Shown in pieces: positions 1 through 64,000 of a stretch of DNA of 64,000 nucleotides (positions are counted from its first letter, which is position 1; every line of letters starts with the position of its first letter). The translations under genes were made by a program, and so were the position numbers. The notes beneath the pieces were generated by a model, which did not search any database, was not told the DNA's origin, and saw nothing but the letters and a program-made list of their open reading frames with translations. Source of the DNA: Rubrivivax sp. (GTDB lineage Bacteria; Pseudomonadota; Gammaproteobacteria; Burkholderiales; Burkholderiaceae_C); the NCBI GenBank assembly GCA_004210455.1, contig SEFA01000013.1, positions 1 through 64,000 of the forward strand, in the 5' to 3' direction.

Positions 1-570
1 GAGGGGGCGGGCGGGCACGCCGCCGACGATGGTGTAGGGCGGCACGTCGCGAGTCACCACCGCATTGGCGCCGACGATGGCGTGGCGGCCGACTCGCACA
101 CCGGGCAGGATGCAGGCGCCTTCGCCGATCCATACGCCGTCCTCGATGACCACGGGGCCCTTTGAGAACACCTTCCGCGCGGATGGCGGGGTGTCGATGT
201 CGTGATAGTCCGGTGCGCCGTGGCTGTGGTCGGAGATGTAGACGCGGCTGGCCAGGAGCACGTCGTTGCCGATCGTGACGCTGTCGACGCAGCCGATGTG
301 GCAGTCGTAGTTGATGCTGACGCGGTCGCCGATCGTGATGCGTGGCGTGAAGCGCTTGTTCAAGTGGCGGTCGAAGGCCTCGATGCGCAAACCGGGGAAG
401 GCGTCGAAGCCGCTGCCCAGCGTCATGTGTCGCCCACCGACAATCTTCCGGGGGCTTCGAATGAGCGCGTTGCGTCCCACGCGGGAGAACTTCAAGAGGT
501 GCCACCGGGTCAGACACCGCGTCACCAGCATGTCCAGACGGCTCAACAGGGCGAACAGGATTCGCATCAT
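1..570 (-). CDS. Hexapeptide-repeat acyltransferase (partial, C-terminus cut by window edge)
   Basis: The reading frame starts at 570 (tandem ATG codons; 567 is an alternative) and stays open to base 1, giving 190 codons. The second half has the imperfect hexapeptide pattern of a left-handed beta-helix acetyltransferase: [17 protein letters not shown], then [17 protein letters not shown] and [13 protein letters not shown], ending in GGVPARPL, which is near the usual end of the family. DHSHG carries the histidines expected at the active site. Family members O- or N-acetylate sugars. It lies 5 bp downstream of the WavE-like gene as the last visible gene of the polysaccharide operon, so it probably decorates that glycan. 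The acceptor sugar cannot be told. Confidence 0.85.
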
Positions 571-575
571 GGGGC

Positions 576-1652
576 TCAGTTCTCGAAACGGTCCATCAGG
601 GCGTCATCGAGCGGGAAGATATCTATGCCGGCGTCCAGTCCTGCGACCCAGTCGCGGTGGTAGAAGCGCGCCTTCTGCCGAGCGGTCGGATCGGTCGAAT
701 AGGTTGGATTCTCGGCAAGTGAATATTCGCCGCAGTGGTACTTGTGCCAGTACAGGTCCACCTGCTCCTTGTCAATGACGATGAAGTGGTTGAGCAGCGC
801 CTGATAGTAATTGCGCATCGACACCGCGCTGTCCGCCTTGATCTTCTCCAAATACTTCCGGTGCAGGTAAATCTCTCCGATGTTGGCCTCGGAAACGTCG
901 CGCGACGTAAGCTTCCTGGACGAGAACTGCTTGGTCGACATGTGGCGCTCGTCCAGCTCCGCGAACCACATGTCCTTCATGTCGCTGATGTGTCCGAACT
1001 GGAACATGTCGCACATCGAATAAGGGCGATAGCGGCAGATGTTCATGCTCAGCTCCACGATCCGATGCTTTTGGTGCTCGGAGCGGGAGGGGTACTGGTG
1101 GAGCTGCGCGATCAGGTAATGGTCGAGGTTGGCGGCGTAGACGCGCTGGTCCGACCGGGTCTTCAGCACATACTGGCAGCCCAGCGCTTCAAGCCGTTCG
1201 ATGCCGGCCCGTGTGGACACCAACTGGTAGTTCGTCGTGCCTAGGCCGCTGGTCTTGGGCGGCACGCTCTTGACCACATGCAGGCGCGCGTTGCGGTGAA
1301 TCTCGTGTTGGCCAAGGTCCTCGTTCTGCCACGTGGAGATGACCACGTGGGCGGTCGGGAAGGTCCGCAGATACAGGGCGGCGGTTTCCATCGTGAAGTC
1401 GGCTTCGCGCAGCAGTGGACCTTGAATGACGATGCCGATCATGCCGTCCGTCGGGACCGGCGCGACCGGGTCCAGCCCCACGGCCGCCGCCCGCTGGGGG
1501 CGCGTGTGGTACGTGTAGAACCGCTCGCTGGAATTCTTGCGAAGCGCGAAGAGGAATCGGTTGACCAGCCGCTCCACCACGGCGCCATCGCGCGCCACGG
1601 TGTTTAAGAAGCGGTCCGTCCACTTAAGCGCGAGGGAGCGTGCCTTGCTCAT
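576..1652 (-). CDS. WavE-family LPS/polysaccharide biosynthesis protein
   Basis: 358 aa, soluble. The order of motifs ([11 protein letters not shown] near residue 70, [11 protein letters not shown] near 103, then [10 protein letters not shown] near 160) matches the WavE family, named after a Vibrio cholerae LPS core gene. The TRSDQ segment looks like the metal/nucleotide-binding acidic motif of a GT-A-type glycosyltransferase; that part is inference. The start at 1652 overlaps the end of the flippase gene by 29 bp, so translation is probably coupled. The role is likely transfer or modification of a sugar in the cytoplasmic assembly of the polysaccharide made by this operon. Confidence 0.8.
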
Positions 1653-3117
1653 GTCGGCGATCCAAGAAGAGGGTGATCAAGGCCAGGCCGATCAGGCCCG
1701 ATGAAAGAAGGAGGCCCAGGACGCCCCCTGCCAAGGCCTCCGCCCGGCCCGCTAGCGCGATCAGCGCCACGAGCAGGGCGGAGATCGCGTGCTGGCGAAG
1801 ATAGGCCAGCACAGGCAGCCCGAAGGTCCGCAGCGTCTGCCGGGTGTTCCAGTAATGGCAGGTGAGCAACTGCGCGACCAGACAGGCCAGCGCCACGCCG
1901 CAGAATCCGAACCAGCGAATGAAAGGCGTGTATGCGACGACCGTGAGCACAGCCGATAGGACCGTCACCCGCCAAAAGTTCACATAGCCGGTGGAGACCA
2001 GCGAAGTCGTGAGCGTCGTCTGCTGGATCTCGAACCAGATAGCGACCAAGTACAGCAGTAAGAAGCGGGTGTCGAAAGGAACGTGCTTGCCAAGCCACAG
2101 CTGGAAGATCTGCTCGTGGAAGACGAAGACGGTCGCGAGCGCGCCCGAGGAGAGCACGGAGACGATGCGCACGTTCCTGATCAGGCCGGCGTTGCTTCCC
2201 TCCCCACCGCTGCGGGCGAAGTACTCGTCCGCGATCCTCTTAACGAGCAAGGAGGTGGGGATCGAGCACAGCAGGGTCACACCCATGGAAATTTGGGCGG
2301 CGAGACCGATCTGCACGGTCAGGGCGGCACCGAAGTCATGGGCCACGCGGTACGGAAGGATGTTGTAGATGAACATGCCCGGCAGTGCCGCGACCAAGAA
2401 TTTGCCCGACGTGCCTAGCACCTCCCTGGACAGCGAGGCCGAGAAGAGCGTGCGGTCGAAGAGCGGTGTGATGCGCCTCGAGATGTGGCGGGCGGCGATG
2501 GTCAGCACGAACGTTGACGAGATCAGCCAGCTCCACGGCATGGCGAAGACCGAATAGCCGTGCGACAACAGGAAGGGCATCGGCGCCACTGCGGCGATGC
2601 TGCCAACAGTCTTGAGCGTCTTCTCCATCGGGATGTGCCCTGCGGCGAAGATGATGCCCAGCAGCACGTTCTGCGCCACCCGGCAGGCGATCGCGACGAT
2701 GAGCAGCATTGCCAGCGTGCCAACCTCCGCCGCGGAGAACCAGCGCCCGCCAATCCACGGAACGATGAGCGCGGCCAACGCGGCCACGGCCGCGATCGTG
2801 CCCATGGCCGTCTGGAAGAAGGTGGCCACGTACTCACGGACGCGGCGCGGTTCTCCCGCTTGGCCGTAATAGGACATCTTGCCCGGCACGATGGAATACG
2901 CGCCCAGGTCCAGCAGCATGCAGAAGGGCAGGGCCCCCAGCATCAGGAACCAGAGCTGCAACTCCTCGGCGGAGAGGTTCCTCGCGCCGAGCCGGCTCGT
3001 GATTAAGCCCGTGAGCACCATGGACACCGCGCTCGTCGTCGAGATGGCGAGCGCCCACGACCGCTTCCCGAAGACGATGGCGAATAGCGGCGCCCATCGG
3101 CGAGTCCCCATGATCAA
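1624..3117 (-). CDS. Polysaccharide flippase-like membrane protein (Wzx/MATE-type)
   Basis: 497 aa and strongly hydrophobic throughout, with about 12-14 predicted membrane spans. Its size and layout fit the oligosaccharide flippase (Wzx/MurJ-like) superfamily; typical Wzx proteins are 400-500 aa. It would move undecaprenyl-linked repeat units across the inner membrane. ATG 3111 is an alternative start two codons in. It follows the nucleotidyltransferase-HAD gene after a 39-bp gap and overlaps the WavE-like gene. Sequence identity among flippases is low, so the assignment rests on hydropathy, length and context. An O-antigen polymerase is less likely because no large periplasmic loop is evident. 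Confidence 0.7.
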   Translation of the reverse strand: MIMGTRRWAPLFAIVFGKRSWALAISTTSAVSMVLTGLITSRLGARNLSAEELQLWFLMLGALPFCMLLDLGAYSIVPGKMSYYGQAGEPRRVREYVATFFQTAMGTIAAVAALAALIVPWIGGRWFSAAEVGTLAMLLIVAIACRVAQNVLLGIIFAAGHIPMEKTLKTVGSIAAVAPMPFLLSHGYSVFAMPWSWLISSTFVLTIAARHISRRITPLFDRTLFSASLSREVLGTSGKFLVAALPGMFIYNILPYRVAHDFGAALTVQIGLAAQISMGVTLLCSIPTSLLVKRIADEYFARSGGEGSNAGLIRNVRIVSVLSSGALATVFVFHEQIFQLWLGKHVPFDTRFLLLYLVAIWFEIQQTTLTTSLVSTGYVNFWRVTVLSAVLTVVAYTPFIRWFGFCGVALACLVAQLLTCHYWNTRQTLRTFGLPVLAYLRQHAISALLVALIALAGRAEALAGGVLGLLLSSGLIGLALITLFLDRRHEQGTLPRA

Positions 3118-3156
3118 GCGCGCTTCCCGCGTTGCCTGCGCATCCAGCCGGCCATG

Positions 3157-4212
3157 TTAGCTGCCGAGGGAATCGAGGATCGACGACAGCATCTTGCCGT
3201 CCCGTTCCACATTCACCGACATGGCGGTCGGATAGGGGTTGGTCGGCGAGTAGTCATTGACGAGGATGCGGCGCGTGTGCGGCAGGCCCATCACGTAACG
3301 ATCCGGATGGACCTCGAATTCGGCCAGACGGATGCGCAGATAATCAATCTCCGATTCCGGACGGCTGGACGTGATGATCAGGTACAGCAGGCCGGATTTC
3401 TGCATCCGGGCGATGGTCTGAAGGTTCTCGGAGATCGGTTCGGTATCCCATCCTTTCTTGCCGAACTTGCTGCCGTTGTAGAGCAGCACGCCGTCGACGT
3501 CGCAGAACAGGGTCAGGAAGGAGCGCGTGTAATGGCGATATTCGCGCAGCGTGCCCCAGTCGATGTAGCCGTCCGCCTTGCTGATACGGAAACTCTCCTC
3601 GCCCATCAGCATGCTGTAGATCACATGCGAGATGTAGACCTCCTGCTGGCTTTTGATGGAGCGGAAGTGGGTCAGAAACTCTTCCGCGCTCCGGAAGCCG
3701 TAGCCGCCGCAGCAGAAGAAATTGCTGATGACTTGCTTCTCGACGATGTTGGAGATGTTGCCGAGCGCATCGACGTTGACGTAGCTCTTGTTCTTCGCGT
3801 CGATCAGGCCGACGCTATTCAGATCCAGCACGGCGACTTCGTTGCCGCCCTGCCAGCGGACCCGGAACATGTTGTCGCAGTCCTTCACGAAGAAGGCCCC
3901 GTCGATCCTCGCGCGCTCCAGGGCCAGCGCGACGGTTTCGGATTGCGAGGAGGTGGGCTCCTCCAACACGCACAGGTCGACCTTTGAGTGACCGATGCCC
4001 GCCAGGACGGTGGCGAGCGACTCCGGTGTCAGATAGGCATCAAGGTGCTCGCGCAGGCAGACCACGACCACGCGGTCGTAGTCGCTCATGTCAAGGCTCT
4101 CGACCGCCTTCTCCAGCATCAGCTTGCCGTCGGGCATGGTGAGCAGCCACTTGGGGCGCATGCTGGGGAAGCGAGAGGAGCGGCCGGCGACGGGCAGGAT
4201 CAGCGTTTTCAT
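3157..4212 (-). CDS. Fused sugar-nucleotidyltransferase and HAD-like phosphatase
   Basis: 351 aa with two domains. Residues 1-230 are an NTP-transferase: the nucleotide loop LPVAGRSSRF at 6-15, P20-K21, a metal-binding DCD at 111-113, and YIDWGT at 217-222, common near the end of this fold. Residues 233-351 resemble a HAD phosphatase: motif I CDVDGVLLYNG (D238, D240) and motif-II-like ITSSRPES. The HAD half is short and its late acidic motif is weak (VNDYSP). A single protein could activate a phosphorylated precursor and also remove phosphate in the same pathway. The gene is 4 bp downstream of the SDR gene. The substrate is unknown; the kinase in the same operon suggests a phosphorylated sugar or polyol. 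Confidence 0.75.
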   Translation of the reverse strand: MKTLILPVAGRSSRFPSMRPKWLLTMPDGKLMLEKAVESLDMSDYDRVVVVCLREHLDAYLTPESLATVLAGIGHSKVDLCVLEEPTSSQSETVALALERARIDGAFFVKDCDNMFRVRWQGGNEVAVLDLNSVGLIDAKNKSYVNVDALGNISNIVEKQVISNFFCCGGYGFRSAEEFLTHFRSIKSQQEVYISHVIYSMLMGEESFRISKADGYIDWGTLREYRHYTRSFLTLFCDVDGVLLYNGSKFGKKGWDTEPISENLQTIARMQKSGLLYLIITSSRPESEIDYLRIRLAEFEVHPDRYVMGLPHTRRILVNDYSPTNPYPTAMSVNVERDGKMLSSILDSLGS

Positions 4213-4216
4213 GGTG

Positions 4217-5242
4217 TCAGTAGCTCTTGATGATGGTCTTGGCGTGCGCCAGGCATGCGCGCAGTCCCTCGGTCATGTCGACCTTCGCGGACCAGTCGAA
4301 TTCACGCTGCACCTTGTCGAGGCTGGCCAGCGTGTGCTTGTTGACCTCCCGCTCGATGACTGCGCGGTCGATCACGATCTCCTTGTGGAAGAGCTCGGAA
4401 TATTTGTCCCAGTACTGGGTCGCCGGCATGCGCTTGACACGAAGCCGCAGCCCCGACACGGACTCGAGCGTCGCGATGATCTCGTTCACCGAGATCGAAT
4501 GGCCGCTGCCCGCGTTAACCGCGCTGAAGCGACCCCCCTCGGCGCTGGCCTTCATCTTTGCGGCGCTGGCCATCACCAGGTTAAGAAGGTCATCGATGTA
4601 GACATAGTCGCGGCTCTGGGTACCGGACGAGAACAGCACCGCTTCCTCGTCCTTCAGCAGGCTGGTCAGCAGATAGCCGATCAGTGGAGGCTGCTTGCGG
4701 AAGTAGTCCTGGTGCGGGCCGTACAGGTTGAAGAGGCGGATGGCAGTGACATTCAGCCCGTGCGAGCGGCACATCGCCTGGAAGTAGAGTTCCGCCATGT
4801 GCTTGGTAGTGGGATAGACCAGGCTGGTGGCGATGGTCGTGCTCTCCGGCGTCGGGAACTCGGTGGTCGACTCGTAGATCGCGCCGCTGCTGAAGAACAC
4901 GATGTCGCGCGAACCGGACACCAGAGCGTAGTCCGCCACGGAGCCGCAGATCGCGACGTTCTGGGCGATCGCGCGATGGCTGTCGCGCTGGCATTCCGGC
5001 AATGGGGCGATGGCGGCGCAGTGCACGATCGAATCGAACTTCCGGTCACCGAGCAGCTGCTGGATGTTCTGGAGGTCGCCCTCGATGAACTCGATGCGGC
5101 CCTCAAGGTCGGCCAGGCGCTCGCGATAGCCGAAGGACAGGTTGTCGATGCCAGTGATGGTGGCGTTGGGCGTCCGGGCCAGGATGGCGCGAGCCAAGCT
5201 CGATCCGACGAAGCCGGCGATGCCGGTGACGAGGTAGTTCAT
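4217..5242 (-). CDS. NAD(P)-dependent epimerase/dehydratase (extended SDR)
   Basis: 341 aa. The N-terminus has the Rossmann glycine motif GIAGFVGSS (about residues 7-15), followed by the acidic residue in TGIDN that favours NAD(H). The active site shows SSGAIY and the YPTTK catalytic pair near residue 145. This is the extended short-chain dehydrogenase family of UDP-sugar 4-epimerases, 4,6-dehydratases and reductases. It sits between the kinase and nucleotidyltransferase-HAD genes with 4-6 bp gaps, so it probably converts an activated sugar in the same pathway. The exact reaction cannot be read from the sequence. Confidence 0.85.
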   Translation of the reverse strand: MNYLVTGIAGFVGSSLARAILARTPNATITGIDNLSFGYRERLADLEGRIEFIEGDLQNIQQLLGDRKFDSIVHCAAIAPLPECQRDSHRAIAQNVAICGSVADYALVSGSRDIVFFSSGAIYESTTEFPTPESTTIATSLVYPTTKHMAELYFQAMCRSHGLNVTAIRLFNLYGPHQDYFRKQPPLIGYLLTSLLKDEEAVLFSSGTQSRDYVYIDDLLNLVMASAAKMKASAEGGRFSAVNAGSGHSISVNEIIATLESVSGLRLRVKRMPATQYWDKYSELFHKEIVIDRAVIEREVNKHTLASLDKVQREFDWSAKVDMTEGLRACLAHAKTIIKSY

Positions 5243-5248
5243 GCTGGG

Positions 5249-6088
5249 TCAGCCCTTCATGCAATGCGTCAGGCTGTTGATCAGCCATTGCTTGGTGGTG
5301 AGGTCCCTGACATAGGGCGCGATGCGCGCCAGGGCCATCAAGGTCATCAGCCAGACCTGCTGCGGATACATGCGCTCGATCTGTGTGATGGCCTGGGGAA
5401 GATGGTATCGACAGAGGATTTCCGCCTTAATACCTAGCGACGCGGGCTCTTTGCGGAACGACCAACCGTAGACGAAGTCCTGCTTCAGCTTCGCGACGTC
5501 CTGCAGCGGCGTCTCGAGGTAGGTATCCAGGAAGTCGATCAGCGTGACGCCGGCGAGCGGGTCCAGGATCACGTTGCTGAGCGTCAGGTCACCGTGGCAG
5601 TCGCCCATGGGGAAAGGGAGTTGCCCGGGGAGGACCGCCAGCAGCTCGCTCGCGCGAATCACCAGGGTTCGCAGCTCCTCGTCGGTGGTCGACTGCGCCA
5701 CCACCTGGAGCTTGTCGAGGAACAGGGAGAGCTCGACCGCTTCTTCGCGGCTGTCGTTGAGCTCCGCGTACAGCAGAGTCGACAGCGACATGCTAAGCGT
5801 GTGCGCGATGTTGCGGGTCGCATGGACCGGAAACATGTGCCCGGTCATGCCTTCGACGTAGGGCATCAGCAGTTCAGCTCGGTCGTCGTGAACGCGGAAA
5901 TCGAGGACCTCGGCGGCCCCGACGCGGGCCAGTCCCGTGTACAGCGGACGGAAATGCCGCTGTTTGGCGACATTGCGCTGAGCGCGGTTTAGGTCGGAAC
6001 GGAAAGTCTTGCGCACGCACGACAGGTGGTCATGGTGGACGATTTCCAACTGGTCCAGGGAATGAGCAAACTGATTCAGGTCGATCAT
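5249..6088 (-). CDS. APH/choline-kinase-like phosphotransferase
   Basis: 279 aa. The kinase core is clear: HGDLTLSN is the catalytic loop (H-x-D-x4-N) and LIDFLDTYLE supplies the metal-binding Asp. The glycine-rich N-lobe is weak. This superfamily phosphorylates small molecules such as choline, ethanolamine, sugars and antibiotics. Inside a polysaccharide operon, beside a nucleotidyltransferase-HAD fusion, the likely substrate is a sugar, polyol or amino-alcohol destined for nucleotide activation rather than an aminoglycoside. An antibiotic-resistance role is possible from the fold alone but not supported by context. The start at 6088 follows the regulator gene by 32 bp. Confidence 0.75.
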   Translation of the reverse strand: MIDLNQFAHSLDQLEIVHHDHLSCVRKTFRSDLNRAQRNVAKQRHFRPLYTGLARVGAAEVLDFRVHDDRAELLMPYVEGMTGHMFPVHATRNIAHTLSMSLSTLLYAELNDSREEAVELSLFLDKLQVVAQSTTDEELRTLVIRASELLAVLPGQLPFPMGDCHGDLTLSNVILDPLAGVTLIDFLDTYLETPLQDVAKLKQDFVYGWSFRKEPASLGIKAEILCRYHLPQAITQIERMYPQQVWLMTLMALARIAPYVRDLTTKQWLINSLTHCMKG

Positions 6089-6120
6089 GACTTTCGCTGC
6101 TTGGGTCGCGATGAGAGGGC

Positions 6121-6549
6121 TCAGCGGCCCGTGTCGCGTCGCCGGGGCTTCGCGAAAGAGGGCGCGTCTGTGTCGTTGTCCTGACGCGAAACTTCCTCCC
6201 GCAGGGCCTCGATCTCGTGCTGAAGCTGTTCGAACTCCGCTTCCTTGATCGCCAGGAAGCGGCGAGCCAGGCGCATCTTGGCGTGCACGCCGCTGGGGGT
6301 CAGCAGATAGACATAGGCCAGCTTGTTGTCCACGCGGCGGAAATTGTTGACCTTCACCCAGCCCCGATCGATTACCGCGCGCATGCAGTAGTTGACCTTC
6401 CCGACGCTCACGCCCAATCGCTTGGCCAGGTCGCGCTGGTTGCTGTGAGTCTTGTCCTCGAGCTGCCGCAGCAGGGCATAGTCCAGCTCGTTTTCAGAAG
6501 GCGTGGGATCAGCCAAGAGTTGCCCGTTCAGGCGTTGAACGGGTGGCAC
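6121..6549 (-). CDS. MarR-family EPS-associated transcriptional regulator
   Basis: 142 aa. A winged helix covers residues 18-80, with the recognition region RDLAKRLGVSVGKVNYCMRA followed by IDRGWVKVNNFRR and LAYVYLLTPSG. This combination is typical of the small MarR-type regulators found inside exopolysaccharide operons. A charged coiled coil (residues 90-125) follows and the tail is basic. The gene is within the operon, between wzz and the kinase, so it may regulate its own operon. No operator could be identified by eye. Confidence 0.85.
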   Translation of the reverse strand: MPPVQRLNGQLLADPTPSENELDYALLRQLEDKTHSNQRDLAKRLGVSVGKVNYCMRAVIDRGWVKVNNFRRVDNKLAYVYLLTPSGVHAKMRLARRFLAIKEAEFEQLQHEIEALREEVSRQDNDTDAPSFAKPRRRDTGR

Positions 6550-6582
6550 TCTAACACGCTCGGCACGAAGGCCGACAGCGCC

Positions 6583-7713
6583 TCAGACGGATGAGTAGCG
6601 GCGACGCAGGCCGCGAATACCGAAGATTGCCGTGAGCAGAAGTCCGACCACGATTGTGCTTGTGACGGCAATCGCGGCACGCCGAGGTTTGCTCTTGCGT
6701 TCAGGCGGCGTCGCTGCGTCCAACACCTGGATCAATGTGCCCTCACGCGCCTCATCCATCTTTGCAAGTTCAAGTTGCTTTGCGTAGATCTCGAACAGCG
6801 CTTCCTGATACTTGAACTCCCGGTATGCGGAGACGTAGTCCTGGTTGCTGCCCGCATCCAGCGGACGTTCGGATGCGGCCAACTGGGCGCGCAAGCCCGA
6901 CAGCAGGGTCGCCTGCTGTTGCACTTCCGGCGCACTGTCTGCCAGGCTCTTGCGAAGGACACCGAGCCGGACTTCCGCTGCTGCAATGTCCGCCTTCGTT
7001 CGCGCGTAGGCCTCGGCCGCGGCCTTGGGCTCGCTCTTCAGTGCCCCGGCCGTGAAACCGGTCTTCTGCACCGCCAGTTGAGCAGTCTGCAGCGCGCCCT
7101 TTGTCTCCTGCAGCTGCTGCTGGAAGAATGCCCGACGCTGTTGCGCTTCCGTCAGCGCCAGGTTGTTGGTCACCCAGCGCAGTTCTTCCACATAGGCGTT
7201 GGCCATCTGGGCCGCACGGGCGGGATCCTTGTCGTCGACCTCGATCGTGATCAGGTTGTCCTTCTTGCCTGTGCTGATCCGGACGTTGTCTGAAAGGCCG
7301 TTCAGCGCATCGACGCGAAACTTCGCGGCGTAGAGATCCATCAGCTTGAAGCGGTCGATGATCCGATTGCCGACGGTGACGCTCTGCATGATCGAGACGT
7401 ACTGGTCCGCAGGGCTCTTGAGCGCCGAGGATCCGCCTGCGAGTCCGGCCAGATTGCCCAATGAGGCGAGCGCGGCGGCGGCGGCATTCTGTTGCTGTTG
7501 CGGACTGACGATGACTGCGCGGGCAGTGAAGGTGGGGGCGATCAGGTGCGAGATGCCGTAGGCGATCGCTCCGCCGGCCAGAGCCAGCGCGGCGATTTTG
7601 CGAAAGTGCGGGCGAATGATCGCGACAAACTCGGAGACGCTGATGCCGTCCTGATCCATGTCGTCCTGCGAAGCCGTGGCGCTGATGTGGGCGGAAGAGT
7701 TGCTCGTCGACAT
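6583..7713 (-). CDS. Wzz/chain-length determinant protein (polysaccharide co-polymerase)
   Basis: 376 aa. Two membrane segments flank a periplasmic domain: IAALALAGGAIAYGISHLIAP near residue 40 and AIAVTSTIVVGLLLTAIFGI near 350. The loop is rich in Gln/Ala coiled coil (160-310), and the Pro-rich PPERKSKPRR precedes the second span, as in Wzz proteins. It sets polysaccharide chain length at the inner membrane and works with the export protein encoded 4 bp upstream. There is no fused tyrosine kinase domain and none is visible nearby, so length control may be kinase-independent or the kinase lies outside the window. Confidence 0.9.
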   Translation of the reverse strand: MSTSNSSAHISATASQDDMDQDGISVSEFVAIIRPHFRKIAALALAGGAIAYGISHLIAPTFTARAVIVSPQQQQNAAAAALASLGNLAGLAGGSSALKSPADQYVSIMQSVTVGNRIIDRFKLMDLYAAKFRVDALNGLSDNVRISTGKKDNLITIEVDDKDPARAAQMANAYVEELRWVTNNLALTEAQQRRAFFQQQLQETKGALQTAQLAVQKTGFTAGALKSEPKAAAEAYARTKADIAAAEVRLGVLRKSLADSAPEVQQQATLLSGLRAQLAASERPLDAGSNQDYVSAYREFKYQEALFEIYAKQLELAKMDEAREGTLIQVLDAATPPERKSKPRRAAIAVTSTIVVGLLLTAIFGIRGLRRRYSSV

Positions 7714-7717
7714 GGCG

Positions 7718-9763
7718 TCAGTTCTTGATCGTCTGAAGAGCCGCGATGCCCAGGCCGAAGTTGGCCAGGATCTGTGTCCAGTCCTTGGCGTCCTGGATGA
7801 CGGTCGACTTGTTCATCTGCTCCGGCACGAAGACCGTGTCGCCCGGAAGCGCTGGCAGGCCGGCGAGGTTGGAGCCGAAGCCCAGCCAGCCGCTGCTCGA
7901 CTGGCGCGCGCTGACCACCGTTCCGTTCGCACGGATCACGAAGGCGCCGCTGGCGTCGGCCCCGCGGGTCGGTCCGCCGGCCAGCTTCATCACGTCGTCG
8001 ACCGAGGCGTTGCTCTGGAGCAGGAAGCTGCCCGCGTTGAACACGCTGCCAAAGACACCCACGGTCGTGGGCTTGGACGGGATGAGCAGCCGGTCGCCGT
8101 CCTCGACGGTCAAGGTCGGCAACGCGCGCGCATCGGACTCGAGCTGCAGCACCACACGACCCGTCGGTCGCACGGCGCGCAGGCGCGCCACGAGCCGCTC
8201 GGTGCCGGCGGCGCGCTGAGCGTTGCCGGCGGCCTCGTCGGCCGTGGTCGCGCGTTGCGTGCTGCTGTTCTTGGTGAACTCCGTCTCCAGGTCGCGCAGG
8301 GCCCGGTCGTAGTTCTCCTGCTGAGACTGACGGACGCTCTCACGCGAGAAGTCCGTGCCGAACACATAGGCCTGCGACGTCAGGCCGCCGGCGGCCGCGA
8401 TGGCGTCCTGCAACGTGCTCGTCGGCGGCATCACGTATTCGCCGGGACGGGCGACTTCGCCCTCCACCGTCACGCGCTTGTATTGCTTGCCCAGCGGCAG
8501 CGCCGTGTTGACGCTGCTGAAGACACGGATGACGTCGCCGTTGGTCGCCGCCGTCTTCAACTGAGCGGGGAACTCCAACTCCCGCACGCGACGATCGTTG
8601 CGTTCGCTCAGTTGTTCGATCGAGACCCGCGAGCGGTCGGCAACGGCGCTGAAGCCGCCGGCCATCGCGAGCACATCGTCCACCGTCTCATTCGGCTTGA
8701 GTTCGAGAATGGACTGCTTGTTCACGCTGCCCAGCACCGCCACCTGCGGGCCGATCGGGCCGATGTGGATCACGTCCTCAGCCTGCAGCGCACGGTCGCT
8801 CGCCTTGTCGCCCTTGAGCAGCAGGTCGTAGGCATCGAAGTTGGCGACGACCTGGCCGTTGCGGCGCAGTTCGATCTGGCGGAAGCTGCCGGCGGCCGAC
8901 GGACCTCCGGCGCGGATCAGCCCGTTCACGATCGTCGCCAGGCTGCTCACGGTGTACGCACCCGGCTTGGCGGTGAAGCCGGTCACATAGATGCGGACCG
9001 TGCGCAGCTTGCCCAGCGAGGTGCTGACCTGGAAGTTCTTGAACACCTGGGCGATGCGCGCGCGGACCACCTCGTTCAGGTCGCCGTAGCGCACGCCCGC
9101 CACCAGCACCGGTCCGACGCGCGGGATCGTCACGCGGCCGGCACGGTCGACGGTCAGCCGCAGGTCGGCATCGACCGAGCCCCATGCGGTGACCTGGATC
9201 TCATCGCCCACTCCGATCAGATAGTCCGCCGGCGCCTGACGAGGGCCATCGGCCTCGCCGTTGGGGCCGCGCTGCTCGTCCAGCATGAGGTCCGCGCCGA
9301 TGCGGCGGATCACCATGTCGGGGGTGACCATCTTGGTCTGCGTGAAGTTCTGCGACTGCTGTTGGGTACGTTGCGTCGACTCGTAGCCTTCGGACTCGGC
9401 GCGCTTCAACTGGTCGATGACCTCCGGGTCCTTCAGATCAATGCCGAGCAGCTTGTTGACGTAGATCTCGAATTCGCCCGGGACATACCGGGGCGACCGG
9501 CTCTGCGAGGACTGTCCCGTTTGCAGCTGTTGCTGCTGCTGGGCCGCGTCCTGCGACGTGCGGCTCGTCGAGTTCAGCCGGACAGGGCCGGACAGTTCAG
9601 CGCCTTGGTCCGAGCTGGATTGACCGTAACTCGTCTGCACCTGCGCGAAGGCCGGCGTCGCCATCAGACAGGCTGCCAGGACCGCCAGCACGGGCCTTGC
9701 GAAGGACGGGCGGGCGCGAGTCGTCGACACCGGCGAAGGGGCGCGTTGGGCGCGATATTCCAT
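7718..9763 (-). CDS. Outer-membrane polysaccharide export protein with several SLBB domains (OPX)
   Basis: 681 aa from ATG 9763. A longer in-frame start at 9949 would run through the divergent gene's start region and is rejected. A signal peptide ends at TPAFA-Q; an internal LAAC could be read as a lipobox but its hydrophobic stretch is short. The Poly_export domain (YLIGVGDEIQVTAWG, about residues 165-260) is followed by repeated SLBB beta-grasp units with the recurring pattern V-x-G-x-V-x-x-P-G, at YVTGFTAKPGAY, VEGEVARPGEYV and VFGSVFNAGSFL. Export proteins of this class form the secretion channel. As first gene, it marks the operon promoter between 9764 and 9905. Confidence 0.9.
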   Translation of the reverse strand: MEYRAQRAPSPVSTTRARPSFARPVLAVLAACLMATPAFAQVQTSYGQSSSDQGAELSGPVRLNSTSRTSQDAAQQQQQLQTGQSSQSRSPRYVPGEFEIYVNKLLGIDLKDPEVIDQLKRAESEGYESTQRTQQQSQNFTQTKMVTPDMVIRRIGADLMLDEQRGPNGEADGPRQAPADYLIGVGDEIQVTAWGSVDADLRLTVDRAGRVTIPRVGPVLVAGVRYGDLNEVVRARIAQVFKNFQVSTSLGKLRTVRIYVTGFTAKPGAYTVSSLATIVNGLIRAGGPSAAGSFRQIELRRNGQVVANFDAYDLLLKGDKASDRALQAEDVIHIGPIGPQVAVLGSVNKQSILELKPNETVDDVLAMAGGFSAVADRSRVSIEQLSERNDRRVRELEFPAQLKTAATNGDVIRVFSSVNTALPLGKQYKRVTVEGEVARPGEYVMPPTSTLQDAIAAAGGLTSQAYVFGTDFSRESVRQSQQENYDRALRDLETEFTKNSSTQRATTADEAAGNAQRAAGTERLVARLRAVRPTGRVVLQLESDARALPTLTVEDGDRLLIPSKPTTVGVFGSVFNAGSFLLQSNASVDDVMKLAGGPTRGADASGAFVIRANGTVVSARQSSSGWLGFGSNLAGLPALPGDTVFVPEQMNKSTVIQDAKDWTQILANFGLGIAALQTIKN

Positions 9764-9905
9764 GCGTGATCTCGTCTCAGATGAACTTGGCCGCCCGCGA
9801 CGGACCTGATGACCAGGGTGTCGGAGCGACCAGCGGCGCATTCTATGGCAGCACTGTTGCGCCAAAACCGCCGCCGCCCCGAAGCCGGTCGTTACACTGC
9901 CGCCC
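9764..9905. promoter_or_regulatory. Divergent control region of the polysaccharide locus
   Basis: 142 bp without a credible gene between the outward-facing export and WecA-like genes. It must hold the promoters for both. TACACT at 9893-9898 just before the plus-strand ATG and TAGAAT on the minus strand (9845 to 9840) resemble -10 boxes, but neither has a convincing -35 element, so exact promoters are not claimed. Confidence 0.4.
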
Positions 9906-11030
9906 ATGTTGTATTTGCTCATCCCGTTCGCGCTGGCGGCGGCGATCACGCTCTACGTCGTTCACTCGTCGACGGTGCACGGCCACTTTTCTGCGGACCA
10001 CGACCTGTCCGGCCCGCAGAAGTTCCATGCGCGCCCCGTGCCGCGCATCGGCGGCGTCGGGATCTTCGCGGGCCTGTGCGGCATGGTCGCGCTCGCCTAT
10101 TTCCTGAAGCACCCCCAGGCCCGCACCGGCCTGCTTCTGCTGCTCTGCGGCCTGCCCGCCTTCGCCGCCGGCCTGGTCGAGGACTTCACCAAGAAGGTCT
10201 CCCCGCGCGAGCGACTGATCGCCACCGCGATCTCCGCCGGCCTCGGCTGCTGGCTCCTGCAGGCCATGATCTCGCGCACCGACATCCCCGGCCTGGACTT
10301 CATCGTCGGGACCACCGTCGGCGCGGTGATCATCACCATCTTCGTCGTCGCGGGCGTGGCCAACTCGGTCAACATCATCGACGGCTTCAACGGCCTGTCC
10401 TCGATGTGCGTCAGCCTGATGCTGCTGACCCTCGCCTACGTGGCCTACCAGGTCGGCGACACCGAACTCGCGCTCTGGGCGCTCGCCGGCGTGGGCGCCA
10501 TCCTGGGCTTCTTCGTCTGGAACTACCCCGCCGGCCTGATCTTCCTGGGCGACGGCGGCGCGTACTTCATGGGCTTCTATCTGGCGGAGATCGCCATCCT
10601 GCTGATCCACCGCCATCCGCAGGTGTCGCCGCTGTTCGCGCTGATGGTGTGCATCTACCCGGTGTTCGAGACGGTCTTCTCCATCTACCGCCGCCGCTTC
10701 CTGCGCAACACCAACCCCGGCGATCCGGACGGCATCCACCTGCACTCGCTGATCTACCGCCGCCTGATGCGCTGGGCGATTGGCGCACGCGATGCGCGCC
10801 TGATGACGCGCCGCAATTCGATGACGGCGCCCTATCTCTGGACGCTGTGCCTGTCGTCGCTGGCACCGGCACTGCTGTTCTGGGACTCGACGCCGATGAT
10901 CGCCGGCTGCATGGTGCTGTTCGGCGTCGCCTATGTCGCGCTGTACTGGCGCATCGTGCGGTTCCGGACCCCGAAGTGGATGGTCTTCCGCGGCGACCAG
11001 CGCAAGCTGACCGATCGTTCGGCGCAGTGA
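9906..11030 (+). CDS. MraY/WecA-like undecaprenyl-phosphate sugar-1-phosphate transferase
   Basis: 374 aa with about ten membrane segments. Family motifs in order: PRIGGVGIF near residue 41, GLVEDFTKKVSPRERL near 86, NSVNIIDGFNGLSSM near 155, FLGDGG near 213 and DGIHLHSLIYRR near 275 (the His-rich loop). The first aspartate of the usual DD metal motif is Glu (ED). The enzyme links the first sugar-1-phosphate to the lipid carrier and so starts repeat-unit assembly. It is divergent from the polysaccharide operon, which fits a priming role. The donor (GlcNAc, QuiNAc or similar) cannot be told. Confidence 0.85.
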   Translation: MLYLLIPFALAAAITLYVVHSSTVHGHFSADHDLSGPQKFHARPVPRIGGVGIFAGLCGMVALAYFLKHPQARTGLLLLLCGLPAFAAGLVEDFTKKVSPRERLIATAISAGLGCWLLQAMISRTDIPGLDFIVGTTVGAVIITIFVVAGVANSVNIIDGFNGLSSMCVSLMLLTLAYVAYQVGDTELALWALAGVGAILGFFVWNYPAGLIFLGDGGAYFMGFYLAEIAILLIHRHPQVSPLFALMVCIYPVFETVFSIYRRRFLRNTNPGDPDGIHLHSLIYRRLMRWAIGARDARLMTRRNSMTAPYLWTLCLSSLAPALLFWDSTPMIAGCMVLFGVAYVALYWRIVRFRTPKWMVFRGDQRKLTDRSAQ

Positions 11031-11104
11031 TCCCGCAACGGTCCGCGTGCGCGGATCGGTGGTTTCCCGGGGCTTTCGGGGCGTTGGAGGATAATCCGCC
11101 GCTT

Positions 11105-12658
11105 ATGACAGAAACCACCCCGACGCCCAACCCTCTTTTCGACACGCTGCCGCTGGACCCCAAGCTGCTGCGCGCCGTGTCCGATCAGGGCTACGCGACG
11201 ATGACGCCCATCCAGGCCAAGGCGATCCCGATCGTCCTCTCCGGCCGCGATGTGATGGGCGCCGCCCAGACCGGCACCGGCAAGACCGCCGCGTTCTCGA
11301 TCCCGCTGCTGCAGCGCATGCTCAAGCACGAGAACGCCTCGATGTCCCCGGCCCGCCACCCGGTGCGCGCGCTGGTGCTGGCCCCGACCCGCGAACTGGC
11401 CGACCAGGTCGCCAACAACGTCAAGGCCTACGCCAAGCACACCAACCTGCGCGTGGCCTGCGTCTTCGGCGGCATCGACATGAAGCCGCAGACGCTGCAG
11501 CTCAAGGCCGGCGTCGAGGTCCTGATCGCCACGCCGGGCCGGCTGCTCGACCACATCGAAGCCAAGAACGCCGTGCTCAACCACGTCGAGTACGTCGTGC
11601 TCGACGAGGCGGACCGGATGCTGGACATCGGCTTCCTGCCCGACCTGCAGCGCATCCTCAGCTACCTGCCCAAGGCACGTCAGACCCTGCTGTTCTCGGC
11701 GACCTTCTCGCCCGAGATCAAGCGCCTGGCGCAGAGCTACCTGCAGGAGCCGGAGCTGGTGGAAGTCGCCCGCCCGAACGCCACGGCCTCCACCGTGGAG
11801 CAGCGCTTCTTCAGCGTCGACGACGACGACAAGCGCGCCGCGGTCAAGCAGTTGCTGCGCCAGCGCGAGATCCGTCAGGCGATCGTGTTCGTGAATTCCA
11901 AGCTCGGCGCGGCGCGCCTGGCCCGCACCTTCGAGCGTGACGGCCTGCGGACCGCCGCCCTGCACGGGGACAAGTCGCAGGACGAGCGCCTGAAGTCGCT
12001 GGAAGCGTTCAAGCGCGGCGAGGTGGACCTGCTGGTCGCGACCGACGTGGCCGCGCGCGGCCTGGACATCGCGGACCTGCCGGCCGTCTTCAACTTCGAC
12101 GTCCCCTTCAATGCCGAGGACTACGTCCACCGCATCGGCCGTACCGGCCGCGCGGGCGCCTCGGGCCTGGCCTTTACGCTGGTGACCAAGGGCGATGCCC
12201 GTCTGGTCGGCGAGATCGAGAAGCTGATCAAGCGCAAGCTCGACCTGGAGCCGATCGAGCTCGAGGGCGAGCGTCGCCGCTTCGACGGCGACCGGGGTGA
12301 ACGCAGTGATCGCGGCCCGCGCGCCGATCGCGTCGATCGTGGGGGCGAGCGCGCGTCGCCAGGCGAGGGCGGCGGCGAGCGTCGCGACTTCCGTCGCGAG
12401 CGCGAGGACCGCCGCGACGAGGCTTACGGCTCGCAGGGTTCGCATTCGCATGCGCCGTCGCGCGCGCCGCGTCAGGCGTACGACCCGCTGTTCGACAAGC
12501 CTTACGAGGCGACCCAGGGCGGCGATGCGCCGGCCTGGGAAAAGGGCGCGGCCAACGCGCCGCGTGGCGGCCTGTCGGCCAACATCAAGCCGAAGAGGAA
12601 GGTCGCCGCGCTGTTCGGCGCCAAGCGTCCGCCGGTCACGGCCGACAGCGAATCCTGA
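11105..12658 (+). CDS. rhlE: DEAD-box RNA helicase, RhlE type
   Basis: 517 aa from ATG 11105; an open extension upstream overlaps the WecA-like gene in another frame and is rejected. All DEAD-box motifs are present: Q motif (TPIQAKAIP), AQTGTGKT (I), PTRELADQ (Ia), TPGRLLDH (Ib), VLDEADRML (II), FSATF (III), VATDVAARGLDIADL (V) and HRIGRTGRAG (VI). The C-terminal 110 residues are an Arg/Gly/Asp-rich disordered tail usual for RhlE. It unwinds short RNA duplexes in ribosome assembly and RNA decay. The stop codon directly abuts the stop of the convergent methylase gene. Confidence 0.95.
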   Translation: MTETTPTPNPLFDTLPLDPKLLRAVSDQGYATMTPIQAKAIPIVLSGRDVMGAAQTGTGKTAAFSIPLLQRMLKHENASMSPARHPVRALVLAPTRELADQVANNVKAYAKHTNLRVACVFGGIDMKPQTLQLKAGVEVLIATPGRLLDHIEAKNAVLNHVEYVVLDEADRMLDIGFLPDLQRILSYLPKARQTLLFSATFSPEIKRLAQSYLQEPELVEVARPNATASTVEQRFFSVDDDDKRAAVKQLLRQREIRQAIVFVNSKLGAARLARTFERDGLRTAALHGDKSQDERLKSLEAFKRGEVDLLVATDVAARGLDIADLPAVFNFDVPFNAEDYVHRIGRTGRAGASGLAFTLVTKGDARLVGEIEKLIKRKLDLEPIELEGERRRFDGDRGERSDRGPRADRVDRGGERASPGEGGGERRDFRREREDRRDEAYGSQGSHSHAPSRAPRQAYDPLFDKPYEATQGGDAPAWEKGAANAPRGGLSANIKPKRKVAALFGAKRPPVTADSES

Positions 12659-13450
12659 TCACCGCGCGCCGAGGATCGCGAACACCGCCGGCACCTTGTC
12701 CGGCAGCGACTTCGGCGCCTGGCGCCATTGCTCGACCGTCGCCGTGTAGGTCCACGCGTCCTTCAGGCTCAGTCCGCAACTGACCGACAGCAGCGAGCCC
12801 GGCTTCAGCGCGGACATCAGCGCCTGCAGCAGCGCGCCGTTGCGATAGGGCGTCTCGATCATCAATTGCGTCTGCTGCTCGCGCGCCGAGAAGGCGTCGA
12901 GCGCCTTGATGCGCGCGGTCCGCTCGGCGGCGTCGAGCGGGAGATAACCCACGAAGGCGAAGCTCTGTCCGTTCAGGCCGCTGGCCGCCAGGGCCATCAG
13001 CAGCGAGCTCGGTCCGGTCAGCGGCACGACCTGCACCTTCGCCGCGTGCGCGGCGGCGACCAGCTTCGCGCCGGGATCGGCGACCGCGGGCATGCCGGCC
13101 TCCGAGATCAGGCCGATGTCGTGGCCGCCCATGGCCGGCTCCAGCAGCGCCAGCCAGAGCTTCTCTTCACTCGACGAGGCGATGACCGCGCCGGCCGCCG
13201 GACCGCGGCCCTTGGCCGGGCGGGGAAGTTCCTCGATGTGCTGCTCCTGCAAGGGCACCGCCAGCGGATGGATCGCGCCGACACGCTTCAGGAAGGCGCG
13301 GGTGGTCTTCGCGTTCTCTGCGGCCCAGTGCGTGATCGCCGCGGCCCGCGCGAGCACCGCGTCGGGCAGGACTTCGCGCAGGTCGACCTCCTGGCCGTTC
13401 ATGCCGAAGTCGAGGGTGTTGGGAACGAGGAAGAGGCGGCCGCGGGTCAT
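12659..13450 (-). CDS. RsmI-like SAM-dependent methyltransferase (tetrapyrrole methylase fold)
   Basis: 263 aa. The core motif LISEAGMPAVADPGAKLV and the following PLTGPSSLLMALAASGL match RsmI-type members of the corrin/porphyrin methylase fold. The N-terminal RLFLVPNTLDFG differs from the LYVVPTPIGNL of true RsmI, so this is more likely the paralogue commonly found beside maf in Burkholderiales than RsmI itself. The methyl acceptor is probably rRNA but unproven. It lies 35 bp downstream of maf on the same strand. Confidence 0.8.
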   Translation of the reverse strand: MTRGRLFLVPNTLDFGMNGQEVDLREVLPDAVLARAAAITHWAAENAKTTRAFLKRVGAIHPLAVPLQEQHIEELPRPAKGRGPAAGAVIASSSEEKLWLALLEPAMGGHDIGLISEAGMPAVADPGAKLVAAAHAAKVQVVPLTGPSSLLMALAASGLNGQSFAFVGYLPLDAAERTARIKALDAFSAREQQTQLMIETPYRNGALLQALMSALKPGSLLSVSCGLSLKDAWTYTATVEQWRQAPKSLPDKVPAVFAILGAR

Positions 13451-13485
13451 TGTTTTTCTCGGAAGACGGGTTCAGGAAAGCCGGT

Positions 13486-14097
13486 TCAGGGCAGCAGGCT
13501 CAGCACGTCCAGCCCGCCCTGGCGCAGCAGCGCGGCGGTGCGGATCAGCGGCAGCCCGATCAGGGCCGTCGGGTCGTCGGACTCGATCGCGTCCAGCAGT
13601 GCGATGCCCAGGCCTTCGGCCTTGGCGCTGCCGGCGCAGTCGTAGGGCTGCTCGGCGCGGAGATAGCGCTCGATGGCGTCATCGCTGAGTTCGCGGAAGC
13701 GGACGCGTACCGGGGCCAGGTCTTGTGCGACGAAGCCGGTCGCTTCGCAGACCACGGCCAGCGCCGTCTGGAACACGACCGTGCGACCACGCATGGCGCG
13801 CAGCTGCTCGACGGCACGCTCGTGCGTGCCCGGTTTGCCGATCGGTCGGCCGTCCAGGTCCGCGACCTGGTCCGACCCGATCACGAGCGCCTGCGGGAAG
13901 CGCTTCGCCACCGCGCGCGCCTTGGCCAACGCCAGCCGGCGGGCGAGGGCGTCGGGGGCTTCGGCCGACAGCGGTGTCTCGTCGACGTCGGGGGGCGCCG
14001 TCTCGAACGGCAGCCGCAGCCGTTCCAGCAACTCTCGCCGGTAGCGGGAGGTGGAGCCCAGGACAAGCGGGCGGACGGGCAGGGAAGCAGCGGTCAT
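13486..14097 (-). CDS. maf: Maf/YceF nucleotide pyrophosphatase
   Basis: 203 aa from ATG 14097; a longer frame upstream would cross into the divergent yceD gene. Motifs: LVLGSTSRYRRELL at the N-terminus, PPDVDET, then VIGSDQV and GKPGTHERA. Maf proteins hydrolyse non-canonical or methylated nucleoside triphosphates; YceF-type members act on m7GTP. The family is about 190-210 aa, so this is full length. It is divergent from yceD with a 50-bp gap and co-directional with the methylase. Confidence 0.9.
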   Translation of the reverse strand: MTAASLPVRPLVLGSTSRYRRELLERLRLPFETAPPDVDETPLSAEAPDALARRLALAKARAVAKRFPQALVIGSDQVADLDGRPIGKPGTHERAVEQLRAMRGRTVVFQTALAVVCEATGFVAQDLAPVRVRFRELSDDAIERYLRAEQPYDCAGSAKAEGLGIALLDAIESDDPTALIGLPLIRTAALLRQGGLDVLSLLP

Positions 14098-14147
14098 GGG
14101 GCGGGATTGTCCCATCGGGGCGGAGGCGGCTCGTACACTTGCGACCC

Positions 14148-14711
14148 ATGAAACCGCGTTCGTTCGATCCATTGAAGCTCGATGTCGGAGTCTTTGCCCG
14201 GGAGGGCGGCACGCTGGAGGGCGAGTGGCCCGCGACCAGCCTGACGCGCCTGGCCGAAGCGGCCGCGCCCGAGTCCGATCCGGCCCAGTGGCCGCCCGTG
14301 TCCTGGTCCGCCCAGGGCGAGTTGCGCACGCCCAAGGGCGGCGAGCCGCAGGCATGGCTCGAGCTGACCGCCGAAGCGCAGGTCGCGGTGACCTGCCAGC
14401 GCTGCCTCCAGCCGGTCCGCGAGGACCTGACGGTGTCGCGCTGGTTCCGCTTCGTCAAGGACGAGGACATGGCGGCGGAGATGGACATGGACTCCGACGA
14501 CGACGTCCTGGCGCTCCCGCGCCACCTGGACCTGCGCGAGCTGGTCGAGGACGAACTGCTCCTGACCTTGCCGGTCGTGCCGCGCCACGAGGTCTGCCCG
14601 GAGCCGTTGCCGCACGCGAACATCGAGGAAGACGAACTGCCGGCGGAAGAACGTCCCAATCCGTTCGCCGCGCTGGCGGCGCTGAAGAAGGGCTCCGGCG
14701 GCAAGGCGTGA
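14148..14711 (+). CDS. YceD/DUF177 protein
   Basis: 187 aa. The DUF177 signature is visible: CQRCLQPVREDL (CxxC, about residue 83) and a later CPE in the C-terminal third, with LDLRELVEDELLLTLPVVP between. The family is linked to 23S rRNA/ribosome assembly and is nearly always upstream of rpmF, as here. Its stop codon overlaps the -35 element of the rpmF promoter. Confidence 0.9.
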   Translation: MKPRSFDPLKLDVGVFAREGGTLEGEWPATSLTRLAEAAAPESDPAQWPPVSWSAQGELRTPKGGEPQAWLELTAEAQVAVTCQRCLQPVREDLTVSRWFRFVKDEDMAAEMDMDSDDDVLALPRHLDLRELVEDELLLTLPVVPRHEVCPEPLPHANIEEDELPAEERPNPFAALAALKKGSGGKA

Positions 14712-14736
14712 CACCGGTTCGGTGCTGTGCTATAGT
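14708..14736 (+). promoter_or_regulatory. Sigma-70 promoter upstream of rpmF
   Basis: GTGACA (14708-14713), 17-bp spacer, TATAGT (14731-14736). This is the best sigma-70 match noticed in the window. It would start a transcript near 14743 with a leader of about 185 nt before rpmF. It overlaps the yceD stop codon. Confidence 0.65.
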
Positions 14737-14927
14737 TTCCGGCTTTCCCGGATCGAAGTGCGTCCACCCGAATGTTCCACCCGAATGTATCGGAGTGGCC
14801 GTGCGGCCCGGGACCGAGGCGTCGGTAGCGGAACATCCTTGTCGGATCCGCGGTACAGCTCGAGTTCTCTCGAGAGCCCGAGCAACCTCGAATCACCAGC
14901 CAGCCGAAGCCTTTAGGAGAATCAACC

Positions 14928-15113
14928 ATGGCCGTTCAGCAAAACAAGAAGTCCCCCTCGAAGCGCGGCATGCACCGCTCGCACAACGCCCTGGTCACCC
15001 CGGGCACCGCGATCGAGCCGACCACCGGTGAAGTGCATCTGCGCCACCACATCAGCCCCAACGGCTTCTATCGTGGCCGCAAGGTGCTGAAGACCAAGGC
15101 CGACGCCGCCTGA
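14928..15113 (+). CDS. rpmF: 50S ribosomal protein L32
   Basis: 61 aa, basic, beginning [19 protein letters not shown], the classic L32 start; a Shine-Dalgarno TAGGAGAA lies 8 bp upstream. Part of the large ribosomal subunit. The zinc-binding cysteines found in some L32 proteins are absent, as in many betaproteobacteria. It heads the rpmF-plsX-fab cluster that couples ribosome and membrane-lipid synthesis. Confidence 0.97.
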
Positions 15114-15176
15114 TCGATTCGATCAGCCGGTCCGGAGGGCTCCCCGAGGCCTCCGCCTGGTCGCACAAACAAGTAG

Positions 15177-15217
15177 AGCCCGGTTCCGCATCACGCGTCG
15201 CCGGGCTTTCGCGTTTT
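15177..15217 (+). terminator. Rho-independent terminator/attenuator after rpmF
   Basis: AGCCCGG (15177-15183) pairs with CCGGGCT (15201-15207) across a 17-nt loop, followed by TTTCGCGTTTTT. It lies 63 bp after the rpmF stop and 125 bp before plsX, so it probably reduces but does not abolish read-through into plsX. Confidence 0.65.
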
Positions 15218-15341
15218 TGATCCTTCTCCGATCCCTCCCCCGGACGGGCGCCCCCTTCTTCCGGCAGCCGCCCGTTGTCGCGCACGCTTCTTGCGGGGTC
15301 GCTACAGTCGCACCTTCGACCGGTGTTCTTCTCAGGTTTCG

Positions 15342-16471
15342 ATGACCGCAATTCCCGCCACCCGCTCATCGCCCTCCGCCGAGCCGCTCCGCCTGGCGGT
15401 GGACTGCATGGGCGGCGACCACGGCCCCGCCGTCACCCTCCCTGCCTGCCAGGCCTTCCTCGCCGCGCATCCGCAGGCGGAGCTCGTGCTGGTCGGCCTG
15501 CCTGAGGCGCTCAAGGCCGCCGCGAGCTGGCCCCGCACGCGCATCGTCGCGGCCAGCGAGGTCGTCAGCATGGACGATCCCATCGAGGTCGCCCTGCGGC
15601 GCAAGAAGGATTCGTCGATGCGGGTGGCGCTCTCGCAGCTCAAGCCGGCCAAGGACGGCACGCCCGCTCAGGCGCATGCCTGCGTCTCCGCGGGCAACAC
15701 CGGCGCGCTGATGGCAGTCGCCAAGTACCTGCTGAAAACGCTGGAAGGCATCGACCGCCCGGCCATCGCCACCGTGATGCCCAACCAGATCGGCGGCTTC
15801 ACGACGGTGCTGGACCTGGGCGCCAACGTCGACTGCGGTCCGGAACACCTGCTGCAGTTCGCGGTGATGGGCAGCGCGCTGGTGTCGGCGGTGGACGGCA
15901 AGGAGAACCCGACGGTCGGCCTGCTGAACATCGGCGAGGAAATGATCAAGGGCAACGAGACGATCAAGCGCGCCGGCGAACTGCTGCGCGAGGCCGCCTC
16001 GCACGACCAGCTGAACTTCCACGGCAACGTGGAGGGCAACGACATCTTCAAGGGCACGACGGACATCGTCGTGTGCGACGGCTTCGTCGGCAATGTGGCG
16101 CTGAAGACGGCCGAGGGGCTGGCCAGCATGATCTCCAGCTTCATCAAGGCGGAGTTCACCCGCAGCTGGTGGACCAAGGTCATCGCGCTGCTGGCGATGC
16201 CGGTGCTGCAGCGATTCAAGGACCGCGTCGACCATCGCCGCTTCAACGGCGCGGCGCTGCTGGGCCTGCGCGGCCTGGTCTTCAAGAGCCACGGTTCCGC
16301 CGATGCCTTCGCCTTCGAGCAGGCATTGAACCGGGCGTATGATGCGGCCCGCAACCGGCTCCTGGACCGGGTTCACGATCGCATCGTCGCGACGCTGCAG
16401 GCGCTTCCCGCGCCTGCCAACGAGGAAGGCGGCGATGCTGGAGACACGGCGGCCACCGCCGCCCACGCTGC

Positions 16472-16475
<4 letters not shown>
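15342..16475 (+). CDS. plsX: Phosphate acyltransferase PlsX
   Basis: 377 aa from ATG 15342. The PlsX hallmarks are [12 protein letters not shown] at residues 17-28, [11 protein letters not shown], and [13 protein letters not shown]. It converts acyl-ACP to acyl-phosphate, the donor for the first acylation of glycerol-3-phosphate. The C-terminus runs a little past the usual end, with an Ala/Thr-rich tail. It overlaps fabH by ATGA, so the two are translationally coupled. Confidence 0.95.
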
Positions 16476-17461
<986 letters not shown>

Positions 17462-17612
17462 TTCCCGACTTCCGACGCCGTCCAGGCGCCACTTCCCGCC
17501 TCCTTCACGGCAGCCGGAAGCGCGCGCGGCGGCGGCACGCCAGAGGCCGCGCGTCGGCCGCGCGCGCCTCTTCTTCCTCCCAGATCCTCCTGGATCGTCT
17601 CGGACTCGAACC

Positions 17613-18554
17613 ATGAGCAAGAACTTCGCAATCGTCTTCCCCGGGCAGGGCTCGCAGTCGGTCGGCATGCTGGACGCCTGGGGCGATCACCCGGAAGTGG
17701 TGCGCACGCTGGCCGAGGCCTCGGCAGCGCTGGGCGAGGACATCGCCGCGCTGATCAAGGACGGCCCGAAGGAACAGCTGGACCTGACGACCAACACCCA
17801 GCCGGTGATGCTGACCGCCGGGATCGCCAACTACCGCGCCTGGATCGCCGAGACCGGCCTGGTGCCGTCGGCCGCCGCCGGTCACTCGCTGGGCGAGTAC
17901 ACGGCGCTGGTCGCCGCGGGCGCGCTCAGCCTGGCCGACGCGCTGCCGCTGGTGCACTTCCGCGCGCAGGCGATGCAGGAAGCCGTGCCGGTCGGCACCG
18001 GCGCGATGTCGGCCATCCTGGGCCTGGACGCTGCGGTGGTGCGCGAGGTCTGCCAGAAGATCGCCGCCGAATCGGGCGAGGTGGTCGAGGCCGTCAACTT
18101 CAACGATCCGAAGCAGACAGTGATCGCCGGTTCAAAGGCGGGCGTCGAGCAGGCCAACGAGGCCCTCAAGGCCGCCGGTGCGAAGCGCGCACTGCCGCTG
18201 CCGGTGTCGGCGCCCTTCCATTCCAGCCTGATGAAGCCGGCCGCCGAACGACTGCGCGAGAAGCTCGCCGCCGTGTCGTTCCAGGCCGCGGCCTTCCCGG
18301 TGATCAACAACATCGACGTCGCCGTGACCGACGACGCCCAGGCGCTGCGCGACGCGCTGTTCCGCCAGGCCTTCGGTCCGGTGCGCTGGGTCGAGGTCAT
18401 GCAGGCGCTCAAGGCGCGCGGCTTGAGCACCGTCATCGAATGCGGCCCCGGCAAGGTGCTGGCCGGCATGGCCAAGCGCATCGACGCCGAGCTGGTCAGC
18501 GCCACGGTGCTGGACCCCGCCTCGCTGGCCGAGGCCAAGGCGCTCCTGGCCTGA
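17613..18554 (+). CDS. fabD: Malonyl-CoA:ACP transacylase
   Basis: 313 aa. FPGQGSQSVGM at the N-terminus, the catalytic serine in GHSLGEYTAL (about residue 91), the active-site His in PFHSSLM, and ECGPGKVL near the C-terminus. It loads malonyl groups onto ACP. Co-directional with fabH and fabG; 52 bp separate it from fabG. Confidence 0.96.
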   Translation: MSKNFAIVFPGQGSQSVGMLDAWGDHPEVVRTLAEASAALGEDIAALIKDGPKEQLDLTTNTQPVMLTAGIANYRAWIAETGLVPSAAAGHSLGEYTALVAAGALSLADALPLVHFRAQAMQEAVPVGTGAMSAILGLDAAVVREVCQKIAAESGEVVEAVNFNDPKQTVIAGSKAGVEQANEALKAAGAKRALPLPVSAPFHSSLMKPAAERLREKLAAVSFQAAAFPVINNIDVAVTDDAQALRDALFRQAFGPVRWVEVMQALKARGLSTVIECGPGKVLAGMAKRIDAELVSATVLDPASLAEAKALLA

Positions 18555-18606
18555 GTCGCCGCAGGCACTGCCGTCTCCTCCTTCCGAATTCCTCCCGAGG
18601 TTCCTC

Positions 18607-19368
18607 ATGTCCGACAACAAGTCCGATAGCAAGTCCGACAGCAAGCACGTGGCGCTGGTGACCGGCGCCAGCCGCGGCATTGGCCGTGCGATCGCGCTGA
18701 CGCTGGCCCAGAAGGGCTTCACCGTGATCGGCACCGCCACCGGCGAGTCCGGCGCGCAGGCCATCACGGAAGCCCTGGCGCCGCACGGCGGCCGCGGCGC
18801 GGTCCTGAACGTCAACGACGGCGCGGCCGTCGATGCGCTGATCGATGCGATCGTCAAGCAGGACGGCGGCATCCAGGTGCTGGTCAACAACGCCGGCATC
18901 ACCAAGGACCAGCTGTCCATGCGCATGAAGGACGAGGACTGGGACGCCGTCCTGGACACCAACCTGAAGGCCGTGTTCCGCGCCAGCCGCGCCGTGATGC
19001 GCCCGATGATGAAGCAGCGCTATGGCCGCATCATCAACATCACCTCGGTGGTGGGCGCCTCCGGCAACGCCGGCCAGGCCAACTACGCGGCCGCCAAGGC
19101 CGGCGTCGCGGGCATGACGCGTGCCCTGGCCCGGGAGCTTGGCAGCCGATCGGTCACCGTCAACTGCGTCGCCCCCGGCTTCATCGCCACCGACATGACC
19201 GAGGTGCTGCCCGAGGCGCAGAAGACCGCGCTGCTGGCCCAGATCCCGGCCGGCCGCCTGGGCGATCCGGCCGAGATCGCCCATGCCGTGGCGTTCCTGG
19301 CTTCCCCGGAGGCCAGCTACATCACGGGCGTGGAGCTGCACGTCAACGGCGGCATGTACATGAATTGA
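18607..19368 (+). CDS. fabG: 3-oxoacyl-ACP reductase
   Basis: 253 aa. NADPH-binding TGASRGIGRAIA, NNAGITKD, and the YAAAKAG catalytic Tyr/Lys of the SDR family. It starts with a short Ser/Asp/Lys repeat (DNKSDSKSDSK) about 8-10 residues longer than E. coli FabG. It reduces the keto group made by FabH/FabF. Confidence 0.96.
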   Translation: MSDNKSDSKSDSKHVALVTGASRGIGRAIALTLAQKGFTVIGTATGESGAQAITEALAPHGGRGAVLNVNDGAAVDALIDAIVKQDGGIQVLVNNAGITKDQLSMRMKDEDWDAVLDTNLKAVFRASRAVMRPMMKQRYGRIINITSVVGASGNAGQANYAAAKAGVAGMTRALARELGSRSVTVNCVAPGFIATDMTEVLPEAQKTALLAQIPAGRLGDPAEIAHAVAFLASPEASYITGVELHVNGGMYMN

Positions 19369-19563
19369 GGTGGATCCCGTCCCGCGCCAGCGGTGCGGGC
19401 GGCCCACCCACCGGATTCACCCGGCCGGTGTAGGGCTGATAGAGTGCGAGCGCGCGCCGTCTCCATCGTGGAAGGCGCGCCTCGGGAGGTCCGACTAGGG
19501 GCGCCACTCTAAGGCCTTAGAATCCCGGGTTGTTCTAGCAAACCACCCCCTCCTGGAGGAGTC

Positions 19564-19803
19564 ATGAGCGATATCGAAGCACGTGTCAAGAAAATCATCG
19601 CCGAGCAGCTCGGCGTGCCCGAAGCCGATGTGACCAATGAAAAGGCCTTCGTCGCCGATCTGGGCGCTGATTCTCTGGACACCGTGGAACTGGTGATGGC
19701 CCTCGAAGACGAGTTCGGCATCGAGATCCCGGACGAAGAGGCCGAGAAGATCACCACCGTGCAACTGGCCATCGATTACGCGGTCAAGCACCAGAAGGCG
19801 TAA
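19564..19803 (+). CDS. acpP: Acyl carrier protein
   Basis: 79 aa, very acidic. The phosphopantetheine serine is in [11 protein letters not shown] strong Shine-Dalgarno GGAGGAG sits at 19555-19561. The 195-bp gap upstream of acpP contains an inverted repeat (19452-19458 with 19474-19480) and a TAGAAT at 19518-19523 that may be its own -10 box; separate acpP transcripts are common. The carrier is primed by AcpS, encoded at 30608. Confidence 0.97.
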
Positions 19804-19812
19804 GCAAGCAGC

Positions 19813-21060
<1,248 letters not shown>

Positions 21061-21123
21061 CCGCGGATCTGCTGATCAGGTCGAGCACCTCCAGCAGATC
21101 GCGCACGAGACGGACGGCGCCCC

Positions 21124-21591
21124 ATGACGCCGGACCGATCGACATCACGCCGGGCCACTGCCCGGCGTTTTTCATTGACGGACGATGCGCGGTGGGTGCG
21201 CGTGCAGCGCGCGGTGCTGTGCGGCGGCGTGGCGGCGGCGATCGTCGCGGCGTTGCTCCAGGCCGGTGTCGCCGACGGCATGCTCGCGTGGGCGGCGATC
21301 CTGCTCGCCGCCGTGGCGGGGGCCGCGTTGCCGGTCCGGTCGCGGGCGCAGGCCGTGCTGCGATGGGACGGTGCGCAGTGGTGGTGGCAGCGCGCGGGAG
21401 AGCCGCTTGCCGTTTCGCCGGACGTCGTCATCGACCTCGAACAATGGATGCTGCTGCGGCTGAACGCCGTCACTGATGCGGAAGGTGTTCGTGGTCGCGC
21501 GCCGCCCGAGCGCTGGATCGCGTTGTCGCGACGCGCGCACGAGGCGCAATGGGCCTCGCTCAGGCTCCACCTCTTTCTCGCTGCAGGCTGA
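21124..21591 (+). CDS. YgfX-like small inner-membrane protein (start uncertain)
   Basis: Up to 155 aa. Two membrane segments (about residues 32-70) are followed by a soluble tail. The spacing of LRWDGAQWWW, EQWMLLRLNA and ERWIALSRRAHEAQWASLR resembles E. coli YgfX (CptA), a membrane protein proposed as a toxin that affects FtsZ/MreB. The ATG at 21124 lies before the fab terminator, whose stem and T-run would encode residues 9-17, so the true start may be downstream (TTG 21175 is possible; no good ribosome site is visible). The gene occupies the place between fabF and mucD where rpoE-rseA-rseB are found in many relatives. Confidence 0.55.
   Translation: MTPDRSTSRRATARRFSLTDDARWVRVQRAVLCGGVAAAIVAALLQAGVADGMLAWAAILLAAVAGAALPVRSRAQAVLRWDGAQWWWQRAGEPLAVSPDVVIDLEQWMLLRLNAVTDAEGVRGRAPPERWIALSRRAHEAQWASLRLHLFLAAG
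21148..21172 (+). terminator. Rho-independent terminator of the fab operon
   Basis: Perfect 8-bp stem: CGCCGGGC (21148-21155), loop CACT, GCCCGGCG (21160-21167), then TTTTT (21168-21172). It is 88 bp after the fabF stop and lies inside the 5' part of the following reading frame. Confidence 0.85.
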
Positions 21592-21661
21592 CACCATGTC
21601 GTTTCTGAATTCCGGGCATGATGTGGGCCTTCCGTTTTTGCATCGCCACCTGCGAGTGTTC

Positions 21662-23224
21662 ATGCTCAATTCCGATCGCCCCTGTTCCCTTCGACGTCTC
21701 GCGCTGGCGCTCGCCGGCACCACTTTGATGAGCGCCTCGCTGGGCGCGGCCGCACAAGCGGCCCAGACCGCGACGAAGCCTGCGGCGCCCGCTGCCACCG
21801 CCACCGCCGCGACCCCGGTGACCGCGTCGGTGCCGGTCGCCGCCCCGGAACTGGCGCGCGCGCTGCCGGACTTCAGTGCCTTGGTCGAACAGGCGGGGCC
21901 GGCCGTGGTCAACATCCGGACTTCGGAAAAGGTCAAGGTCGCCAATGCGCAGATCGACGACCAGATGCGCGAACTGCTGCGCCGCTTCGGGATTCCCGTG
22001 CCGCCGCAGCGCCGCACGCCGCCGGGCGCTGCGCCAGCGCCCGCGCCGACCCCGGACGACGACGATGACGAGGACGCGCCGCAGCGTCGCGGCCTGGGTT
22101 CGGGCTTCGTGATCGGCGCGGACGGCTTCGTGATGACCAACGCGCACGTCGTCGACGATGCCGACGAGGTGACCGTCACGCTGACCGACAAGCGCGAGTT
22201 CAAGGCCAAGGTGGTCGGACTGGACCGCCGCACCGACGTCGCGGTGCTCAAGATCGATGCGAACAACCTGCCGATGCTGCGCATGGGCGACGTCAGCCGG
22301 CTCAAGGTCGGCGAATGGGTGATGGCCATCGGCTCGCCGTTCGGTTTCGACAACACCGTGACGGCCGGCATCGTCAGCGCCAAGGCGCGCGACACCGGCG
22401 ACCTGCTGCCGCTGATCCAGACCGACGTCGCGATCAACCCGGGCAACTCCGGCGGTCCGCTGCTGAACCTGCGCGGCGAGGTGGTCGGCATCAACTCGCA
22501 GATCTACAGCCAGTCGGGCGGGTTCATGGGCATCTCGTTCGCGATCCCGATCGACGAGGCCATGCGCGTGGCCGACCAGCTGCGCGCCGGCGGCCGCGTG
22601 ACGCGCGGCATGCTGGGCGTCTATCCGGACGACGTCAGCAAGGAAGTCGCGGAGGCCATCGGCCTGGGCAAGCCGCAAGGCGCGCTGATCAGCCGCATCA
22701 CGCCGGCGGGTCCCGGCGAGAAGGCCGGACTGCAGCTCGGCGACGTGATCACCAGGTTCGACGGCAAGACCGTGGAGAAGGCGGTCGACCTGCGCCGCCT
22801 GGCCGCGGCGACCAAGCCCGGGACCAAGGTGCCGCTGCAGGTGTTCCGGCGCGGCGCCTACAAGGACCTGACCGCGACGCTCGACGCGCTGCCGGACGAC
22901 CGCGCGGCGGCGACGCCGGAAGCGGAGGCGCCCGCGGCGGCCGGCGCTTCGGTCTGGGGTCTGACGGTCACCGAACTGACCGAGGCGCAACGCAAGGAAC
23001 TGAAGGTCGACGGCGGTCTGCGCATCGATACCGTGGACGGCCCGGCCGCCCGTGCCGGTCTGAAGACCGGCGACGTGATCCTCTCGGCGAACAACGCCGA
23101 GGTGAAGACGGTCAAGCAGTTCCAGGCGGCGCTGGCCAAGCTGGAGAAGGGCAAATCGCTGCAGATGCTGGTGCGTCGCGGTGAGGTGGCGACCTACGTC
23201 GTGCTCAAGCCTGGCAAGGGCTGA
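21662..23224 (+). CDS. mucD: Periplasmic serine protease, DegP/MucD family
   Basis: 520 aa from ATG 21662, which is followed directly by a signal peptide ending near GAAAQA; longer starts upstream would bury the signal. The trypsin-like triad is complete: H162 (TNAHVV), D192 (RRTDVAV), S263 (GNSGGP). Two PDZ domains follow, at about residues 310-400 and 425-510. It degrades or refolds misfolded envelope proteins. In related genomes it belongs to the rpoE-rse-mucD group; here those regulator genes are missing next to it. lepA follows after 563 bp. Confidence 0.92.
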   Translation: MLNSDRPCSLRRLALALAGTTLMSASLGAAAQAAQTATKPAAPAATATAATPVTASVPVAAPELARALPDFSALVEQAGPAVVNIRTSEKVKVANAQIDDQMRELLRRFGIPVPPQRRTPPGAAPAPAPTPDDDDDEDAPQRRGLGSGFVIGADGFVMTNAHVVDDADEVTVTLTDKREFKAKVVGLDRRTDVAVLKIDANNLPMLRMGDVSRLKVGEWVMAIGSPFGFDNTVTAGIVSAKARDTGDLLPLIQTDVAINPGNSGGPLLNLRGEVVGINSQIYSQSGGFMGISFAIPIDEAMRVADQLRAGGRVTRGMLGVYPDDVSKEVAEAIGLGKPQGALISRITPAGPGEKAGLQLGDVITRFDGKTVEKAVDLRRLAAATKPGTKVPLQVFRRGAYKDLTATLDALPDDRAAATPEAEAPAAAGASVWGLTVTELTEAQRKELKVDGGLRIDTVDGPAARAGLKTGDVILSANNAEVKTVKQFQAALAKLEKGKSLQMLVRRGEVATYVVLKPGKG

Positions 23225-23460
23225 ATCGGGCATCGTCAACCCACCGCCGGCCTGGGGCTTTCCGCAATGCGGAAAAATTCAGCCGGCGGACTGCGACGCG
23301 GTGCACAAGTCGTCGTCGGTTGGTGCTTGCTAACGGTTGTGACCAAGGCGGGGATAGACGGGGTATTGGTGCCCCGCTCCGCTACAATCAAGCCGCGTTC
23401 GGGCAGCTTTGTCGCTGTTCCGACGGTGAATCGGAAGGCATCATTTTGATGGGCTCAGCG

Positions 23461-23500
23461 ATCCACAGGATGTCCCCGCGTTTTGTGGATAACCTGTGTA
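23461..23500. promoter_or_regulatory. DnaA-box-like cluster
   Basis: TGTGGATAA at 23484-23492 is an exact match to the DnaA box TTATCCACA on the minus strand. It is flanked by ATCCACAGG (23461-23469) and CCTGTGTACAA (from 23493), which resemble partial boxes and form an inverted repeat with each other. Function is unproven. Confidence 0.4.
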
Positions 23501-23585
23501 CAAAATTGCTGTTGGCGAAGGGCAACGCGCGAGAAGCTCGCATCCATGCGGTTTCCAGGGCGGGGCTTTTGGCTACAATGAAAGC

Positions 23586-23649
23586 CCAACAAGCAGTTGC
23601 CATACGTTTTGTTGGAAGGCGCGTCACCGTTTAGACGTGCCTTTTTTTT
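23586..23649 (+). ncRNA. Candidate short structured RNA upstream of lepA
   Basis: TTTCCA (23552-23557), 16-bp spacer and TACAAT (23574-23579) could start transcription near 23586. That is where a hairpin CCAACAA/TTGTTGG (23586-23592 with 23609-23615) begins, followed at once by a terminator hairpin with eight T. The product would be about 64 nt. No homologue is recognised. It may instead be only the terminator of the mucD transcript. Confidence 0.35.
23616..23649 (+). terminator. Rho-independent terminator
   Basis: AAGGCGCGTC (23616-23625), loop ACCGTTTA, GACGTGCCTT (23634-23643) with one G-T pair, then a run of eight T (23642-23649). Lies between mucD and lepA, 138 bp before the lepA start. 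Confidence 0.8.
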
Positions 23650-23787
23650 ATGTCTTGCTCAGGTCCTGCGAAGGTCCCTGCATCACCGCCCCGGCCGACC
23701 GTCCCCAGCATGTTCAGCATGCATCAGCGTGCTCCGCTCGAGCGCGCTTGAGGTGGCGGACACAGCGCGCGGTCTCCGTCCGAGTCC

Positions 23788-25596
<1,809 letters not shown>

Positions 25597-25604
25597 GTTT
25601 CCGC

Positions 25605-26585
25605 ATGAAAGCCATGAGCGCACTGACCGGGTTGCTGTATGTGACCCTGATCGCCTACCTGGGCGGCTGGTACCAGGGCTACTGGAACGGCAACTTCTCG
25701 CTGCTGCTGCTGATCCTGACCACGGTGACGCTGGCGTACTGGCTGGCCGAGCGCTTCCACTTCCAGCCCTCGCGCGAACGCGCGGCGGCGCAACTGGCGA
25801 AGAACGACGAGCAGCGCCGCGCGTCGCTGGCCGCGCAGGGCATCCAGCGCGTCGACGGCGACGTCGAGGGCGCCCGCGAGGAGATCCTGCGCCAGCCCTG
25901 GTGGCTGGACTGGACCGCCGGCCTGTTCCCGGTGATCCTGATCGTCTTCCTGCTTCGCTCGTTCATGTTCGAGCCATTCAAGATCCCGTCCGGCTCCATG
26001 GTGCCGACGCTGCTGATCGGCGACCTGATCCTGGTCAACAAGTTCCATTACGGCGTGCGGCTGCCGGTGATCAACAAGAAGATCATCGACAACAACGACG
26101 TGGCGCGCGGCGACGTGGTCGTCTTCCGCTACCCGCAGACGCCCAGCGTCGATTACATCAAGCGCGCCGTCGGCCTGCCCGGCGACGAGATCGCCTACCT
26201 GAACCAGAAGCTGTATGTGAACGGCAAGCAGGTCGAGACGGTGTCGCAGGGCGAGTTCTTCGACGAGGATCCGAGCTCGATGCGCTTCCGGCCGCGCTAC
26301 ACGGAAAAGCTGGGGGCGGTCGAACACCAGATCCTGGTGGACGTGCAGTCGCAGGGCAACATCCGCAAGCAATATGACTTCCCGTACAGCGAGAACTGCA
26401 AGTACACGCTGGAAGGCGTGACCTGCAAGGTGCCGGCCGGCCATTACTTCATGATGGGCGACAACCGGGACAACTCGATGGACTCGCGCTTCTGGGGCTT
26501 CGTGCCGGATGAGAACATCGTGGGCCGCGCCTTCGTGGTCTGGATGAACTTCGGCAGCCTGAAGCGCATCGGGCGTATCCAATAA
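25605..26585 (+). CDS. lepB: Signal peptidase I
   Basis: 326 aa from ATG 25605, 8 bp after lepA. Two N-terminal membrane segments precede the catalytic serine in PSGSMVPTLLIGD and the general-base lysine in DYIKRAVGLPGDE; the C-terminal box MGDNRDNSMDSR is intact. It removes signal peptides from exported proteins at the periplasmic face of the inner membrane. Confidence 0.96.
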   Translation: MKAMSALTGLLYVTLIAYLGGWYQGYWNGNFSLLLLILTTVTLAYWLAERFHFQPSRERAAAQLAKNDEQRRASLAAQGIQRVDGDVEGAREEILRQPWWLDWTAGLFPVILIVFLLRSFMFEPFKIPSGSMVPTLLIGDLILVNKFHYGVRLPVINKKIIDNNDVARGDVVVFRYPQTPSVDYIKRAVGLPGDEIAYLNQKLYVNGKQVETVSQGEFFDEDPSSMRFRPRYTEKLGAVEHQILVDVQSQGNIRKQYDFPYSENCKYTLEGVTCKVPAGHYFMMGDNRDNSMDSRFWGFVPDENIVGRAFVVWMNFGSLKRIGRIQ

Positions 26586-26664
26586 TTTTGGCTGACACAC
26601 TGGCTGACCCCAGTCCGGCAGACGATCGACTACTCTGTTCCAACGACAAACACCGGAGCGACGC

Positions 26665-27024
26665 GTGATGAGGGCACGGAAGATTCAACGGGGCATCAGC
26701 CTGCTGGGACTGATGTTCTGGGCGGTGATCATCGGTGGCGGATCGGTGATCCTGCTGCGCGTGGTGCCGACGGTGATGGAGTACTACACCATCCAGCGGG
26801 CGATCGAGAAGATCGCCCGAGACGCGCCCCCGACGGTGGCGGAGGCGCGCAACCAGTTCCAGCGCACCAAGGACATCGAGTATTCGATCGTCAGCGTCGA
26901 GCCGGCGGACTTGATCATCACCAAGGTCGATGACAAGGTGAAGATCAGCTTTGCCTACGACAAGGAAGTACCCTTGTTCGGCCCGGCCTTCCTGGTGATC
27001 AAGTACAAAGGCAGTACCCGCTGA
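26665..27024 (+). CDS. DUF4845 membrane protein
   Basis: 119 aa. One N-terminal membrane segment (SLLGLMFWAVIIGGGSVILL) with a pilin-like basic lead, then a small soluble domain ending YDKEVPLFGPAFLVIKYKG. DUF4845 proteins regularly sit between lepB and rnc in betaproteobacteria; function unknown. GTG 26665 and ATG 26668 are both possible starts; GGAG at 26655-26658 fits either. Confidence 0.85.
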   Translation: MMRARKIQRGISLLGLMFWAVIIGGGSVILLRVVPTVMEYYTIQRAIEKIARDAPPTVAEARNQFQRTKDIEYSIVSVEPADLIITKVDDKVKISFAYDKEVPLFGPAFLVIKYKGSTR

Positions 27025-27055
27025 CCGTCCTGAACCTTCCTTCCCACCTCCGTCC

Positions 27056-27763
27056 ATGACCCCGCAAGCGCTCGACGCCCTCCAGCAACGCCTCGGCTAC
27101 CGCTTCACGCAGCCGGGTCTGCTGCAGCGCGCGCTGACGCATCGCAGCTTCGGTCAGCAGCACAACGAACGCCTGGAATTCCTCGGCGATGCGGTGCTCA
27201 ACCTGACGGTGTCGGCCATGCTGTTCGACCGCTTCGCCGGTTCCGACGAAGGCGATCTGACCCGCATCCGGGCCCACCTGGTGCGCGAGGACAGCCTGCA
27301 CCGCCTGGCGCTGGTGCTGCAGATGCCGGAGGCGCTGCGCATGAGCGAGGGCGAGGCCCGTGGCGGCGGCGGTCAGCGCCCGTCCATCCTGGCGGACGCG
27401 CTGGAGGCCGTGATCGGCGCGGCGTTCCTGGACGGCGGCTATGAGGCCGCCCGCGAGATCGTGCGCGGGCTGCTGGGCGAGACCATCGCCGCCAGCGGCA
27501 TCGAGCAGTGGGCCAAGGATTCCAAGACGGCGCTGCAGGAGTGGCTCCAGGCGCGCAAGCTGCCGGTGCCGTCCTATCGCATCGCCGAGACGCGGGGTCA
27601 GGCCCACGCGCAGACCTTCACCGTCGAATGCGAAGTGGCCTCGCTGACGCTGTCGCGCCGCGGCGAAGGGCGCTCGCGCCGGATCGCCGAGCAGGAGGCC
27701 GCCCGGCAGGTGCTGGACGAACTGCTCGCCGGCGACCGGCCCGGCACCGGCCTGCGCGACTGA
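27056..27763 (+). CDS. rnc: Ribonuclease III
   Basis: 235 aa. The RNase III signature [14 protein letters not shown] is near residue 37. Acidic metal ligands are in place, and a double-stranded RNA-binding domain covers about 155-225 ([10 protein letters not shown]...). It cuts double-stranded RNA in rRNA maturation and mRNA decay. Upstream of era with a 13-bp gap. Confidence 0.96.
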
Positions 27764-27776
27764 CGCGGAGCCCGCG

Positions 27777-28976
27777 ATGAACGCCCCCAGCACGCCGAGG
27801 ACGCCAAAGCCGACGTCCTCGTCCGATTCCATTTCCGATGCCATTTCCGCATCCCCTTCTGAATCCGTTGCCCTTCCCCCTGTTTCCGAGGACCCTGATC
27901 TGAACGCCCCGCACGACCCCGCCACGCCGCACGACGCCACGCCACACGCCGCCGACGCTCCGCCGGACCAGGACGCCGACGCGCGCGCCCACAAGGAAGG
28001 CGAAGCAGGCGAGGAAGGCGAAGACCTCGACGAGGACGATGGCGGCGAGGACCTGCCCGAGATCCAGGGCGGCATCGGCGCGATGCCGTACGAGGGCGAC
28101 CTGCGCTGCGGCCTGATCGCGATCGTCGGCCGGCCCAACGTCGGCAAGTCGACGCTGCTGAACGCGCTGGTGGGGCAGAAGGTCTCGATCACCTCGAAGA
28201 AGGCGCAGACGACGCGCCACCGCATCACCGGTGTGCGCACCGTCGACGAGGCGCAGTTCGTCTTCGTCGACACGCCCGGCTTCCAGACCCGGCACAGCAG
28301 CGCGCTGAACCGCAACCTGAACCGCACCGTCCAGGGCGTGCTGGCGGATGTGGACCTGGTGCTGTTCGTGGTGGAGGCGGGCCGCTTCGGCCTGGACGAC
28401 GCGAAGGTGCTGTCGCTGCTGCCGAAGGACAAGCCGGTCGTCCTGATCGCCAACAAGCTGGATGCGGTGACCCGGCGCGCCGAGATGATGCCCTGGCTCA
28501 AGAGCATGCAGGAGCGCCGCAACTTCATCGAGTTCGTGCCGCTGTCGGCCAAGAAGGACTCGGACGTGCAGCGCCTGTTCCAGATCCTGAAGCCCTACCT
28601 CCCGAACCAGGAATGGTTCTACGAGGAAGACGCGCTGACCGACCGCAGCGAGAAGTTCATGGCCGCGGAAATGATCCGCGAGAAGCTCTTCCGCCTGACC
28701 GGCGACGAGCTGCCCTACGAAGCCACGGTGATCATCGATCGCTGGGAAGAGGAGGGGAACCTGCGCCGCATCGCCGCGACCATCGTGGTCGAGCGCGACG
28801 CGCAGAAGGGCATGATCATCGGCCAGGGCGGCGAGCGCCTGAAGCGCATCGGCTCCGAGACCCGCCAGGAACTCGAGAAGCTGTGGGACGCGCGCGTGTT
28901 CCTGGAGCTCTGGGTGAAGGTGCGGTCGGGCTGGGCCGACTCCGAAGAGCATCTGAGAAGCTACGGTTACGAGTAA
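27777..28976 (+). CDS. era: GTPase Era with long acidic N-terminal extension
   Basis: 399 aa, against about 300 in E. coli. Residues 1-110 are a low-complexity Ser/Pro/Asp/Glu-rich stretch (for example [19 protein letters not shown]) with no fold. The GTPase core then starts at [16 protein letters not shown], with DTPGFQ (G3) and NKLDAV (G4), and ends in the KH domain with [13 protein letters not shown]. Era binds 16S rRNA during 30S maturation. No internal start with a good ribosome site was obvious, and the upstream sequence keeps the same codon style, so the extension looks real. Confidence 0.93.
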
Positions 28977-28981
28977 GGCCC

Positions 28982-29758
28982 ATGGCCACACGCGCCCCGA
29001 AGCCGCCCGCCACGCAGGCGGCTTTTGTTTTGCATCACTACGACTGGAGCGAGACCAGCCTCGTGCTGGACCTGTTCAGTCGCGAACACGGCCGGCTGGC
29101 GGTGGTCGCCAAGGGCGCGAAACGGCCGTATTCGCAGCTGCGATCGGTGCTGCTGCCCTTCCTGCGGCTTCAGGTGACGCTGTCCAAGCCGTCGAAGATG
29201 AACGAGGACGGCGCGGCCGAGGTCCAGTCGCTGCGCGGCGCGGAGTGGGTCGGCGGGCAGACGCTGCCCAGCGGCGCGGCGCTGTTCAGCGGCTACTACG
29301 TCAACGAACTGCTGCTGAAGTTCCTGCCGCGCCAGGATGCGCAGCCCGAGCTGTTCGATGCCTACGCGGCCTTGCTGCCGCAACTGACCTCCGTGGACGA
29401 CGCCCACGCGGCGCTGCGCGCCTTCGAGCTGAAGATGCTCGCGATCTGCGGCCTGCTGCCCGACCTGAGCGTGCTCTCGACGACGCAGGCGCCGCTGGAT
29501 CCGGAGCGGCTCTACATGCTCGCGCCGGAGTCGGGCGTCATCGTGCCGACACACGACGCCCCCCAGCTGACGGGCCAGGCGTTCATCCAGCTCCAGGCGG
29601 CGCTGCTGCACGGCAGCCAGGCGGCGCTGCAGCAGGCCTGCGAACAGGCGGGTCCGGCGTTGAAGCCGTTGTCGCGCGCGTTGCTTCACTATCATCTGGG
29701 GCATCGTCCATTGCGGACGCGGCAAGTGCTGCTCGACGTCCAGAAGCTGCTCACATGA
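28982..29758 (+). CDS. recO: DNA repair protein RecO
   Basis: 258 aa from ATG 28982, 5 bp after era. The OB-fold start AAFVLHHYDWSETSLVLDLF and SREHGRLAVVAKGAKRP are typical. RecO loads RecA onto SSB-coated DNA with RecR. Codons 7-17 coincide with a terminator-like hairpin (29001-29031). The end overlaps pdxJ by ATGA. Confidence 0.94.
   Translation: MATRAPKPPATQAAFVLHHYDWSETSLVLDLFSREHGRLAVVAKGAKRPYSQLRSVLLPFLRLQVTLSKPSKMNEDGAAEVQSLRGAEWVGGQTLPSGAALFSGYYVNELLLKFLPRQDAQPELFDAYAALLPQLTSVDDAHAALRAFELKMLAICGLLPDLSVLSTTQAPLDPERLYMLAPESGVIVPTHDAPQLTGQAFIQLQAALLHGSQAALQQACEQAGPALKPLSRALLHYHLGHRPLRTRQVLLDVQKLLT
29001..29031 (+). terminator. Terminator-like hairpin inside the start of recO
   Basis: AGCCGCC (29001-29007), 9-nt loop, GGCGGCT (29017-29023), then TTTTGTTTT. 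It is placed 25 bp after the era stop yet within recO codons 7-17, so it could attenuate recO-pdxJ-acpS relative to rnc-era. Translating ribosomes on recO would be expected to disrupt it. Confidence 0.5.
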
Positions 29759-30537
29759 ATCCGCTGATCGCTCCCGAATCCGGCCGCCACGATGCGCGAT
29801 GCGCGCTGTCGGTCAACGTCAACAAGGTCGCGCTGCTGCGCAACACCCGGCACCTGGGCATTCCCAGCGTGACGCGGGCGGCGCAGCTGTGCCTGGAGGC
29901 CGGCGCGCAGGGCATCACGGTGCATCCGCGGCCCGACGCGCGCCACATCCGCGCCGACGACGTGCGGGATCTGGCCGCGCTGATGAAGTCCTGGCCGCAG
30001 GCCGAATACAACATCGAAGGCAATCCGACGCAGAACCTGATGGATTTCATCCGCGAGACGCGGCCGCACCAGGCGACCTTCGTACCCGACAGCGAGGACC
30101 AGTTCACTTCCGACCACGGCTGGAACCTGCCGGCGGACGCCGAACGGCTGCGTCCGATGATCGCGGAGTGCAAGTCGCTGGGCGTGCGGGTGAGCCTGTT
30201 CATGGACCCGCTGCCGGAGGCGATGGCGCACGTGGCCGCGCTGGGGGCGGACCGCATCGAGCTCTACACCGAGACCTGGGCGAGCGCCTTCGGCACGCCG
30301 CGCGAGGCCGAGACGGTGGCCGCCTTCGCGGCGGCCGCGCGCGCGGCGTTGGCGCAAGGCCTGGGCATCAACGCCGGCCACGACCTGAACCGCGACAACC
30401 TGACGCGCTTCCTGCGCGAGGTGCCGGGGGTGTCCGAAGTCTCGATCGGCCACGCGCTCATCGCGGACGCGCTGGAACTCGGCTACACCGAGGCGGTGCG
30501 CGACTACCAGCGCTGCATCCAGCGCGCGTACGTCTGA
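29755..30537 (+). CDS. pdxJ: Pyridoxine 5'-phosphate synthase
   Basis: 260 aa from ATG 29755. Starts the barrel with [27 protein letters not shown] and NIEGNPT are PdxJ signatures, and [11 protein letters not shown] lies near the C-terminus. It condenses 1-deoxyxylulose-5-phosphate with aminoacetone phosphate to make vitamin B6. Coupled to recO by a 4-bp overlap; 70 bp before acpS. Confidence 0.96.
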
Positions 30538-30607
30538 TTGCACTTCCGCACTCAACGTCCACACGGCGGGCACGAAGCGCGCACGCGAGGCGCATGAAAG
30601 GGTCGCG

Positions 30608-31003
30608 ATGATCTACGGCATCGGCACGGACGTCTGCGACATCCGGCGCATCCGGGAGACTTTCCAACGGCGCGGCGTCCGTTTCGCCGAGAAGGTGCTG
30701 GGCCCGCACGAGATCGAGGTGTTCCGCGAGCGGTACGCCAAGGTCGAGGCACGGGGCATCGCCTACCTGGCGACGCGGTTCTCGGCCAAGGAGGCGTTCT
30801 CGAAGGCGATCGGCATGGGCATGCGGATGCCGATGACCTGGCGCGCCTGCGAGATCGTCAAGGCGCGCAGCGGCAAGCCGGGGATCCAGCTGCACGGTGC
30901 GCTGGCCGAATGGTTCGAAGCTAAGGGGCTGAGCGCGCATGTCAGCGTGAGCGACGAGACCGACTATGCGACGGCGTTCGTCGTCGTCGAGATGCGCGAT
31001 TGA
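30608..31003 (+). CDS. acpS: Holo-ACP synthase
   Basis: 131 aa. [15 protein letters not shown] carries the Mg-binding Asp, and [13 protein letters not shown] the catalytic Glu/Lys. It attaches 4'-phosphopantetheine to the AcpP serine, so it completes the lipid pathway encoded at 15342-21060. Its stop lies in a 9-bp tandem repeat that creates two further in-frame stops. Confidence 0.95.
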
Positions 31004-31022
31004 CGCGATTGACGCGATTGAA
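30996..31022 (+). repeat. 9-bp tandem repeat at the acpS-nagZ junction
   Basis: GCGATTGAC twice (30996-31004, 31005-31013), then GCGATTGAA (31014-31022). The acpS stop TGA (31001-31003) recurs in frame at 31010 and 31019. Confidence 0.9.
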
Positions 31023-31041
31023 AATGAAAGAGACACAGTCA

Positions 31042-32127
31042 ATGACCGAGCACCTGCATTCGCCCGTGATCCTGGACATCGCCGGCACGACGCTGACGGC
31101 GGACGATCGCCGCCGGCTGGCGCATCCGCTGACCGGCGGGATGATCCTGTTCGCGCGCCACTTCGAGAACCGCGCGCAGCTGACGTCGCTGTGCGCCGAA
31201 GCGAAGGCGATCCGTCCCGATCTGCTGATCGCGGTCGACCAGGAGGGCGGTCGGGTCCAGCGTTTCCGCACGGACGGCTTCACGGCGCTGCCGGCGATGC
31301 GCGCGCTCGGCGAGCTGTGGATGGACGACGCGATGCGCGCGATCCAGGCCGCGACGGCGACCGGCCTGGTGCTGGCGCTGGAGCTGCGCGCCTGTGGCGT
31401 CGACATGAGCTTCGCGCCGGTGCTGGACCTGGACCACCAGGATGCCGGCCGCCAGTCGATCAGCGCGGTGATCGGATCGCGCAGCTTCCACAGCGATCCG
31501 CGCGTGGTGAGCCTGCTGGCGCAGAGCCTGATGCAGGGCCTGGCCCTGGCGGGCATGGCGAGCTGCGGCAAGCACTTCCCGGGACACGGCGCGGTGAGCG
31601 TCGATTCCCACGTGGGGGTGCCGGTGGACACGCGCTCGCTGAAGGCGATCCTGGCGGAAGACGTGCGGCCCTTCGAGTGGCTGAGCCTGAGCCTGTCGGC
31701 GGTGATGCCGGCGCACGTGATCTACCGCAAGGTGGACAGCCGGCCGGCGGGTTTCAGCCAGCGCTGGCTGCAGGACATCCTGCGCGACCGGCTCGGCTTC
31801 GCCGGCGCGGTCTTCAGCGACGACCTCGGCATGGCCGCGGCGCGCGTGATTGAAGGTCGTCCGGTGGGCTACACCGAAGCGGCGCTCGCCGCGCTGGGCG
31901 CGGGCTGCGATCTGGTGCTGCTGTGCAACCAGAGCCAGGAGCAGGGCGGCCGCGCGATCGACGAGCTGCTCGACGGCCTGACCGACGCGCAGGCGAAGGG
32001 CTCGTGGGCCCCGGCGATCGACAGCGAGGCCCGCCGCGCGGCGCTGGTGCCGCAATCGGCGCCGTTGACGTGGGATGAGCTGATGCTGGCGCCGAGGTAT
32101 CTGGAGGCGCTGGCGCGCCTGCCTTGA
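31042..32127 (+). CDS. nagZ: Beta-N-acetylhexosaminidase NagZ
   Basis: 361 aa from ATG 31042, with AAAGAGA upstream; ATG 31024 is also possible. GH3 motifs: VDQEGGRVQRF (substrate pocket), GKHFPGHGAVSVDSH (catalytic His-Asp loop) and SDDLGMAAA (nucleophile Asp). It removes GlcNAc from muropeptides in the cytoplasm for peptidoglycan recycling. It ends the conserved lepA-to-nagZ block; accessory genes follow. Confidence 0.95.
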   Translation: MTEHLHSPVILDIAGTTLTADDRRRLAHPLTGGMILFARHFENRAQLTSLCAEAKAIRPDLLIAVDQEGGRVQRFRTDGFTALPAMRALGELWMDDAMRAIQAATATGLVLALELRACGVDMSFAPVLDLDHQDAGRQSISAVIGSRSFHSDPRVVSLLAQSLMQGLALAGMASCGKHFPGHGAVSVDSHVGVPVDTRSLKAILAEDVRPFEWLSLSLSAVMPAHVIYRKVDSRPAGFSQRWLQDILRDRLGFAGAVFSDDLGMAAARVIEGRPVGYTEAALAALGAGCDLVLLCNQSQEQGGRAIDELLDGLTDAQAKGSWAPAIDSEARRAALVPQSAPLTWDELMLAPRYLEALARLP

Positions 32128-32145
32128 TTTGCCTGGACGGGCCGC

Positions 32146-32589
32146 TCAGTGGCAGTTGACCGAGCGGATGGTCATCATGGCGCCGGGTTCCTTGCGCATG
32201 ATGGCCGTGCACTGGGTGTATCCGGCGATCGGCCGGGTCAGAACGAGGCGGGTGCCCGTATAGCTGCAGATCGCGAGCGGGCGATCGAGCGCGGCCACGT
32301 TCCAGATCAGCGTTTCGGTGACGCCACCCTTGGCGTCGCGCTGGGTCTTCACGTCGTCGTGGATGGCGCCTTGGTGCTCTTCAATGGGCCCTTGGTTGAT
32401 CCGGAACCCGCCCAGGTCGTGCTTCGCCTGAGGCGTCTCGCGCGAGGCCGTGAACCCGTCAGGGACCTCTGCGGCTTCCTGCTTCGTCGAGGCCCATTCG
32501 GTGGGGCAACTGAAGGGCGCGGGCGCGGCGCAAGCTTGAAGGCCCGTGAGGGCCAGAAGCAGTGCGATGGCGGTCTTGCATTGAGACAT
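32146..32589 (-). CDS. STY0301-family putative lipoprotein
   Basis: 147 aa from ATG 32589. A signal sequence ends in GLQAC, a possible lipobox. The mature part begins with a CPT motif, contains KGGVTETLIWNV, and ends with CSYTGTRLVLTRPIAGYTQCT, a pattern I recognise from STY0301-family proteins, whose function is unknown. Four cysteines suggest periplasmic disulfides. Convergent with nagZ (18-bp gap) and divergent from the next gene by 64 bp. Confidence 0.65.
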   Translation of the reverse strand: MSQCKTAIALLLALTGLQACAAPAPFSCPTEWASTKQEAAEVPDGFTASRETPQAKHDLGGFRINQGPIEEHQGAIHDDVKTQRDAKGGVTETLIWNVAALDRPLAICSYTGTRLVLTRPIAGYTQCTAIMRKEPGAMMTIRSVNCH

Positions 32590-32653
32590 GGCACCATTGG
32601 ACGCTGAGCGAATCCATAGGCTGAAGTCGAAGGTCATTTCGTGCTCAGCAGAA

Positions 32654-33148
32654 ATGAAACAGCCCGAAACGGCGATGCACATGCGCGAAGGTCCGATTGA
32701 TATTTCGCTGCCGATCTACCGTCACGTCGATCCCGACGGGGCGCTGCGCACGCTCGCGGCGCGTGCGCCATTCCGCGCAGTCATCGTGGCCGAAGTCCCA
32801 GTGACGCCCGCTCAGCAGAATCGCATCAGCGACTGGCTCGTCGCCGAAGGCTGCCTCTACGCCATGGCGTGGGGCGTGGCCGCAAGCAGTTGGGACGATG
32901 CCATCGATTGGGCCAACATCGCAAAGTTCAGCGGCACCGCTGTGCCGGAGAGTGGCTTCGTCATGACCACCTGGCATGACGAGGAGACGCTGAGCGAGGT
33001 GTTCGACTACGCAGTCCGCTGCGCAATTCATCCCACTGAAGCGTTGGACGAATTGATCGTTGTGCATGTGGCCGGCTCCGCCGATCCCGGGCGCATCCAA
33101 TCCGCCTATCGAGCTGTACGTCCTCGTGATCACAAGGAGCATCCATGA
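32654..33148 (+). CDS. DUF7684-like protein
   Basis: 164 aa from ATG 32654; longer starts back to 32588 would overlap the divergent gene's start. The core PFRAVIVAEVPVTPAQQNRI, WGVAASSWDDAIDWAN and FVMTTWHDEE matches the conserved stretches I associate with DUF7684, a small cytoplasmic family of unknown function. It overlaps the LprI-like gene by ATGA, so the two are co-translated, which is odd for a cytoplasmic and an exported protein. Confidence 0.6.
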   Translation: MKQPETAMHMREGPIDISLPIYRHVDPDGALRTLAARAPFRAVIVAEVPVTPAQQNRISDWLVAEGCLYAMAWGVAASSWDDAIDWANIAKFSGTAVPESGFVMTTWHDEETLSEVFDYAVRCAIHPTEALDELIVVHVAGSADPGRIQSAYRAVRPRDHKEHP

Positions 33149-33564
33149 AGAGCAATGGTTTCCGTTTAGACCGCGCCATCGCGCGACGATTGGCCATCGC
33201 GGCGCTGGTCATGTTCGCCGCCTCCTCTGCGCATGCGCTGGACTGCGCCAACGCCGTGAGCACCGTCGACATGAACGACTGCGCCAAACAGGAGCAGCAG
33301 CTGGTCGAGAGGCAGCTCAACGAAATCTATCGCCGCGTGCTGGCGGAAACGCCCGCCAAGCTCGGCGGCGCGAAGCCGGCGAAGCCGAAGGACAGCCTTG
33401 TCGCCGCTCAGCGCCTGTGGGTGAAGTTCCGCGAGGCCGATTGCAAGGCGGTGCTCGACCTGTGGTCTGAAGGCTCGATCCGCAACCTGCAGCACCTTGG
33501 GTGTATGCGCGAGCACGCGCAGTTGCGCATCAAGCAGTTGGAGGCCTTCAAGACGCAGCCCTAA
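33145..33564 (+). CDS. LprI/DUF1311-family exported protein (lysozyme-inhibitor-like)
   Basis: 139 aa with a signal peptide ending ASSAHA. The mature domain has the DUF1311 pattern: LDCANA, DMNDCAKQE, long amphipathic helices, RLWVKFREADCKAV, and a last Cys in LGCMREH. Relatives include LprI, reported as a lysozyme inhibitor in Mycobacterium. A role in protecting the wall is possible but unproven. Followed by 49 bp and the convergent HNH gene. Confidence 0.8.
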   Translation: MKSNGFRLDRAIARRLAIAALVMFAASSAHALDCANAVSTVDMNDCAKQEQQLVERQLNEIYRRVLAETPAKLGGAKPAKPKDSLVAAQRLWVKFREADCKAVLDLWSEGSIRNLQHLGCMREHAQLRIKQLEAFKTQP

Positions 33565-33613
33565 CACGGACGAATCGGCCGCTTGATGTTTGTGCGACTG
33601 ATTCCGAAATGAA

Positions 33614-34459
33614 TCAAGCGGATGAGGTGCCAAACGGACGCATCCCGGATGCGGGTACGGGATTCTGCTGCATCCAGGTCAACGCCTTGACATCCTCCAG
33701 CACGGCTCTCAGGAAGGCAGCATCCCAGGAGTTTTTTCCCATTGGTCCGATCGTGGATTGCAGCTCCCTTTCAATATCTTGGCGGAGGCTGTCGACGCTC
33801 GCGCAGTGAACGGCCTTGCCTCGCCAAAGCGTCCATTTTGCCGACAATGTTTCGTTGAAACGTTCTTCATTGATACAAGTCGAGATCTGCTTCGTGACGC
33901 GCTGGAGAACATCACCCTTCAAGTGGCCAAGGGCTGCCGGGGTGAAGGTCACGCTAATATAGGGCGGCTCAATGTTGGCTGTGAGAAGAGCTTCGTTGTA
34001 GGCTGGTCCGTCGAAATAGGGGTGAATCAGCGGCACAACGGTACCTGGTCCATTGGCGTGACGCCCACGCTTGGAATTGCAGGTGACACAGGAAGGAATC
34101 AGGTTCCAGCTGAAGACGGTGAATTCGGCAAACGAGGACCGGGGTAGATAATGTTCGAGCGAGGTGGGCCCCGCGTTGCCACAAAGGGGGCAATGGCTCA
34201 ACCCTTTGGCAGCGCGATAAGTCGTGATCCATTGCAGGCCGTCGCGCTTGCGAGCAGCGCGATACCAACCTTCCAGCTCGGTGCAAATGGGTTCGGCAAG
34301 TCCAAGCGGGGCTAGCACTCTGGGGTCGCCGGACTTCGCTTTGTATTTCTCGTAGCACTCATAGATGTCGGAGACATGGGGGTCGCAAAGAGATGAATTG
34401 CTAGCCAGAAGTTGAAGGGCAAGTTCGTCATCGACCGGGGTTGGAATGAGCGTGCGCAT
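33614..34459 (-). CDS. HNH endonuclease, PtuB-like (Septu-type module)
   Basis: 281 aa. The zinc/HNH core is CPLCG (C90, C93), LEHYLP (E102, H103), NLIP (N119) and CVTCNSKRG (C124, C127, N128). It lies 6 bp downstream of an ABC-type ATPase gene on the same strand. ATPase plus HNH nuclease in this order is the layout of the Septu anti-phage system (PtuA-PtuB), in which the nuclease is the effector. Base composition is visibly richer in A/T than the flanking housekeeping genes. Standalone homing-type HNH is less likely because of the tight pairing. Confidence 0.75.
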   Translation of the reverse strand: MRTLIPTPVDDELALQLLASNSSLCDPHVSDIYECYEKYKAKSGDPRVLAPLGLAEPICTELEGWYRAARKRDGLQWITTYRAAKGLSHCPLCGNAGPTSLEHYLPRSSFAEFTVFSWNLIPSCVTCNSKRGRHANGPGTVVPLIHPYFDGPAYNEALLTANIEPPYISVTFTPAALGHLKGDVLQRVTKQISTCINEERFNETLSAKWTLWRGKAVHCASVDSLRQDIERELQSTIGPMGKNSWDAAFLRAVLEDVKALTWMQQNPVPASGMRPFGTSSA

Positions 34460-34465
34460 CGAGGT

Positions 34466-36241
34466 TCAATCCTGACTGATGTTGCCGCCGAGCTTCATCA
34501 GCATTGCTATCCTGGACAACATTTCCGGGCTCAGCACTTGAGCGTAGCGCTCGATGACTTTTTCAAGCGGCAGACCTTCTTTGACGACCTGATTGGCAAT
34601 TGCTAGGTGAAACTTCTTTGCAGTGGCGTCTCCAAATACTGCCTGGGAGATGTTGTCGACACTGGCGCCGAGCGTGCGGAGATAGACTTCATTCTCCATG
34701 GGGCCGTCGTCTTCGACGGTGTAGACGTGCGTGCAGTGAGTCGGAACCTCACGCACCACATAAGCGGAGTGAGTGGCAATCAGCGCAATGGATTTTGTTG
34801 CGGTGAGAACCCCATACAGCAAGGTCATGAAGTCACACACCAGATTGGGATGTAAGTGCGTCTCTGGCTCGTCAAGAATGACGAGGGTGCCTTCGTCGAT
34901 GTAGCTCAGGAAGTTGACCGCGAATCTGAAGAAGACCCGGTGCCCGGAGCTGAGCTCGATCCATTCGTCATGGGATCGGAATCTCACTTCCCGCTCGAAA
35001 TCCACAGCCGCCAACACGGTCAACTGTTGCTTCTCGCCACGTGATTGAATTTTCTGAAGACTGATCCAGTACTCACCATCATCTTCAAGAACGCCAGAAA
35101 GCGTCTTGGCGGATGGGGTGAGAGGAATCATCGTGCTCGCACCGATGTGCTGGGTCAGTGCCGTGGTCAGCAAGGTCAAACGACTCTTCTCTTCCGGTCC
35201 CAGCCCATCCGTGCTTCTGAAGATGTCGATTAGCAGGCGAGTCGCGTTGTTTGGCTGCGTCGGCAAAGCGGCCGTTGAAATCGACGCTCGTTGAGCGTCT
35301 CCATTGCGATCGTTCAGATTCGCGAACACGTATTCAAACGAAGCCTCGGGACGCGTATTCGCCGGGAAGCTGGATCCGCCATCAAAAGAGAAGCAGAGCA
35401 CCCTGCGGAAGTTCGGACCTTCAAAGGTGGATGCCTCGCGCGTCGACGAAGGCGTGCTGTTGAAGCTTGTTCCAGTATCAATGTTTTCTGTGCGGCGCCC
35501 CAGTTCGAGAACGAGTTCTCGCAGCAGTCGTGTCTTCCCGCAGCCGTTCTTTCCTATCAGGCAGTGGATTCGATCATCGATGACCGAAGAGTCGCCCTTG
35601 AGGAACGTTCCAGTGAACGTGTGCGGACCTCCCTGGAATCCATTGAGATGACAGCAGAAGCGGAAGTCCTGCTTGGCGTCTTCCAGCAGTTCTGGCGGGT
35701 TCGCGAGCAGATAGCGGCCGCCTCGATGCAGGGCCTGATAAGCGGAGCCTCGGCGCATGAAGCCCAGGGAAAAGCCCTCGGAGCGCATGAGCGCGCTCGA
35801 TGTCTCTTTGTCGAGGAGATCGATCTCCGTCAAGCTCAACAGCTCATTGAAAGCCGCGAGTATCTGGCGGCGCTCGGCCTGATCGGCGACAAGCGCCGCG
35901 AGGTCACGATAAGCGTTGGCACCTTGGAGCAGAGTGATGAAGCGAGGACGCCCTGCCTCGTCCAAAGGGGAGATCGAGGCGGCTGGTTCTTTGGCGGGAA
36001 TCATGGTGTCCAGCCATGATGCAAAGCTGTATCCGGACGGCGCGATCTTTGTCCAGTCGATCGGCATGACCAATGCACGGCGGACAAACGGTTCGCTTTG
36101 ATTCGGTAGCTGAATGCTCAGCAGCGCGTGGTAGTTGTGGCTGAAATCGTTCCAGTTGATGTCCGTGGGCGTCAATGTGACTGACGGTTCATTGGGATTG
36201 AAGCTTTTGCCGGGACGGGCGAGATAGAGTGCAATGTCCAT
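34466..36241 (-). CDS. ABC/SMC-type ATPase, PtuA-like (Septu-type module)
   Basis: 591 aa. Walker A GKNGCGKT at 230-237, an ABC-signature-like LSSGHR at 430-435 (His where Glu is usual), Walker B VILDEPETHLHP at 454-465 and an H-loop THSAYVVRE near 490: the AAA15/OLD-like architecture of PtuA. The first 200 residues are an unrecognised domain rich in aromatic residues, longer than expected for a minimal PtuA. AGGGAG precedes the start by 5 bp. Base composition is AT-richer than neighbours, suggesting acquisition by transfer. Shares its upstream region with the divergent SWIM operon. Confidence 0.75.
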   Translation of the reverse strand: MDIALYLARPGKSFNPNEPSVTLTPTDINWNDFSHNYHALLSIQLPNQSEPFVRRALVMPIDWTKIAPSGYSFASWLDTMIPAKEPAASISPLDEAGRPRFITLLQGANAYRDLAALVADQAERRQILAAFNELLSLTEIDLLDKETSSALMRSEGFSLGFMRRGSAYQALHRGGRYLLANPPELLEDAKQDFRFCCHLNGFQGGPHTFTGTFLKGDSSVIDDRIHCLIGKNGCGKTRLLRELVLELGRRTENIDTGTSFNSTPSSTREASTFEGPNFRRVLCFSFDGGSSFPANTRPEASFEYVFANLNDRNGDAQRASISTAALPTQPNNATRLLIDIFRSTDGLGPEEKSRLTLLTTALTQHIGASTMIPLTPSAKTLSGVLEDDGEYWISLQKIQSRGEKQQLTVLAAVDFEREVRFRSHDEWIELSSGHRVFFRFAVNFLSYIDEGTLVILDEPETHLHPNLVCDFMTLLYGVLTATKSIALIATHSAYVVREVPTHCTHVYTVEDDGPMENEVYLRTLGASVDNISQAVFGDATAKKFHLAIANQVVKEGLPLEKVIERYAQVLSPEMLSRIAMLMKLGGNISQD

Positions 36242-36389
36242 GTCGACTCCCTTTTCATCTTTATTCTTGAACGCCCAGTCTATGGGCTGATCGGATGCCG
36301 ACCGGGCTTGTCTGTTCGATCAGTGGCTCGCACCGGCTAGACTCACGTTGGTAGTCACCCACAACGATTCGATCAGGGAGCGGGCCAGC
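36242..36389. promoter_or_regulatory. Divergent region between the Septu-like module and the SWIM operon
   Basis: 148 bp that must carry both promoters. Seen: GCCCA-GTCTA-TGGGC (36273-36287), the direct repeat TTCGATCAG (36315-36323 and 36368-36376), TAGACT at 36338-36343 as a possible -10 for the plus strand, and AGGGAG ribosome sites for both genes. No strong -35 was found. Confidence 0.4.
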
Positions 36390-37802
36390 ATGACGCTGAC
36401 CATGGAGGGCGTGCTGGCGCTGGCGCCGGACGAGGCATCGGCGAAGGCCGCGCGAGGGCTGACCTCGCCGGCCAAATGGCCGTTGCTCGGCGCCGATGAC
36501 GCCGCCGTCTGGGGCGAATGCCAGGGCAGCGGCTCCAAGCCTTACCAGACGCAGGTCGACCTCAGCGGTCCCGCCTTCCGCTGCTCCTGTCCCAGTCGGA
36601 AATTCCCCTGCAAGCACGGCCTCGCGCTGCTGATGCTGAGGGCGCAGGACGCCTCCCGCTTCGCCGCCGCGGAGCCCCCCGCCTGGGTCGCCGAATGGAT
36701 CGCTTCACGCGGCGAACGCGCGCAGAAGAAGGAAGAGCGCGACCAGAAGGCCGTCGAGCGCGCGACCGAGCGCGCCGCGCAGATCGCCGACGGCGTCGAT
36801 CCCGCGCAGGCGGCGTCGGCGCTTGCCGATCCCGACAACGCGCTCAAGCGCGAGTCGCAACGGTGGCGTCGCATCGAGGAAGCGTCCGCTGAACTGCAGC
36901 GCTGGCTCGGCGATCAGATCGGTCGCGGACTCGGCGCGCTCGACGACGCGGCGATCCGCGGCTGGCGCACGATGGCGGCGCGCATGGTGGATGCCCAGGC
37001 GCCCGGCCTCGGCCAGCGCATCGCCGCCGCCGCGGACGGATGGCGCGTCGGCGCCGACTGGCCGGAACGCACGCTCTCACGCCTCGGTCTGCTGCAGCTC
37101 GCCTGCGAGGGCCTCGCCCGTCGCGAGACGTTGCCGGAGCCCGTTCAAGCCGATCTGCGCACCGTCTGCGGCTGGCCGCTCGACCAGGCCGAGGTGCTCG
37201 CGGCCGGGGAGCGCGTCGCCGACCGCTGGGCGGTCCTCGGTGTGATCGTCGAGGAGCGCGAAGGCCGCCTGAATGAGCGCCGCGTCTGGCTGCACGGCGA
37301 GCGCTCGGGCCGGCGCGCGTGGCTGCTCGATCACGCGCACGGCGGCCGTGGTTTCGAAGGCATGTGGCTGCCCGGCATCGCCGCGGATCTGACGCTCGCC
37401 TTCTATCCCGGCAACGCCCCGCTGCGCGCACTGATCGCCGACGCTTCGCCACCGCCGGAGCCCGAGGGTTCCGTCAACACGGTGCGTCTTGCCGGATCCG
37501 AATCCTGGCAGGACGAATGGCAGCGCGTGGCCGAACGCGTGGCCGCCCATCCCTTCGCGATGCTGCATCCGGTCGTGCTCGCGAACGCGACGCCGGTCGC
37601 CGCCGATGCCGGCCCCCATCTGACCGCCGATCACCGCGCCGTGCCGCTGCTGGTTGGTGATGCCGACTGGTGGTCGCTGATGGCCGTCGCCGGCGGTCAT
37701 CCACTCGCCGTCATGGGCGAATGGGACGGCCGTGCGTTGCGCCCGCTCACCGCCTGGCAGTCTGGAACGAAGGGCCCCGTGTGGTCGAGGAGTGCCGCAT
37801 GA
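36390..37802 (+). CDS. SWIM zinc-finger protein, first gene of a five-gene operon
   Basis: 470 aa from ATG 36390, with AGGGAG 9 bp upstream. The SWIM motif is complete: C65-x-C67...C74-x-H76 in FRCSCPSRKFPCKHGLAL. A charged helical segment follows (about residues 105-140), then a large C-terminal part without a recognised domain. SWIM fingers bind DNA or proteins. Overlaps the next gene by ATGA. I recall SWIM, DUF5691, MoxR, DUF5682 and VWA genes occurring together in diverse bacteria without an established function. Confidence 0.8.
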   Translation: MTLTMEGVLALAPDEASAKAARGLTSPAKWPLLGADDAAVWGECQGSGSKPYQTQVDLSGPAFRCSCPSRKFPCKHGLALLMLRAQDASRFAAAEPPAWVAEWIASRGERAQKKEERDQKAVERATERAAQIADGVDPAQAASALADPDNALKRESQRWRRIEEASAELQRWLGDQIGRGLGALDDAAIRGWRTMAARMVDAQAPGLGQRIAAAADGWRVGADWPERTLSRLGLLQLACEGLARRETLPEPVQADLRTVCGWPLDQAEVLAAGERVADRWAVLGVIVEEREGRLNERRVWLHGERSGRRAWLLDHAHGGRGFEGMWLPGIAADLTLAFYPGNAPLRALIADASPPPEPEGSVNTVRLAGSESWQDEWQRVAERVAAHPFAMLHPVVLANATPVAADAGPHLTADHRAVPLLVGDADWWSLMAVAGGHPLAVMGEWDGRALRPLTAWQSGTKGPVWSRSAA

Positions 37803-39424
37803 GCGCCTGGAAGCCGCTGCTGCCCGTGGCGATGGTGGGGACGGACCGACAGTCCGGTCCTCTGCCCGAATGGCCCGGTGAGATCGGCGCGCTCGTTGCA
37901 CAAGTCGGTCAAGTCGTGTCGCCCGGACAGGCTGCGCCTGGCACGCAGGCCGCGCCGCCCGCCAGTGTCGTCGAGGGACCGGCGGGTCAGGTCTTGCGCA
38001 CGATGGCCGTCATCGCGACTTGCGACGCCGCGGGCACGCAGGACCGCATCTGGACCGCACCGCCCACGGAACCTGCGGCCGTCGACCGTCTCGCGGTCGT
38101 TCCCGAGCGCCTCGATGGGATCGAGGGCGTCGCCGGCTCGCCGCGCACGCTATTGCGCTGGGCGCTGACCGAAGCGCCCACGCGACTTCAGCAGTTGGCG
38201 TTCGTGGCACTGGCCGAGGCGGATCTGCGCCTGCCCGAGATGCTGCTGCCGCTGGCGCTGGACGCCGGACGACGCGCCGTCGCACTGCGCGCGCCGTTGC
38301 TGCCGGTGCTCGGCGAGCGCGGGCTGTGGCTGGCGCGTCAGCGCGAGGACTGGCATTACGCCGCGGGTGCCGGCGGTGACGCGCCCGGCGAGACCCAGTG
38401 GACCGACGGCACGCTGGAGCAACGCCGTGCCTTCCTTGCCCGCGAGCGGGCCGCCGACGCCGCCGCGGGGCGACGACGCCTGGAGGCCGCGCTGACGGAA
38501 CTCTCCGCGAAGGAGCGCGCCGATCTGGTGGCACAACTGGCGGTCGGACTCGAGATGGACGACGAGTCGCTCCTCGATCGGCTGCGCGCCGACCGCAGCC
38601 GTGAGGTGCGCGACGTCGCGCTCGCCCTGCTGCTGCGCCTGCCCGATGCCGCCCATCCACGACGCGCCGTCGAGCGGCTCTCTCCGCTGCTGCGCCGCGA
38701 GCGCGCGCTGCTCCGCCAGCACTGGGTCATCGATGCGCCCGAAGCCGCGGGCGCCGACTGGGCGTCCGATCAGATCGTCATCGCGCGCTCGTCCACCGAG
38801 AAGCTCGGCGAACGCGCCTGGTGGCTCTATCAACTGGTGCGCCAGGTGCCGCTGGACTGGTGGACCACCACGACAGGGATGACGCCCGCCGAACTGCTCG
38901 GCTGGGCGATCAAGACCGATTGGGCCGACGCCCTGGTGCGCGGATGGTTCGACGTTCTCTCCGCGACGGGCGAGATCGACTGGTGCGAAGCCTTCCTCGA
39001 GACGCAGACCCCGCTGCAGACGCATCAGGCGGCGCAGGCGCTCCAATGGCTGCCGCAGGTCCGTCGCGAACGCCACTGGCTGCGACACCTGCAACAGGGC
39101 GCCTTGCCGCTGTCGGCGCTCGTCGCCGCGGCGAGCGGCGGCGAGACGCTCGGCGCGGAGCTCTCGCAGGCGATGACCGGCCAACTGCTGTCGCGCGCCC
39201 GCGCCGGGACGCTGAAGGACGACTACGCCGTCCGCGCGATGCTGGTCGACTTCGGCGCGGTCGTGCATGCCGACAGCCTCTCCGCCTACGCCTCGCTGGC
39301 CGACATCCGCGCCGCCGACGAAACCGCCGCCCACGCGGAGCAGCTGCAGGCCGTCGCGCAGACGGCCGCGCTGCGCCGCGCCCTGCTCGCCCTCTCACCC
39401 GATCCGACCCCGAGGACCTCATGA
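37799..39424 (+). CDS. DUF5691-family protein
   Basis: 541 aa from ATG 37799. Helix-rich with Leu/Arg-rich repeats (for example LRADRSREVRDVALALLLRL near residue 260) that look like HEAT-type helical pairs, and an N-terminal start MSAWKPLLPVAMVGTDR typical of DUF5691. It probably acts as a scaffold or adaptor in a complex with the MoxR ATPase. It overlaps both neighbours by ATGA. No catalytic motif was seen. Confidence 0.7.
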   Translation: MSAWKPLLPVAMVGTDRQSGPLPEWPGEIGALVAQVGQVVSPGQAAPGTQAAPPASVVEGPAGQVLRTMAVIATCDAAGTQDRIWTAPPTEPAAVDRLAVVPERLDGIEGVAGSPRTLLRWALTEAPTRLQQLAFVALAEADLRLPEMLLPLALDAGRRAVALRAPLLPVLGERGLWLARQREDWHYAAGAGGDAPGETQWTDGTLEQRRAFLARERAADAAAGRRRLEAALTELSAKERADLVAQLAVGLEMDDESLLDRLRADRSREVRDVALALLLRLPDAAHPRRAVERLSPLLRRERALLRQHWVIDAPEAAGADWASDQIVIARSSTEKLGERAWWLYQLVRQVPLDWWTTTTGMTPAELLGWAIKTDWADALVRGWFDVLSATGEIDWCEAFLETQTPLQTHQAAQALQWLPQVRRERHWLRHLQQGALPLSALVAAASGGETLGAELSQAMTGQLLSRARAGTLKDDYAVRAMLVDFGAVVHADSLSAYASLADIRAADETAAHAEQLQAVAQTAALRRALLALSPDPTPRTS

Positions 39425-40524
39425 CGACTTCCACCGAGACCGCCGCCTCGCACGTCCTGCGCCGCCATGCGGAGCACCAGTTCGCCGAGGAGCTCGCCGA
39501 GCTGAAGCGCCAGGACACGCGCACGCGTCCCGAGAACTGGGCGATGTCGCCCTGGGCGGTGCTGCGCTACCTGATGGGCGGGACGCTGGAGAACGGCTTC
39601 GAGGTCAGCGCCAAGTACATCGGCGACGAACGGCTGATGGAGATCGCCGTCGCCACGCTGGCGACCGACCGCGCGCTGCTGCTCTACGGCGTGCCGGGCA
39701 CCGCGAAGTCGTGGGTGTCGGAACACCTGTCGGCGGCCGTCAGCGGCGATTCGACGCTGCTGATCCAGGGCACCGCCGGCACCGGCGAGGAACAGCTGCG
39801 CTACGGCTGGAACTACGCGCAGCTGCTGGCCAACGGGCCCAGCGAGGCGGCGCTGGTGCCCAGTCCGATGATGAAGGCGATGCGCGACGGCAAGATCGCC
39901 CGCATCGAGGAACTGACCCGCATCCCCGCCGACGTGCAGGACTGCCTGATCACCGTGCTGTCGGAGAAGACGCTGCCGGTGCCCGAGCTGGGCTCGGAGG
40001 TGCAGGCCACGCGCGGCTTCAGCGTGATCGCGACGGCCAACAACCGCGACAAGGGCGTCAACGAGCTGTCCGCCGCGCTGAAGCGCCGCTTCAACACCGT
40101 GGTGCTGCCGGTGCCGGCCAGCGAGGACGCGGAGGTGTCCATCGTCGTCAAGCGCGTGGCCGAGCTGGGCGTGTCGCTGCAGCTGCCGGCCGAGCCGCCG
40201 GCGCTCAAGGAAGTGCGGCGCATCGTCCAGATCTTCCGCGAACTGCGCAACGGTCGGACCGAGGACGGCAAGACCCAGCTGAAGTCGCCCAGCGGCACGC
40301 TGTCGACGGCGGAGGCGATTTCCGTGATCAACAGCGGCATGGCGCTGGCCGGCCACTTCGGCGACGGCGTACTGCGCCCGCGCGATGTGGCCTCGGGCCT
40401 GCTCGGCGCGATCGTCAAGGATCCCGTGCAGGACCAGGTCGTCTGGAACGAATACCTGGAGACCGTCGTGAAGGAACGCACCGACTGGAAGGACCTGTAC
40501 CGCGCCTGCCGCGAGCAGTCCTGA
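39421..40524 (+). CDS. MoxR-family AAA+ ATPase
   Basis: 367 aa. Walker A GVPGTAKS at 90-97; the Walker B segment reads RIEEL (E163, E164) where most MoxR proteins have DE; sensor 1 IATANN near 203-208; arginine finger LKRRFN; sensor 2 region near 310. MoxR ATPases act as chaperones that remodel or activate partner complexes, usually with a VWA protein, which is encoded at 42904. Thirteen bp before the DUF5682 gene. Confidence 0.88.
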   Translation: MTTSTETAASHVLRRHAEHQFAEELAELKRQDTRTRPENWAMSPWAVLRYLMGGTLENGFEVSAKYIGDERLMEIAVATLATDRALLLYGVPGTAKSWVSEHLSAAVSGDSTLLIQGTAGTGEEQLRYGWNYAQLLANGPSEAALVPSPMMKAMRDGKIARIEELTRIPADVQDCLITVLSEKTLPVPELGSEVQATRGFSVIATANNRDKGVNELSAALKRRFNTVVLPVPASEDAEVSIVVKRVAELGVSLQLPAEPPALKEVRRIVQIFRELRNGRTEDGKTQLKSPSGTLSTAEAISVINSGMALAGHFGDGVLRPRDVASGLLGAIVKDPVQDQVVWNEYLETVVKERTDWKDLYRACREQS

Positions 40525-40537
40525 GGCGCGGGGCGCC

Positions 40538-42907
40538 ATGAGCGATCCGGTCCACTACTTCGGCGTGCGGCACCACGGCCCGGGCTGCGCGCGCAGCCTG
40601 CTCGCCGCCTTCGAGGCGCTGAAGCCCGACTGCGTGCTCATCGAGGGGCCGCCCGAAGCGGACGGCCTCGTCGCCGCCGTGCTCGATCCCGCGATGACGC
40701 CGCCGGTGGCGCTGCTCACGCACGGGGTCGAGGAATCCGGCCGCGCGGTCTATCACCCGTTCGCGAGCTTTTCGCCGGAGTGGCAGGCCTTGCGCTGGGC
40801 CGGACTTGCCGGCGTGCCGGTGCGGTTCATCGATCTGCCGGTCGGCGTCTCGCTTGCGTTGGAGAAGGCGGGGGAGGAAGAGGAACGGCAAGCCGCCGAG
40901 GCGCCCCAGGCCGATCAGACGGGTGAAGCGGGCGAAGCGGAACAGCCCACCGAGCCGTCGACGCGTCGCGGCGATCCGCTGGACTGGCTCGCCCGCGCGG
41001 CGGGTTACGCCGACGGCGAGACCTGGTGGAATCACATGGTCGAGGAGCGCGGCGACGGCGAGGACCTGTTCGCGGCGATCTCCGAGGCGATGACCACCCT
41101 GCGCGCCGAGTCCGGCGAGGACGACACGCTGGCTCCCCGCACGCCGCGCGCCCATCGCGAGGTGCTGCGGGAGGCCCACATGCGCCAGTGCATCCGCGCG
41201 GCGCGCAAGGAGGGCTTCGAGCGCATCGCGGTGGTCTGCGGCGCGTGGCACCTGGGCGGCCTGCGGGCGGACTTCACCGCGAAGGCGGACCAGGCACTGC
41301 TGAAGGGCGTGCCCAAGCTCAAGGTCACCAGCACGTGGGTGCCGTGGACGTATCGGCACCTCGCGCGCGCCAGCGGCTACGGCGCGGGCATCCACTCGCC
41401 GGGCTGGTACGAACACCTGTGGCTGAGCGGCCAGGAAAGCCAGGACAGCAAGGCAGGTCAAGAAGGCCAGGAGGGCAAGAGCGGCCACCCGGGTGGCGGG
41501 CGCCGTCCCCGCGCGATCGGCTGGCTGGCGCGCGTCGCGCGACTGATGCGCGAGCGCGATCTCGACTGCTCGTCCGCCCACCTGATCGAGGCGGCCCGGC
41601 TGGCCGACACGCTGGCCGCGCTGCGGCAACGGCCCGCGCCGGGCCTGGACGAGTTGCACGAAGCGACGCGCACCGTCATGACGCTGGGCGACGAGGCGGT
41701 GCTCGGTTTCATCCGCGACGAACTGGTCATCGGCGACCGCCTGGGTCGCGTGCCGGCGGACGTGCCCACGGTGCCGCTGCAGCGCAATCTCGAACAACTG
41801 CAGAAGTCGCTGCGCATGAAGCCGGAGGCGACGCAGAAGACGCTCGACCTCGACCTGCGCCAGCCCAACGACCTGGCGCGCAGCCACCTGCTGCACCGGC
41901 TGCGGCTGATCGACCTGCCGTGGGGCGAGATCGCGCGCACGGGCAAGTCCTCGCGCGGCACCTTCCACGAGGTCTGGACGCTGCAATGGCAGCCCGAGTT
42001 CGCGCTGCGCGTGATCGAGGCGAGCCGCTGGGGCCAGTCGGTCGCGCAGGCGGCGACGACCGCGGTGGCAGAGCGCTGCGGGCGGGCCACGCACCTGGCG
42101 GCGTTGGCTGAACTCGTCGATCGCGTGCTGCTGGCCGATCTGCCGGAGGCGGTGACGATCGCGTCGCGTGCGCTGCAGGACCACGCCGCGGTCACCGGCG
42201 ATGCCGATCAGCTGCTGGGCGCGCTGCCGCCGCTGGCCAACGTCTTCCGCTACGGCAACGTGCGGCAGACCGACGCGGCCCTGGTGGGCCATGTCTTCGA
42301 CGGCCTGGTGACGCGCGCGGCCATCAGCCTGCCGTTGATGGGCGATTCACTGGACGAGGCCGCGGCGGAACAGGTCCGCGACCGGGTGCTCGGCGCGCAG
42401 GCGGCGGTGGGGCTGCGGGATCCGGGCCGCCAGTCCGAGCCCTCGACGCAATGGCGCGCCGCGATCTCGCAACTGGCCGTCCGCGAAGGCGCGCACGCGC
42501 TGCTGCGCGGCCTGTGCACGCGATTGCTGCTGGACGACGCGCTGATCACGGCGGACGACGCGGGAACGGCGATGTCGCTGCAACTGTCGCGCGCCGCGGA
42601 ACCGGCCAAGGCCGCGGCGTGGCTGGACGGCTTCCTCAACCGCAATGCCGTCGTGCTGCTGCATCACGACGGCGTCTGGCCGCTGGTCGACGCCTGGCTG
42701 GCCGGGCTCGACGACGAGCATTTCATCCGCGTGCTGCCGCTGGTGCGACGCACCTTCGGGCACTTCGACGCGGGCGAGCGACGCGACCTCGGTCAACGCG
42801 CGGCGCGCAAGGGCGCCGGGGCCGCGATGGCCGCGGCGGAATGGGACGACGCGCGCGCGGCGCTGCCGCTGCCGCTGCTGCGATGGATGCTGGGAGTGGG
42901 GGCATGA
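40538..42907 (+). CDS. DUF5682-family protein, TraB/ChaN/EreA-like hydrolase candidate
   Basis: 789 aa. N-terminal motifs GVRHHGPG (about residues 9-16), VLIEGPPEADGL (33-44) and VVCGAWHLGGL (232-242) have the spacing His...Glu...GAxH seen in the TraB/TIKI/GumN and ChaN/EreA superfamily of putative metallohydrolases. A Gln/Glu/Ala-rich linker with KAGQEGQEGK (about residue 308) is followed by a long helical C-terminal half without recognised domains. In the operon it may be the enzymatic effector or a signal-processing hydrolase. Overlaps the VWA gene by ATGA. Confidence 0.65.
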   Translation: MSDPVHYFGVRHHGPGCARSLLAAFEALKPDCVLIEGPPEADGLVAAVLDPAMTPPVALLTHGVEESGRAVYHPFASFSPEWQALRWAGLAGVPVRFIDLPVGVSLALEKAGEEEERQAAEAPQADQTGEAGEAEQPTEPSTRRGDPLDWLARAAGYADGETWWNHMVEERGDGEDLFAAISEAMTTLRAESGEDDTLAPRTPRAHREVLREAHMRQCIRAARKEGFERIAVVCGAWHLGGLRADFTAKADQALLKGVPKLKVTSTWVPWTYRHLARASGYGAGIHSPGWYEHLWLSGQESQDSKAGQEGQEGKSGHPGGGRRPRAIGWLARVARLMRERDLDCSSAHLIEAARLADTLAALRQRPAPGLDELHEATRTVMTLGDEAVLGFIRDELVIGDRLGRVPADVPTVPLQRNLEQLQKSLRMKPEATQKTLDLDLRQPNDLARSHLLHRLRLIDLPWGEIARTGKSSRGTFHEVWTLQWQPEFALRVIEASRWGQSVAQAATTAVAERCGRATHLAALAELVDRVLLADLPEAVTIASRALQDHAAVTGDADQLLGALPPLANVFRYGNVRQTDAALVGHVFDGLVTRAAISLPLMGDSLDEAAAEQVRDRVLGAQAAVGLRDPGRQSEPSTQWRAAISQLAVREGAHALLRGLCTRLLLDDALITADDAGTAMSLQLSRAAEPAKAAAWLDGFLNRNAVVLLHHDGVWPLVDAWLAGLDDEHFIRVLPLVRRTFGHFDAGERRDLGQRAARKGAGAAMAAAEWDDARAALPLPLLRWMLGVGA

Positions 42908-44127
42908 GCGCGCCAGACGACTTGACGGATCCGGCGGCCACTGTGAGCGGTCCCGCGACGACGACCGATGCGGATCGCCTGCGCCGCTGGCGCCTGGTGC
43001 TCGGCGGCGAAGCCGAAGACAGCTGCGGCGGCCTGCACGGCGACGCGGTGGAGATGGACCAGGCGCTGAGCGCGCTCTACGGCGACGGCGGTGGCCTGGG
43101 CGACGACCGGCGCGGCGGACGCGGCAACTCCGCGCCGCGCGTGGCGCGATGGCTGGGCGACATCCGCAAGTACTTCCCGAGTTCCGTCGTTCAGGTGATG
43201 CAGAAGGACGCGCTGGAGCGCCTGAACCTGCGCGACATGCTGCTGCAGCCGGAGATGCTGCAGGGCGTGCAGCCCGACGTCCATCTGGTCGCGAACCTCA
43301 TGGCCCTGTCCCGGGTGATCCCGGCGGGCACGAAGGACACGGCCCGCCGCGTCGTGCGGCAGGTCGTCGACGAGTTGATGAAGCGCCTGGAGGAGCCGAT
43401 GCGCGCGGCCGTGACCGGCGCGCTGGACCGCAGCCAGCGTAACCGCCGCCCGAGGCTGGCGGAGATCGACTGGCACCGCACCATCCGCGCCAACCTGCGT
43501 CACTGGCAGCCGGAGCTCCGCACGGTGGTGCCCGAGACGCTGCACGGCTACGGGCGCAAGGCGCGACGTCCGCAGCGCGAGGTGGTGCTCTGCATCGACC
43601 AGAGCGGGTCGATGGCGAACTCGGTGGTGTACTCGAGCATCTTCGGCGCGGTGCTCGCCTCGCTGCCTGCAGTCAGCACCAGGCTGGTCGTCTTCGACAC
43701 GGCGGTGGTCGACATGACGGAGCAGCTCGACGATCCGGTCGATCTGCTGTTCGGCGTGCAACTGGGCGGCGGCACCGACATCAACGGCGCGGTGGCCTAT
43801 TGCCAGTCCCTGATCCGAGAGCCGCGCAACACGATCTTCGTGCTCATCTCCGATCTGTACGAAGGCGGCGTCGAGCCGCAACTGCTGCGACGCGCGGCGG
43901 CGCTGGTCGAGAGCGGCGTGCAGTGCGTGGCCCTGCTGGCGCTGAGCGACGAAGGCGCGCCGGCCTACGACCGCGCGCTCGCGGCCAAGCTGGCGGCGCT
44001 GGGCGTGCCGTCCTTCGCATGCACGCCGGACGCTTTCCCAGGCCTGATGGCCGCGGCGATCCGGCGCGACGACATTGGCGCGTGGGCGGCAGCGCAGGGG
44101 ATCGTCACGGCGGCCAAGGGCGTCTGA
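42904..44127 (+). CDS. VWA (von Willebrand factor A) domain protein
   Basis: 407 aa. The MIDAS metal site is complete: D232-Q-S-G-S-M, then GGGTDING (T291) and a third Asp in LISDLYEGG. Residues 1-225 are a helical domain typical of VWA partners of MoxR ATPases. Cytoplasmic; no signal peptide or membrane segment. Last gene of the five-gene operon; it ends 7 bp from the convergent DJ-1 gene. Confidence 0.88.
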   Translation: MSAPDDLTDPAATVSGPATTTDADRLRRWRLVLGGEAEDSCGGLHGDAVEMDQALSALYGDGGGLGDDRRGGRGNSAPRVARWLGDIRKYFPSSVVQVMQKDALERLNLRDMLLQPEMLQGVQPDVHLVANLMALSRVIPAGTKDTARRVVRQVVDELMKRLEEPMRAAVTGALDRSQRNRRPRLAEIDWHRTIRANLRHWQPELRTVVPETLHGYGRKARRPQREVVLCIDQSGSMANSVVYSSIFGAVLASLPAVSTRLVVFDTAVVDMTEQLDDPVDLLFGVQLGGGTDINGAVAYCQSLIREPRNTIFVLISDLYEGGVEPQLLRRAAALVESGVQCVALLALSDEGAPAYDRALAAKLAALGVPSFACTPDAFPGLMAAAIRRDDIGAWAAAQGIVTAAKGV

Positions 44128-44134
44128 GACGCGC

Positions 44135-44773
44135 TCAGCGTCCGCCCGCGCCTTGCGCCATCTTCGCGAAGTAGGCCGACTTGCCGGTCTTGTTGAGCTG
44201 ATACCAAGCTTCGAGCGTCTCGGGCTCGTAGATGTCGAGCGTGTCGAAGATGGCTCGCGCGAAGTCGAGCGCGGACATGCCGCCCGCGGTGATCAGGCCC
44301 CGGTCGATCACGACGGGCTCGTCGACGTAGCGGTCGCTGCCGGCATATTCGCCGACGCCCTTCAGGTAGGACAGCGCGTTGCTCGTGTGCTGCCGGTCGT
44401 CGAGCGCGCCAAGCCGCGCCAGGCCCGCCGTGGCACCGCAGATCGCGGCGACGCGCTTGCCGGCGTCGAGGAACTCCTTGGCCTTCTTCGCGGCTTCCAT
44501 GTGCTCGCCCTTGTCCCAGCCGGCGCCGCCGGGAAGGATCAGCAGCTCGCTGTCGTCGGGGAACAGCGTCGAGAGGCGGATGTCGGGCATCACCGACAGG
44601 CCGCCCATCGATCGCGTCAGGTTGGCGCCGGCGGCGGCGACGGTCTTCACCTGCCAGTCGCCGGGCGTCTTCTGGAATTCGGGCGTGTTGATGCCCGCGA
44701 CCGCGTAGGCGGCCTCCCAGTCGGCGAAGCCTTCGAAGAGGTAGAGATGGACGGTGCGGGTAGGGGTGTTCAT
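44135..44773 (-). CDS. DJ-1/PfpI family protein
   Basis: 212 aa from ATG 44773. Class I glutamine-amidotransferase-like fold: LLILPGGAGWDKG, the nucleophile elbow AAICGATAGLARLG (Cys near residue 100) and ITAGGMSALDFA. This family contains proteases, glyoxalases and chaperones; related single-domain proteins are often annotated as cysteine hydrolases. Likely the third gene of a minus-strand group with two acetyltransferases (49-bp gap). Confidence 0.85.
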   Translation of the reverse strand: MNTPTRTVHLYLFEGFADWEAAYAVAGINTPEFQKTPGDWQVKTVAAAGANLTRSMGGLSVMPDIRLSTLFPDDSELLILPGGAGWDKGEHMEAAKKAKEFLDAGKRVAAICGATAGLARLGALDDRQHTSNALSYLKGVGEYAGSDRYVDEPVVIDRGLITAGGMSALDFARAIFDTLDIYEPETLEAWYQLNKTGKSAYFAKMAQGAGGR

Positions 44774-44822
44774 GCCGCCATGGCGGCAAGGTGCGTGCCT
44801 GCCGGATCTCCGCACCGGGCGA

Positions 44823-45260
44823 TCAGCCGGGCAGTTTCTTCACCATGAAGAACTTCGAGCCCGCGACGCCGTGGCCGGGGATCTCCAGTTGCACCGTGTA
44901 GCCCAGGCGCTCGTAGAACGGACGGGCCTGGAAGCTGAAGGTGCTGAGGTAGAAGGTGTCGCAGCCGCGCTCGACGGCGCGCTGCTCGAAGGCACGGACG
45001 ACGGCGGCGCCGACGCCGGCGTGCCGATGCGCGGCGTCGACCCAGAGCTGCTTGAGCTCGCAGCAGCGTCCGAGCGTGCGGCCGACCGCGCCGCCGACGA
45101 GGCGACCGCCGGCGTCGTAGGCGGCGCTCGACAGCCCGCGCTGCCCGTCGAAGGCGCCGTGGTCGCCGAAGGCCTCGTTGTGCTGGTCGAGACCTGCCTC
45201 GACCAACGCGGCAAGACCCGGCTTGGGGTCGTCGAAGGCGGCAGTGGTAAAGGCATTCAT
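44823..45260 (-). CDS. GNAT-family N-acetyltransferase
   Basis: 145 aa from ATG 45260. Acetyl-CoA loop in LWVDAAHRHAGVGAAVVRAFE (motif A, Q/R-x-x-G-x-G/A partly degenerate), then FYLSTFSFQARPFYERLGY. The substrate is unknown. Start overlaps the stop of the upstream GNAT gene (ATGA), so they are co-translated. Confidence 0.85.
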   Translation of the reverse strand: MNAFTTAAFDDPKPGLAALVEAGLDQHNEAFGDHGAFDGQRGLSSAAYDAGGRLVGGAVGRTLGRCCELKQLWVDAAHRHAGVGAAVVRAFEQRAVERGCDTFYLSTFSFQARPFYERLGYTVQLEIPGHGVAGSKFFMVKKLPG

Positions 45261-45778
45261 GCGGACAGCGCCTTGGTCAATCGGACCATCATGGTCTGCG
45301 TCAGTTGATTGGGACCGCGCTCCGATTCGACGTAGCCGTTGCGGCCATAGAGGCCGATCAACGGCATGTTGGTCTCGGACGTCCAGGTGCATGCGAACGG
45401 CACGCGGCATTCGAGGAACCAGGCTTCGGCATGCGCGAGCAGGCGTTGCGCGACGCCGAGCCGACGCGCCTCCGGCACGACGTAGGTGGTCGAGATCAAA
45501 CCGAAAGGTGCTGCGTGGAGCCCGGCGGTAACGGAATCGGCATCGGACTCGACGCGATAGATCGTGTGGCCGACGATGACGCCGGCTTCGTCCGCAGCAA
45601 CGACGACTTCCGCGGCGCGGCCGTCAAGGTGCCACCGCACGCGCTCGCGCAGCCAGTCCATCGAATACATCGTGCCGCCGGCCTCCTCGCCTTCGACTTC
45701 AATCAGGGTCGCGCGCATGCGCTCGGCGACGAGGTCGATGGCGTCGGTGTCGGCGAGCGAGAGCGGGCGCAGCAGCAT
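45257..45778 (-). CDS. GNAT-family N-acetyltransferase
   Basis: 173 aa from ATG 45778. The core ISTTYVVPEARRLGVAQRLLAHA is GNAT motif A and NMPLIGLYGRNGYVESERG the motif B region. The longer frame upstream would overlap the divergent acetyltransferase gene. Substrate unknown. Confidence 0.82.
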   Translation of the reverse strand: MLLRPLSLADTDAIDLVAERMRATLIEVEGEEAGGTMYSMDWLRERVRWHLDGRAAEVVVAADEAGVIVGHTIYRVESDADSVTAGLHAAPFGLISTTYVVPEARRLGVAQRLLAHAEAWFLECRVPFACTWTSETNMPLIGLYGRNGYVESERGPNQLTQTMMVRLTKALSA

Positions 45779-45840
45779 GGGTGATTGGCGAGGGGCGATC
45801 CGCCATGTTAGGCGGTTGGCTGTTCGGAGACACTCTCGCC

Positions 45841-46374
45841 ATGCCTGCCTTTCCACCACTGGATGCGCCGCCGCTGCGCCTCGAACCCGTCTCCGTCGAG
45901 CACGCCGAGGAGATGCATGTCGTGCTCGCCGATCCGTCGATCTACGAGTTCATCGATGAGGACGGACCGCCCACGCTCGAATGGCTGCGCGAGGCTTATG
46001 CGCGGCGCGCGAAGGGACGATCGCCGGATGGCAGCGAGTTGTGGTTCAACTGGATGATTCGTTGTGACGACGGTCGATTGATCGGTTATGCGCAGGCGAC
46101 GATCGAGTCGCCGGAGATTTGCTGGATCGCCTACGTGCTTTCGGCTGAAGGGCGAGGGCAGGGGCATGCCACGCGCGCGGTGGCGGTGATGATTGACTAC
46201 CTCCGCGACGCCCACGACGTTCGACGATTGCTGGCCTCGGTGGACGCCGGCAACGCGCGTTCGATCGCCTTGCTTGAGCGGCTCGGTTTCATCGGCGCAG
46301 ACGCGGACCTCGCTCGTAACTTTGAGATCTATGGATCCGGCCGGCTCTATGTGAGTCCGTCGGCGTCAGCGTAG
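45841..46374 (+). CDS. GNAT-family N-acetyltransferase (RimJ/RimL type)
   Basis: 177 aa from ATG 45841, chosen for GGAGA 10 bp upstream; in-frame ATG 45805 and 45781 are alternatives. LRLEPVSVEHAEEMHVVLAD and IAYVLSAEGRGQGHATRAV are typical of RimL-like acetyltransferases that modify N-terminal residues or small molecules. The C-terminus overlaps the convergent TlpA-like gene by 9 bp. Confidence 0.85.
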   Translation: MPAFPPLDAPPLRLEPVSVEHAEEMHVVLADPSIYEFIDEDGPPTLEWLREAYARRAKGRSPDGSELWFNWMIRCDDGRLIGYAQATIESPEICWIAYVLSAEGRGQGHATRAVAVMIDYLRDAHDVRRLLASVDAGNARSIALLERLGFIGADADLARNFEIYGSGRLYVSPSASA

Positions 46375-47169
46375 CCGCGTCAACATCGCCTCCAACGCGG
46401 GCTTCGACAGCTCGCCGGTCCGCTTGCCGACGAGCTTCCCCGAGGCATCGAAGAGCAGCGTGGTGGGATAGCCTGCCTGCTTGAACGCCGCGCTCGCTTC
46501 GCGTCGCTCGTCGATGGCCACGTTGCTCATGGTCAGGCGCTGCTGGCCGAGCCACTTCGCCACGTGAGCTTCGTCCTCGCCCTGATTGATGAAGACGAAG
46601 CGCACGTCCGGCCGGTCGCGCTGCGCCTGCGCGAGCATCGGCATCTCGCGGATGCACGGCCCGCACCAGGTCGCCCATAGATTGATCAGCACGGGCTTCC
46701 CGCGCAGCGCGGCGAGGTCGATCGGCTCGCCGTTCAACTGCTCGAAGCGAAGCGCCGGCAGCGGGGCCGCGGCGGGGCTCATGGCGAGTTGAATCTGACC
46801 GGCGATCACGATCGCCGTCCCGACTGCCAGTGGCACCGACGCTGCGAGCCGCATCCCCGGCATGTTCCTCAACTTGAAGGTCGCGTACATCCACATCGCG
46901 ATGATGCCGACCTCGGGCGACCAGCCGCCGTCACGCAGGTTCAGGATGCTGAGCGGCTGCGCCGCGTAGAGCTCCTTGTACTGGTAGAGGAACCCGAGCC
47001 GCGCGAACACGATCGCGACCCACAGGCTTCGCCAAAGGAGCGGACCGGCGTCCTGGCGGCGCTTGCGCATGAGGAACGCTGCCGCCCCGAGCGACGCGGC
47101 GACCGCGACGCACAGATGCAGGAAGGCCCAAGGCAGCACCAGAGGGCCGATGGCGACGGCCTCGTTCAT
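46366..47169 (-). CDS. TlpA-like thioredoxin fused to a polytopic membrane domain
   Basis: 267 aa. The first 130 residues hold about four membrane spans; the segment ARLGFLYQYKELYAA followed by LNLRDGGWSPEVG resembles the Arg-Leu-Gly/GG loop of prolipoprotein diacylglyceryl transferase (Lgt), though the protein is too short to be Lgt. Residues 140-267 are a thioredoxin domain with WCGPC (C169, C172) and the cis-proline loop GYPTT. It is likely a periplasmic disulfide reductase anchored by its own membrane domain. It lies 10 bp downstream of the VOC gene. Confidence 0.78.
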   Translation of the reverse strand: MNEAVAIGPLVLPWAFLHLCVAVAASLGAAAFLMRKRRQDAGPLLWRSLWVAIVFARLGFLYQYKELYAAQPLSILNLRDGGWSPEVGIIAMWMYATFKLRNMPGMRLAASVPLAVGTAIVIAGQIQLAMSPAAAPLPALRFEQLNGEPIDLAALRGKPVLINLWATWCGPCIREMPMLAQAQRDRPDVRFVFINQGEDEAHVAKWLGQQRLTMSNVAIDERREASAAFKQAGYPTTLLFDASGKLVGKRTGELSKPALEAMLTRLR

Positions 47170-47179
47170 CGCGGAGGGA

Positions 47180-47593
47180 TCAGGTCGCGAAGATCCCGTC
47201 CGTGGAGGCGAATCCCTTGACCTCGATCGGATTGCCCGACGGGTCGAGGAAGAACATCGTGGCCTGCTCGCCGGGCTGGCCGGCGAAGCGGATGCTGGGC
47301 CTGAGCACGAACGCGGTGCCGCGCGATTCCAGTCGGTCGGCGAGCGCGCGCCAGTCCGGCATCGCCAGGATCACGCCGAGGTGCGGCATCGGCACCATGT
47401 GGTCGCCGACCTTGCCCGTGTTGCCCGTCTTGAACGGCTCGCCGAGGTGCAGCGAGATCTGGTGGCCGAAGAAGTCGAAGTCCACCCAGGTGTCGGTGCT
47501 GCGACCTTCCTCGCAGCCGAGCACGCCGCCGTAGAAGGCGCGGGCATCGTCCAGGTCTCGCACGTGATAGGCCAGGTGGAACACGGATCGCAT
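47180..47593 (-). CDS. VOC-family (glyoxalase-like) protein
   Basis: 137 aa. Two beta-alpha-beta-beta-beta halves: FHLAYHVRDLDDARAFYGGVLG and later MFFLDPSGNPIEVKGF with the metal-binding Glu. ISLHLGE may supply a His ligand. Probably a metal-dependent dioxygenase, glyoxalase or fosfomycin-type enzyme; substrate unknown. Confidence 0.82.
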   Translation of the reverse strand: MRSVFHLAYHVRDLDDARAFYGGVLGCEEGRSTDTWVDFDFFGHQISLHLGEPFKTGNTGKVGDHMVPMPHLGVILAMPDWRALADRLESRGTAFVLRPSIRFAGQPGEQATMFFLDPSGNPIEVKGFASTDGIFAT

Positions 47594-47692
47594 GGGGGCT
47601 CCCGGGCAGGGGTGATCGATCGGACGATCCTAGCCGCGAAGCAGGCGCCGCTAACATCGGCATCCTCTGTGTCGTGCGCTTGGGAGATCGGT

Positions 47693-48337
47693 GTGGATGT
47701 GACCAGCTGGTTGGGATTCGTCAGTGTGGCGCTGTTTGTCACATTCACGCCGGGTCCCGGCGTCCTGATGGCGATCTCGAATTCGCTCAGCGTGGGGCCG
47801 CGACGGGCGATGGTGGGGTCGCTCGGCAACGCGACAGGCCTGCTGGCCGTGTCCGCGGCGACGGCAGTGGGTCTGGGAGTGCTGCTGAGCACCTCGTCGA
47901 TGGCCTTCCTCGTCGTGAAGCTGCTGGGCGCCTGCTACCTGATCTGGCTGGGCATCAAGCAGTGGCGACAGGGCGCACGGATGTCGATGGCGTCGGGAGA
48001 CGCCGCGGCGGCCGAAGCGGCAGGCCTGACGCGCCGGGCGCTGTTCTCGCGCGGCGTGATGGTCGCGCTCACGAATCCGAAGGCGATCCTCTTCTTCTCC
48101 GCGCTGTTCCCGCAGTTCATGAATCACCCGGAGACGGCGCTGCGCGACTTCGTCGTGCTGACCTTGACCTTCTCCAGCTGCGCGGTGCTGGCGCATCTGT
48201 TCTACGTCGTGCTGGCGCGCGCGCTGCGCCGCGGGCTGGCGTCGCCGACGCGAGTGAGGTTCATGAACCGGACCTTCGGCGCGTGCTTCGTCGCGCTGGG
48301 TGTCAGCCTGATCGGCTGGCGCGGCCGGACGCAGTGA
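47693..48337 (+). CDS. LysE/RhtB-family amino-acid exporter
   Basis: 214 aa, starting at GTG 47693 with GGGAGA 5 bp upstream (GTG 47699 possible). Six membrane segments; the N-terminal TPGPGVLMAISNSLSVG and later VALTNPKAILFF are LysE/RhtB signatures. It exports amino acids such as homoserine or threonine across the inner membrane. Divergent from the VOC gene by 99 bp. Confidence 0.88.
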   Translation: MDVTSWLGFVSVALFVTFTPGPGVLMAISNSLSVGPRRAMVGSLGNATGLLAVSAATAVGLGVLLSTSSMAFLVVKLLGACYLIWLGIKQWRQGARMSMASGDAAAAEAAGLTRRALFSRGVMVALTNPKAILFFSALFPQFMNHPETALRDFVVLTLTFSSCAVLAHLFYVVLARALRRGLASPTRVRFMNRTFGACFVALGVSLIGWRGRTQ

Positions 48338-48350
48338 AGGAGGCGCGGTC

Positions 48351-48761
48351 ATGTTTTCGCATCTGTTCGTCGGCATCACCGACTTCGACCGGGCGCTGGC
48401 GTTCTACACGCCGCTGATGGCGGCGCTGAAGCAGCCGCATCGCTTCACCGATCCGGGTTCTCAACGCGCCGGCTGGCAGTCGGTGCCGACGCCGCGTCCC
48501 TTGTTCATCATCGGACGGCCGCTTGAAGGCGAGGCCTGCTTCGGCAACGGGCAGATGACCGCCTTCATGGCGGCGTCGCGCGCGATGGTCGACGAGGTCC
48601 ACGCCGTGGCGCTCGCCCACGGCGGGACCAGCGAAGGCGCACCCGGCCTGCGGCCCCAGTACCACCCGGACTACTACGGCGCCTACTTCCGCGATCCGGA
48701 TGGGAACAAGCTGTGCGTGGTGTGTCATGAGGCGGAGTCCTCGACGGCGACGGGCGCGTGA
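48351..48761 (+). CDS. VOC-family protein
   Basis: 136 aa. HLFVGITDFDRALAFYTPLM starts the fold and YYGAYFRDPDGNKLCVVCHE closes it with the terminal Glu of the metal site. Thirteen bp after the LysE gene, probably co-transcribed. Confidence 0.85.
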   Translation: MFSHLFVGITDFDRALAFYTPLMAALKQPHRFTDPGSQRAGWQSVPTPRPLFIIGRPLEGEACFGNGQMTAFMAASRAMVDEVHAVALAHGGTSEGAPGLRPQYHPDYYGAYFRDPDGNKLCVVCHEAESSTATGA

Positions 48762-49144
48762 GGGCTACATCTCATCCGTCGTTCAAGTGGTTTGCCTTGC
48801 GTTGCGCGACGGCCTGCCTCGCCTCGTGGGTAATGTCGGTCTCGGCAGCGCCTGCTGCACTCCCCGCTGACGTGACGGCCCTCATCGAGCGGCACGGGCG
48901 CTGCGTTCACTGGCTCGGTGAGCCCGGCGAAGGCGATGCGGAGCGTCAGCGGGACATCGATTGGGGCATGTGCCAGAGCTGCCCCGGCACTGACGCCAAC
49001 TTGGCGGCGCTGAAGAAGAAATACCGAGGTCAGACGTCCGTGATGAATGCGCTCCAGGCGCTCGATGAGCGCGTGGAGCCCATGGGCCGCGAAGAGGCGA
49101 AGCGCTTCTGCGCGACGACGCGCAAGCCGGAGTGGGCGAAGTGA
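48758..49144 (+). CDS. Hypothetical exported protein
   Basis: 128 aa from GTG 48758, overlapping the VOC stop. An N-terminal signal peptide ends near VSAAPA. The mature part has Cys residues in HGRCVHW, MCQSCPG and RFCATT, suggesting disulfides. No family recognised. The compositional style matches neighbouring genes, and the coupled start supports it being real. Confidence 0.6.
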   Translation: MRATSHPSFKWFALRCATACLASWVMSVSAAPAALPADVTALIERHGRCVHWLGEPGEGDAERQRDIDWGMCQSCPGTDANLAALKKKYRGQTSVMNALQALDERVEPMGREEAKRFCATTRKPEWAK

Positions 49145-49223
49145 CTTTCAGCCGGCCCTCCGGCCACGGAAACCTTGCCCCGCCCGCTAGCATGCGCCCA
49201 TTGTCGTTTCTCCCCTGCGAGTC

Positions 49224-49940
49224 ATGCCCAAATTCTCCGTGATGACCTGCGCCGAGGCTGCCGAACGATTCGGGCTGTCGTCGTCGTCGATGAACTACCT
49301 TCGCGATCTGTCGCGTTATCAGGTGCTCGTCTGCGAAGGTGATTGGCAACTCGACGGCTCGCTGGTGCTCGATTGGCCGGGTTGGGGCGACTCGCAGTGG
49401 CTGTCGCGCTTCGACATTCCGGAAGGCGCCGAGACCTCCGAGATCGCCGGCATCGCGGTCGTCGGCAACCTGCGTCTCAGTGGCTCGGTGCTCAACCTCA
49501 ACACGGACGGCGGGCCGTTCCTCATCGTGACCGGCCATCTCACCGCGCGCTCTATCGCCAGCGGCGGGGCCACCATCACGGTCAATGGCGACGCCGACAT
49601 CGTCGAGGCGGTCGTCAGTTGCTACAACCACGGCGAACTGTGGCTCAAGGGCCGTGTCCGCACGACCTTGTGGCTGCAGGATGACCACATGATGAGCGCC
49701 GGGAAGCTCGCGGCCCTCGTGAGCTTCGATGCCCGGAGCGACCTCGATACGGAGGACTACGAAGAAGTGTTCCGCACGATGTCCGATGGCAGAGAGCAGT
49801 ACTTCGAGGTGCAGAACGTGCCCGAACCGCTGCGCGATCTCGTCGTGCCCGAGGTGGTGGCGTACAAGGATCTCTGGGATCGGGTCTGCGCGGAGCTGCC
49901 GATCCTGACCGACGAGGCCATGGCGCGTCGGCCGATCTGA
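49224..49940 (+). CDS. Hypothetical protein with beta-solenoid-like repeats
   Basis: 238 aa, no signal peptide. The centre (residues 75-155) consists of short alternating hydrophobic strands separated by Gly/Asn/Asp turns (for example VVGNLRLSGSVLNLN, ITVNGDADI, LWLKGRVRTTLWL), as in bactofilin or polymer-forming beta-helix proteins. The N-terminal 70 residues and C-terminal helices are unlike bactofilin. Function unknown. The stop overlaps the next gene's start (TGATG). Confidence 0.6.
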   Translation: MPKFSVMTCAEAAERFGLSSSSMNYLRDLSRYQVLVCEGDWQLDGSLVLDWPGWGDSQWLSRFDIPEGAETSEIAGIAVVGNLRLSGSVLNLNTDGGPFLIVTGHLTARSIASGGATITVNGDADIVEAVVSCYNHGELWLKGRVRTTLWLQDDHMMSAGKLAALVSFDARSDLDTEDYEEVFRTMSDGREQYFEVQNVPEPLRDLVVPEVVAYKDLWDRVCAELPILTDEAMARRPI

Positions 49941-50290
49941 TGAGCGCGGGCATGACGCTGCGAGATCGCTTTGTCGACTACCTCCGCCGCTACGCCGCCA
50001 AGGACCTCGACGGCATCGCCGCGATGTTCTCGGAGGACGTCACGCTGCGCGATTGGAATCTCTCGGTGAGGGGCCGCGACGCGGCTATCGCGGAGACGCG
50101 CAAGAACTTCGAGTCCTCGACGTCGATCCACATCGAGGTGTTGCGGGTGCTGGAGAACGCCAACTCGGTGGCCGGCGAGCTGCGCATAGTCGTCGACGGG
50201 CACATCGAGCTGTTCGTCGTCGACGTGCTGGACTTCGACTCGGAAGGCCGGATCACGGCGATCCGGGCCTTCCTCGGCCGGGGCGACTGA
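49940..50290 (+). CDS. NTF2/SnoaL-like protein
   Basis: 116 aa. FVDYLRRYAAKDLDGIAAMF followed by VRGRDAAIAETRKNF, and a four-stranded C-terminal half, match the cone-shaped NTF2-like fold used by isomerases, hydrolases and ligand binders. The substrate is unknown. Overlaps the upstream gene by one base. Confidence 0.8.
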   Translation: MSAGMTLRDRFVDYLRRYAAKDLDGIAAMFSEDVTLRDWNLSVRGRDAAIAETRKNFESSTSIHIEVLRVLENANSVAGELRIVVDGHIELFVVDVLDFDSEGRITAIRAFLGRGD

Positions 50291-50305
50291 GCCTCGCGCC
50301 CAGCT

Positions 50306-51520
50306 TCACTCGTCGGCGGTGAGCCGCACCAGCAGCGCGCCGGCGCTCGCCACCGTCGCCAGCCCGGTCACGCCGATCCAGCCCCAGTGGGTCAGCAGCA
50401 CGCTGCCCAGCGCCGCGCCCGTCGCCATGCCGATGAACATCCCCGTGAAGAGCAGCGCGTTGAGGCGGCTGCGCGCGGCCGGATCGAGGCTGTAGACGAT
50501 CGTCTGGTGTGCGACCAGCGCGGCCTGCACGCCGAAGTCGAAGACGACGGCGAGCACGACCAGCACGACGATCGCCGCGCCGCGATCCAGCCACGCCGTC
50601 ACCGACATCACCGCGAAGGACAGCGCCACCAGCAGCGAGCCCAGCTTCGTCACGACGCCGGGACCGCGCTTGTCGGCGAAACGTCCCGCCAGGGGCGCGG
50701 CCAATGCGCCCGCGGCGCCGGCCAGGCCGAAGGCGCCGGACACCGCGCTGCCCAGTCCGAAGCGCTCGTGCAGCATCACCGCCAGCGTCGACCAGAAAGC
50801 GCTGAACGCCACCGCCAGCAAGGCCTGGGCGATCGCGGCGCGACGCAGCGTGGGCAGCGTCCGCCACAGGCCGCCGAGCGAGCGAAGCAGGGCGCCATAC
50901 GTGGTGCGCATCGCCGGCGGCGAGGACGGCAGCCAGCGCCAGCTGGCCAGGCCGGTGATCGTCAGCGCCGTCGCCGCCAGTCCGTAGACCCAGCGCCAGC
51001 CGAACGCCTGCGCAACCAGTCCGCTCATCACGCGCGACAGCAGGATGCCCAGCAGCAGGCCCGTCATCACCTGGCCGACGATGCGGCCGCGATGCGCGAC
51101 GGGGCTCAAGGTCGCGGCCATCGGCACGACGTCCTGCGCCAGCGTGGCCGTCAGGCCCAGCACCGCGCTGGCCACGAGGAAGGGCGCGAAGCCGGGCGCG
51201 AAGGCGCACAGCAGCAGCGTGGCGATCAGCAGCACGAACTTGGTGAGGATGACCTTGCGACGATCGAAGCGGTCGCCCAGCGGCGTGAGCAGCAGGATGC
51301 CGGCGGCGTAGCCGAGCTGGGTGAGCATGGGCACCGCGCCGATGCCGGCCGTGGAGGCGTGCAGGTCCTCGGCGAGCGGCGCCAGGATCGGCTGGCTGTA
51401 ATACAGCGACGCGGCGCCGAGCCCCGCCGAAGCCGCCAGCAGCACGATCAACGGCGCGGACGGGGTGGCGGGGTCGCGTGGCACGGCGGCGGCATTCGAA
51501 GGCATGGGAAGGCTGGACAT
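50306..51520 (-). CDS. MFS transporter (drug/sugar efflux type)
   Basis: 404 aa from ATG 51520, twelve membrane spans. The signature LTPLGDRFDRRKVIL between spans 2 and 3 and the duplicated GRFADKRGPG between spans 8 and 9 are MFS loop motifs. Longer in-frame starts upstream cross into the divergent regulator. Probably an efflux pump controlled by the LysR-type protein encoded opposite. Confidence 0.9.
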   Translation of the reverse strand: MSSLPMPSNAAAVPRDPATPSAPLIVLLAASAGLGAASLYYSQPILAPLAEDLHASTAGIGAVPMLTQLGYAAGILLLTPLGDRFDRRKVILTKFVLLIATLLLCAFAPGFAPFLVASAVLGLTATLAQDVVPMAATLSPVAHRGRIVGQVMTGLLLGILLSRVMSGLVAQAFGWRWVYGLAATALTITGLASWRWLPSSPPAMRTTYGALLRSLGGLWRTLPTLRRAAIAQALLAVAFSAFWSTLAVMLHERFGLGSAVSGAFGLAGAAGALAAPLAGRFADKRGPGVVTKLGSLLVALSFAVMSVTAWLDRGAAIVVLVVLAVVFDFGVQAALVAHQTIVYSLDPAARSRLNALLFTGMFIGMATGAALGSVLLTHWGWIGVTGLATVASAGALLVRLTADE

Positions 51521-51671
51521 GGCAACTCCCGGAGGATGATTCAAGAGGGCGTGAAGAAGAAAGGGGAAGGTCGGGTGAAGACCGGATGACCCGCATTCTT
51601 CGGATTCGAGGGCGGCGCGGGAAGCGGTCCGGCTTGCACAGCGCCCATACGCGCAGCGTATAAAGCGGGTC

Positions 51672-52634
51672 ATGAACGACACCACCCGGGACAGCGGCCA
51701 GGACCGCCTCGCGCTGCTGCAGACCTTCCTCCGCGTCGCGGAGGCCGGCAGCTTCTCCGCCGCCGCGCTGCAGCTCGCGACCACGCAACCGACCGTCAGC
51801 CGGCGCGTGCAGATGCTGGAGTCGCTGCTCGGCGCGCGGCTGGTGGAGCGCTCCACGCGCGGGCTCCGTCTGACGGAAGAGGGCGAGCGCTGCGCTGCGC
51901 AGGCGCAGGACCTGATCGACGGCTGGCAGTCCCTGGCGGAGGAGCTCGAGGGCGGCGAGGAGCTGTCCGGCACGCTTCGCCTGCGCGTGCCGCATGCTTT
52001 CGGACAGAGCCAGCTGATCGAGCCGCTCGCGGCCTTCCTCACCCGGCACCCACGCGTGTCGGTGGAGTGGATGCTGCAGGATCAGTTGCCCGACTTCAGC
52101 CGCGAGAACGTCGATTGCTCTCTGCTGGTCGGGGAGATCAGCCAGCCCAACCTGATCGCGACGCAACTGGCCGAGATCCCCCGTGTGCTGGTCGCGACGC
52201 CGCAGCTCGCGAAGAAGCTGCCGAAGGGATTGGGCAAGAAGCCGCCGGAGGAGATCGCGGGACTGCTTGGCGCGCAGCCGTGGCTGGCCTTGCTGGCGTT
52301 CTATCGGGATGGCGTCGATCTGCGCGCCGCGGACGGCGAGGAGCGCCTGCACATCGCATTCCGTCCGCGCCTGGGGACGGACAGCCTCTTCGCATTGATC
52401 GAGTCCGCGCGTCGGGGATTGGGCTTCGCGCTGGTGTCCCAATGGGCGGTCTTCGACGACATCGCCGAAGGTCGCCTCGTGCGCGTGCTGCCCGAGTGGT
52501 GCGCGCCGCCGCTGCCGATCTCACTCGTCTACCCGTCGCGACGTCTCCAACCCGCGCGGCTGCGAGCGTTCCAACAGGTGATGCGAGAGGTCATTCCGAC
52601 CATGCGCGGCATGCGCGAAGTCCGCCGGAATTGA
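51672..52634 (+). CDS. LysR-family transcriptional regulator
   Basis: 320 aa. The N-terminal winged helix-turn-helix is GSFSAAALQLATTQPTVSRR (about residues 26-45), then LGARLVERSTRGLRLTEEG. The substrate-binding domain follows from about residue 95. Divergent from the MFS gene with 151 bp between starts, the usual arrangement in which the LysR protein controls the neighbour. Confidence 0.92.
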   Translation: MNDTTRDSGQDRLALLQTFLRVAEAGSFSAAALQLATTQPTVSRRVQMLESLLGARLVERSTRGLRLTEEGERCAAQAQDLIDGWQSLAEELEGGEELSGTLRLRVPHAFGQSQLIEPLAAFLTRHPRVSVEWMLQDQLPDFSRENVDCSLLVGEISQPNLIATQLAEIPRVLVATPQLAKKLPKGLGKKPPEEIAGLLGAQPWLALLAFYRDGVDLRAADGEERLHIAFRPRLGTDSLFALIESARRGLGFALVSQWAVFDDIAEGRLVRVLPEWCAPPLPISLVYPSRRLQPARLRAFQQVMREVIPTMRGMREVRRN

Positions 52635-52761
52635 GGGCGTCGACTCCGTGCGTTTTCCCTCTGCAGATTCGAGGTTGAGAACGCATCGATGGGTCAGTGA
52701 TTTCTGTTCGAACTGGTTCTAGATTCGCGCGGTGATCCAAGTACACCCAAGGAGTTGATTC

Positions 52762-52971
52762 ATGGTTGAAGGAATGTCGAAACGACTGACCCATGCCGGG
52801 TTGAGCGCGGGTGAAGCCGTTGCGATTGCCGACGAAATCCAGACAGCAATTTTGGAAGCAATGTTGCAGCGGATGCAGCAGGAGCGCTGGAAGGACTATG
52901 TCCTCCTGTTCTTGGTCATCGTGTGCTTCGGGTCCTTCTTGATTGCTGCGACCAGGCTGTTTGCGCTCTGA
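52762..52971 (+). CDS. Small C-terminally anchored membrane protein
   Basis: 69 aa with a good ribosome site (AAGGAG, 7 bp). An amphipathic helix (about residues 14-40) precedes one membrane segment, VLLFLVIVCFGSFLIAATRLF, at the C-terminus. No family recognised. It is alone between a LysR gene and a terminator. Confidence 0.65.
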   Translation: MVEGMSKRLTHAGLSAGEAVAIADEIQTAILEAMLQRMQQERWKDYVLLFLVIVCFGSFLIAATRLFAL

Positions 52972-52980
52972 CTCGACAAG

Positions 52981-53010
52981 AAAAAAGACCGCCCGAGGGC
53001 GGTCTTCTTC
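52981..53010. terminator. Bidirectional rho-independent terminator
   Basis: AAGACCGCC (52985-52993) pairs with GGCGGTCTT (52998-53006). On the minus strand the stem is followed by six T, serving the methionine-rich gene; on the plus strand by TTCTTC, serving the small gene. Confidence 0.85.
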
Positions 53011-53063
53011 ATGGTGCCCTCGGATCTTCAGATCGACGGCGGGGCCGGTGATCAGCCCTGTGT

Positions 53064-54023
53064 TCAGTTCTTCGTCGCGGGCTTCGCCGGCGCCGCCGGC
53101 TTCTTCGCTCCCGGCGGCAGCGCCTTGCCGGTGCCGCTCATGGACATCTCCATGTCCATGCGCATCTTGTTGCCCTGCGGGCCGGCCATGTCCACGCCCA
53201 TGGTCATCGCCATCGTGCTGCGCAGCATTAGCCGGTCCGCGAGGCGCAGGTCCATCTTCCCCTTGCCCGCGCCGGTCATCGCGCCCTCCACCGGACCCGC
53301 CGGCGCCGACGCGCCCGAGGCCGCCTTCATCGGCGCGGCGAAGCTCATGTCCATCCGCACGTCCACGTCGAAGGATGCGACGCCCTTGTCCACCGACGTC
53401 AGCGTGTACCGGCCCACCAGCTTGCCCGCCTTGCCCGAGGCCATCGGCAGGTTCATCTCGATCGGCATCTCGATCGTCTCGCCGACCTTCACCGACTTGC
53501 CGTTGAACTTGCGCATCCAGTCGAAGCTCTGGTTGAAGATCTGCTCCTGCATCTCCTTCGTCAGCGCCTGCGCCTGTCCGGCATTGGGCAGCTGCAGATC
53601 GATCTTCTCGAACTGGTCGTCCTTCAGCCGCGCGCTGAAGCGCACCGGCGGCGTCTGCGGGATCGGCTTGGTTTCGCCCTTGCCGTCGCGCATCTCGCTC
53701 TTGAGCGTGGTGACCTCGGCGTTGAGCGTGTAGGCACCGTCCGCCGCCTTGGCCGTCGTCGACAGGTCCTGGCGCATGCCGACCTTCATCGTGATCGGCA
53801 TCGAGGCCTTCATCTGCTCCATCTGCGCGCGCTGCTGGTCCGTCGCGTTGGCCGGCAGCTGCATGGACATGGTCATCTTCATGTCCATCGTGAGATCGAC
53901 CTGCTGCCGCGTCGACGGCAGCGGCACCATGTTGAGCTTGACGCTCTCCTGCGCCATCGCCGCCGGAACGGCCACCGCGGCCTGCACGGCCAGCGCCGCG
54001 ACGAGTGAAAGGATTCGAGCCAT
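53064..54023 (-). CDS. Methionine-rich periplasmic protein
   Basis: 319 aa from ATG 54023, with a signal peptide ending AAMA-Q. Alternating Met/polar runs occur near both ends of the mature chain (VDLTMDMKMTMSMQL near residue 42; KMRMDMEMSMSG near 287), and the spacing suits beta strands with Met on one face. The C-terminus is Ala/Pro/Lys-rich. I recognise a loose likeness to DUF6263-type lipid- or ligand-binding beta proteins, at low confidence. Copper binding by Met is another option. Confidence 0.65.
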   Translation of the reverse strand: MARILSLVAALAVQAAVAVPAAMAQESVKLNMVPLPSTRQQVDLTMDMKMTMSMQLPANATDQQRAQMEQMKASMPITMKVGMRQDLSTTAKAADGAYTLNAEVTTLKSEMRDGKGETKPIPQTPPVRFSARLKDDQFEKIDLQLPNAGQAQALTKEMQEQIFNQSFDWMRKFNGKSVKVGETIEMPIEMNLPMASGKAGKLVGRYTLTSVDKGVASFDVDVRMDMSFAAPMKAASGASAPAGPVEGAMTGAGKGKMDLRLADRLMLRSTMAMTMGVDMAGPQGNKMRMDMEMSMSGTGKALPPGAKKPAAPAKPATKN

Positions 54024-54109
54024 GTCCGTATCTCCCTGACCTTGCCTGAAAAACGTGTGTGTGGAACGTGTCTGAAAGCGAGCTTGAACAGCCTGCCTGA
54101 CGCGGGGCC

Positions 54110-55696
54110 TCAGCCCCGGTAGTTGTCCTGCATCCGGTACCCGCGCGCATAGAGCGCGAAGAGCAGCGCCGCCAGCAGCGCGAAGCCGGCGAAGAAGAAC
54201 ATCTGGAACGCCGTGACGCTGGTCCCCGTGGACTGGATGTAGGCCGTCACCGCCGCGCCCTTGACGCTGGAGTTGGCCAGCAGCACCCACAGGTTGCCGA
54301 TCGTCACCGACAGGTTCCAGAAGCTCGTGATCACGCCCTTCATCGCCAGCGGCGCCTGACTGTAGGCGAACTCCAGGCCGGTCGCCGACACCAGCACTTC
54401 GCCCAGGGTGAGCAGCGCGTACGGCAGCACCTGCCAGGTGATGTCGACCGCGTGACCGCCGTCGATCCACAGCTGCAGGCCGCCGACCACGATCCAGGCG
54501 AGGCCCGCGAACGCGATGCCCGCGCCCATGCGGCGCAGCGCGGTGACCTTCAGGCCCATCCTGGCCAGCAGCGGGTATAGCACGAGGTTGTTGAACGGGA
54601 TCAGGATCATGACCAGCGCCGGATTCAGCGCCTGCATCATCGAGGACTTGAACCACTCCGGCTTGGCCATCTGGTCGGCCTGCAGCACCCAGGTCGAGGC
54701 CTTCTGGTCGAACAGGGACCAGAACGGCGTGACCAGCGCGAACAGCACCAGCAGGCGCAGCACCGTGCGCACGCCTTCGACGGCTTCATCCGGATGCACC
54801 GCGCGGGCGCGCTCCAGCTGTATCCAGGCGCCGACGCCGCCGAATCCCATCACCAGGACCAGCGCCGAACAGAAGGCGATCACGAAGCCGAGGTTGGGCG
54901 TCAGCAGCAGCGCGCCGACGGCGAGCACCACGCCCAGGCCGGCGACGAACAGGCCGCCGCGACCCTGCCCGGGCGCCTGCGACAGCAGCGCCGTGCGCAC
55001 GACCTTCAGGAAGCCGTGAGGATCGCGGTGCGACGCGCCGGCCGGCACGTGCGTGTATTTGCGACGGCCGCTCCAGAAGATGACCGTGGCGATGAACATC
55101 AGCGCGCCCGGGATGCCGAATGCGACGCTCGCGCCGAACTTGTCCAGGAAGATCGGCATCAGCAGCGAGGCGAAGAACGAGCCGAAATTGATGATCCAGT
55201 AGAAGGCGTCGAAGACCTTCTGCGCCAGCGTGCGGTTGCTCTTGTCGAACTGGTCGCCGATGAAGGAACTCACCAGCGGCTTGATGCCGCCGGAGCCCAG
55301 CGCGATCAGGAACAGGCCGAAGTAGAAACCGCGCAGGTTGTCCTCGAAGATCGCCAGGCAGGCGTGTCCGGCGCAGTACACCAGGCTCAGCCAGAAGATG
55401 GTGTTGTACTTGCCGAAGAAGCGGTCCGACAGCCAGCCGCCCAGCAGCGGGAAGAAGTACACGCCGATGACGAAGGTGTGGAACACCTCCTTGGCCTCGC
55501 CCTTGCGCAGCGGCTCCGGGATCGCCAGCAGCAGGCTGGTCATCAGGAACACCGTCAGGATGTTGCGCATCCCGTAGAAGCTGAAACGCTCGCAGCCCTC
55601 GTTGGCGATGATGTAGGGGATCTGCGGCGGCATCTTCGGCGCGGCCTGGGCGCCTGCCGCGTCGCCCGGCTGGGCGGCGATGGTGGACGTGTTCAT
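54110..55696 (-). CDS. POT/PTR-family proton-coupled oligopeptide transporter
   Basis: 528 aa with about 14 membrane segments. Family signatures: EGCERFSFYGMRNIL (ExxER proton-coupling motif), GGWLSDRFFGKYNTIFW and LGSGGIKPLVSSFIGDQF. It imports di- and tripeptides with protons across the inner membrane. 254 bp, including a REP-like element, separate it from rne. Confidence 0.92.
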   Translation of the reverse strand: MNTSTIAAQPGDAAGAQAAPKMPPQIPYIIANEGCERFSFYGMRNILTVFLMTSLLLAIPEPLRKGEAKEVFHTFVIGVYFFPLLGGWLSDRFFGKYNTIFWLSLVYCAGHACLAIFEDNLRGFYFGLFLIALGSGGIKPLVSSFIGDQFDKSNRTLAQKVFDAFYWIINFGSFFASLLMPIFLDKFGASVAFGIPGALMFIATVIFWSGRRKYTHVPAGASHRDPHGFLKVVRTALLSQAPGQGRGGLFVAGLGVVLAVGALLLTPNLGFVIAFCSALVLVMGFGGVGAWIQLERARAVHPDEAVEGVRTVLRLLVLFALVTPFWSLFDQKASTWVLQADQMAKPEWFKSSMMQALNPALVMILIPFNNLVLYPLLARMGLKVTALRRMGAGIAFAGLAWIVVGGLQLWIDGGHAVDITWQVLPYALLTLGEVLVSATGLEFAYSQAPLAMKGVITSFWNLSVTIGNLWVLLANSSVKGAAVTAYIQSTGTSVTAFQMFFFAGFALLAALLFALYARGYRMQDNYRG

Positions 55697-55842
55697 GCGT
55701 CTGTCTCCGTCTTGTCGCGGGGCGCTTGTGACGTCCCGATCGCGAGGCGCTTGTGACGCCCCAAAAGGAAAGCCGCCGGGCGTGCCTCGGCGGCTGTCGT
55801 GTTCTGGCTTGGAAGGATCCGGTTTTCACCGCCCTTCTTGAG

Positions 55843-55936
55843 CCCCTCTCCCGCACTGCGGGAGAGGGGTTGGGGTGAGGGTGGTGGCAGTGCGCCGACC
55901 CTCACCCCCCGCCCTCTCCCGCGGTCCGGGAGAGGG
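55843..55936. repeat. REP-like inverted palindromic element
   Basis: Two hairpins in opposite orientation: CCCCTCTCCCGC/GGGAGAGGGG (55843-55869) followed by TTGGGGTGAGGGT, then ACCCTCACCCCCC and CCCTCTCCCGC/GGGAGAGGG (55898-55936). The CCCTCTCC/GGGGTGAGGG core resembles dispersed extragenic repeats I know from Xanthomonas and Burkholderiales genomes. It lies just after the rne stop and may protect or terminate its mRNA. Confidence 0.8.
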
Positions 55937-55950
55937 AGTTCATGCCGTGA

Positions 55951-58900
55951 TCAAGCTTCGAAGGGAAGTTTGATCTGGTTGAGGTCCTTGCGGGTCTCGA
56001 CCAGGACCAGCGGGCCGTCGTCGACCACCACCACCGGAGCGGGCTCGCGGCCCAGCGGCGCGGCGGCCGGCTCGGCAGCGATCGCAGCCTTGGCGGCAGC
56101 AATCTTGTCGGCGTCGCTGTTGACCCAGACCAGACCGGCGCCTTCGGCGACAGCGCTGAGCTCGGTCATCGGCAGCTCGAAGCGTGCGACCGGAGCCGGA
56201 GCAGCCACCGGAGCAGCAGCCACCGGAGCGGCAACCACTGGCGCAGCAACAGGAGCCGGAGCGGCGGCAATGGAAGCCGGGGCAGGGGCCTGGGCCGGAG
56301 CCGGCGTCGGCGCGGCGGCCGCCACCGGCGCTTGCACCGGAGCCTGCTTCGGCTCGTCGCCCAGTTCCAGCTGACGCGGGGATGCGCCGGCGTCCAGCAC
56401 GATGCCGTCCAGCGCGGCGACAGCCGGCGTGGCGGCGACCTCACCGTCGGCGGTCACGCCGTCGGCCGGTGCACCTTCGCCTTCGCGACGGTCACGGCGA
56501 TAACGGTCGCGACCACGGCCACGACGGCGGCCTTGGCCTTCGCCGCCTTCCGCACCTTCTTCACCCACCGGGGCTTCACCGTCGACCACCGCAGCGGCGG
56601 CGGAACCGGCGCCTTCGGTGAACGAGGACTCGCCGGACTGGGCCTGGCCTTCGACCAACGTGCCTTCGACCTGCTCCGCGCCCTCGACGCCTTCACCGCG
56701 ATCGCGGTTGCCGCGACGACGACGACGACGGCCTTGACGCTCGTCACCGGCTTCGCCCAGGGGCGCTTCCAGCGGCTGCGTGTCGGCGAACGCGATCGGC
56801 GATTCGACGTTGGCGGCTTCCGTGCCGGCCAGGGCGCTCAGTTGCTCCTGCGAGCCGTCAGCCGGACGTTCCTCGCGGCGGCGGCGGCCTTCGCCACGCT
56901 CGCCCCGATCACCGCGCTCTGCACGTTCACCCCGTTCCGGACGATCGCCACGCTCAGGACGGTCACCGCGTTCGGTGCGCTCCTGACGCGGCGCGCCATC
57001 GACTGCCTGTTCCGGCTTGTCGGCGCGATCGCTGCGACGCGGACGGTCACCGCCGCGCTCGCCACGTTCACCGCCGCGTTCACCGCGTTCGGCACGATCG
57101 CCACGTTCAGCGCGTTCACCACCGCGCTCGGCACGGTCACCACGTTCGGCGCGCTCGCCACGTTCCGGACGCTCGCCGCGACCTTCCTGCTGCGGCTTGC
57201 CTTCGCTGCGCGGCTTGCCGTCGCGGGCCTTCTGTTCACCGCGCTCGCCGCGTTCGCCGCCAGCGCGTTCGCCACGCTCACCGCGTTCGCCACGGCGGTT
57301 GCGATCGCCGCCGCGGCCGCGATCACCACCGCGTTCGCCGCGCTCACCACGGTCACCGCGTTCGCCACGTTCCTTCTTGGCGGGCTCGGCCGCCTTGGCC
57401 GCGGGGGCCGGTGCCGGCGCGGGCGCCGGTTCTGCACCGAACAGGCTCTTGATCCAGCCGAAGAAACCACCGCCAGCGGCCACGGGCGCGGCCGGCGCAG
57501 GTGCCGCCACCGGAGCGGCAGCCACCGGCTCGACGGCCTTGGGCGCGGGCGCGACCGGCATCGGGGCCGGCTGCTCCGGCAGGATGCCCTTGATCAGCGG
57601 CTCCTGCTTGTTCTTCTTCTCGGCGCCGCGGCGGGTGATGCTTTCCTCTTCCTGCTGCTCCTCGATCATCGTGTAGCTCGCCTGCAGGTTCTCCAGGCGG
57701 GGATCGTCGTGGCGCAGGCGCTCGAGCTTGTAGTTCGGCGTGTCGAGGTGACGGTTGGGCACCAGCAGCACGGTCACGCGCTGCTTGAGCTCGATCTTGG
57801 TGATCTCGGTGCGCTTCTCGTTCAGCAGGAACGAGGTCACTTCCACCGGCACCTGCACGTGCACGGCGGCGGTGTTGTCCTTCATGGACTCTTCCTGGAC
57901 CATGCGCAGGATCTGCAGCGCGGAGGACTCCGTGTCGCGGATGTGGCCGGTGCCGTTGCAGCGCGGGCAGGTGATGTGGCTGCCTTCGCTCAGCGCCGGG
58001 CGCAGGCGCTGGCGGCTCAGTTCCAGCAGGCCGAACTTGCTGATCGAGCTGAACTGCACGCGGGCGCGGTCCTGGCGCAGCGCGTCGCGCAGGCGCTGTT
58101 CGACCTCGCGGCGGTTCTTGGACTCCTCCATGTCGATGAAGTCGACCACGATCAGGCCGCCCAGGTCCCGCAGACGCATCTGGCGCGCGATCTCGTCGGC
58201 GGCTTCCAGGTTGGTGCGGGTGGCGGTCTCCTCGATGTCGCCGCCGCGGGTGGCGCGCGCCGAGTTCACGTCCACCGAGACCAGCGCCTCGGTGTGGTCG
58301 ATCACGATGGCGCCGCCCGACGGCAGGTTCACCGTGCGGCTGAAGGCCGTCTCGATCTGGTGTTCGATCTGGAAGCGGCTGAACAGCGGCGCGTCGTCGC
58401 GGTAGCGCTTGACCTTGTGCGCCGTCTCCGGCATCACGTGCGACATGAACTGGTGGGCCTGTTCGAAGATGTCGTCCGTGTCGATCAGGATCTCGCCGAT
58501 GTCGGCGGTGAAGTAGTCGCGGATCGCGCGGATCACCAGCGACGACTCCTGATAGATCAGGAAGGCGCCCTTGCCGCCCGACGCTTCGTCGATGGCGGTC
58601 CAGAGCTTGAGCATGTAGTTCAGGTCCCACTGCAGCTCGGCCGCGGAACGGCCGATGCCGGCGGTGCGGGCGATCAGCGACATGCCCTTCGGGTACTCGA
58701 GCTGGTCGAGCGCGTCCTTCAGCTCTTCGCGGTCCTCGCCCTCGATGCGGCGCGAGACGCCGCCGCCGCGCGGGTTGTTGGGCATCAGCACCAGGTAGCG
58801 GCCGGCCAGCGACACGAAGGTCGTCAGGGCGGCGCCCTTGTTGCCGCGCTCTTCCTTCTCGACCTGGACCAGCAGCTCCTGGCCTTCCTTGATCACGTCC

Positions 58901-59169
58901 TGGATCTTGGCGGAGCGCACGTCGGCGCCTTCGCGGAAGTACTGGCGCGAGATCTCCTTGAACGGCAGGAAGCCGTGGCGGTCCTCGCCGTAATCCACGA
59001 AGCAGGCTTCCAGCGACGGCTCGACGCGCGTCACGACCGCCTTGTAGATGTTGCCCTTGCGCTGTTCGCGGCCCTCGATCTCGGTCTCGAAGTCCAACAG
59101 CTTCTGTCCATCGACGATGGCCAGGCGACGCTCTTCCTGCTGCGTCGCGTTGATCAGCATGCGTTTCAT
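55951..59169 (-). CDS. rne: Ribonuclease E
   Basis: 1072 aa. [21 protein letters not shown] start; S1 domain with [20 protein letters not shown]; catalytic Asp in [12 protein letters not shown] and a second near SVDVNSA; the zinc link CPRCNG. After residue 510 the chain is disordered: a long Arg/Gly/Glu/Asp repeat tract (about 590-770), then acidic and Pro/Ala-rich parts, and a conserved C-terminal tail. RNase E starts mRNA decay and matures rRNA/tRNA. GGAGGAG precedes the start. The 5' leader is long and structured. Confidence 0.96.
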
Positions 59170-59823
59170 CAGTTCTCCTCCACGCCAGGGCCTTGCCGCT
59201 GACGCGCGTGCTTCAGAACCGCCGCCGGTGGGTCACCGGCGGGCGATTCGACCGATGCACGAGAAACACGAAAGAACCAATGAAAGGATCGCCCTGGACT
59301 GCAAATCGAACGGCTCGTTGGCCGTTCAGCGATGCAGCGTTGGCGCGTGCGCCGCAGGCCCCGGGTCGGCTGTCTTGGTCCTCAAGCGCGCCGACTGAGG
59401 CGCGACCCGACCACGGCCGGAGCCTGGCGTGTGGACGAAGCCAACACGCGCTCGCAAGCGGCGGGGGGTGGAATGGACCGAAGAAAACATCCGGAATCGG
59501 AGCCTGGGTGCTGACGTCAGCGCCGGGGCCTTGCAGCCCGTCTTCTGACGTCGTGAAACCTTGTTGTACTGCCCGCGCCGCCTGCCGACATCCTGGAATG
59601 CGACCGGCCTCGCGGGCATGGTTCTGACGATGTTGCTCTGCCGTCCGGCCTCGGTGACTGCCCGCTCGCTTTGGGAAGCGGGCCCGACATCGATGACCTG
59701 ACGTTGCATCACCAAAAGTGATGAGCAGCCTACTCACAATCGCTGCTCACTGCCACGTTCTCGCCGACCTCGGACGCGTGCGTCCGAGTAAAATGAGAAA
59801 AATCAAATACTTAGAACGGAAAC
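59170..59823. promoter_or_regulatory. rne leader and rne/rluC divergent region (654 bp)
   Basis: No credible gene. Perfect hairpins: CCGCCGGTG-GGT-CACCGGCGG (59222-59242), GAACGGC-TCGTTG-GCCGTTC (59308-59327), CATCAC-CAAAA-GTGATG (59707-59723) and the inverted repeat TCGGACGC-GT-GCGTCCGA (59770-59787). The first two would lie in the rne 5' untranslated region. TAAAAT at 59789-59794 may be the rluC -10 box. In E. coli, RNase E controls its own mRNA through a structured leader, and this region may do likewise. Confidence 0.55.
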
Positions 59824-60969
59824 GTGGCAAGCAGCATTATAGGGGCTAAAGCCCGCAAGGCCGCCCCAGGGACTGCCCGCAGTGCCGCGAGGGGCGCCGC
59901 GCCCCCCCAGGCCCGGTCGCCGGCCCCGGCTGCGCCCGCGGCGTCGGCCGTGCCGTCAACCGCGGCGCCGGTCACGCCGGCCCAGGTCCGTCAATTGACC
60001 GTCGACGAGGGCTCCGCCGGACAGCGGCTGGACAACTTCCTGATCCGTGAACTGAAGGGCGCGCCCAAGACGCTGGTCTACCGGATCATCCGGTCCGGCG
60101 AGGTGCGCATCAACAAGGGCCGCTGCAGCGCCGACTCGCGGCTGGAAGTCGGCGACGTCGTGCGCGTGCCGCCGGTCCGGCTGGCGGAGAAGCCGGCGGA
60201 CCAGGCCGCCGCCGTGCCGGCCCGCGAGTTCCCGGTCGTCTTCGAGGACGACCACCTGATCGTCGTCGACAAGCCCGCCGGCGTGGCGGTGCACGGCGGC
60301 TCGGGCGTGAGCTTCGGCGTGATCGAGCAGCTGCGCCGCGCCCGCCCGCAGGCGAAGTTCCTGGAGCTGGTGCACCGGCTGGACAAGGAAACCTCCGGCC
60401 TGCTGATGATCGCCAAGAAGCGCAGCGCGCTGACCCACCTGCAGGACCAGTTGCGCGACCGCGAGACCGGCAAGACCTACGCGGCGCTGGTGAGCGGGAT
60501 GTGGTCCAGAAGCAGGAAGGTCGTGGACGTCCCGCTGCTGAAGTTCGTCGGCAGCGACGGCGAGCGCTGGGTGAGGGCGGTGCCCGATCCCAAGGATCCG
60601 CAGGCGGAGCAGGCCAAGCGATCCATCAGTCTGGTGAAGGTGGTGGAAGCCTATTCAGGCGACAGCAAGGGGGCCGCCGCCGCCGCCGGCTACAGCCTGC
60701 TCGACGTCACGATCAAGACCGGCCGCACGCACCAGATCCGGGTCCACCTGGCTCACGAGGGCCATGCGATCGTCGGGGATCCCAAGTACGGCGACTTCGA
60801 GGCCAACCGCCTGATCGCGCGCGGCGCGCTGCGCTTCGACCGGATGTTCCTGCATGCGCGGCTGCTGCGCGTCGTGCACCCCGCGACCGGCGACACCTTG
60901 ACCCTGGAGGCGCCCTTGCCGCCGGAGTGCGAGAAACTCCTGGCCGCGCTGCGTCGTCCGGCGTACTGA
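59824..60969 (+). CDS. rluC: 23S rRNA pseudouridine synthase RluC/D type
   Basis: 381 aa from GTG 59824. A disordered Ala/Pro-rich start (1-55), then an S4 RNA-binding domain (SAGQRLDNFLIRELKGAPKT) and the catalytic domain with VHRLDKETSG, in which D187 is the catalytic Asp. It ends with RTHQIRVHLAHEGHAIVGDP. RluC modifies 23S rRNA; its position opposite rne is the normal one. The N-terminal extension makes it about 60 residues longer than E. coli RluC. Confidence 0.92.
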   Translation: MASSIIGAKARKAAPGTARSAARGAAPPQARSPAPAAPAASAVPSTAAPVTPAQVRQLTVDEGSAGQRLDNFLIRELKGAPKTLVYRIIRSGEVRINKGRCSADSRLEVGDVVRVPPVRLAEKPADQAAAVPAREFPVVFEDDHLIVVDKPAGVAVHGGSGVSFGVIEQLRRARPQAKFLELVHRLDKETSGLLMIAKKRSALTHLQDQLRDRETGKTYAALVSGMWSRSRKVVDVPLLKFVGSDGERWVRAVPDPKDPQAEQAKRSISLVKVVEAYSGDSKGAAAAAGYSLLDVTIKTGRTHQIRVHLAHEGHAIVGDPKYGDFEANRLIARGALRFDRMFLHARLLRVVHPATGDTLTLEAPLPPECEKLLAALRRPAY

Positions 60970-61023
60970 CGCCCGATGCGCGACGACCGACGACCGACGA
61001 CCTGACGCCTTTTGCGGACCGCC

Positions 61024-61680
61024 ATGCCTCAACGCTTCGACCTGATCGTGTTCGACTGGGACGGCACCTTGTTCGACTCCACCGCGCTGATCGTGAACTG
61101 CATGCAGCGCGCAGCGGCCGACCTCGGCCTGGAGCCGCCGTCCCGCGAACACGCCGCCTACGTCATCGGCATGGGCCTGATCGAGGCGTTGCAGTACGCG
61201 CTGCCGGGCCTGGACCCGGCGCGGTATCCGGAACTCGGCCAGCGCTACCGCCATCACTACTTCGCATCGGCGCACGAGGTGACCTTGTTCGACGGCGTGC
61301 CCGGGCTGCTGAGCGAGCTGAAGGCGCGACACCACTGGCTGGCCGTCGCGACCGGCAAGAGCCGGCGCGGGTTGGACGAGGCGCTGGCCGCCGTGGACAT
61401 GAAGACGCTGTTCGACGGCACCCGCACCGCGGACGAGACGGCCGGCAAGCCGAACCCGCAGATGCTGCTGGAGCTGATGCGCGAGTTCGGCGTCGAGCCC
61501 GAACGCACGCTGATGATCGGCGACACCACGCACGACCTGCAGCTGGCGCGCAATGCCGGCTGCCCGGCGGTGGCGGTCACCTACGGCGCGCATGAACACG
61601 AATCGCTGCGCGGCTTCGAGCCGCTGCTGGTCGCGCACGACGTCCCGACGCTGCGCGACTGGCTGCTGGCCAACGCCTGA
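61024..61680 (+). CDS. HAD-family phosphatase (Gph-like)
   Basis: 218 aa from ATG 61024. Motif I VFDWDGTLFDS (D11, D13), motif II VATGKS, motif III lysine in GKPNPQM and motif IV MIGDTTHDLQLA. It resembles phosphoglycolate or pyrophosphate phosphatases. Between rluC and the Rieske gene, its usual place in Burkholderiales. Confidence 0.9.
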   Translation: MPQRFDLIVFDWDGTLFDSTALIVNCMQRAAADLGLEPPSREHAAYVIGMGLIEALQYALPGLDPARYPELGQRYRHHYFASAHEVTLFDGVPGLLSELKARHHWLAVATGKSRRGLDEALAAVDMKTLFDGTRTADETAGKPNPQMLLELMREFGVEPERTLMIGDTTHDLQLARNAGCPAVAVTYGAHEHESLRGFEPLLVAHDVPTLRDWLLANA

Positions 61681-61753
61681 TGCGCCGCCCGAGCTCTCGC
61701 CGATCCCTCCCCGCGCCCTTTCCGATCCCTCCCGCTTCCCGGATCCTTTCCGC

Positions 61754-62140
61754 ATGACGTCCGAGCAAGACCTGCCCCCGGTGCCGCTGTGCGCCTCCTC
61801 CGAACTGGAGGAGCGCGGCCGCGCGCACACCTTCGACGTGCTGCAGTTCCGCCAGCCGGCGACGGCCTTCGCGCTGCGTTTCGACGGCAAGGTCGTCGCC
61901 TACCTCAACCGCTGCGCGCACGTGCCGACCGAGATGGACTGGCAGGAAGGCGAGTTCCTGGACAGCAAGAAGGAATACATCATCTGCAGCATCCACGGCG
62001 CGGTGTATCACCCGCGGGACGGGCGCTGCGTGACCGGCATGTGCGGCCGTTTCGGCCTGACCAAGCTTGACGTGCGCGAGCAGGACGGCCAGGTCTTCTG
62101 GTATCCCTCCCGCGACACGCGCCCCGTGTTCGAGGATTGA
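61754..62140 (+). CDS. Rieske [2Fe-2S] domain protein
   Basis: 128 aa from ATG 61754. Cluster ligands C54-x-H56 in NRCAHVP and C78-x2-H81 in CSIHGAVY, followed by the Pro loop. A small soluble ferredoxin-like protein; partner unknown. Its stop lies in an 11-bp direct repeat shared with the sppA leader. Confidence 0.9.
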   Translation: MTSEQDLPPVPLCASSELEERGRAHTFDVLQFRQPATAFALRFDGKVVAYLNRCAHVPTEMDWQEGEFLDSKKEYIICSIHGAVYHPRDGRCVTGMCGRFGLTKLDVREQDGQVFWYPSRDTRPVFED

Positions 62141-62154
62141 GTTTCGAGGATTGC

Positions 62155-63234
62155 ATGAACCCCAACGACGATTCCCGCGCTGACAGCGACCTGCCGCGCC
62201 CGATCCCGGACGCGACCGCGCGGCCGGAAGACATCCTGAACGCCACGGCACCCGGCGCGTCGGCGCATGCCGCGGCCGGCTCGGCGCCCACCCCGGGCGG
62301 CTCGGCCGTTCCGGGCCGCTACGAGCACGTGATCGAGCAGTTCGCTCATGATTACCTGCGCGACCGTCGCAGCGACCGGCGCTGGAAGAGCTTCTTCCGG
62401 CTGATCTGGGTGTCGGTGCTGCTGCTGTTCATCTGGTCGATGTTCTCCGCGAAGCACCATGGCGGCGCGACGACCGGACCGCACACCGCGCTCGTCGAGG
62501 TTCGCGGCGAGATCGCGCCCGACACCGAGGCCAGCGCCGAACTCATCAACGCCGCGCTGAAGGCCGCGTTTGAGGATCCGGGCTCGCAGGCGGTGGTGCT
62601 GCGCATCAACTCACCGGGCGGCAGTCCGGTGCAGTCGGGCATCGTCAACGACGAGCTCAAGCGCCTGAAGGCGCTGCACAAGAAGAAGGTCTACGCGGTC
62701 GTCGAGGAGATCTGCGCGTCCGGCGCGTACTACATCGCCGCGGGCGCGGACGAGATCTACGTCGACAAGGCGTCGGTGGTGGGCTCGATCGGCGTGCTGA
62801 TGGACGGCTTCGGCTTCACCGAGGTGATGAAGAAGGTCGGCGTCGAGCGCCGGCTGATGACAGCGGGTGAGAACAAGGGGATGCTGGACCCGTTCTCGCC
62901 GGTCACGCCCAGGCAGCAGGCCTACGCGCAGGCGATGCTGGACCAGATCCACCAGCAGTTCATCGCCGTGGTGCGCGAAGGCAGAGGCTCGCGGCTCAAG
63001 GAGACGCCGGAGATGTTCTCGGGCCTGTTCTGGAACGGCGAGCAGGCGGTCCAGCTCGGTCTGGCCGACGGCACCGGCACCCTCGACTACGTCGCCCGCG
63101 AGGTGGTGAAGGCCGAGGACGTCGTCGACTACACGCCGCGCGACAACGTCGCCGAACGCATCGCCAAGCGCTTCGGCGCCGCGATGGGCGAGGGCGCGGT
63201 CAAGGCGGTGCGATCGACGATGACGATCCGCTGA
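62155..63234 (+). CDS. sppA: Signal peptide peptidase SppA (S49 family)
   Basis: 359 aa from ATG 62155. One membrane segment (LIWVSVLLLFIWSMF, near residue 85) after a disordered start. Catalytic Ser in EEICASGAYYIAAGA, general-base Lys in TAGENKGMLDPF, with GSIGVLMDGFGF between them. It degrades membrane-embedded signal peptides. It is the short, 36-kDa-type SppA. Confidence 0.92.
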   Translation: MNPNDDSRADSDLPRPIPDATARPEDILNATAPGASAHAAAGSAPTPGGSAVPGRYEHVIEQFAHDYLRDRRSDRRWKSFFRLIWVSVLLLFIWSMFSAKHHGGATTGPHTALVEVRGEIAPDTEASAELINAALKAAFEDPGSQAVVLRINSPGGSPVQSGIVNDELKRLKALHKKKVYAVVEEICASGAYYIAAGADEIYVDKASVVGSIGVLMDGFGFTEVMKKVGVERRLMTAGENKGMLDPFSPVTPRQQAYAQAMLDQIHQQFIAVVREGRGSRLKETPEMFSGLFWNGEQAVQLGLADGTGTLDYVAREVVKAEDVVDYTPRDNVAERIAKRFGAAMGEGAVKAVRSTMTIR

Positions 63235-63347
63235 GTCCCCTTTCCAGCGGAGGCTCCAGGGCGACAATCGATCGCTGATCCCTTCGCCCGACCCAGCCAA
63301 CGCTCGGCAGGCCTGTTCCGTTTCCCGTTCTTCCCAGGACCGAACCC

Positions 63348-64000
63348 ATGAACACTGCCTTCCGAGGCGCCGCGCTGGCGCTCCTTACGATGCTGGTCGC
63401 CGCGTGCGCGTCGACGACGACGGACGCGACGGACGCAACGGCCGCGGCGCCGGCCTCGTCCAAGGTCGAGCCTGAATTCGTCCTGCTCGGCGAGCTGCAC
63501 GACAACCCCGACCACCATCGCGCCCGCGCGGAACAGCTGCGACGGCTGATCGCGCAGCAGCCGAGGACGGTGGTGGTGTTCGAGCAGTTCTCGCGCAGCG
63601 AGGACGCCGCCGTGGCGACGGCGCGCAAGACGGCGCCGGGCGACGTGAACGCGCTGATCGACGCCGCGAAGTTCGACCGCAAGGGCTGGCGCTGGCCGCT
63701 GCATCAACCGCTGTTCGAGGCCGCGCTGCAATCCGGCGCGGAGGTCCGTGGCGGCAACATCGATCGCGACCAGATCCGGAAGATCGTCCGCGAGGGCGAC
63801 GCCGCCTGGCCGGCCGACCTGCTCGCGCTGCGCGATCGCGCGGCGTGGAACGACACGCAGCAGGACAGGCTGCGCCAGGACATCCAGGACGGCCACTGCG
63901 GCGCGATGCCGGAAGCGATGTTGCCCGGCATGGTGCAGGCGCAACGCGCGCGCGACGCCGCCATGGCGCAGGCAATGCTTGACGCGCGGAAGTCGGGGGC
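63348..64000 (+). CDS. ChaN-family lipoprotein (partial, 3' end cut by window)
   Basis: 217 codons visible. Signal sequence with lipobox LVAAC (Cys near residue 20). Motifs VLLGELHDNPDHH, VVVFEQFSR and GGNIDRDQIR match ChaN, an iron-regulated, haem-binding outer-membrane lipoprotein family related to EreA/TraB hydrolases. 113 bp after sppA; no clear promoter seen. Confidence 0.85.
   Translation, partial: MNTAFRGAALALLTMLVAACASTTTDATDATAAAPASSKVEPEFVLLGELHDNPDHHRARAEQLRRLIAQQPRTVVVFEQFSRSEDAAVATARKTAPGDVNALIDAAKFDRKGWRWPLHQPLFEAALQSGAEVRGGNIDRDQIRKIVREGDAAWPADLLALRDRAAWNDTQQDRLRQDIQDGHCGAMPEAMLPGMVQAQRARDAAMAQAMLDARKSG

Follow-up and report, generated by a model that had tools for sequence, protein, structure and literature searches.

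Several described bacterial systems pair a MoxR AAA+ ATPase with a VWA partner that bears a MIDAS site, among them NorQ-NorD, CbbQ-CbbO and RavA-ViaA (PMC9976466). Such MoxR-VWA pairs commonly serve metal insertion (PMC13036017), and for NorQD it is described that the VWA partner enters the pore of the AAA+ ring and that the MIDAS is needed for insertion of metal into the client (PMC13036017, PMC9976466). A MoxR and a vWA protein are also the core pair, together with further components, of the MoxR-vWA ternary conflict systems (PMC7159879), and the named subfamilies of MoxR include YehL (PMC3893208). Our literature search found no function for the E. coli genes yehL-yehM-yehP-yehQ, which, among the matches listed, occur in lists of genes or lend their name to a subfamily; it found no mention of DUF5682 or DUF5691, and no case of MoxR together with a SWIM domain. 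Here, we describe an operon that brings these families together. It lies in the window, by which we mean the whole analysed stretch of 64,000 nucleotides, and comprises the following features, all on the forward strand.

36337..36344, +, CTAGACTC, possible promoter element, from the six-locus upstream alignment
36374..36389, +, conserved leader CAGGGAGCGGGCCAGC with ribosome-binding site GGGAG (36376-36380), from six Roseateles loci
36390-37802, +, SWIM zinc-finger protein, 470 aa (Pfam PF04434, E 2.5e-05)
37799-39424, +, DUF5691 protein, 541 aa, predicted all-helical HEAT/ARM-type solenoid (Pfam PF18944, E 4.7e-115)
39421-40524, +, MoxR-family AAA+ ATPase, YehL type, 367 aa (Pfam AAA_5, E 5.3e-37)
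39688-39711, +, Walker A motif of the MoxR protein, G90-S97
40538-42907, +, DUF5682 protein, 789 aa (Pfam PF18934, E 7.8e-257)
40538..41392, +, predicted TIKI/TraB-like domain of DUF5682, about residues 1-285, from residue conservation and a profile match
42904-44127, +, VWA_CoxE protein with MIDAS motif, 407 aa (Pfam PF05762, E 6.1e-53)
43597-43611, +, MIDAS D232xS234xS236 of the VWA protein, with T291 and D317 as further MIDAS residues

The operon and its products

The genes are joined by ATGA overlaps at 37799, 39421 and 42904 and by a gap of 13 bp between MoxR and DUF5682 (40525-40537). Counted over all measurable loci with ATG, GTG or TTG starts, a four-base start/stop overlap is found at 33 of 70 SWIM-DUF5691 junctions, 27 of 78 DUF5691-MoxR junctions, 2 of 81 MoxR-DUF5682 junctions and 42 of 81 DUF5682-VWA junctions. 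The start of the SWIM gene at 36390 is supported by the GGGAG and the leader CAGGGAGCGGGCCAGCATG, which are common to six Roseateles loci, the window included. In these six loci TAGACT is kept 5' of the leader and the sequences diverge beyond it; CTAGACTC is the most upstream conserved block, conservation ending just upstream. Rfam and tRNA scans of the window found no RNA gene.

The AAA+ residues of the MoxR protein are conserved, and in the VWA protein the MIDAS residues D232, S234, S236 and D317 are present in 82 of 82 aligned proteins and T291 in 96%; both motifs are intact. The SWIM ligands C65/C67/C74/H76 (36582-36617) are kept in all 75 aligned SWIM proteins. Profile comparison links DUF5691 to the alphaRep proteins, which are designed and of HEAT type (best E 1.4e-4), and the AlphaFold2 model (pLDDT 88.4) is all-helical bar one hairpin; Foldseek returns HEAT/ARM proteins at TM below 0.3, with a best E of 6e-4 to an engineered protein. 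DUF5691 thus looks like a HEAT/ARM solenoid, a predicted assignment that is new here. In three clean cases (L005, L062, L107) one reading frame encodes both SWIM and DUF5691, and the same may hold for two more (L010, L051) in which the matched ranges overlap. These fusions suggest that the two proteins work together.

The initial annotation had described the operon SWIM, DUF5691, MoxR, DUF5682, VWA with products that are probably made together; genes and junctions are confirmed, and the three overlaps and the short gap are consistent with a co-expressed unit. Its zinc finger and its repeat-like scaffold likewise hold up, as does its MoxR-VWA pair, for which a physical complex would be expected by analogy.

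Distribution of the cassette and its E. coli counterpart

A scan of one genome per species gave at least 588 DUF5682 relatives; the analysis used the best 80 loci. All five families are present in the same order and on the same strand in 66 of these best 80 of at least 588 loci, and 63 of the 66 complete sets span at most 8.5 kb. Since the loci were fetched via DUF5682 alone, the presence of the other four genes in 66 of 80 is more than chance, and the five genes are a self-contained cassette. The complete sets, again among the best 80 of at least 588 loci, fall under twelve phylum-level labels, and several are metagenome bins: Pseudomonadota, Bacteroidota, Cyanobacteriota, Chloroflexota, Planctomycetota, Melainabacteria, Thermomicrobiota, Verrucomicrobiota, Thermodesulfobacteriota, Armatimonadota, Deinococcota and Acidobacteriota. 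The recurrence in other genomes that the initial annotation had mentioned thus reaches far beyond close relatives, and the opposite outcome that it had named, families confined to close relatives, does not hold.

The 14 incomplete loci of the best 80 consist of eight cut by contig ends (L052, L056, L058, L064, L082, L087, L105, L109), of which L052 and L058 have no VWA match despite sequence continuing downstream, and six real departures. Three of the latter have DUF5682 with flanks and no partner detected (L059, L101, L111) and one is without SWIM and DUF5691 (L094); these four count against the activation model proposed below. The VWA gene is placed first in L076, and SWIM-DUF5691 is inverted in L106. 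No flanking genes are common to the cassette loci, apart from DUF4132, which is found directly downstream in five Chitinophagaceae loci at a distance of 27-84 bp; the distances of other recurrent families vary.

The DUF5682 tree mixes phyla, for instance with one Verrucomicrobiota and one Thermodesulfobacteriota row inside a starred proteobacterial group and with starred branches that force at least five changes for eight Chloroflexota rows. The mixed labels suggest transfer, with the caveat that bins may contain foreign contigs. Some copies are on plasmids. Viral contigs searched with a single-sequence query gave no relative, and one of 50,697 phage records had a match, an unverified faecal scaffold. 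Within the genus (very probably Roseateles), DUF5682 is present in 13 of 16 genomes and DUF5691 in 12, each adjoining a DUF5682; one genome has a DUF5682 locus of the other (E. coli) type alone (G014) and one has both types (G001). Six of the 12 operons of the genus, the window included, occupy the same site, downstream of two genes which we take to be acpS-like and nagZ-like, and the other six have none of the window's tested flanking genes around them.

The E. coli type is the yeh locus (yehI, yehL-yehM-yehP-yehQ). In a database of seven proteins that also held RavA and ViaA, the MoxR protein of the window is 41% identical to YehL (241 bits, vs. 21.9 bits for RavA), the VWA protein 38% identical to YehP (246 bits, vs. 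23.1 bits for ViaA) and DUF5682 26% identical to YehM (114 bits). The MoxR and VWA proteins are thus nearest to YehL and YehP, and the YehM homologue lies between them. As these three proteins are homologous to YehL, YehM and YehP, the window operon can by sequence be placed as a YehL-type MoxR locus in its DUF5691 version, with DUF5691 in the place of the DUF4132 partner. A profile comparison detected no similarity between DUF5691 and DUF4132 (probability 1.3), and a relationship of the two families was rejected on this value. The SWIM protein and YehQ both have the finger; BLAST gives an E of 5.7 and no HMM hit is found, the profile match (probability 7.2) being confined to the finger region.

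We examined the other type at twelve loci, those of E. coli and Agrobacterium and ten more. MoxR and DUF5682 are together in all 12 and DUF5691 is in none; VWA is present in 10, and a SWIM-motif gene follows VWA in six. DUF4132 adjoins the core in 11, and the contig of the twelfth ends just after DUF5682. As MoxR and DUF5682 stay paired in all 12 loci without DUF5691, MoxR-DUF5682-VWA is the core of the system, and the scaffold is exchanged between the types. The E. coli version is near-core: the yehL-yehQ stretch is found at 80% coverage or more in 5,162 of 5,426 E. coli genomes, and 5,301 have some match. A DUF4132 gene of Deinococcus is described as induced on depletion of the repressor DdrO, which is a lead on stress (PMC8533742).

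The N-terminal domain of DUF5682

TIKI proteins are described as sharing His and Glu catalytic residues, with metal dependence for Tiki and not for all members (PMC6254334). The AlphaFold2 model of DUF5682 (pLDDT 90.3, pTM 0.87) has an alpha/beta part to about residue 285 and a helical remainder; the alignments used for folding omit 15 of 78 usable DUF5682 references, and those for DUF5691 15 of 67. The candidate active-site residues H12, E36, D99, R211 and H238 are kept in 81, 82, 82, 82 and 82 of 82 sequences, respectively, and H12, E36, D99 and H238 directly follow predicted strands.

A profile of residues 1-320, built from 82 sequences of both types, was compared by hhalign with a set of 43 TraB/GumN domains; the match covers about 200 columns, with a probability of 78.6 and a score of 43.6. 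Three TraB loci that are partial or broken (L129-L131) and two partial ChaN loci (L141, L150) were left out of the respective sets. None of 200 column-shuffled DUF5682 profiles reached this score (maximum 25.5), the reversed profile scored 20.9, and four unrelated families gave probabilities of at most 0.3 in this set-up. The accepted pair TraB and ChaN, taken as a yardstick, reached a score of 37.9 and a probability of 65.4. TraB against the Ere family gave a probability of 0.3, and the set-up therefore misses true kinship at that distance. Compared directly with ChaN (4.2) and the Ere family (0.3), the DUF5682 profile showed no significant match, and neither was kept as a direct relative. 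Counting against kinship with TraB, the match falls to a probability of 0.6 with the DUF5691 type alone and a smaller set of 14 TraB sequences, and to 21.3 with the other type alone, so that it needs both types in the profile.

In the alignment with TraB, H12 falls on the His of the GxxH motif, E36 on the Glu and H238 on the final His, and R211 and M215 lie in the R..M motif; by eye, the strand order of the model fits the TIKI/TraB fold. Foldseek with the whole chain listed 50 matches, in which weak hits to solenoids appear but none to a TIKI fold, TraB is absent from the Pfam matches at E up to 10, and a sequence search of the PDB found nothing relevant and no TIKI member. Taken together, DUF5682 probably begins with a distantly related TIKI/TraB-family hydrolase domain, an assignment that is new here, and the large hydrolase suspected from the sequence is supported as a candidate.

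Possible function and comparison with known systems

Our preferred reading, to which we give somewhat less than an even chance, is that the cassette encodes a YehL-type MoxR-VWA activase together with its client, the hydrolase DUF5682. The MoxR protein would form an AAA+ ring on which the VWA_CoxE protein docks, by analogy with NorD on NorQ, and the MIDAS site would grip the client. DUF5682 would contribute an N-terminal TIKI/TraB-type hydrolase, probably a peptidase or esterase, with the GxxH His H12, E36 and the C-terminal His H238 as putative catalytic set, carried on a long helical platform. ATP-driven remodelling would open its active site or load metal, and SWIM and the DUF5691 solenoid may together recruit the substrate as a targeting sub-complex; DUF4132 would replace DUF5691 in the E. 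coli type, and a different SWIM protein the SWIM gene.

A conflict or stress role had been put forward in the initial annotation because of a Septu-like neighbour. This is a PDC-M01 two-gene module (PADLOC E 8e-76 and 5e-43), located between the acpS-like/nagZ-like pair and the operon. None of the five Roseateles relatives that have the operon at the shared site gives a match to it, and GC at third codon positions is lower in the module (0.63-0.67) than in SWIM, DUF5691 and DUF5682 (0.84-0.90). The module looks like a separate insertion that is incidental to the operon, and as it has no match in the five same-site relatives we reject it as evidence for a conflict role; the operon is probably not part of the adjoining antiviral genes. 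Defence genes around the cassettes were counted with PADLOC at E 1e-10 in two samples, 120 of the 240 genes that lie within 2 kb and 120 of the 189 that lie at least 4.5 kb away. The near set matched 40 families, of which 25 are listed, each with one or two members, and those recognized by name among the matches listed (mad2, Orf5, AbiEii, HEC-06, mREase_IV, mad3, SspE) account for about eight member hits; the far set matched 13 families (PDC-S03, mad2, mad3, mad8, Cas3 types, HmaC, DEDDh, AriA) with at most about 11 member hits. PADLOC matches are thus not visibly commoner near the 80 cassettes, and since the test is small, counts families and has 25 of the 40 near families listed, what it excludes is strong enrichment. 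The outcome that had been named as contrary to such a role, an operon universal in the genus with no accessory link, is largely what is found, with 12 of 16 Roseateles genomes carrying it and the E. coli version near-core.

Alternatively, the cassette might serve conflict or phage defence in the manner of the MoxR-vWA ternary systems, with MoxR-VWA activating the DUF5682 hydrolase as a toxic effector. This could account for the patchy occurrence of DUF5682 over Pseudomonadota (14 of 398 genomes), the mixed tree, the plasmid copies and the module next to the operon, and also for the faster evolution of SWIM (57-95% identity within the genus) and DUF5691 (47-83%) compared with MoxR (88-98%) and with VWA, which is likewise better conserved. 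We consider it improbable: the five proteins have no PADLOC family beyond weak AAA+ matches, bpMoxR scores 23.3 bits with a cut-off of 27, the VWA protein has VWA matches alone above cut-off with no extra or variable effector domain found, and the E. coli type is too nearly universal in its species. Less remote, though still unlikely, is that MoxR-VWA and SWIM-DUF5691 remodel an outside client, a nucleoprotein or metalloenzyme, which DUF5682 as a peptidase trims or removes. The same homologies and the HEAT-like scaffold agree with it, and the WGR or HEAT matches of the other-type DUF4132 proteins suggest binding of some further target; the pairing of MoxR and DUF5682 in both types speaks against it, as does the lack of a recurrent client-like neighbour, DUF4132 in the five Chitinophagaceae being the sole near-adjacent family. 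About as improbable as the defence reading is a delivery device in which the domain, despite its fold, would not hydrolyse but hold a metal or cofactor, much as ChaN holds haem. The common service of MoxR-VWA pairs in metal insertion would favour this; however, the His, Glu and His positions are all retained, as for an enzyme, and no haem or metal ligand was found in DUF5682. The motif itself, GxxH in DUF5682 and TraB/Tiki and GExH in ChaN sequences, has been counted among the points for delivery.

The activase reading can be widened to an ATP-regulated hydrolase machine, in which a MoxR ring and a VWA clamp gate a TIKI/TraB-fold peptidase and the scaffolds, SWIM-DUF5691 or DUF4132-SWIM, are exchangeable; we regard this as possible, with rather less confidence than the activase itself. 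If true, it would make a MoxR-VWA system with a TIKI-family client, with representatives ranging from yehLMPQ of E. coli to cyanobacteria, and would at one stroke assign a function to the yeh genes as well as to DUF5682 and DUF5691. A hydrolase client would then be added to the MoxR-VWA chaperones, which have so far been linked mainly to the maturation and activation of metalloenzymes. The predicted active site of DUF5682/YehM and the clear core, to which exchangeable scaffolds are added, make an orphan operon amenable to testing, with a relative in E. coli K-12 that is present in nearly all strains examined.

Compared with the known systems, the cassette is closest to the yeh locus, which has the same MoxR, DUF5682, VWA_CoxE order and a SWIM protein, but differs in having DUF4132 proteins instead of DUF5691 and in the last position of the SWIM protein, YehQ. 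From NorQD, CbbQO and RavA-ViaA it is set apart by a MoxR protein of another subfamily (21.9 bits to RavA, at best 28.1 bits to NorQ), by having no nor, cbb or frd client nearby and by the additional SWIM protein, solenoid and candidate hydrolase. It shares the MoxR and vWA pair with the ternary conflict systems, but no VMAP, iSTAND, FtsH or beta-propeller component was identified. With the TIKI/TraB/PrgY superfamily, DUF5682 has the GxxH His, the Glu, the final His and the R..M motif in collinear order, whereas additional helices within the domain, a C-terminal helical stretch of about 450 residues and its encoding within a MoxR-VWA operon distinguish it.

Other genes in the window

The five-gene cassette (SWIM-DUF5691-MoxR-DUF5682-VWA) is adjoined by a Septu-like module, in which third-position GC is low and for which no match was found at the same site in five Roseateles relatives.

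33614-36241, minus strand: PDC-M01A/PDC-M01B (PADLOC naming), two-gene Septu-like candidate defence module

At the window end lies a further member of the TIKI superfamily, to which the DUF5682 N-terminal domain probably belongs; its presence is coincidental.

63474-64000, extending to 64067 of the contig, plus strand: ChaN-like gene (PF04187, E 1.6e-42)

Cassette and core genes in other records

One copy of the cassette, on a Methylosinus plasmid, has its VWA gene disrupted across three reading frames (L007:11232-12400, coordinates local to each locus), while the remaining four cassette genes are open, and the DUF5682 gene of Roseateles chitinivorans is divided between two open frames (L035:10016-12358). 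Another DUF5682 gene (L227:1450-3564) lies on an unverified 14-kb faecal 'phage' scaffold (MT835988.1), which may be bacterial DNA.

Additional genes occur as well. In one Variovorax, a TPR-containing gene (L039:7605-9959; 784 aa) sits between MoxR and DUF5682, and at locus L166 the MoxR-DUF5682-VWA core is preceded upstream by three successive frames of the DUF4132 type, the family that replaces DUF5691 in loci of the E. coli yehL-yehM-yehP-yehQ kind.
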